26,266 bases of DNA from the IMG/VR virus record IMGVR_UViG_3300030107_003766, positions 1 to 26,266 of that record; one strand, given 5' to 3'. The notes beneath the pieces were generated by a model. The model was not told where the DNA came from. It saw only the letters and a program-made list of their open reading frames with translations, and made no database searches. The position numbers were made by a program, and so were the translations under genes. Of the stretch, positions 1 through 26,266 are shown in pieces (position 1 is the stretch's first letter; every line of letters starts with the position of its first letter). This stretch comes from a virus.

Positions 1-17
1 TTCATAGGAGTATTTAT

Positions 18-392
18 TTATTTTAAAAAATCCAAGTCATCCACATTACCATCTGTGTCAAAACTTGTATTACTAGCACTTGAGTTGTTAGAAACTGGTT
101 TAGGTTTTTTAGCAGCCAATTCTTTTTGTTTGCTATTCCAAGTATTAAAATCTTCTATCTCAATAGTAAGAACTTCTTTTTGATTTTTATTTAAATTTGC
201 CCACGCAGTTAATCCAACTTTTGTATCAGCTTTAAATGTTACATCGTCAAAAAAAGTAAATCCGCTTTTTTCTTCATTATCTTCAAAAAATAATGATGCA
301 GCTATTGGATATTTTTTACCCTCACTTTGATGATTTTTAATGACTTCTTTTAATTCCTTACCAGGATATAATGTTAATCTTATTTTAGGCAT
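18..392 (-). CDS. Putative ssDNA-binding protein with acidic C-terminal tip
   Basis: A 124-aa protein. Residues 1-90 look like a compact beta-rich domain (many alternating hydrophobic residues, such as IRLTLYP and EVLTIEIEDF). A Ser/Asn/Pro linker (about 97-112) follows, then an acidic end, DGNVDDLDFLK. An ordered domain, disordered linker and acidic-hydrophobic tip is the architecture of bacterial and phage single-strand binding proteins, whose tips recruit recombination and replication partners. I do not recognise the domain by sequence, so the function is inferred from the tail and from the neighbours. It is the last gene seen of a leftward operon and overlaps the upstream annealing-like gene by 8 bases, suggesting coupled translation. 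It could also be an unrelated acidic-tailed protein. Confidence 0.5.
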   Translation of the reverse strand: MPKIRLTLYPGKELKEVIKNHQSEGKKYPIAASLFFEDNEEKSGFTFFDDVTFKADTKVGLTAWANLNKNQKEVLTIEIEDFNTWNSKQKELAAKKPKPVSNNSSASNTSFDTDGNVDDLDFLK

Positions 393-1020
393 TTTCTAAT
401 GCATCCTTTCTCTTTCTTACTATGTCATCGATTTTCTCCTTTTGTTCGTTAGAAGCGGAATCAATCCATTTCTTGTAAGGTGTCGCAATTTTATTTAAAT
501 TGCCAGGATGAGAAGCATTTTCCAATACGGCGGAAAATTGCTCCATTTGACTATCAAAAGTCATATCCTCCCATCCTGACGGAAGACCATTCTGCGAATA
601 TGAAACAGCCGACTCATTCGAACTGTCCTTAATGGTCTTTTTTTTCCCAGGTTTTTTCTCTCCAGGAAACTCATCTTCATAAAAATCGCCATGTAAACCA
701 GCTAATTTTAATATAGCTCTACCTTTGGCTCTTTTTTCAGCCATAGCTACTGGATACATATTTTTTGTATTTTGTGGCGATGACTCTCCGTAAGTAATAA
801 TTTTATCTTTTATTGTTCGTGCAACACATTTCATTACACATATTCTTTTTTCTGAATTTAATTCAACTACTGATAATTCTTCAAAAATAACTTGTTCTTT
901 TCTGGCAATTTCTTCCAAATGTTTATGATTTATTACCCATGTTCCAAAGCAATCCCAAACAGCTTCCTTACCCATTCCATATTTTTTTAATAAATTAATA
1001 GTTTTTGGATCGGCTGCCAT
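385..1020 (-). CDS. Putative single-strand annealing (ERF/Rad52-like) recombination protein
   Basis: A 211-aa protein. The N-terminal half (1-120) contains the stretch YPVAMAEKRAKGRAILKLAG, typical of a phage family found next to SSB and exonuclease genes. The pattern (basic helix, conserved GES-P, then AEKRA..RA..KL.GL..DFYEDE) is reminiscent of ERF/Rad52-type annealing proteins, but I cannot assign a Pfam family with certainty. The C-terminal third (about 125-211) is Lys/Ser-rich, then helical. GGAGGA lies just upstream of the ATG. Its start shares one base with the stop of the upstream 59-aa gene, and downstream it overlaps the acidic-tailed protein gene. An annealing protein beside a PD-(D/E)XK exonuclease would make a lambda Red-like pair. 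The role is an inference from synteny and motif. Confidence 0.5.
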   Translation of the reverse strand: MAADPKTINLLKKYGMGKEAVWDCFGTWVINHKHLEEIARKEQVIFEELSVVELNSEKRICVMKCVARTIKDKIITYGESSPQNTKNMYPVAMAEKRAKGRAILKLAGLHGDFYEDEFPGEKKPGKKKTIKDSSNESAVSYSQNGLPSGWEDMTFDSQMEQFSAVLENASHPGNLNKIATPYKKWIDSASNEQKEKIDDIVRKRKDALENA

Positions 1021-1199
1021 TATTCCTCCATTAAAGTTACTAATTTGTTTAATTTTAATTGTAACTTTGTTGGTTTAGGTGGGTTATTTTTTCTTTTTTC
1101 ACATTCTTTTTTTGTTTTTTCTTCTCTATCCATATTTTTCCAATCTTGTGCTGAACAAATTATTTTATCTGTTGCATAAAAATTAATCACATTTTCCAT
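1020..1199 (-). CDS. 59-aa hypothetical protein in the recombination operon
   Basis: A small reading frame beginning MENVINFYATDKIICSAQDW, followed by a strongly charged Lys/Glu segment and a Lys/Leu-rich C-terminus ending TLMEE. Its start is preceded by GAGGAGGT at good spacing, the clearest ribosome-binding site in this operon. It overlaps the end of the exonuclease gene by 13 bases and its TAA shares one base with the next ATG. That tight packing and strong Shine-Dalgarno make it a real gene despite its length. The residues near WKNMDREEK are likely helical. No function is recognised. It may be a small accessory factor for the exonuclease/annealing pair. Confidence 0.65.
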   Translation of the reverse strand: MENVINFYATDKIICSAQDWKNMDREEKTKKECEKRKNNPPKPTKLQLKLNKLVTLMEE

Positions 1200-2125
1200 A
1201 ACGATTTTACCTCCTCTAAATCTTCTGGTTTATAATCACGCCACATATAATGATCAAAATCAGGTTGTATGTGTGCAGCAATAACTTCAGGATCATCTGA
1301 AACTTTTAATAAATTTTGCCTGGCTAATTGTATTGAACGACTATGTGTTATAAATTTTGATAAACCTATGTTTGTTAATGCATCACAATTTTCTGGTGTA
1401 AAAATTGCATAATCATCTTCTTTGTTGCCACTAGCATAAATAATAACTGGTATTAAATCTGTTGCTTTATTGTAAAAAGCAACTTGTTGATTGTGCGAAT
1501 ACATAGGTGTTGCTGGTATTGATGCACTTCTAAATCCAATTTTATTTGTTTTTTTACTAACAACACTTTGGAACCATCTTGTTTTAAATTCTATAACATG
1601 AGTATCTGATCCAATATCCATTCTACCAATAGTAGTAATGTCAATATTGTCATGTTTGTAACTGACATATTTTTCTGTAGTTAAATTTTTTAATTTTTTA
1701 ATTCCAAATTCTAAAAATGCTTTTATGCTGTTTTTTATGCAAAGTGGTATTCGTTCTAATACTTCATCAGCGTGAACTTTATCTTTATCTTGCCAATCAT
1801 GTAAAATACATTGTTCTTTAAAGTGTTGGACCGCACTATCGATTGCTTGTTTTTCAGTAAAATTATTAAAAACCCATCCACCTAAACCAAATGGTTCTAA
1901 AGTTACTTCTGTTCCATCTTGCGTTGTAATTGTTCTGTTAGTATCGCCCTGAACAGAGTTACCAGCTTTCATGTTTGGATTAGGTTTTTTATTTCTTCTC
2001 CATGCTTGTGTATTTACACAATATTCGTAAAACCAGTTGTCTAAAGGTTTAGCGTCTTGTGATGGAGAAAAATGGTCAATATCCCATTTAGAATAGTAAT
2101 CAGGAACAAACTCTATTTCTGACAT
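1187..2125 (-). CDS. PD-(D/E)XK exonuclease (RecB/Cas4/lambda-exo type)
   Basis: A 312-aa protein counted from the ATG at 2125. The catalytic PD-(D/E)XK signature is visible as GRMD (Asp170) followed by VIEFKTRW (Glu179, Lys181). A downstream QVAFY (Gln214 to Tyr218) fits the QxxxY motif of the RecB/Cas4/AddB nuclease group. The N-terminal part has the W...NPNMKAGNSVQGD segment expected before the nuclease core. The role is probably 5'-3' resection of dsDNA ends to feed the neighbouring annealing protein in phage recombination or concatemer formation. An upstream in-frame TTG at 2131 would add two residues, but the ATG has GGGA about 7 bases before it and is preferred. It is first in its operon, with a promoter just upstream. 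Confidence 0.85.
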   Translation of the reverse strand: MSEIEFVPDYYSKWDIDHFSPSQDAKPLDNWFYEYCVNTQAWRRNKKPNPNMKAGNSVQGDTNRTITTQDGTEVTLEPFGLGGWVFNNFTEKQAIDSAVQHFKEQCILHDWQDKDKVHADEVLERIPLCIKNSIKAFLEFGIKKLKNLTTEKYVSYKHDNIDITTIGRMDIGSDTHVIEFKTRWFQSVVSKKTNKIGFRSASIPATPMYSHNQQVAFYNKATDLIPVIIYASGNKEDDYAIFTPENCDALTNIGLSKFITHSRSIQLARQNLLKVSDDPEVIAAHIQPDFDHYMWRDYKPEDLEEVKSLWKM

Positions 2126-2152
2126 AAACAATTCCCGAACATAATAGGAACT

Positions 2153-2182
2153 GTATTAGCATTAAATACTAATTGTCGTCAA
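2153..2182 (-). promoter_or_regulatory. Sigma70-like promoter of the leftward recombination operon, with operator-like dyad
   Basis: Reading the minus strand, TTGACG (2182-2177), 18 bases, then TAATAC (2158-2153), about 28 bases before the exonuclease ATG. The spacer and the -10 carry ATTAGCATTAAATACTAAT (2155-2173), an imperfect palindrome in which 16 of 18 flanking positions are symmetric. A repressor bound there would block RNA polymerase. The repressor gene ending at 2200 is the obvious candidate. The promoter match is direct; the operator role is inference. Confidence 0.6.
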
Positions 2183-2199
2183 TAAGTTTGCAAAAAATG

Positions 2200-2829
2200 T
2201 TAATATGGCTTTAAATTTAGAGCTTTTAAATTAACACTACCCTCTAAAATACTGCACCAATCCACCTCAATATACAATGTAGATGTGCTGTGCATAAGCT
2301 GAAATGGGTGTTTATTAGTTTTTATATTTGGTTTTCCAAGCCAACCAACATATAATTTTTGATCTCCTGATCTTTGTATTATACTTATGTGATTGTAAGC
2401 TCTTTCATCTTTTTTTCCTAATCTTTGAAATTTACTATCAAAAATATGAACTAAACCCTCATCAAATTTAAAATGAAAACTAGAGTCTTGGTCCTCTGAA
2501 CCACGATAAACTATTCCATACCAACCTGGTCTAACACTTGGTAAATCTATGTGTAGTCTGTCAAATTTAAACAATTCTACTGGACCATTAGTATGATATT
2601 GACCAGATATTTCTAGTGGCATTGGTGGAAATAATAAAATTTGTGCAGATGGTATTTGTAATTCTTGTATATTTGCAATTTTTTCTGCTAATGATGGCGT
2701 TAAACTTGCATTACCATTTAATACTTTGTTTAAATGAACTTTATTAATATTAATTTTTTTTGCCAATATTTCTTGTGTAATACCAGCTTCAGCCATTTTT
2801 TCTCTTAACTTTTGCATTTCAATAATCAT
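2200..2829 (-). CDS. CI-like transcriptional repressor (XRE-type HTH plus unknown C-terminal domain)
   Basis: A 209-aa protein. The N-terminus (about 5-55) is a canonical XRE/Cro-CI helix-turn-helix, with ITQEILAKKININKVHLNKVLNG and a following LTPSLAEKIA helix. The C-terminal 150 residues are beta-rich (GPVELFKFDRLHID, GWYGIVYRG, KLYVGWLG) and could be a dimerisation or peptidase-like fold. I see no obvious Ser/Lys dyad or Ala-Gly cleavage site of S24/LexA repressors. The gene diverges from the Cro-like gene at 2924, the arrangement of a phage immunity switch. There is no Shine-Dalgarno before the ATG and a TATAAT sits only six bases upstream, so the mRNA may be leaderless, as lambda cI is from PRM. 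The family is clear; the repressor role is strongly suggested by context. Confidence 0.75.
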   Translation of the reverse strand: MIIEMQKLREKMAEAGITQEILAKKININKVHLNKVLNGNASLTPSLAEKIANIQELQIPSAQILLFPPMPLEISGQYHTNGPVELFKFDRLHIDLPSVRPGWYGIVYRGSEDQDSSFHFKFDEGLVHIFDSKFQRLGKKDERAYNHISIIQRSGDQKLYVGWLGKPNIKTNKHPFQLMHSTSTLYIEVDWCSILEGSVNLKALNLKPY

Positions 2830-2923
2830 AATATATTATAGCTTTTAATTCTATAGATAATAAATGCAACTAAAATATTTATTATTTGCAAAAAAAGATA
2901 ATTAGTATAGAAAAATTAGCTAA
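2830..2923. promoter_or_regulatory. Divergent immunity-switch control region
   Basis: This 94-bp, nearly all-AT gap separates the leftward repressor gene from the rightward Cro-like gene. On the minus strand TATAAT (2840-2835) has TTATTA 17 bases upstream. On the plus strand TATAGA (2906-2911) is 12 bases before the cro-like ATG. Two TGCAA words (2865-2869 and 2887-2891) are 22 bp apart, two helical turns. ATTAGTAT (2901-2908) matches a half-site of the dyad at 2155-2173. These are candidate operators, not proven ones. Confidence 0.5.
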
Positions 2924-3130
2924 ATGACTTTACACGAATGGAAAACTCTTAAAAACATTAGAACTTTAAGGGAATTAGCTAATAAAATAGGTGTAAATGA
3001 GTCAAAAAATCCTGCGAGATTAGTTCAAAGATGGTTAAATGGCACTTCTTATCCAAGAAAACGCCATTTGGATATGATCTTTAAGGCAACAAATGGCAAA
3101 GTTACAGCAAACGATTTCTTTACCCAATAA
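2924..3130 (+). CDS. Cro-like / YdaS-type HTH regulator
   Basis: A 68-aa protein consisting almost entirely of one helix-turn-helix. RTLRELANKIGVNESKNPAR forms helix 1 and the turn, RLVQRWLNGTSYPRKRHLD carries the recognition helix, and a final helix follows. The W.NG..YPRKRHL pattern resembles YdaS/Cro-type phage antitermination-switch regulators. It is the first gene of the rightward early operon, divergent from the CI-like gene, and so is the natural Cro counterpart that shuts off repressor synthesis. The next gene overlaps its 3' end by 38 bases. There is no clear Shine-Dalgarno (the ATG follows TTAGCTAA), so translation may begin on a very short leader. The HTH assignment is firm; the Cro role is inferred from position. 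Confidence 0.7.
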   Translation: MTLHEWKTLKNIRTLRELANKIGVNESKNPARLVQRWLNGTSYPRKRHLDMIFKATNGKVTANDFFTQ

Positions 3131-3437
3131 AATTAAAGTTGGATCGGTGGACATATTTGTCCAGTTAATAGACGGATTAGTTGATATTTCAGAGGATGAG
3201 GGAAGTTATGACGGAACAAAACAAACCATAATACTAGATAAAAACCTTATAGAACGCCAAAATTCTTACTCTTTGTTACTGCTTTTACACGAATTGGACC
3301 ATGTTATTTATGAACAACACCTTTTAAAATCAGCAGATGAGGAAATAGTCGTCAATGCTTTTTCCCATGCTACTGTTCAAATACTGCGAGATAATCCTGA
3401 TTTAAAAAAATGGATTGATTTATGCCTGACATCATAA
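3093..3437 (+). CDS. HELDH zinc metallopeptidase, ImmA/IrrE-like
   Basis: A 114-aa protein with a zinc-peptidase signature, LLLHELDHVIYEQ, at about 62-74 (HExxH at 66-70). A downstream EEIVVNAFSHA (83-93) can supply the glutamate third ligand, as in ImmA/IrrE-type (gluzincin) peptidases. The preceding beta-strand text (TKQTIILDKNLIE) fits small phage-borne members of this group, which often end with NP and a hydrophobic helix, seen here as NPDLKKWIDLCL. It overlaps the Cro-like gene by 38 bases and the DnaA-like gene by 16. In Bacillus ICEBs1 and several phages an ImmA peptidase cleaves the neighbouring XRE repressor, so cleavage of the 2200-2829 product is a testable guess. Catalytic class is well supported; substrate is not. 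Confidence 0.7.
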   Translation: MAKLQQTISLPNKIKVGSVDIFVQLIDGLVDISEDEGSYDGTKQTIILDKNLIERQNSYSLLLLLHELDHVIYEQHLLKSADEEIVVNAFSHATVQILRDNPDLKKWIDLCLTS

Positions 3438-3850
3438 AAGCAAATAAATTTGAGCAAGATAAATTAGATAAAATTAAATTTAAAAAAAAAGAATGGAAAG
3501 TTGTAAAAGATATAACTGTTGAGCTTACAGAATTTGAAGTTAAATCTATAAAAAAATTAGTCAACAATCCTATTGTTATGCGTATGATTGCTGATTATCC
3601 AAGAGCAATAGTAAAAGATGGTTTATTTGAAAATGCACACAAAGTTTGCAAATATTATGGGATAAGCCTGGAGCAATTAGTCGGCAAAAAAAGAGATCGT
3701 TATATAGTTCAAGCTAGGCGTGATTTTTGTCATTTAACTAAAAAAAATACAAAACAAAGTGTTGGTAGGTTTTTAAAAAGAGATCATACTATGGTTATTC
3801 ACTATTTAAAGCAGCCACCACATAATTTGGATAAAATTAATGCTACTTAA
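3422..3850 (+). CDS. Stand-alone DnaA domain IV-like DNA-binding protein
   Basis: A 142-aa protein. Residues 73-131 match the C-terminal DNA-binding domain of the bacterial initiator DnaA. YYGISLEQLVGKKRDRYIVQ is followed by ARRDFCHLTKK and by the signature RDHTMVIHYLK (120-130), equivalent to the RDHTTVxHA motif that contacts DnaA boxes. There is no AAA+ ATPase: the N-terminal 72 residues are basic and lack Walker motifs. It cannot unwind an origin alone. It might bind DnaA-box-like sites on the phage genome, compete with host DnaA, or recruit replication partners. It sits between the metallopeptidase and a winged-helix initiator-like gene, overlapping both, so replication control is the natural reading. 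The domain call is confident; the biological role is inferred. Confidence 0.8.
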   Translation: MPDIIKANKFEQDKLDKIKFKKKEWKVVKDITVELTEFEVKSIKKLVNNPIVMRMIADYPRAIVKDGLFENAHKVCKYYGISLEQLVGKKRDRYIVQARRDFCHLTKKNTKQSVGRFLKRDHTMVIHYLKQPPHNLDKINAT

Positions 3851-4445
3851 AAGATGGAAGTTATTACTTGAAGTTATGGCGGATAATACACTTCATGCGA
3901 GTTCTTATCGTGTTATGACTTTTATGTTAAATCGAGAAAATTCAAAGACTAAAGCTCTATTTCCTAGCCATAAAAAACTAGCAGAAGATACTAATTTGTC
4001 GGAGAGATCAGTTAGGCGTGGTGTTGATAGCTTAATTGTAAATAATTATTTAATAAAAATTAAAAGAGGAGGTCCAGGAGTATCCACAAGGTATGCGATT
4101 AACTACAAACAGAGGACAATTATGTCAAAATTAGAGGACAATAATGACCGTAACATACGGACAGATATGACCGACAAATCTACTAATAAATCTACTAATG
4201 AATCTAGGGTAAAAATTAATCACGCTGTTAATAGATTGGCTAAAAATTTAAATGGCAATTATAAAGCAGTAAAAGAGGGTAAAAGAAAAGCATTTAATAG
4301 TAATGATGAAGTATATGCTAGAATATTAAAAAAAACGGGAAGTTTTGAAAAAGCACAAGCATATTTAGACTTAAAAAATTCTGCGGATTTTAACGATAAA
4401 ACGAAAGCAGAAGATTTTGCTAAATATCTTGGATGTCTGAAATAA
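3840..4445 (+). CDS. Winged-helix replication-initiator-like protein (HTH_36 type)
   Basis: A 201-aa protein. Residues about 17-90 form a helix-turn-helix of the kind in phage replication proteins (HTH_36 / lambda O N-terminus). HASSYRVMTFMLNRENSKT is helix 1, FPSHKKLAEDTNLSERSVRR is the HTH, and LIVNNYLIKIKRGGPGVSTR is the wing hairpin. A Ser/Thr/Asn linker (about 100-122) leads to a basic helical C-terminal domain that I do not recognise. Proteins of this build bind repeated sites at phage origins and recruit host helicase loaders. The start overlaps the previous gene by 11 bases; an alternative ATG at 3876 would remove 12 residues, and neither has a strong Shine-Dalgarno. No helicase or primase is encoded nearby, consistent with use of host enzymes. 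Confidence 0.65.
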   Translation: MLLKRWKLLLEVMADNTLHASSYRVMTFMLNRENSKTKALFPSHKKLAEDTNLSERSVRRGVDSLIVNNYLIKIKRGGPGVSTRYAINYKQRTIMSKLEDNNDRNIRTDMTDKSTNKSTNESRVKINHAVNRLAKNLNGNYKAVKEGKRKAFNSNDEVYARILKKTGSFEKAQAYLDLKNSADFNDKTKAEDFAKYLGCLK

Positions 4446-4870
4446 CAACACACGATTTAATTATATTATTTGAAGAAGCTGCCAGAACAGATCGCAGATT
4501 ACCACCAGCTATTAAAAAACAAAAAACAACAGCTAGTTGGTTGGCTACTAAACAAGAAAAAATGTATTCTCATTCCTGGAATAAAGTAGATTTTGTGATT
4601 AGACCAAGCTCAAAAGACATTAGTCGGTGGTGGGTTGCTAGTATTATTCTCCGGGAAGTTGTTGAGGATATAGACTTAAAAAGGATTATTTGGCTGAAAG
4701 CAAAAAAATTTCCTTGGACTCATATAGCTAGGTTTGTCGGTGTAGATAGACGGAAAGTAAAAAAGATGTGGGAAGAAGAAATTATGTATATTCGGTTATG
4801 GCTGCAACTTCATAAACAAAATAAAAAAATTAATGACATAATTGACAAAATAATGTTAAGAAAAGGATAG
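4433..4870 (+). CDS. DUF6362-like protein with HTH
   Basis: A 145-aa protein resembling the DUF6362 family common in alphaproteobacterial phages. Visible family marks are FEEAARTDRRLPPA near the N-terminus (14-26), a central SSKDISRWWVASIILREV helix, and a C-terminal HTH, RRIVWL-like IIWLKAKKFPWTHIARFVG followed by DRRKVKKMWEEE. The C-terminal part resembles an RNA polymerase sigma region 4 or terminase-small-subunit HTH, so DNA binding is likely. It is the last gene of the rightward early operon, overlapping the initiator-like gene by 13 bases and ending 10 bases before a convergent gene. Possible roles are late transcription activation or a packaging accessory. The family is recognised; its function is not established. 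Confidence 0.65.
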   Translation: MSEITTHDLIILFEEAARTDRRLPPAIKKQKTTASWLATKQEKMYSHSWNKVDFVIRPSSKDISRWWVASIILREVVEDIDLKRIIWLKAKKFPWTHIARFVGVDRRKVKKMWEEEIMYIRLWLQLHKQNKKINDIIDKIMLRKG

Positions 4871-4880
4871 AATGAGAGTT

Positions 4881-5084
4881 CTAGTCGGATTTTTTTAGTT
4901 CGTTATATTTTTCAGCCATTGACAAAAAATTTTTTAAATATCTAGGCGGTTTAGTCGGTCCATTAACCCATCTTGATATTATGTTTCTATCGTTTGTTGA
5001 TGCTGTATTAAATAACAACTTACACAAGTCGCCTTGAGTCATTTTATTTTTTTTTAAAAATGCTTGTAACTGTTTGGAAGTCAT
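4881..5084 (-). CDS. Small XRE/YdaS-type HTH regulator
   Basis: A 67-aa single-domain helix-turn-helix protein: LQAFLKKNKMTQGDLCKLLF, then a short insertion (NTASTNDR), NIISRWVNGPTKPPRYLKN as the recognition helix, and a short C-terminal helix. Its build resembles the Cro-like protein at 2924 (both have W-NG and P-R-L signatures), so it is a second Cro/YdaS-type switch protein. It converges on the rightward early operon and is separated from the leftward small-gene cluster by a terminator, so it has its own promoter. A TATAAT (5106-5101 on the minus strand) lies 16 bases before the ATG and no Shine-Dalgarno is present. The promoter overlaps a 19-bp element repeated at 6744-6762, which suggests autoregulation and control of the cluster at 5164-6713. 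Confidence 0.7.
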   Translation of the reverse strand: MTSKQLQAFLKKNKMTQGDLCKLLFNTASTNDRNIISRWVNGPTKPPRYLKNFLSMAEKYNELKKSD

Positions 5085-5092
5085 AAAGGTTT

Positions 5093-5111
5093 TATATACT
5101 ATTATATGATA
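5093..5111. promoter_or_regulatory. Copy 1 of a duplicated 19-bp control element, overlapping a -10
   Basis: The plus strand reads TATATACTATTATATGATA. It matches the element at 6744-6762 at 18 of 19 positions and covers the minus-strand TATAAT of the HTH gene ending at 4881. It is a candidate operator for that regulator. Confidence 0.5.
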
Positions 5112-5113
5112 AA

Positions 5114-5143
5114 AAAAACCCCCTTATTAAAGAGGGTTTTAGT
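5114..5143 (-). terminator. Intrinsic terminator of the leftward small-gene operon
   Basis: A hairpin with arms AAAACCC-C-CTT and AAG-A-GGGTTTT (one internal mismatch, loop ATTA). Read on the minus strand it is followed by an eight-base T run (5118-5111). It lies about 20 bases past the stop of the leftward gene at 5164 and just before the promoter of the next leftward gene. On the plus strand the arm also ends in TTTT, so weak bidirectional use is possible. Confidence 0.8.
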
Positions 5144-5158
5144 CGGTTTTTAGTCGGT
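5137..5158 (+). repeat. Tandem 11-bp direct repeat TTTTAGTCGGT
   Basis: Two perfect adjacent copies (5137-5147 and 5148-5158). They are the densest part of a one-orientation cluster of TAGTCGG words at 3678, 4621, 4882, 4952, 5140, 5151 and 5459. The 11-bp period is one helical turn, so both copies face the same side of the DNA, as protein-binding iterons do. Confidence 0.65.
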
Positions 5159-5163
5159 ATTAT

Positions 5164-5430
5164 TTATTCTTTATAAAAAACATTATATCTATCAATACAG
5201 CTCATATGTGATATTTTTTCAACTAAATCCAATAATTTGTTTTGTAATTTATGAGATTTTTTGTAGTCAATTTTATTAAATAAACTAATGTGGTTACAAT
5301 AAGGTTCATGTTGTTCAATTTGACAATCTAAAAACCAAAACCAAGTATCTCTAAAATCTTGTGTTGATTGTCCCATATCTTCATCTAAATCTCTAAAGTT
5401 ATGGATAACAGTAGGTGTATATTTACTCAT
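5164..5430 (-). CDS. 88-aa hypothetical protein of the leftward small-gene operon
   Basis: An 88-aa acidic protein beginning MSKYTPTVIHNFRDLDEDMG. It has an aromatic patch (DTWFWFLDCQIEQHEPYCNH) with two Cys and two His that might bind metal, and a helical C-terminus (KLQNKLLDLVEKISHM). The family is unrecognised. It is the last gene of the operon: the terminator follows and one TAGTCGGT word precedes its leader. The start is set by AGGAGCTTAAAAA directly before the ATG, the same leader used by two other genes here. Small unknown proteins in this position are often early host-takeover or anti-defence factors, but nothing in the sequence proves that. Confidence 0.65.
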   Translation of the reverse strand: MSKYTPTVIHNFRDLDEDMGQSTQDFRDTWFWFLDCQIEQHEPYCNHISLFNKIDYKKSHKLQNKLLDLVEKISHMSCIDRYNVFYKE

Positions 5431-5471
5431 TTTTTAAGCTCCTTTGCTAATTGGTATTTAGTCGGTTTAAT

Positions 5472-5663
5472 TTAAATAGAGATTATTTCTCCGCTAAATT
5501 GTAATTTATTTTGAATTTGTTCATAAATAAAATTTTTTTCAATTTTATGTATTTTACAACTTTTTGGAATTATTGCTCCGTATCTGTCTTTAATTTCAAT
5601 ATCATTATTTTTTATGATCCAATAAATAGGATAATAATATTTTTCTAGTTCTTGATTAGTCAT
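5472..5663 (-). CDS. 63-aa hypothetical protein of the leftward small-gene operon
   Basis: A 63-aa protein starting MTNQELEKYYYPIYWIIKNN and ending LQFSGEIISI. It is rich in Tyr, Ile and Lys, with alternating hydrophobic residues suggesting a small beta or alpha-beta fold. No domain or membrane segment is recognised. The start is well supported by AGGAGCTTAAAAA before the ATG. It lies three bases after the upstream gene's stop, with a 41-base gap to the next start that contains ATTTAGTCGGT. Confidence 0.6.
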   Translation of the reverse strand: MTNQELEKYYYPIYWIIKNNDIEIKDRYGAIIPKSCKIHKIEKNFIYEQIQNKLQFSGEIISI

Positions 5664-5666
5664 TTT

Positions 5667-5876
5667 TTAAGCTCCTTTTTTTAGTTTAATTAATCTAGTA
5701 TTACTTAAGCCTGATCTTTTTACCTTGTTTTGACCAGCATAATTTGAGGGTATTACTTCAATACTGTCAACTGATCTTCCTAGACGATCAGTTAAACCTA
5801 CTCGAATATTTATTATTCCTAGAGGTGTTTCAATATGAAGTAATTTTTTGCTGTTATAATGTGAAATAGTTTTCAT
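5667..5876 (-). CDS. 69-aa hypothetical basic protein of the leftward small-gene operon
   Basis: A 69-aa basic protein. The central stretch IETPLGIINIRVGLTDRLGR followed by SVDSIEVIP reads as a small beta-barrel-like fold, and the C-terminus (KRSGLSNTRLIKLKK) is positively charged, so nucleic acid binding is conceivable. I have the impression of similar short proteins in marine phages but cannot name a family. The identical AGGAGCTTAAAAA leader precedes its ATG; that leader overlaps the TAG stop of the 26-aa membrane peptide gene upstream, so the two are likely translated in sequence. Confidence 0.6.
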   Translation of the reverse strand: MKTISHYNSKKLLHIETPLGIINIRVGLTDRLGRSVDSIEVIPSNYAGQNKVKRSGLSNTRLIKLKKGA

Positions 5877-5889
5877 TTTTTAAGCTCCT
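5874..5889 (-). promoter_or_regulatory. Repeated translation-initiation leader (also at 5428-5443 and 5661-5676)
   Basis: The plus-strand word CATTTTTTAAGCTCCT is identical in all three places, giving AGGAGCTTAAAAAATG on the mRNA. A variant with two extra bases precedes the gene starting at 6522 (6520-6537). Identity extends beyond the Shine-Dalgarno core through the whole spacer, which is more than ribosome binding requires. This suggests duplication, or selection for equal expression or a shared regulator. Confidence 0.75.
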
Positions 5890-5968
5890 AATAGTTATGG
5901 ATTAAGTAAACTAGCGGTAAAAATACCGCTAATTGAAGAAGTGATGCTATAAATATAAATTTAAGCAT
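5888..5968 (-). CDS. 26-aa single-pass membrane microprotein
   Basis: A very short frame starting MLKFIFIASLL and ending LVYLIHNY. Residues 4-23 are almost wholly hydrophobic with one Lys at position 3, so it should insert in the membrane with its N-terminus inside. The stop of the 184-aa gene upstream and this ATG share one base (TAATG), so it can be reached by translational coupling. Its own TAG is embedded in the AGGAG leader of the next gene. That packing is why I call it real although it lacks a good Shine-Dalgarno. The function is unknown; small membrane peptides in phage early regions include superinfection-exclusion and lysis-timing factors. A perfect 8-bp hairpin lies inside the frame. 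Confidence 0.5.
   Translation of the reverse strand: MLKFIFIASLLQLAVFLPLVYLIHNY
5912..5931. repeat. Perfect 8-bp inverted repeat with 4-base loop
   Basis: TAGCGGTA (5912-5919), AAAA, TACCGCTA (5924-5931). The stem has four G-C pairs in an AT-rich context. It is inside the 26-aa membrane peptide frame and has no T run on either side, so it is not a terminator. It could be an mRNA structure tuning coupling between the flanking genes, an RNase site or a protein-binding dyad. Confidence 0.7.
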
Positions 5969-6522
5969 TATTTTAACCCGTTTTTAATTAAACAAGAATG
6001 ATAAGTATGATTGATTGCAGAATTAATTTTGTTAAGAGTCTTTTTTTCCTCTAATTTTTTCTGTTCTCTATCTTTATTATCTTCTCTTAATCGTTGTAAG
6101 TCTGCTGGATCACTTAAATTATAAGTTCCAGTAGATTTGATTTCAAATTTAACAGATTTCATTACATGATTAATTGATGACTTTTCACATAACTTCATTT
6201 TTTGAAGTTCTTTTAATTGGTCATAATCAATTCTGTTTTTAAATTTGGCTATGTCTTTGTCAGTTTCCCAAAGACCCAAACCATCAGTTACAACATGATT
6301 ATTTTTGTTAAATCCTAAAACAGCAATAGTTGAATATGTGCTTTTTTTCGGTTTACACCATTTATTATTTTTAGGATTAAGAGTAGCATAGCAAAAGCGA
6401 TCTCCTCTGTTTTTAACTGTTTCTATCCAATAACGGCGTTTAGTTTTATATCTAAAACCCCAGGGATAGTTGTCAACTTCAACAGCATTTTCAAAGCTGT
6501 CTTTATTATAAATATATTTCAT
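5968..6522 (-). CDS. 184-aa hypothetical phage protein of the leftward operon
   Basis: A 184-aa protein. The N-terminal part (about 15-85) has a pattern I associate with a recurrent hypothetical family in marine phages: YPWGFRYKTKRRYWIETV, then a GDRFCYATLNPKNNKWCKPK motif and KSTYSTIAVLGFN. The C-terminal part (about 100-170) is a long highly charged helix (DLQRLREDNKDREQKKLEEK). There are no membrane segments or catalytic motifs that I can name. It overlaps the upstream 64-aa gene by four bases, with AGGAGCTTATTTAAA before the ATG, a variant of the operon's shared leader. The Lys/Arg richness of the first half fits nucleic acid binding. Function unknown. Confidence 0.7.
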   Translation of the reverse strand: MKYIYNKDSFENAVEVDNYPWGFRYKTKRRYWIETVKNRGDRFCYATLNPKNNKWCKPKKSTYSTIAVLGFNKNNHVVTDGLGLWETDKDIAKFKNRIDYDQLKELQKMKLCEKSSINHVMKSVKFEIKSTGTYNLSDPADLQRLREDNKDREQKKLEEKKTLNKINSAINHTYHSCLIKNGLK

Positions 6523-6713
6523 TTTAAATAAGCTCCTTTCTTAAAATGATTAATTGCAACGCTAACAGTAAAAGACTCGGACCAATGACGAGGGTAACAA
6601 CTACCCGCATTTTTTGGAAGTTTTTTACCATTAATGAAAATTCTACGACCTCTCAATGATTTGCCTAAACCTTTCATTGTTTTGCCGTATAAATCTATAA
6701 TAGTTATATTCAT
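6519..6713 (-). CDS. 64-aa basic hypothetical protein, first gene of the leftward operon
   Basis: A 64-aa basic protein: MNITIIDLYGKTMKGLGKS, then LRGRRIFINGKKLPK and WSESFTVSVAINHF. The positively charged hairpin-like middle (RGRRIFINGKK) suggests nucleic acid contact, but no family is recognised. AGGAG stands seven bases before the ATG. It is the first gene behind the promoter at 6740-6769 and overlaps the next gene by four bases, so it should be the earliest product of this cluster. The family is unidentified and the role cannot be stated. Confidence 0.6.
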   Translation of the reverse strand: MNITIIDLYGKTMKGLGKSLRGRRIFINGKKLPKNAGSCYPRHWSESFTVSVAINHFKKGAYLK

Positions 6714-6739
6714 ATATACTCCTATGTATAATATAATAT

Positions 6740-6769
6740 ATTATATATACTAATATATGATAGTAACAA
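6740..6769 (-). promoter_or_regulatory. Promoter of the leftward small-gene operon, with the duplicated 19-bp element in its spacer
   Basis: On the minus strand TTGTTA (6769-6764), 18 bases, then a perfect TATAAT (6745-6740), about 27 bases before the first ATG. The spacer is filled by TATATACTAATATATGATA (6744-6762 on the plus strand), copy 2 of the element at 5093-5111. The surroundings are almost pure AT, so -10-like words are common here and the call rests on the pair plus the repeat. Confidence 0.6.
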
Positions 6770-6800
6770 GCGAATATTAATATTAATTTAAAAAAAAATT

Positions 6801-7046
6801 ATGGTAGGGCGACCAAGTAAAAAAATTCAATGCCAGGCAAGACGAAAATATGACGGGCAACAATGCCAGGCAAAAGGATTATTGACTAAAAAAGGAAGTT
6901 ATATTTGCCGTTTGCATGGTGGTTTATCAACTGGACCAAAGTCAATAGATGGCAAGATTAAAAGTTTATCAAAATTAAAACAATTTAAGGACAAAACACA
7001 TGAAGAAATCAAAAGCTATATTACAAATCATCCAGGAACAGCTTGA
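6801..7046 (+). CDS. HGGxSTG-type small protein (zinc-finger-like)
   Basis: An 81-aa protein containing the HGGLSTGPKS motif (38-47) of the HGGxSTG family. Cysteines at CQARRKYDGQQC and YICRLH, with the His, could form a small zinc-binding site. This family is common just upstream of phage terminase genes, often in place of, or next to, small HNH or packaging proteins. It opens the rightward packaging/structure operon and overlaps the small terminase gene by 47 bases. No Shine-Dalgarno is present (the ATG follows AAAAAAAATT), so it may be translated from a short leader. The family call is good; its role, perhaps in packaging or DNA end processing, is unproven. Confidence 0.7.
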   Translation: MVGRPSKKIQCQARRKYDGQQCQAKGLLTKKGSYICRLHGGLSTGPKSIDGKIKSLSKLKQFKDKTHEEIKSYITNHPGTA

Positions 7047-7473
7047 ACTAGGCAACACATTGACCGCTATTTGTAGATCCAAAGATATGCCAAACCTGGC
7101 GACCATTTACAAATGGATGAATGTAGATAAGGAATTAAAAGAAAATATACTAGATGCTAGAAGAATTGGAGCTATGACCTGGCTTGATAAAATGCAAGAC
7201 TTACTCGACCAGGACTTGCAGCCAAACCAGGTAAACTGGGCAAGGGAAAAGCTACACCATGCACGATGGATGGCTTCAAAGTTAGTTAGTGTATTTAATG
7301 ATAAAGTAATTAATGAGAATATAGGCGAACCACAAATAAAAATAGTGTGGGATGATGGTTATTCGGAACATAAAGGCAAAGGTTCCACGCACACATCAAG
7401 AGGAACGGACAACCAGGACAAAGATAAAAAGCCAAATGATCAGGTAAAAGATCAGAAGATAACAATAAACTAG
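7000..7473 (+). CDS. terS: Terminase small subunit-like protein
   Basis: A 157-aa protein. The N-terminal HTH (about 5-45) has the wording of Sf6/HK-type small terminases: LGNTLTAICRSKDMPNLATI then YKWMNVDKELKENILDARRIGA. Small terminase recognises the packaging site and regulates the large subunit. The middle is helical (oligomerisation; NWAREKLHHARWMASKLVS, about 78-96). The C-terminal 45 residues are Lys/Asp/Thr-rich and probably disordered. It lies two small genes upstream of the large terminase, the expected place. The start overlaps the HGGxSTG gene by 47 bases; internal starts are possible, but this ATG begins right before the HTH and is preferred. Confidence 0.8.
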   Translation: MKKSKAILQIIQEQLELGNTLTAICRSKDMPNLATIYKWMNVDKELKENILDARRIGAMTWLDKMQDLLDQDLQPNQVNWAREKLHHARWMASKLVSVFNDKVINENIGEPQIKIVWDDGYSEHKGKGSTHTSRGTDNQDKDKKPNDQVKDQKITIN

Positions 7474-7477
7474 AGAT

Positions 7478-7627
7478 ATGCTTGATTATCCTACTGGTCC
7501 AAGACCAGTTATTGAATACGAATGGATTTATAATAGTAAATTTTCAAATATACCAAGCTCGATACCATACCAAAAAACCTGCGGGGATTTTTATATTATG
7601 ATGGGAGAAAAAGACACTCATGGATGA
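7478..7627 (+). CDS. 49-aa hypothetical protein between terminase genes
   Basis: A short frame starting MLDYPTGPRPVIEYEWIYNS and ending MMGEKDTHG, four bases after the small terminase stop and overlapping the next small gene by eight bases. The N-terminus is rich in Pro and aromatic residues. Only a weak GAGA precedes the ATG. The gap would otherwise be empty and the tight spacing favours a gene, but function and family are unknown. Confidence 0.5.
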   Translation: MLDYPTGPRPVIEYEWIYNSKFSNIPSSIPYQKTCGDFYIMMGEKDTHG

Positions 7628-7793
7628 ACACATACAAGCTGCCGTATTTTTTAACGAAACAAGAAATATTGTTCAGGTAGAATTTAGTAATTTTGATAAC
7701 AAAGAGGATGCTATGGAAGCTGCTAAATGGCTAATAGCTGCATTAGGAATATCAACTGTGAATGTAAAACCACAAGATGAAACAATACATTAA
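7620..7793 (+). CDS. 57-aa hypothetical protein upstream of the large terminase
   Basis: A 57-aa frame starting MDEHIQAAVFFNETRNIVQV. It reads as a small alpha/beta domain (VEFSNFDNKEDAMEAAKWL, then a strand ISTVNVKP). The TAA stop shares one base with the large terminase ATG (TAATG), so coupled translation is likely. GGGAG stands about 12 bases before the start. The clean secondary-structure pattern and the coupling support a real gene. No family is recognised. Confidence 0.6.
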   Translation: MDEHIQAAVFFNETRNIVQVEFSNFDNKEDAMEAAKWLIAALGISTVNVKPQDETIH

Positions 7794-9073
7794 TGAAAGT
7801 TATTAAAATACCTTATACTCCTAGACCACAACAACTAGAGTTACACAACAAACTTAAAAATTATCGCTTCGCAGTGTGCGTAATGCATCGCAGAGGAGGT
7901 AAGACCGTCTGGGCGGTCAATCATTTAATTAAAGAAGCATTAACTTCTGAAAAAAAGAATTTTAGAGGTGCTATTTTTGCTCCAACAAGGGTGCAAGTAA
8001 AACTACTAGCATGGGATTATCTCAAAGAATTTACCAGGCAGATACCTGGAATGAAATATAACGAAACAGAATTACGAGCAGATTTTCCAAATCGTGCAAG
8101 AATATCTCTTTTCGGAGCAGAAAATCCTGATAGTGCAAGGGGTCAATATTTTGATTTTGTTGTTTGTGATGAATATGCACAAATGGATAGCAGAATGTTT
8201 CCTGAAATTATCCGACCAGCCGTGGCAGATAGGTTAGGTAAGGTGTGCTTTATTGGTACGCCACAAGGAATGAATTTATTTTACGATTTATACGAAGAAG
8301 CTAAAGGTAATGCCGAATGGTTTACTTGTATGTTTAGAGCAAGTGAAACGGGATTAGTACCAAAACCAGAATTAGAGTCTGCACGAAAACTGATGACCGA
8401 AGATCAGTATATGCAAGAGTTTGAATGTTCCTGGACAGCAAATATTTCAGGATCAATCTACGGAAAAATAATACAAAAAATGGAAGATGAAAAAAGAATT
8501 TCACATTTTCCGTATGATCCAGGTTATCCAGTAGATGTTTATTTTGATATTGGTATTTCAGATCAAACAGCAATAATTTTTACGCAACAAATTGGCAGAG
8601 CTTTGTTTGTTGTTGATTGTTATAACGATAGTAATAAAAGTCTGGACTTTTATGCCGATTATATTAAGAAAAAAGAATATAATATCCGTAATTATGTCTT
8701 TCCGCATGACATAGAGCAACGAGAACTTTCAACTGGTCATTCAAGAAAAGAATATGCCTATTCAATGGGTATGCGACCAATTAAAGTTTGCCCTAAATTG
8801 TCTATAGAAGATGGGATACACGCTGGACAAATATTACTAGCAAAAACATATATTGATCGTTCTAACTGCAAACCTTTTTTGGATGCGTTAAAATGGTATC
8901 ATAGAAAATGGATAGATAAACAACGAGTTTTTTCCAAACCTGTGCATGATCATTCAAGCCACTTTGCTGATGCTTGGAGAGTATGCAGCGTTGCAATTCA
9001 GGAATTGGATTTTGATAATATTCAAAAATTTGAGAAATTTGCAACTGGAACAAATTATAACCCTTTACAGTAG
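7793..9073 (+). CDS. terL: Terminase large subunit
   Basis: A 426-aa packaging motor with both expected domains. In the ATPase, Walker A is HRRGGKT (32-38), FAPTRVQVKLLAW follows as the adenine/coupling region, Walker B is FVVCDEYA (Asp126-Glu127), and the coupling motif is FIGTPQG (153-159). The C-terminal RNase H-like nuclease starts with VYFDIGISDQTA (catalytic Asp252) and ends with HFADAWR (Asp393). It docks on the portal, translocates concatemeric DNA into the prohead and cuts it. The length is at the short end for the family but all motifs are present, so it is complete. It is coupled to the preceding 57-aa gene through TAATG. Confidence 0.95.
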   Translation: MKVIKIPYTPRPQQLELHNKLKNYRFAVCVMHRRGGKTVWAVNHLIKEALTSEKKNFRGAIFAPTRVQVKLLAWDYLKEFTRQIPGMKYNETELRADFPNRARISLFGAENPDSARGQYFDFVVCDEYAQMDSRMFPEIIRPAVADRLGKVCFIGTPQGMNLFYDLYEEAKGNAEWFTCMFRASETGLVPKPELESARKLMTEDQYMQEFECSWTANISGSIYGKIIQKMEDEKRISHFPYDPGYPVDVYFDIGISDQTAIIFTQQIGRALFVVDCYNDSNKSLDFYADYIKKKEYNIRNYVFPHDIEQRELSTGHSRKEYAYSMGMRPIKVCPKLSIEDGIHAGQILLAKTYIDRSNCKPFLDALKWYHRKWIDKQRVFSKPVHDHSSHFADAWRVCSVAIQELDFDNIQKFEKFATGTNYNPLQ

Positions 9074-9080
9074 AGGAAAT

Positions 9081-9299
9081 ATGGGATTTTTACGACCAAA
9101 AGCACCACCATTACCGCCAATGCCTATTGCTCCAAAGCCACCACCAACTGTGGCAGAGGATTTGCCAAGTGAAACGCAAATAAAAATTGCAAAAATGATG
9201 GCAAATAAGAAAAAAGGTTTTACGGATACTATTTTAACAAGTACCCAGGGCGATACATCGGAAGCTGATACATACCAAACAACATTATTAGGTTCATAA
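9081..9299 (+). CDS. 72-aa proline-rich phage protein (head-region small protein)
   Basis: A 72-aa protein with a Pro-rich N-terminus (RPKAPPLPPMPIAPKPPPTV) and a C-terminal ILTSTQGDTSEADTYQTTLLG. The TS-QGD...A.T..TLLG ending is a recurrent motif of small proteins next to podovirus portal genes; I know the motif but no function. The frame is open far into the terminase gene, but the ATG at 9081 has AGAGGAA directly before it and starts after the terminase stop, so it is the real start. Its TAA ends immediately before the next ATG. Confidence 0.7.
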   Translation: MGFLRPKAPPLPPMPIAPKPPPTVAEDLPSETQIKIAKMMANKKKGFTDTILTSTQGDTSEADTYQTTLLGS

Positions 9300-10004
9300 A
9301 TGGCACACAAAGCTGGACACGGAAGAAGCGGAGCTTTAACAAAAAGTTTTAAATCTTCTGTTAAAACACAAAGAGCAAAAATAGCTGCTGGAACTGCTTA
9401 CGCAAGTAGATCAAAAGATTATCATGTTCAAGCGGCAAAAAGAGCTGTCCAAAAATCAATAGGTTTAACTGGTATGAGTTATGGACCAGCTGGACAAAAA
9501 TTTGCAACTAATACAGTTGCGGCAAAATTAACTGGAAAAGATCAAAAATTTTATGGAGAAGAAGCAAGTGCAGCAATTAATAAATATTTACAAAGTGCTG
9601 GTTTAGCAGATGGTAATTTATTGTCATCAACTGGATATGAAGTAAAATATGGTTCATATACACCAGGTAAAGCACAAACACCTGGAGGTATGGGTAGTGG
9701 AGATCCAAAAGGTGCTTTAACTTCAATTCCTATTTCAAAAGAAATGTTACAATCTCAAAATAAATTTTTAGGTTTAGCTAAAGCGGGAATAAGTTTTGCT
9801 ATGCCAGGATTAGCAAAAACTGTAATGAGAGCAGATGCAGCTAAAAATTTATATGATGCTGCAAATCCACAAGAAGCCTACAATCAATATGAAAAAAAAT
9901 TTTCAGCTAAATTAGCTGGGCGACAATTTACACCAACAAGAAACCTTTTTGGTTTAATAAATATGAAGCAAACAAACAAAACAAAGAAAGATACTTTAGG
10001 TTAA
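9300..10004 (+). CDS. Hypothetical Ala/Gly/Lys-rich protein upstream of the portal
   Basis: A 234-aa basic protein beginning MAHKAGHGRSGALTKSFKSS. It is rich in Ala, Gly, Lys and Thr with few acidic residues, and has a mildly hydrophobic stretch near 165-185 (GLAKAGISFAMPGLAKTV). Composition and position between terminase and portal suggest a virion or head-associated protein, perhaps one that contacts DNA. I do not recognise a family. Codon use looks like that of the neighbours. It starts directly after the preceding stop and ends one base before the portal gene. Confidence 0.65.
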   Translation: MAHKAGHGRSGALTKSFKSSVKTQRAKIAAGTAYASRSKDYHVQAAKRAVQKSIGLTGMSYGPAGQKFATNTVAAKLTGKDQKFYGEEASAAINKYLQSAGLADGNLLSSTGYEVKYGSYTPGKAQTPGGMGSGDPKGALTSIPISKEMLQSQNKFLGLAKAGISFAMPGLAKTVMRADAAKNLYDAANPQEAYNQYEKKFSAKLAGRQFTPTRNLFGLINMKQTNKTKKDTLG

Positions 10005-10005
10005 T

Positions 10006-11601
10006 ATGGATATAAAAACATTAAGTAATCAATTTGAACAATTAAAATCAAAAAGATTAAACTGGGAAAGTCATTGGCAAGAAATAGCTGATTATGTTTT
10101 ACCTCGTAGAGCTGATGTCAATGTAACCCGTTCATCAGGCGATAAACGAACTGAACAAATATTTGATGGTACTGCACTTCATAGTGCTGAATTATTATCT
10201 TCTTCTTTACATGGGATGCTAACTAATGCTGCGATGCCTTGGTTTAGTATGCGATTTAAAGACGAAACTATTGCGATGGATGAAGAAAGTAGAGAGTGGT
10301 TAGAGTCTTGCACCAATACCATGTATGTTGCTTTAGATCGATCAAATTTCCAGCAAGAAATACACGAATTGTATGTTGATCTTTGTACTTTTGGCACAGC
10401 GTGTATGATGATTGAAGAAGATGAATTTAAATTTTTACGATTTTCAACAAGGCACATAAAAGAAATATATATTTCTGAAAACGATAAAGGGTATGTCGAT
10501 ACAGTTCATCGTGAATTTAAAATGACTGCCCGTGCTGCCTATCAACGATTTGGCGATAAATTATCAAAAAGAATTTTAAATATAGTTGAAAAAAAACCTT
10601 ATGAAGAAGTTAAAATTAATCAATGTGTAAAACCTAATGATCAATTAAATCCATACAAGATGGATAATAAATCTATGCCGTTTGTGTCGATTTATTATGA
10701 CCATGAAGATAAAAAAATAATTTCTATATCAGGATTTAATGAATTTCCTTTTGTTGTTCCACGATGGTTAAAATCTAGTGGTTCAGATGGTGGTTATGGG
10801 CGTTCTCCGTCTATGACAGCTTTACCTGACATTAAGATGATTAACAAAATGGCAGAAACAACAATTAAGGCAGCTCAAAAAATGGTTGATCCGCCTTTAC
10901 TTGTTCCTGATGATAGTTTTGTTTTACCCGTTAGAACACAGCCAGGGGGATTAAATTATTACCGATCAGGCACTAGAGATAGAATTGAGCCATTACAAAT
11001 TGGTGCAAACACACCAGTTGGTTTAAACATAGAAGAACAAAGACGAAATGCAATTCGTCAAGCATATTTTGTTGATCAATTATTATTATCACAAGATGTA
11101 AAAATGACAGCAACAGAAGTAATGGAAAGAAATCAAGAAAGTATGCGATTACTTGCTCCCGTTTTAGCACGATTACAATCTGAAATGTTGCAACCATTAA
11201 TTAACAGAACATTTAATATTTTACTTCGAAAACAATTATTACCTGAACCGCCACTTGCATTACAAGGAAGAACTATTGATATTGAGTATGTATCTCCACT
11301 TGCAAGATCACAGCGTACTGGCGATGTTCAAGCAATTATGCGTTCACTAGAAATATTAGGACCATTGGCACAAATGATGCCAGTATTTGATTATTTAGAT
11401 TCAGATAAATTAGTTAAACATATTACAGATGTGCTTGGTGTACCTAGAAAGGTATTACGATCTGATCAAGAAGTTGCGAATATAAGACAACAACAAGCGG
11501 AAATGGCACAACAACAAGCTGAATTACAAGAAACACAACAAGTTGCTGAAGCTGGGGGTAAAGTTGCACCGCTGCTAAAGGAACTTAACAATGCCCGATA
11601 A
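10006..11601 (+). CDS. Portal protein (T7-type head-to-tail connector)
   Basis: A 531-aa portal of the podovirus head-tail connector family. Family marks visible include RLNWESHWQEIADYVLPRRA (18-37), FDGTALHSAELLSSSLHGML (about 53-72), PWFSMRF, LCTFGTACMMIEED, and QMMPVF with a Gln-rich C-terminal tail (QQQAEMAQQQAELQETQQ). Twelve copies form the vertex ring through which DNA passes and onto which the tail is built. The Gln-rich helix at the end is the usual crown extension. The length matches T7 gp8 (about 536 aa). Its end overlaps the next gene by 11 bases. Confidence 0.93.
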   Translation: MDIKTLSNQFEQLKSKRLNWESHWQEIADYVLPRRADVNVTRSSGDKRTEQIFDGTALHSAELLSSSLHGMLTNAAMPWFSMRFKDETIAMDEESREWLESCTNTMYVALDRSNFQQEIHELYVDLCTFGTACMMIEEDEFKFLRFSTRHIKEIYISENDKGYVDTVHREFKMTARAAYQRFGDKLSKRILNIVEKKPYEEVKINQCVKPNDQLNPYKMDNKSMPFVSIYYDHEDKKIISISGFNEFPFVVPRWLKSSGSDGGYGRSPSMTALPDIKMINKMAETTIKAAQKMVDPPLLVPDDSFVLPVRTQPGGLNYYRSGTRDRIEPLQIGANTPVGLNIEEQRRNAIRQAYFVDQLLLSQDVKMTATEVMERNQESMRLLAPVLARLQSEMLQPLINRTFNILLRKQLLPEPPLALQGRTIDIEYVSPLARSQRTGDVQAIMRSLEILGPLAQMMPVFDYLDSDKLVKHITDVLGVPRKVLRSDQEVANIRQQQAEMAQQQAELQETQQVAEAGGKVAPLLKELNNAR

Positions 11602-11827
11602 ACAAGAAAAGTTATTAGAGCAAATAAGACAATCGTATCAAAAAGTATTTACAACACCAGAGGGTGTTATTGTTTTGAAAGATTTGGAAAATAGGACTGG
11701 TATTCATCATAGTACCTTTGATCCTGATCCATATAAAGCTGCGAATTTAGAGGGAATGAGAGCAGTAACGCTTTTTATTCATTCAATGTTGAAACCATTA
11801 CCAAAGGAGAAAAAACAAAATGGCTGA
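11591..11827 (+). CDS. Bbp19-like small structural protein
   Basis: A 78-aa protein with the Bbp19 family pattern (Bordetella phage BPP-1): SYQKVFTTPEGVIVLKDLEN, then STFDPDPYKAANLEGMRAV and LFIHSMLKPL. Members lie between portal and scaffold or capsid genes and are believed to be minor head-region proteins. Helical, mixed charge, no membrane segment. It overlaps the portal gene by 11 bases and the scaffold gene by 8. The family call is good; its role is poorly known. Confidence 0.75.
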   Translation: MPDKQEKLLEQIRQSYQKVFTTPEGVIVLKDLENRTGIHHSTFDPDPYKAANLEGMRAVTLFIHSMLKPLPKEKKQNG

Positions 11828-12644
11828 TGAACAGACAACTGCACCTGAAGTGCAATCTGAACAAACAAGCGAACAACCACAACAAGAAACAAGTTTTTTA
11901 AGCTCGTTACCAGAAGAATTACAAAAAGAACCATCGCTACAAAATTTTACCAATGTAGGCGATATGGCAAAAACTTTAGTACATTCACAAAAAATGGTAG
12001 GAGCTGATAAAATCGCTATTCCAAGCAAACACGCAACGGAAGAAGATTGGAAACAAGTTTATACAAAATTAGGATTACCAAAAACTTCTGAAGAATATAA
12101 TTTAGAATATACTTTAGAGGAGGGTGTAAGTGATCAACCGATAAAAAACTTTTTAGGAGAAGCACATAAGTTAGGTTTATTACCACATCAAGCACAAGGT
12201 ATTTTAAATTTTTATACTGGTTTAAATCAACAAACCGCAGAAGAAGCACAAAAACAAGCATCTTTAAATAAAGTTAATGCTGAACAAGAATTACGAAAAG
12301 AATTTGGCTTACAATATGATAGCGAAGTTCAAAAAGCTAATAATGTTTTTCGTGCATATTTTGCAAACGATATGGAACATATTAAATTACAAGATGGTAC
12401 TACTTTAGGCACTAATCCTGGATTTATAAAATCTTTAGCAAAATTAGCTGGTCAATTTTCTGAAGATAATTTAGGAACTGGTCAAGAAGAAAGCGGAGGA
12501 CTATCGCCACAAGAAGCTGAAAGAGAAATCAGTAAAATTATGGGCGATAAAAGTCATCCATACCATATTAAAGAACATCCTGGACATGATGCTGCCGTTA
12601 AAGAAATGTCAGACTTGTTCAACGCAAAAGTTTTAGCTGGGTAG
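11820..12644 (+). CDS. Capsid assembly scaffolding protein
   Basis: A 274-aa scaffold. The N-terminal 30 residues are Gln/Glu/Ser/Thr-rich and disordered. Then comes the family wording FLSSLPEELQKEPSLQNFTN followed by DMAKTLVHSQKMVGADKIAIPSK and a DWKQVYTKLGLPKTSEEYNL block (about 75-95), also known from many podovirus scaffolds. The rest is helical and acidic, with a C-terminal helix (AAVKEMSDLFNAKVLAG) that usually binds the capsid. It templates the prohead and leaves before DNA entry. It precedes the major capsid gene, as in T7 (gp9 then gp10). Confidence 0.88.
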   Translation: MADEQTTAPEVQSEQTSEQPQQETSFLSSLPEELQKEPSLQNFTNVGDMAKTLVHSQKMVGADKIAIPSKHATEEDWKQVYTKLGLPKTSEEYNLEYTLEEGVSDQPIKNFLGEAHKLGLLPHQAQGILNFYTGLNQQTAEEAQKQASLNKVNAEQELRKEFGLQYDSEVQKANNVFRAYFANDMEHIKLQDGTTLGTNPGFIKSLAKLAGQFSEDNLGTGQEESGGLSPQEAEREISKIMGDKSHPYHIKEHPGHDAAVKEMSDLFNAKVLAG

Positions 12645-12768
12645 TGCGTAAGCATCCAGTTTGACAATCTGAATAGAAGATCAACTACCAGTTGTAAAAT
12701 GCAGACTAAACCTACTTGTGTAGATAATTTCGTCAAAAATTAACCTTATATTTGAACGGAGGACTTAA
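12645..12768 (+). other. Capsid-gene leader, no gene seen
   Basis: A 124-base gap holds a TTGACA (12661-12666) without a well-placed -10, and a short dyad CAACT-ACC-AGTTG (12683-12695 or thereabouts). A strong GGAGGA precedes the capsid ATG. The likely function is an mRNA leader boosting capsid translation; a promoter is possible but not convincing. Confidence 0.4.
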
Positions 12769-13641
12769 ATGTCTAATCAAGTAACTACAGCTTTTGTACA
12801 GCAGTATTCAAACAATGTACAAATGCTTTCACAACAAATGGGTAGCCGTTTGCGTGAAGCTGTAGATGTAGAGAGTATAACTGGAAAGAACGCTTATTTT
12901 GATCAAGTTGGTTCAACAACTGCTCAAATAAGAACTTCTAGACACTCGAATACTCCTCAAATAGATACGCCACATTCAAGACGCAGAGTATCTCTTGCTG
13001 ATTACGAATGGGCTGATCTTATTGATGATGCTGATAAAGTGAGAATGTTAATTGATCCTACTTCTTCTTATGCTAAAGCGGCAGCGGCAGCGATGGGAAG
13101 ATCAATGGATGATGTTATCATTACAGCTTTAGGCGGTACAGCTTATAGCGGCGAAACTGGAGGTACTTCAGTTGCGTTACCTAGCACACAAAAGTTTGCG
13201 ACTTCAAACCAATCAGATGGTTTAACTGTTGCTAAACTTTTAGATGCTAAAAAGAAAATGGATTTGGCTGATGTCGATCCAAGCATACCAAGATATGTTG
13301 TATGCGGAGCAACTCAAATAAGTGATTTGCTCAACACAACTGAAGTTAAATCTTCAGACTTCAATACAGTTAAAGCTCTAGCACAAGGTCAAGTTGACTC
13401 TTTCCTAGGATTTAAATTTATTATGTCTAACAGATTGAGCTTCGATGCAAGTAACACGGATGACAGACTTGTTTTTGCTTTCACAAAAGATGCAATCAAA
13501 CTAGCAATAGGTAAAGATGTTACAGCAAGAATTTCAGAAAGAGATGATAAATCATACTCTACTCAAGTTTATTACTGTATGTCTATTGGTGCAACTAGAA
13601 TGGAAGAAGAAAAAGTTGTTCAAATTCCGTGTAACGAGTAG
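12769..13641 (+). CDS. Major capsid protein
   Basis: A 290-aa protein following the scaffold. It has the features of a podovirus coat: helical N-terminus (FVQQYSNNVQMLSQQMGSR), then TGKNAYFDQVG, a TPHSRRRVSLADYEWADLID segment, and MGRSMDDVIITALGGTAYSG, typical of HK97-fold capsids of T7-like and pelagiphage-like viruses. A C-terminal block (ATRMEEEKVVQIPCNE) closes the fold. GGAGGA stands eight bases before the ATG, as expected for the most abundant virion protein. There is no sign of a cleaved prodomain. Identification rests on position, length and motif style. Confidence 0.88.
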   Translation: MSNQVTTAFVQQYSNNVQMLSQQMGSRLREAVDVESITGKNAYFDQVGSTTAQIRTSRHSNTPQIDTPHSRRRVSLADYEWADLIDDADKVRMLIDPTSSYAKAAAAAMGRSMDDVIITALGGTAYSGETGGTSVALPSTQKFATSNQSDGLTVAKLLDAKKKMDLADVDPSIPRYVVCGATQISDLLNTTEVKSSDFNTVKALAQGQVDSFLGFKFIMSNRLSFDASNTDDRLVFAFTKDAIKLAIGKDVTARISERDDKSYSTQVYYCMSIGATRMEEEKVVQIPCNE

Positions 13642-13653
13642 GAGGGGTAAGAT

Positions 13654-14097
13654 ATGGCAAGTGTAAAATCGAGTGCTATTACTAATCTAGATTCTGTTCC
13701 AGCGGTAAATGCCGATGGTGGAAACAATTCTCCTATGATGGTATGGCACGATACATACGAAGCATCTTCCCTTGCAAGTGGTTCTGATATTACAATCGCA
13801 AGAATACCAGCTGGAGCAACTATACATGATGTAGTTATCAAAGCTGATGCTCTTGGTGGATCATCTACATTAATCGTAGGCGATTCATCTGATGATAATA
13901 GATTCTTAGCTGCTGTTGGCACATGGAATGTTGCTGGACAAACTCAATCAATGTTAGGTGGTAGCTCTACTGGAGCAGCAACAACTGCTGTAACTGGTGT
14001 AGGTTACAAAGTAAGCTCATCAACTGACATCGTTATTACTACTGGTGGTGCAACTATTAGTGGTACTATCTATTGTTGGGTTTATTGGACTCAATAA
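13654..14097 (+). CDS. Capsid decoration-like structural protein
   Basis: A 147-aa Gly/Ser/Thr/Ala-rich beta protein with almost no Lys or Arg. Typical marks are IARIPAGATIHDVVIKADAL followed by GGSSTLIVGDSSDDNRFLAA, the pattern of a family regularly placed immediately after the major capsid gene in marine podoviruses and cyanophages. It is assumed to coat or stabilise the capsid surface. The gene begins 12 bases past the capsid stop with GAGGGG in front. A terminator follows it, so it forms an expression unit with the capsid. The family pattern is recognised; a decoration role is inferred. Confidence 0.7.
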   Translation: MASVKSSAITNLDSVPAVNADGGNNSPMMVWHDTYEASSLASGSDITIARIPAGATIHDVVIKADALGGSSTLIVGDSSDDNRFLAAVGTWNVAGQTQSMLGGSSTGAATTAVTGVGYKVSSSTDIVITTGGATISGTIYCWVYWTQ

Positions 14098-14103
14098 CTA
14101 ATA

Positions 14104-14133
14104 GAGGGGGATTTTTTAATCCCCCTTATTTCA
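14104..14133 (+). terminator. Intrinsic terminator after the capsid genes
   Basis: Arms GGGGGATT (14106-14113) and AATCCCCC (14118-14125) around a TTTT loop, extended by A-T and G-T, then TTATTT. The stem is perfect and G+C-rich against the background. Placement after the capsid and decoration genes parallels the T7 late terminator after gene 10. The T tract is imperfect, so partial readthrough into the tail genes is likely and needed. Confidence 0.85.
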
Positions 14134-14143
14134 TGGAGAATTT

Positions 14144-14275
14144 ATGGCAAAAAAAGGATTATACGCAAATATTAATGCAAGAAAAAAAGCGGGTACTTCA
14201 AGACCAAAATCAAAATCAACAATAACACCGAAAGCATACGCAAATATGAAATCGGGATTTAAAAAGAAAAAATAA
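14144..14275 (+). CDS. 43-aa basic protein (KGLYANI family)
   Basis: A short very basic protein, MAKKGLYANINARKKAGTSR and then PKSKSTITPKAYANMKSGFK. The MxKKGLYANI.A..K wording is recurrent in phages around capsid and tail genes, where a small basic protein is encoded after the capsid; its function is unknown. It may neutralise DNA in the head or be structural. GGAG stands a few bases before the ATG. It begins 11 bases after the terminator and ends four bases before the tail tubular A gene. Confidence 0.7.
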   Translation: MAKKGLYANINARKKAGTSRPKSKSTITPKAYANMKSGFKKKK

Positions 14276-14278
14276 TTT

Positions 14279-14866
14279 ATGGCATCAGTAGTAGAAATTT
14301 GTAATTCAGCATTAAATTCGCTGGGAGCAAATAATATAATATCATTAACAGAAGATAGTAAAAATGCGAGGTTATGTAACCAACGCTATGAACCTATCCG
14401 TGATCAAATTTTTAGATCACATACTTGGAATTGTTTAATTAAGCGTGTTGAATTAGCACAAGATACAGCTACGCCAACACATGAATATGATAATCAATAT
14501 ACTTTGCCATCTGATTGTTTACGAGTTTTAAAAGTAGGCGGTCATCATAACGGATCATCATCAGATTTAGATCAAGGACAAAAATTTAAAATTGAGGGTA
14601 GAAAATTATTAACAAATGAATCAACAATATATTTAATTTATATTTCAAAAATTACAGATGTAAATGAATACGATGTTTTATTACAAGAAACTATATCAGC
14701 AAAATTAGCAGCAGAATTGTGTTATGCAATTACTTCTTCTACTTCTTTGGCTGCACAAATGAATGAATTGTATCAAATTAAATTAAGAGAAGCACGATTT
14801 GTTGATGCAACCGAGGGAACTTCTGACGATATTGATTCAAGTACATTTATAAATTCGAGGTACTAA
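14279..14866 (+). CDS. Tail tubular protein A (T7 gp11-like)
   Basis: A 195-aa protein with clear family text: NSALNSLGANNIISLTEDS, ARLCNQRYEPIRDQIFRSHT and WNCLIKRVELA at 29-60, and QYTLPSDCLRVLKVGG. It forms the ring that bridges portal and tail nozzle. The length agrees with T7 gp11 (196 aa). The C-terminal helices (AELCYAITSSTSLAAQMNEL) are as expected. Its stop shares one base with the ATG of tail tubular B. Confidence 0.9.
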   Translation: MASVVEICNSALNSLGANNIISLTEDSKNARLCNQRYEPIRDQIFRSHTWNCLIKRVELAQDTATPTHEYDNQYTLPSDCLRVLKVGGHHNGSSSDLDQGQKFKIEGRKLLTNESTIYLIYISKITDVNEYDVLLQETISAKLAAELCYAITSSTSLAAQMNELYQIKLREARFVDATEGTSDDIDSSTFINSRY

Positions 14867-16866
14867 TGGCACGATCAACTGTTGCCTTTACTAATTTTAC
14901 GGCTGGAGAGTTATCGCCAAGATTAGATGGGCGTACTGATTTTAATAAATATTTTAATGGCTCTAAAACTTTAGAAAATATGGTAGTGCATCCGCATGGT
15001 GCAGCGTCAAGACGACCAGGATCATATTTTATCCATGAAGTAAAAACAAGTTCAGCTAAAACAAGATTAATACCTTTTGAATTTTCAACTACACAAACTT
15101 ACATAATGGAGTTTGGTAATCAGTATATTCGTTTTTTTAAAGACAATGGAATTATTACAGAAAGTGATAAAACCATCAGCGGTGCAACACAAGCTAACCC
15201 TGGTGTTATAACTGCTACCTCCCATGGTTATTCCAATGGCGATCATGTTATTATTACATCCGTTGTTGGAATGACCGAATTAAATGGAAAAACATTTAAA
15301 GTTGCAAATAAAACTACAAACACTTTTGAAATACAAGATGTTGATGGAAATAATGTAAATACAACTGGTTATACCGCTTATGGTTCTGCTGGTGTTGCCA
15401 ATAAAATTTATGAAATTGCATCGCCTTACGCAACGGCAGATATACCAACAATAAAATTTGCTCAAAGTGCAGATACAATGTATTTGGTCCATCCAAGTTA
15501 TGCGATTAGAAAATTAACGAGATCAGGACATACTAACTGGACATTATCAACTCCGTCTTTATCTGGTTCTCCATCGCCAGTTGTAAATACGACAACAAAT
15601 AAATATCCAAGTTCAGTAACATTTTTTGAACAACGATTAGTTTTTGCTGGATCAAATGATAATCCGCAAACAATATGGTTTAGTAAAGGTGGGGATTTAG
15701 AAAATTTTACAACGGGTAGTAATGATACAGATGCGATGGTTTATACAATAGCGTCTAATAAAGTTAATGCTATTCGTTATATGTCAGCTCAACGATCATT
15801 AATTGTAGGCACAGTAGGTGGCGAATTTGTTGTAAGTGCATCTGGTACTACACAACCAATAACACCAACTAATGTGCAAATACAAAAACAATCAAGTTAT
15901 GGTTCAGCAAACATAGATGCAGTTCAAATTGAAAATGTAACTATGTTTGTTCAACGAGCAAAAAGAAAAATTAGAGAATTAACTTACAATTTAAATATTG
16001 ATCAATACCAGGCAACCGATATGACATTGTTAGCCGAACACATTACCGAGGGTGGTATAGTTGAAATGGCTTACCAACAAGAACCTGATAGTATTTTATG
16101 GGTAGTTCGTGATGATGGCACTTTACTTGGTTTTACCTATGCACGATCAGAAAATGTTATTGGATGGCATAGACATATTTTAGGTGGTGCTTTTAGTTCT
16201 GGTCAAGCTGTTGTTGAAAGTGTTGCAAGTATTCCAACTGATAGCAACGAAGATGAATTATACATGATTGTTAAAAGAACAATTAACGGAGCAACAAGAC
16301 GCTATGTTGAATATTTAAAATTATTTGATTATGGAACGGATCAAACAGATGCTTTTTATGTAGATAGTGGTTTAACTTATTCTGGCGGAGCAACAACAAC
16401 TATAACTGGTTTAGATCATTTAGAGGGTCAATCTGTAACAATATTGGCAGATGGATCAACGCATCCAAACAAAACTGTATCAGGTGGTTCTATTACTTTA
16501 GATAGATCATCGACAAAAGTTCATGTTGGATTAAATTTTGTTTCTTTATTACAAACAATGCGAATAGAAATAGCTGGAGAGGGCGGAACATCACAATCAA
16601 AAGCAAAACGAATTAACGAAGTTACTTTGCGTTTGCATGAAACAGTTGGTGTTGAAGTAGGTCCAAATACTGATAGCATGGAACGAATACCATTTCGTTC
16701 TAGTGCTGCATCAATGGATACTGCTGTTCCTTTATTTACGGGAGATAAGCAAATAGAATTTGATGATGATTTTAATACGGATGGTTATGTTACTATAAGA
16801 CAAAATCAGCCGTTACCATTAACAATCATTTCTATTTATCCTGAAATAACAATTAATGACGGGTAA
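14866..16866 (+). CDS. Tail tubular protein B / nozzle (T7 gp12-like)
   Basis: A 666-aa protein with the signature FTAGELSPRLDGRTDFNKYF (11-30), followed by LENMVVHPHGAASRRPGSYF. Next come FAQSADTMYLVHPSYAIRKL (about 200-220), FFEQRLVFAGSNDNPQTIWF (about 251-270) and a DxDAMVYTIAS block. These mark the beta-propeller nozzle protein of T7-like tails (six copies). The region 100-140 (TSHGYSNGDHVIITSVVGM) looks like an inserted beta module often seen in marine relatives. Length is below T7 gp12 (794 aa) but within the family. The last 11 bases overlap the gp13-like gene. Confidence 0.9.
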   Translation: MARSTVAFTNFTAGELSPRLDGRTDFNKYFNGSKTLENMVVHPHGAASRRPGSYFIHEVKTSSAKTRLIPFEFSTTQTYIMEFGNQYIRFFKDNGIITESDKTISGATQANPGVITATSHGYSNGDHVIITSVVGMTELNGKTFKVANKTTNTFEIQDVDGNNVNTTGYTAYGSAGVANKIYEIASPYATADIPTIKFAQSADTMYLVHPSYAIRKLTRSGHTNWTLSTPSLSGSPSPVVNTTTNKYPSSVTFFEQRLVFAGSNDNPQTIWFSKGGDLENFTTGSNDTDAMVYTIASNKVNAIRYMSAQRSLIVGTVGGEFVVSASGTTQPITPTNVQIQKQSSYGSANIDAVQIENVTMFVQRAKRKIRELTYNLNIDQYQATDMTLLAEHITEGGIVEMAYQQEPDSILWVVRDDGTLLGFTYARSENVIGWHRHILGGAFSSGQAVVESVASIPTDSNEDELYMIVKRTINGATRRYVEYLKLFDYGTDQTDAFYVDSGLTYSGGATTTITGLDHLEGQSVTILADGSTHPNKTVSGGSITLDRSSTKVHVGLNFVSLLQTMRIEIAGEGGTSQSKAKRINEVTLRLHETVGVEVGPNTDSMERIPFRSSAASMDTAVPLFTGDKQIEFDDDFNTDGYVTIRQNQPLPLTIISIYPEITINDG

Positions 16867-17305
16867 TTTAAAATTAATAGAATTTAAATCCGAACACGCA
16901 CACATAATGGTCAATAGTATAATGAATGATCCTCATACCGAATGGGATTCAAAATACCAAGATCAATTAAATGGATTAGAAGTTCCTAATATGAGTTTTA
17001 CCGCATTAAAAAATAATGAAATTATTTGTGCTGGTGGCGTTATTCCAATTTGGGATAATGTTTTTGAGGGATGGGTAATGGCAACAAATTTAGTTTGGGG
17101 AAATCGTATAGGATCAGCTAAACTAATGAAAAAAGTAATGGATCATCTTGTAGAGCAAAACAAAATTATTCGATTACAAACAGCAGTAAAAAAAGATTTT
17201 TTATTAGGTCATAGATTTGCTGAATGGCTTGGAATGAAATCAGAGGGAATAATGAAAAAATATCAAAACAATGAAGATTATATACGCTATGCGAGGGTAA
17301 ATTAA
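16856..17305 (+). CDS. gp13-like internal virion / GNAT-fold protein
   Basis: A 149-aa protein in the position of T7 gp13. Its text fits a GNAT acetyltransferase-like fold: a beta-alpha start, a FTALKNNEIICAGGVIPIWD strand pair, the acetyl-CoA loop region MATNLVWGNRIGSAKLMKKV, a KIIRLQTAVKKDFLLGHRFA helix, and LGMKSEGIMKKY. Family members are required for virion assembly; any acetyltransferase activity is unproven and the acetyl-CoA Q/RxxGxG motif is poor here. The gene overlaps tail tubular B by 11 bases and shares one base with the next ATG. Confidence 0.7.
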   Translation: MTGNLKLIEFKSEHAHIMVNSIMNDPHTEWDSKYQDQLNGLEVPNMSFTALKNNEIICAGGVIPIWDNVFEGWVMATNLVWGNRIGSAKLMKKVMDHLVEQNKIIRLQTAVKKDFLLGHRFAEWLGMKSEGIMKKYQNNEDYIRYARVN

Positions 17306-17997
17306 TGGCTCCTCCTATGATAATAGCAACTGGTGTTAGTGCTGCGGGAAGTTTATTAGCTGGTCAATCTGCTATGGCGGCTGGTCGTTATCAACAAAGT
17401 GTTGCTGAACAAAACGCTGCGATGAACGAAATGAGAGCAGATGATGCGTATCGTATTGGTTTAAACAATGTAAAAAAGTTTGAACAAGATTACGCCTTTG
17501 AAGATGCTAGAACACAAATGGCTTATATGAAAGCTGGTGTTAAAATTAGCGAGGGTACTCCAATGGATGTATTATTGTTTCAACAACAACAAGCAGAAAT
17601 CGCTAAAGAAAATATTATGTATGATGCTGAAGTTGATAGTTATGAATACAAAGTAGCTGCTGTTAATAATAGAATACAAGGCAATATGGCTATGTTCCAA
17701 GCAAGACAACAACGATCTGCTTCTATAGTTAGTGCTTTTGGTACAATGGTTGGTGCTTATGCAACACAAGCTATGATTACTAGCACCGCTGCAAAAAATG
17801 CAGATTTAATTAAAGCACAATCAACAATGACAGAACAATTAATTACACAACAAAGTACAAATCAAAAATTAATTATGGAAACATTACATAATAATAATAT
17901 TAATATTTTAGATCAAATTAATAAAAATGCAGAAACTTTAATTAATCAAGGGTATGAAAAAGGATTAGAATTTGCAAATGAAGAGGCTGGTTTTTAA
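17305..17997 (+). CDS. Internal virion protein B (T7 gp14-like)
   Basis: A 230-aa protein. It has a hydrophobic Ala/Gly N-terminus (MIIATGVSAAGSLLAGQSAM) that can enter the host membrane during ejection, then a long helical region with a GVKISEGTPMDVLLFQQQQA segment at about 77-97, as in gp14 relatives. A second hydrophobic patch (SIVSAFGTMVGAYATQAM, about 135-152) and a polar helical tail follow. In T7, gp14 forms the outer-membrane pore for DNA ejection. Assignment is from order (after gp13-like, before gp15-like), length (T7 gp14 is 196 aa) and motif. Its TAA shares one base with the following ATG. Confidence 0.8.
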   Translation: MAPPMIIATGVSAAGSLLAGQSAMAAGRYQQSVAEQNAAMNEMRADDAYRIGLNNVKKFEQDYAFEDARTQMAYMKAGVKISEGTPMDVLLFQQQQAEIAKENIMYDAEVDSYEYKVAAVNNRIQGNMAMFQARQQRSASIVSAFGTMVGAYATQAMITSTAAKNADLIKAQSTMTEQLITQQSTNQKLIMETLHNNNINILDQINKNAETLINQGYEKGLEFANEEAGF

Positions 17998-20456
17998 TGG
18001 CTGAAATACCAATTTACAGAAACCAAGGTGTTAATAGAATTAAACAACCTAATGCACAAATTCAATCTAATGATATTGGTAAAGTTGCACAGTTACCTTT
18101 TTTGGCACTTGCAAATCAAGCTAATAATTTACAAAAACTTGCTGCAAATAAATATGAAAGTGATTTAAATTTTGCTAATAAAAAATTAGAACAAGATTTA
18201 AGTTTTAGTAACAAACAATTAGAACTTAAATTAAATACAGAAAATCAATTACACAAAGCAGATTTAGATTTTACTTATCAAAAACATAAAGCTGATTCTA
18301 ATTTTAAAACACAATTATTACAATTAGAAACAGATGCAAAATTAAAATTAGAAACTTCCTTATTGGCAATAGAACGCAAAACAAATGTTTCTAATGTAAT
18401 GCAAGAACTAAACCCAATTATTAATGAATTAAAAACAATAAAATATTCGGCATCAAGCTCATTAGCTGATAAAGAAAATTTTAGAAATGAAGCAACAGAT
18501 GTATTTAATAATTTATTGTTTAATTCACAATTAGATGAAAAAACAAAACAAATAGCAACATTAGAGTTTAATGATTATTTAACTAGAGAGTCAATGGAAA
18601 TTGACAATATTATAAATTCAAATGTATTAAATTTAGGCACAGCATCTTATGAAAAACAAATAGATAATTTAATTTACGAATATAATTACAGCAAAAATCC
18701 TAACAAACAACAATACATATTACATAAATTATTTGGCGAACATGGAATAGTTTATGAAATGTCTAATCAAGGTTTAATTGTTAAAGGCGGAGAACTTTTT
18801 AAAATTGATGAAATAAAAAATCAACTGTTTGGCATGGAATCAGAATTAATGATTAACGGAGAAAATGCTAATCCGCAAAGATGGTTAGATTTACAAGATG
18901 ATGGGTATTGGAAAGATCGTTTAAGTAATGAACAAGTGCAAAATTTTGAAATTAAAGCAGCATCAGAAGTAGAAAAAATTAATAATGCAAATATTTCAAC
19001 TTTAAAAAAACAAGCAACAAGTATTAATGGTTTGTTAGAAAGAGAAGAATTTATTTTAAAAGAAATTAGCAGAGGTAATCTTCCTTTTCTTGAAAATTTA
19101 TTAGAACAATCAAACCAATTAATTATTCCTGGAACAGACGGGCAATTAGTTGATCCATCTTTACCTATTAAAATACAAAATTTAATTAATATGGTTGATA
19201 CAGTTGATCAATTTAAAAGATTAGATTTAGCTGGTTCTGAACAAGCATTATTAAATTATGATAGAGAAATAAAAAAATTAGATCAAACACCAGATGCAGC
19301 TGTTGAAACTTTAAAAATTTTAGAAACAATTCATAATGATAAAAAGACAAGATTATCAGATGATATGCTGGTTGTCGCATCAGACTATGAAGTTATTGGT
19401 AAAAATTCTAAAAGAGAAGCAACTTATGAAGATACTTTAACACCTCTTAATTTTTTTGAAAATGGAAATGTAACAAGACCTGACTCACAAGAATATATAG
19501 GAAGTCTTGAAAAAAGAATAGATCAATCATTGTTTATTGCCGAGCATTATGATCAAGCACCACAATTTTTAACAAAATTAGAAGCTGAAAATTTTGCTAA
19601 TATATTTGAAGAAGCAGACGCATCACAAATAGTACAAGTTGCAACGATGATTACAGACGGATTTGGAGAACACGCATTAGCTGTGTTTGAACAAATTAAT
19701 AAAGAAGCACCAGCGATGGCAGAAATTGGTGGTCATGTATTAAATGGCAATACTGGATTTGCTCTTGATATTGCTATGGGAAGTAAAAGAAAACAATCAG
19801 CAAAACTTGTGCCTAATTTTGACAGTAACCAAGTTTATTTTGAATTAGTTGTTAGCACACTTGGAAATAGTATGGTTGATAATATTGACTCTATGGATAC
19901 AAAATTAGCTGCAATAGAAAATGTTATTATTAACAGAGGTATTAAAGAGGGTTGGGTTGATGAAAATTTAAATAATTTAGCTGATGTTGATACATTTGTT
20001 AGAAAAAATGAAAACAAAATTGTTAAAGTTATTAATGAATCAGTTGGTGCAAAGTATCAAGGTAGTGAATTATATTCAGGTGGCACTTACGAATACAACG
20101 ACAATAAAGTAGTTGTTCCCTCTAATTTTTTAGCAGTTGATGATTTAGACGACTTTATGGAAAACAATATGACAGATGAGTTGTTAATGAAAGCTGGTGG
20201 AGAAAATGAATTACCAGTTTCATCGCCTTTTGTAGATATGGATAATAGAGAAGAATATATTTTAAATGCAGATAATGTTTTTGGCAAAGAGGGTAAAGCA
20301 TATTACTGGGATCAAGTTGGACCAGGACAATATTACCTAGCTTTATTAAATCCAAACGATGAAGCTAATCCTGATTATTTACATTATCCTGGCACAGATG
20401 AATTGTTTGTTTTTGACCTTAATAAAATAACATCAGACTTAAATATATCACGATGA
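17997..20456 (+). CDS. Internal virion protein C (T7 gp15-like) with an 11-residue repeat
   Basis: An 819-aa protein in gp15 position and of similar size (T7 gp15 is 747 aa). Residues 54-130 contain a tandem repeat of seven 11-residue units (ESDLNFANKKL, EQDLSFSNKQL, ELKLNTENQLH, KADLDFTYQKH, and so on), a hendecad coiled coil. The rest is soluble and helical with long acidic stretches, typical of ejection proteins that build the periplasmic tunnel with gp16. I see no catalytic motif. The repeat is unusual for the family as I know it. It overlaps the next gene by four bases (ATGA). Confidence 0.75.
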   Translation: MAEIPIYRNQGVNRIKQPNAQIQSNDIGKVAQLPFLALANQANNLQKLAANKYESDLNFANKKLEQDLSFSNKQLELKLNTENQLHKADLDFTYQKHKADSNFKTQLLQLETDAKLKLETSLLAIERKTNVSNVMQELNPIINELKTIKYSASSSLADKENFRNEATDVFNNLLFNSQLDEKTKQIATLEFNDYLTRESMEIDNIINSNVLNLGTASYEKQIDNLIYEYNYSKNPNKQQYILHKLFGEHGIVYEMSNQGLIVKGGELFKIDEIKNQLFGMESELMINGENANPQRWLDLQDDGYWKDRLSNEQVQNFEIKAASEVEKINNANISTLKKQATSINGLLEREEFILKEISRGNLPFLENLLEQSNQLIIPGTDGQLVDPSLPIKIQNLINMVDTVDQFKRLDLAGSEQALLNYDREIKKLDQTPDAAVETLKILETIHNDKKTRLSDDMLVVASDYEVIGKNSKREATYEDTLTPLNFFENGNVTRPDSQEYIGSLEKRIDQSLFIAEHYDQAPQFLTKLEAENFANIFEEADASQIVQVATMITDGFGEHALAVFEQINKEAPAMAEIGGHVLNGNTGFALDIAMGSKRKQSAKLVPNFDSNQVYFELVVSTLGNSMVDNIDSMDTKLAAIENVIINRGIKEGWVDENLNNLADVDTFVRKNENKIVKVINESVGAKYQGSELYSGGTYEYNDNKVVVPSNFLAVDDLDDFMENNMTDELLMKAGGENELPVSSPFVDMDNREEYILNADNVFGKEGKAYYWDQVGPGQYYLALLNPNDEANPDYLHYPGTDELFVFDLNKITSDLNISR
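18156..18386 (+). repeat. Tandem 33-bp coding repeat (11-aa hendecads)
   Basis: Seven in-frame 33-bp units encode the hendecads of the gp15-like protein (residues 54-130). Units 1-5 are the closest. The DNA copies differ at many positions, so the repeat is old or selected at protein level. Confidence 0.75.
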
Positions 20457-22555
20457 ATTTATACGATACCGAAAGTGCGAAAAATATAAAACGCATGAGA
20501 AGTGAATATCAAAAAGGAGAATTGTTACCATCACAATTAAGCCCTGAATTTACCACTACATTATCACATTTGTTGCAAACTGAATTATCAATATCAGATT
20601 ATTTTAATGAACTTGATGATTACAGTAATGCTAACCAAGAAATAAAAGATCGTTTTGGAATTGTTTTACCAAATCCTCTAATAGATGACATGAGGGATGA
20701 AATTGCTGGGGATGGTTTTTTTAATAATTTATTATATAATTTAAGTCAGCCATCAAGCCAAAATTTATTTTCACGAACAACAATAGGATCATATAAAGAA
20801 CAAATTAATTGGTGGAATAAAGAGGTAGAAAAAATAAAAGAAGCTAATCCTGGTGTTGAATTTAAAGGGTTAGAATATTTTAAAGAAGAAACAAGACAAA
20901 AAGCTCAAACAAATGAATTTTTAATTGGGCAAATGCGTAAAGCTAATCGCACATTTTTTGAAAAATATGGTGCATCTACTGGTGCGGGTTTGGCTAATTA
21001 TATGCTTGATCCCGTTTTTTTATCAACATTACCATTATCTTTTGCTTATTCTGTTCCCAGAGGTCTTGCTGGTAAGATGTTAAAAACTTCTGTTATGGAG
21101 GGTGTTTTAGAAACGGGTAGAATGGGAATTATTCAAGCATCTGTTCAACCATATAGAAAACAACTAGGATTATCATACGGTCTTGACCAGGCACTAATGA
21201 ATATTTTTATGGCGGGTGTTGGTGGTGCAGTTTTTGCTCCAGCAACAATAGCTGCTTTTCGTGGTATTGGTGTTGGAGGGAAATACACAACACAAGGAAT
21301 TAAAAAATCTTATCTTTCTATTGATGAAATGATAAGTAAAAAATTTTTTAAACAAAGAGCATTAGGGCAACAATTAAATAAAATTTTAGATAATGATCCA
21401 GTATTAACACAAAAACCATTACACGAAGTAATACAAAAACTTTCTGACAAAGATTTATTAGATATATACGAAGATTTACCACCGATTGTTAAAGATCATC
21501 CTGAATATCAAGCTGCTGCATATAATTTACGACAAGCTATACAAGAACAAAATCAAAATCCTTATGGACCTGGAGCAGATGGAGAAAGATTACATTCGCA
21601 AAATACAAAAGAAGCGATGGATCAAGTTGCTGGGGATGAACCAATAAATGTAATTGATAATCCTGAAATTAAACCTAAACAATCTGATTTACAAAAAGAA
21701 ATTGAATTAAAAGAAACAGAAATAAAAGCATTAGAAAGTGCAATAGAAGAAGAAGATTTATTAGACATACCTACTTTTTTAAAAAAACAAAAAAATAAAA
21801 AATTAAGTGAGTCAGAAAAATCATTAAAGAAAGCTAAAAGAGAATTAAAAGAATTAAAAAAAATACAAAAAGAAATAGAGCCAAAACTTCCAAAAAGTTT
21901 AGAAGAACCAAAAGAGCCAAAAGTAGAAACTTTTTTACAATGGTTAAGAAAAAATAAAATAGATAGCCAAGATGCTGATTTAAGCGAGGTAGGAGTATAT
22001 CTTGATAAACAAACTTTTGCTTATACAAAAAAAGGTGGATATTCTTTAGATCAACTTGTTACAAAAGCTAGAGAAGATGGTTGGTTGCCACCAAAACCAG
22101 AGGGTGTTGATGATATATCTATACAAGATTTATTAACTTTAATTGAAGAAAATCCTATACACCAAAGACATACTGATGAGCTATTAACTTACAATCAAAC
22201 AGTTGATGGAATTAATCAGCAAATTAAAATGTTAGAAGATGCGGGTTACGATCCTATGAGAATGTCTGATGTTGATGTGGAAATAGCGATGCAAAAAATC
22301 GCTAATAAAGTAGATGATACAGAATTAAAGCTATACGGGAATGAAAAATATCTTGACGAAGCATACGATAACAATTTTGATGAAGTCATGGATTTTTTTG
22401 ATAGTAAAACATTAGATGAAAATGCAGATATAGTAACAACAATAGATGAAGATGGAAATACAGCTGTAGTAAAAGCTAAAGATATTAAAGAAGAAATACA
22501 AGCAGAGAAAAAAGCATTGAATGAATTAAGCAAATGTAAAGGATTGGATGTCTAA
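20453..22555 (+). CDS. Internal virion protein, gp16-like N-terminal half
   Basis: A 700-aa protein. Two hydrophobic stretches (about 178-206, GLANYMLDPVFLSTLPLSFA and on; about 247-273, IFMAGVGGAVFAPATIAAFR) can insert in a membrane. The region 405-480 is a highly charged coiled coil (LQKEIELKETEIKALESAIE, then KSLKKAKRELKELKKIQKEI). The mix of membrane and coiled-coil segments matches large ejection proteins that follow gp15. The ORF ends where the next large ORF starts (TAATG); together they would be 1,550 aa against 1,318 for T7 gp16, so the pair looks like a split gp16. I see no lytic transglycosylase motif in either. Confidence 0.65.
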   Translation: MNLYDTESAKNIKRMRSEYQKGELLPSQLSPEFTTTLSHLLQTELSISDYFNELDDYSNANQEIKDRFGIVLPNPLIDDMRDEIAGDGFFNNLLYNLSQPSSQNLFSRTTIGSYKEQINWWNKEVEKIKEANPGVEFKGLEYFKEETRQKAQTNEFLIGQMRKANRTFFEKYGASTGAGLANYMLDPVFLSTLPLSFAYSVPRGLAGKMLKTSVMEGVLETGRMGIIQASVQPYRKQLGLSYGLDQALMNIFMAGVGGAVFAPATIAAFRGIGVGGKYTTQGIKKSYLSIDEMISKKFFKQRALGQQLNKILDNDPVLTQKPLHEVIQKLSDKDLLDIYEDLPPIVKDHPEYQAAAYNLRQAIQEQNQNPYGPGADGERLHSQNTKEAMDQVAGDEPINVIDNPEIKPKQSDLQKEIELKETEIKALESAIEEEDLLDIPTFLKKQKNKKLSESEKSLKKAKRELKELKKIQKEIEPKLPKSLEEPKEPKVETFLQWLRKNKIDSQDADLSEVGVYLDKQTFAYTKKGGYSLDQLVTKAREDGWLPPKPEGVDDISIQDLLTLIEENPIHQRHTDELLTYNQTVDGINQQIKMLEDAGYDPMRMSDVDVEIAMQKIANKVDDTELKLYGNEKYLDEAYDNNFDEVMDFFDSKTLDENADIVTTIDEDGNTAVVKAKDIKEEIQAEKKALNELSKCKGLDV

Positions 22556-25107
22556 TGGTTACTTTTCGTGAATGTATTATAGCTGCTGGAAAAAAAGGTC
22601 TTTTAAACAAAGATAAAGAAAAAGAACTTTTAGATATGTTTGATGACAAACTAGAAGTTTTTTCTAAAACAATGTCAGAATTGGATGCAAAAAAAGCTGC
22701 AAGTAATGCCACATTTTTAGCACATAAAAGAAAAGTAAAAGTTAAAGCTATTGAAAATGCAATAGCATTAAAAAGATTTACAGAATTAAAAGATTTAATT
22801 GGTAACTATAAAAACAATGCTGGAGAAATTGATGAGGTTTTAGGTTTTCGTTCTTTGCACGGCAAAAAAGATGGTCCAGTTATTCCAACAAATTTAGAAA
22901 TTCGACAACGATCTGTGTTTTCATATTTAATGCAAGATTTAAGCGATGTAATGGAAGCATACGCAAACAGATTAATTAGAAAATGGAAAAGGGGTAATCC
23001 TGAAAATGTTGTAAAAGAATTTTTTGAGCCAGGTAGCACGGGAAATAAAGGTGCAGAAATTCATGCAAAATCTTTTACAGAAGCATTAGAAAAAGCCAAA
23101 GTAATGTTAATTAAAAATGGCGTTAATGTTGTAGATAATCCTAATTGGGTAATACCAAATAAACATGATAAAGTAAAATTAGGTCGAGCAATACAAAATG
23201 AAAGCGGTAGAGGTATGAGAGCTTTTACTTCTGATGAATTTTATGAATTTATTTCTCCTTTATTAAATAGAAGTAAAATGATTGATAATGATACTGGTTT
23301 TACTTTTGATATGTTGCCTGATGAAGTTTGGCAAAAAGCAGTAAAAGCTGGTTATAGAAATATTATGACCGATGGTTTAGGTTCTGGTAAAAAAACGGGA
23401 TTAAAAAAATTTGCTGAACATAGATTTTTTGTTTTCAAAGATGCTGACTCTTGGATAGCTTATAATAATAAATTTGGTGGAGATCCGATTGTTTCTTTGT
23501 ACGAACATTTAGATATGATGTCTAGAGCTATTGCAGAAACACAAATATTTGGACCAAAGCCGAATGTTGTTAGAAATTCTTTAAAAAAATATTTACAAGA
23601 AACAAGTTTTGATAAACAAAATTTACAAAGAAAAAAAATTCTTGGTGTTATAGGTAGGCAAAAAGAAATAAGCCGAGTTAATACTGAAATTAAAAAAGCA
23701 GATTTAGAATATGATTTGTTTGTTGGTCGTGGTCATTTGATGATAGATGAACAAGGAGCAAGAATAGGAAGTAATCTTCGTCATTTTGGTACTGGAACTT
23801 TATTATCAGGATCAGGTCCAACTGTACTTGTGGGAGATACTGCAACAACATTTAATAATGCAGCTTTGCGTGGTTGGTCGCCTTTTAAAGCAATTATAAA
23901 AAGTCTTGGAGAGCAATTTACTGGAAAAAGAGGTCGCCAAGATGCAGCGTATTTACATTTAATATTAGACGATTTAATTCAAAACAATATGGCTATGTCA
24001 AGATTTATTGATGATGTTGATAATGGAGGTCTTGGTAAAGTTTATTCATCTTTTTTCTTGCGAGTAGGTGGCATATCTCGTTTTACACAAATGGCAAGAA
24101 ATGCTGCTGGTAAATATATTTTATCAGGAAATGGTTTAGGTGCTTTTGTAAAACATTCAATGGATGATTTGGCAAAATTGTCAAAAAACAAATTAATAAA
24201 ATTTAATAAATATGAAAAAACTTTAAAACTTTTACAACAATACGGAATTACAAAAGCTGATTGGGATATTATTCGCACAACTGAAATGTGGAATCCTAGA
24301 GGTAATTTAAAATTTATTGATGTTCAAGGTATTGGACAAAGAGCTGATATTGATCCTGATTTAGCGATGCAAGTCATGTTTAAATTAAAAGATTTAGTTC
24401 AAATGGAGCAAGATTTTTCAGTTGTTGTAAACTCTTTAAGATCACAATCAAAAACTTCTCATATAAATAGAGGTACTATTGGTGGAGAATTAGCACTATC
24501 TGCTTTTATGTTTAAAAGTTTTCCCATCAATGTTGTCATACATAATTTAATGAGAGCTTTTACAGTACCGCCAGGTAAAATTAATAAAGCGATGTATGGC
24601 GGTATGCTTATTGGTGGTATGACATTAACTGGTGCAACAATCACATTATTATATGACTTAATGAATGGTCGTGATTTACAAGATGTATATAGAAAAGAAT
24701 TTTGGGTACAAGCTGTCATGCGAGGTGGAGCTTTTGGACCAGTTGGCGATATGATTTTAAATGATCCCGATGCTAGAGAATTTGGTTTATATGCATCAGG
24801 TCCAATTATATCATTAATAGCTGATATATCTGGTTTAACTATTGGTGCTGTTAATACATACTTATTTAATGATGAGGAAGAAGTTAATTATGGTGGGCGT
24901 GTAGTAAGACAAATAAAAAACTGGAGTCCTAAACCATGGTATGCAAAATTAATATTACAACGATATTTGTTTGATTATTTAAGTAAAAATTTAGACAAAA
25001 ATCATTACGAAAGAATGAGAAAATACCAAAGAAAAACTTATGAAAAAGGCAGCGGGTTTTGGTGGTCGCCAGGCGATAAAGGACCTGAACGATTACCACG
25101 AATATAA
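22555..25107 (+). CDS. Internal virion protein D (gp16-like C-terminal half)
   Basis: An 850-aa protein with a long mixed-charge helical N-terminal part. Hydrophobic glycine-rich segments follow (about 408-430, GTGTLLSGSGPTVLVGDTAT; about 680-700, GGMLIGGMTLTGATITLLYD; about 745-770, GPIISLIADISGLTIGAVNT). The C-terminus, RYLFDYLSKNLDKNHYERMR, ends with GFWWSPGDKGPERLP. A closing W.SPG near the C-terminus is common in gp16-type ejection proteins of podoviruses. It is expected inside the head and, after adsorption, in the inner membrane as part of the DNA-ejection conduit. It is joined to the preceding gene by a one-base overlap. Function is inferred from position and segment types. Confidence 0.75.
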   Translation: MVTFRECIIAAGKKGLLNKDKEKELLDMFDDKLEVFSKTMSELDAKKAASNATFLAHKRKVKVKAIENAIALKRFTELKDLIGNYKNNAGEIDEVLGFRSLHGKKDGPVIPTNLEIRQRSVFSYLMQDLSDVMEAYANRLIRKWKRGNPENVVKEFFEPGSTGNKGAEIHAKSFTEALEKAKVMLIKNGVNVVDNPNWVIPNKHDKVKLGRAIQNESGRGMRAFTSDEFYEFISPLLNRSKMIDNDTGFTFDMLPDEVWQKAVKAGYRNIMTDGLGSGKKTGLKKFAEHRFFVFKDADSWIAYNNKFGGDPIVSLYEHLDMMSRAIAETQIFGPKPNVVRNSLKKYLQETSFDKQNLQRKKILGVIGRQKEISRVNTEIKKADLEYDLFVGRGHLMIDEQGARIGSNLRHFGTGTLLSGSGPTVLVGDTATTFNNAALRGWSPFKAIIKSLGEQFTGKRGRQDAAYLHLILDDLIQNNMAMSRFIDDVDNGGLGKVYSSFFLRVGGISRFTQMARNAAGKYILSGNGLGAFVKHSMDDLAKLSKNKLIKFNKYEKTLKLLQQYGITKADWDIIRTTEMWNPRGNLKFIDVQGIGQRADIDPDLAMQVMFKLKDLVQMEQDFSVVVNSLRSQSKTSHINRGTIGGELALSAFMFKSFPINVVIHNLMRAFTVPPGKINKAMYGGMLIGGMTLTGATITLLYDLMNGRDLQDVYRKEFWVQAVMRGGAFGPVGDMILNDPDAREFGLYASGPIISLIADISGLTIGAVNTYLFNDEEEVNYGGRVVRQIKNWSPKPWYAKLILQRYLFDYLSKNLDKNHYERMRKYQRKTYEKGSGFWWSPGDKGPERLPRI

Positions 25108-25133
25108 ATTTGTTTTTTTAGTTGAACAAATTT
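25106..25133. repeat. 9-bp inverted repeat after the ejection genes
   Basis: AAATTTGTT (25106-25114), 10 bases, AACAAATTT (25125-25133): a perfect inverted repeat directly at the gp16-like stop codon. Only two pairs are G-C. It may be a weak terminator (the loop itself has a T run) or a protein-binding dyad; it overlaps a TTGACA (25132-25137). Confidence 0.5.
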
Positions 25134-25163
25134 GACAATTATTATAAGAAATAACAATATACT
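25132..25163 (+). promoter_or_regulatory. Possible promoter for the tail fibre gene
   Basis: TTGACA (25132-25137) is followed by AATATA at 18 bases or TATACT at 20 bases. Spacing or -10 quality is imperfect in both readings. A small dyad, TAGAC-ATTATA-GTCTA (25163-25178), follows, about 35 bases before the fibre ATG. This is the only gap over 100 bp in the tail block, so separate expression of the fibre is plausible. Confidence 0.35.
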
Positions 25164-25212
25164 AGACATTATAGTCTAAATTTTATTTCCCAAACATTAA
25201 AGGATAAGAAAG

Positions 25213-26266
25213 ATGACAATATCATCTACTACTACGAAAAATTCGTATAGTGGAAACGGATCAACTACGACATTTGCTTACAGCTTTTACATTCCAGCAT
25301 CAACGGACATACAAGTTATTGTGCGTTCTTCAACTGGAACGGAAACAGTTAAAGCAGAGGGAACTGGATCAACTAACTACAGCATTACTGGTGTTGGTAG
25401 TTCTTCTGGTGGAAATGTAGTATTTGTTACTGCTCCAGCGTCAGGCGAAACTGTTGTACTTCGAAGAAATACAGCAAAAACACAATCTACTGATTATGTT
25501 GCTAATGATCCATTCCCAGCAGAAACGCATGAAGATGCTCTCGATAAGCTCACAATTATAGGTCAAGATTTACAAGAACAAGTTGATCGTTCATTAAAAC
25601 TATCAAGAACAAATACAATGACCTCAACAGAATTTACTGTTGGCTCTACTGATCGTGCTTCTAAAATTCTAGCTTTTGATAGTTCAGGCGAATTATCCGT
25701 AACACAAGAATTAGGTACAGTTAAAGGTAACTGGGCAGCATCCACAGCTTATGTTGTAAGAGATATAGTTAAAGATACATCAACTAATAATATTTTTATT
25801 TGTTTAACTGCTCATACTTCTTCTGGCTCACAGCCGCTTACTTCAAATACTGATAGTGCTAAATGGTCTTTACTTGTTGATGCTGCTAGTGCAACTACTT
25901 CAGCAACTAATGCTGCAAGTTCGGCAACTGCTGCTGCAAGTTCAGCAAGTGCTGCTTCAACTTCTGCTAGTAATGCTTCTACTTCTGCATCGACAGCTTC
26001 TACCCAGGCAACTAACGCATCTAATTCTGCTTCGGCAGCTTCTACATCCGCAACTAATGCTGCTACAAGCTATGACAATTTTGATGATAGATATTTAGGA
26101 GCAAAATCTTCTGATCCATCTGCTGATAACGATGGAGATAGTTTAGTTACTGGTGCATTATATTTTAATACATCAAACAATGTAATGATGGTTTATAGTG
26201 GTTCTGCTTGGCAGAGAACTACTCCATCATCTTCGGATCAAACAAACATTAATGCTTTATCAGCTA
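25213..26266 (+). CDS. Tail fibre protein, T7 gp17-type N-terminus (runs off the window)
   Basis: This frame is open from the ATG at 25213 to the window end (351 codons so far, 3' end missing). Residues 1-135 carry the T7 tail-fibre attachment domain text: STTTKNSYSGNGSTTTFAYS, YSITGVGSSSGGNVVFVTAP, LRRNTAKTQSTDYVANDPFP and HEDALDKLTIIGQDLQEQVD. They dock on the nozzle/portal adaptor. After it, NWAASTAYVVRDIVKDTST resembles a carbohydrate-binding insert (chitin-binding-like). Next are nine Ala/Ser/Thr heptads (25891-26079), then YDNFDDRYLGAKSSDPSADN and GALYFNT....MMVYSGSAW, a frequent shaft-to-head module. AGGA before the ATG sets the start. The receptor-binding tip is outside the window. 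Confidence 0.88.
   Translation, partial: MTISSTTTKNSYSGNGSTTTFAYSFYIPASTDIQVIVRSSTGTETVKAEGTGSTNYSITGVGSSSGGNVVFVTAPASGETVVLRRNTAKTQSTDYVANDPFPAETHEDALDKLTIIGQDLQEQVDRSLKLSRTNTMTSTEFTVGSTDRASKILAFDSSGELSVTQELGTVKGNWAASTAYVVRDIVKDTSTNNIFICLTAHTSSGSQPLTSNTDSAKWSLLVDAASATTSATNAASSATAAASSASAASTSASNASTSASTASTQATNASNSASAASTSATNAATSYDNFDDRYLGAKSSDPSADNDGDSLVTGALYFNTSNNVMMVYSGSAWQRTTPSSSDQTNINALSA
25891..26079 (+). repeat. Nine Ala/Ser/Thr heptads in the tail fibre
   Basis: In-frame 21-bp units encode ATTSATN, AASSATA, AASSASA, ASTSASN, ASTSAST, ASTQATN, ASNSASA, ASTSATN and AATSYDN. The strict register of Ala at position 1 and small residues throughout suggests a thin trimeric coiled-coil or collar-like shaft. 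The same DNA is open in another frame as a Leu/Gln-rich peptide, an artefact of the repeat. Confidence 0.8.

Follow-up and report, generated by a model that had tools for sequence, protein, structure and literature searches.

A one-way array of TTWGTCGGT words beside the early operon of a phage genome fragment: candidate sites of a phage regulator

A series of short, identically oriented words at the border between the rightward early operon of a phage and a leftward helix-turn-helix (HTH) gene is a real and conserved set of signal sites, to which a phage-made protein very probably binds. The words were studied in a 26,266 bp phage fragment (the whole stretch of DNA analyzed, hereafter the window), whose nucleotide similarity to Pelagibacter phage HTVC010P is weak. 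Their conserved form is TTWGTCGGT, and, judging from sequence comparison, they may be one-way sites of a phage regulator controlling rightward transcription, with a 67-aa HTH protein (4881–5084) as the likeliest reader; we put this fuller reading at just short of an even chance. Their single orientation, their conservation, the constraint on codons, the gain of sites in other lineages, and a change of motif together with the recognition helix of a regulator support the proposal of the earlier note that a phage regulator binds the words.

Exact counting confirmed seven copies of TAGTCGG, the word singled out in the earlier note, all on the plus strand and spanning 3678–5465. When both strands of the 26,266-base record were counted, no copy was found elsewhere or inverted (0 outside the cluster); the word is thus not frequent in the rest of the window, which the earlier note had named as a reason to abandon a functional reading. 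The computed chance expectation was 0.66; the earlier note had supposed about one copy per window. At least seven copies were reached in 0 of 100 shuffles. TAGTCGG was the most clustered 7-mer of the window in a one-strand scan of all 7-mers with at least three G/C, an equally extreme one-strand cluster arose in 1 of 400 simulated order-2 Markov sequences, and the cluster withstands correction for the choice of word, by a margin that is not wide from the window sequence alone. The cluster is real, but TAGTCGG proved too narrow a description: the aligned sites gave the asymmetric 9 bp motif TTWGTCGGT, to which the information was confined, no strongly conserved flank being found over 31 distinct contexts. 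Exact matches to this motif added 4733–4741 (plus strand) and 4170–4178 (minus strand). The helical spacing suggested earlier holds for the perfect 11 bp tandem pair (TTTTAGTCGGT at 5137–5147 and 5148–5158) and fails for the remaining copies, the array having irregular intervals of 113, 148, 70, 188, 11, and 308 bp. GC skew across the window tracked gene direction and gave no mark at 5.1 kb.

The gene order places these words at a transition. A CI-like repressor gene (2200–2829, minus strand; HTH_3, E-value = 3.6 × 10−7; PHROG 3) precedes the rightward early operon, which consists of cro (2924–3130, plus strand; its Cro-like HTH product is similar to that of 4881–5084), a peptidase-like gene (3093–3437; weak Pfam match only), a gene for a stand-alone DnaA domain IV-like protein (3422–3850, plus strand; PF08299, E-value = 1.9 × 10−13), the O-like replication initiation gene rep (3840–4445, plus strand; PHROG 678, E-value = 1.8 × 10−9; HTH_36, E-value = 4.7 × 10−7), and a DUF6362 gene with an HTH-like C-terminal segment (4433–4870, plus strand; PF19889, E-value = 7.9 × 10−10). 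The Cro/CI-like gene of the 67-aa HTH protein (4881–5084, minus strand), classified by an AlphaFold model and weak fold matches, follows, and beyond it lies a leftward series of small genes. A rightward gene at 7000, succeeded by further genes, probably encodes the small terminase subunit on the grounds of position and sequence, with no family match. A terminator hairpin (5115–5140), conserved in the relatives, has a long U tract on the minus strand and U4 followed by AGUCGG on the plus strand. The promoter/operator-like element of the HTH gene (TATACTATTATATGATA, 5095–5111) has a similar sequence in most relatives; the 17 bp element at 5095–5111 (TATACTAWTATATGATA) recurs at 6746–6762, between 6519–6713 (minus strand) and 6801 (plus strand), and is likely a shared promoter/operator. 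A possible plus-strand promoter, TTGACA-N20-TAGAAT (TATAAT in relatives), occupies 4842–4873 and ends near the site at 4881; relatives, among them the outgroup, retain it, two GAC codons beneath it are fixed, and its 20 bp spacer is unusually long for sigma-70, the promoter search having covered 16–18 bp. Beside the HTH gene, the leftward operon forms a cassette region (5159–5455 in the window; also L022 and L026–L038), and the genes from the terminator to 5968, set apart by GGAGCTTAAAAAATG-like start signals, differ across many relatives.

About 20 contigs were collected by way of proteins related to the HTH, DUF6362, and peptidase-like products; all are metagenomic, and many are mutually close, leaving approximately four independent type-I lineages, namely, the window with L022, clade A, clade B, and L070, the last found independently through the peptidase-like gene. 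Since tyrosine integrases were detected in relatives (three above the family cut-off and two below), this phage group is probably temperate. In all four related lineages, the motif was found on the plus strand only and in a common zone comprising the DUF6362 gene, the small antisense HTH gene, and the adjoining terminator. In each type-I lineage, the approximately 1 kb around the HTH gene contained three to nine GTCGG on the plus strand and none on the minus strand: 7 versus 0 in the window (p = 3 × 10−11), 5–9 versus 0 in clade B, 7 versus 0 in L070 (10−10), and 3 versus 0 in clade A (4 × 10−4 to 2 × 10−5). The contigs of 34.4, 27.5, 25.5, and 18.4 kb each contained four TTDGTCGG, all inside about 0.7 kb at the locus. 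Relative to the HTH start, the positions −461, −348, and −200 are shared by L022 and the clade A and B members holding the position, while −191, −130, −42, +58, and others are lineage-specific. In L036, an additional, inserted gene separates the HTH gene from its promoter and bears three GTCGGT in the same orientation; L070 has extra copies in its DUF6362 gene (5818, 5935, and 6052/6060, in coordinates of the locus), retains the one after the terminator, and lacks those in the HTH gene. As read from these comparisons, the sites turn over, and their orientation and zone stay constant.

Individual sites differ in their conservation. The copies at 4620–4628 (TTAGTCGGT, plus strand; Ile-Ser-Arg-Trp) and 4733–4741 (TTTGTCGGT, plus strand; Phe-Val-Gly, absent from the earlier note) lie in the DUF6362 gene, the former at the same place in all type-I relatives, and that at 4881–4889 (CTAGTCGGA, plus strand; TTTAGTCGG in relatives) spans the final sense codon of the HTH gene together with its stop codon. 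L022 and every clade A or B HTH relative that has the position retain these three (words at 4621, 4733, and 4882). At 4881, clades A and B preserve GAC-TA(A/G), with the residue before it varying among Ser, Ala, and Thr; a counterpart is not present in L070. For the copy inside the HTH gene at 4951–4959 (TTAGTCGGT, plus strand; Pro-Thr-Lys), most of clade B has TTTGTCGGT, and clade A and L070 have no counterpart. Immediately after the terminator hairpin stands the first tandem copy (5139–5147, TTAGTCGGT, plus strand), followed by the second (5150–5158, TTAGTCGGT, plus strand), which is confined to the window and L022, and a further TTAGTCGGT lies on the plus strand at 5458–5466, between genes 5164–5430 and 5472–5663, with no counterpart in L022. 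The earlier note regarded non-conserved intergenic copies as evidence against function; this is true of the word at 5459 and largely of that at 5151, but untrue of that at 5140, which is kept in L022, most of clade B, and L070, though not in clade A. In L038, the right flank of the 5459 site joins the terminator directly, so that gene 5164–5430 is flanked by two copies, an arrangement resembling the insertion of a gene cassette at a site. The plus-strand copy in the DnaA-like gene (3677–3685, TTAGTCGGC), seen in the window and L022 only, is probably incidental. The minus-strand word at 4170–4178 (TTTGTCGGT) adjoins the origin iterons described below and is counted with the origin because clades A and B, L070, and the outgroup all retain it in the form TTGGTCGG.

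The two copies in the DUF6362 gene indicate selection at the nucleotide level, since their codons are invariant and rare while most synonymous sites vary. Among the 29 amino acid-invariant four- and six-fold DUF6362 codons scored over 15 distinct sequences, five were fixed, and four of these five were motif codons (hypergeometric p = 2 × 10−4). AGT CGG at 4622–4627 was present in 15 of 15 distinct sequences, as was GTC GGT at 4736–4741; CGG accounts for 2% of Arg codons and GTC for 6% of Val codons in the phage. The same test in rep pointed to a single codon that is both rare and fixed, GAC at 4173, beneath the minus-strand origin-side word.

The outgroup bears on which protein would read the sites. 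It comprises L053/L058 (one contig), L059, and L067, whose gene order matches that of the window, with DUF6362 proteins approximately 65% identical and HTH proteins 45–49% identical to those of the window. TTWGTCGGT was not found in the zone of any of them; instead, ATCGGTC occurs three times on the same strand within the DUF6362 and HTH genes, with no other copy in two outgroup contigs and five in total in the third, although this evidence amounts to three copies in close relatives (DUF6362 DNA 87–94% identical). The recognition helix of the HTH protein starts with NDRN in all type-I lineages and with MTDRV in L053, L059, and L067; NDRN with TTWGTCGGT stands against MTDRV with ATCGGTC, a covariation over one transition. 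This change of word and helix favors the HTH protein as the reader and falls short of proof, as the transition is single and DUF6362 changes in parallel from type I to type II (VGxDRRKVK to FG(Y)(H/S)RRK). The 67-aa protein was modeled by AlphaFold as a four-helix HTH of Cro/CI-type fold (pLDDT 88), with weak fold matches (E-value above 0.1) to the MqsA C-terminal domain, HigA2, and Aca2. Cro/CI-type proteins usually bind as dimers to a dyad, and the lack of dyad symmetry in the 9 bp TTWGTCGGT counts against a reader of this type, as does the dyad-like TACTAnTATATGATAGTA element at the HTH promoter. The named phage collection yielded no relative of either the HTH protein or DUF6362.

On the preferred reading, TTWGTCGGT would be recognized by a phage-encoded DNA-binding protein, most likely the 67-aa Cro-like HTH protein, along an irregular one-way array that covers the junction of the early operon with the leftward HTH gene and reaches the terminator upstream of the latter. 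The bound protein would act on rightward transcription, which must traverse the antisense zone before it arrives at the genes for the terminase and the structural proteins from about 6.8 kb. Such control is suggested by the orientation of the sites, their early/late position, and their overlap with the untranslated antisense zone and the terminator.

It is rather unlikely, though worth weighing, that the DUF6362 protein is the reader, as a late regulator encoded last in the early operon that would act on rightward transcription in the manner of Q-type or RinA/ArpU-type proteins. Its gene ends the early operon ahead of the terminase gene and always holds at least two sites, a possible plus-strand promoter (TTGACA-N20-TATAAT) ends at a site, and its C-terminus is HTH-like and also differs between types I and II; however, its putative recognition helix RRKVK is nearly unchanged in the motif-less outgroup, its model was poor (pLDDT 52, no fold obtained), and no solved relative was found in the PDB. 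Homology was limited to PF19889 and a weak HTH_23 match, no DUF6362 relatives were detected in genome contigs, and literature searches turned up nothing on DUF6362.

An action at the RNA level appears improbable: UUWGUCGGU in the rightward RNA would serve as a linear element of antitermination or processivity, with an effect like that of nut/put, allowing transcription to cross the untranslated antisense zone. The strict orientation, irregular spacing, and absence of a dyad would suit such an element, as would copies in both coding and non-coding sequence, one of them overlapping the plus-strand U tract of the terminator. Several copies, however, lie past the terminator, and no shared local fold was found at the sites in a search for conserved nut/put-like RNA structure, the motif pairing like control 9-mers on RNA folding.

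The view of the earlier note that the words are replication iterons was not sustained, and iterons, or DnaA-box-like sites, are now very improbable. The rep and DnaA-like genes adjoin, the 9-mer starts with TTW like a DnaA box, and a related minus-strand word lies beside the iterons of rep; nevertheless, the plus-strand copies vary in number (3–9) and are irregularly spaced, and a better origin candidate is found in the rep linker. Here, AGGACAATTATGTCAA, AGGACAATAATGACCG, and CGGACAGATATGACCG (4113–4173, 22–23 bp spacing) form dyad repeats GGACA-N4-TGTCC at 4113, 4135, and 4158, with clade B versions close to the dyad, next to two AT-rich 12-mer repeats (AAATCTACTAAT, 4176–4199) that have equivalents in relatives. 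On this pattern, the O-like gene linker (window 4100–4205) is the probable replication origin; the outgroup retains this segment and the origin-side word without the plus-strand array. A perfect dyad at 3148–3163 in the peptidase-like gene (TGGACATATTTGTCCA), with two fixed rare codons (GAC and GTC), resembles the rep-gene iterons. The DnaA-like protein was rejected as the reader: it is swapped between the clade B sisters L032 and L033 and very different in clade A, with the sites unchanged despite different recognition segments. The DnaA domain IV-like proteins (window 3422–3850; L022–L070) have been swapped between close relatives, and their recognition segments are strongly diversified (RDHTMV, KDHTTI, RKHNIV, and DRHHTNV). 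The motif does not fit the DnaA box TTWTNCACA, near-matches to which (TTATNCACA) are below chance expectation in the window.

Chance, combined with coding constraint and one local duplication, is the explanation we disfavor most strongly: four of the seven TAGTCGG copies are intragenic and encode conserved residues, and the tandem pair and the 5459 copy lie at a gene-cassette border, yet the site codons are fixed and rare where others vary, and enrichment arose independently at new positions in other lineages. A packaging (pac) site read by the small terminase TerS was rejected, as the sites do not covary with the TerS recognition helix, the window and L053 sharing the helix KDMPNLATIYKW with different sites and L036 having a different helix with the same sites. 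A search for ParA was negative. Two contigs, L019 and L020, share the exact 21 bp tandem, yet they are unrelated phages and were set aside; L019 has TTTAGTCGGT three times in a row at 9080–9106, derived from a tandem protein repeat (antisense of LHADYKRTTKQTTNGLHADYK).

Phages of SAR11 rank with the most abundant viruses of the ocean, and little is known of how their early-to-late or lysis–lysogeny switch is controlled. Tentatively, and with some doubt, the array and its small HTH reader could represent an undescribed early-to-late control in temperate SAR11 phages, in which the word has been re-specified together with its reader. As read from the sequence, the locus would offer a candidate regulator together with its sites and a natural pair with altered specificity, and it suggests that word clusters inside genes can be functional and may be revealed by the conservation of rare codons.

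Among known phages, HTVC010P has a similar gene order, but it was rejected for comparison, with no recognizable DUF6362 or HTH counterpart and no comparable word cluster there. The DnaA box (TTWTNCACA) is likewise a 9-mer starting with TTW, and a DnaA domain IV-like gene is nearby, but its second half is unlike that of TTWGTCGGT, and the window-type sites are unaffected by the swap of the DnaA-like protein. The rep linker resembles the lambda O gene in holding dyad iterons with adjoining AT-rich repeats, whereas these counterparts (GGACA-N4-TGTCC) differ in sequence from TTWGTCGGT. The late-control region of lambda (Q gene, PR′, and tR′) is similar in that a regulator-like gene ends the early rightward operon, its 3′ end has a possible promoter, and a terminator approximately 240 bp further on is followed by the late genes; however, it has one element where the window has many repeated sites and an intervening antisense operon, and DUF6362 is likened to Q by position. 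Lambda-type operators of the Cro/CI family share with the window a small Cro-like HTH gene beside multiple short sites in the control region of a temperate phage, but they consist of two or three promoter dyads, whereas the array consists of asymmetric one-way 9-mers distributed over approximately 850 bp, many of them intragenic.
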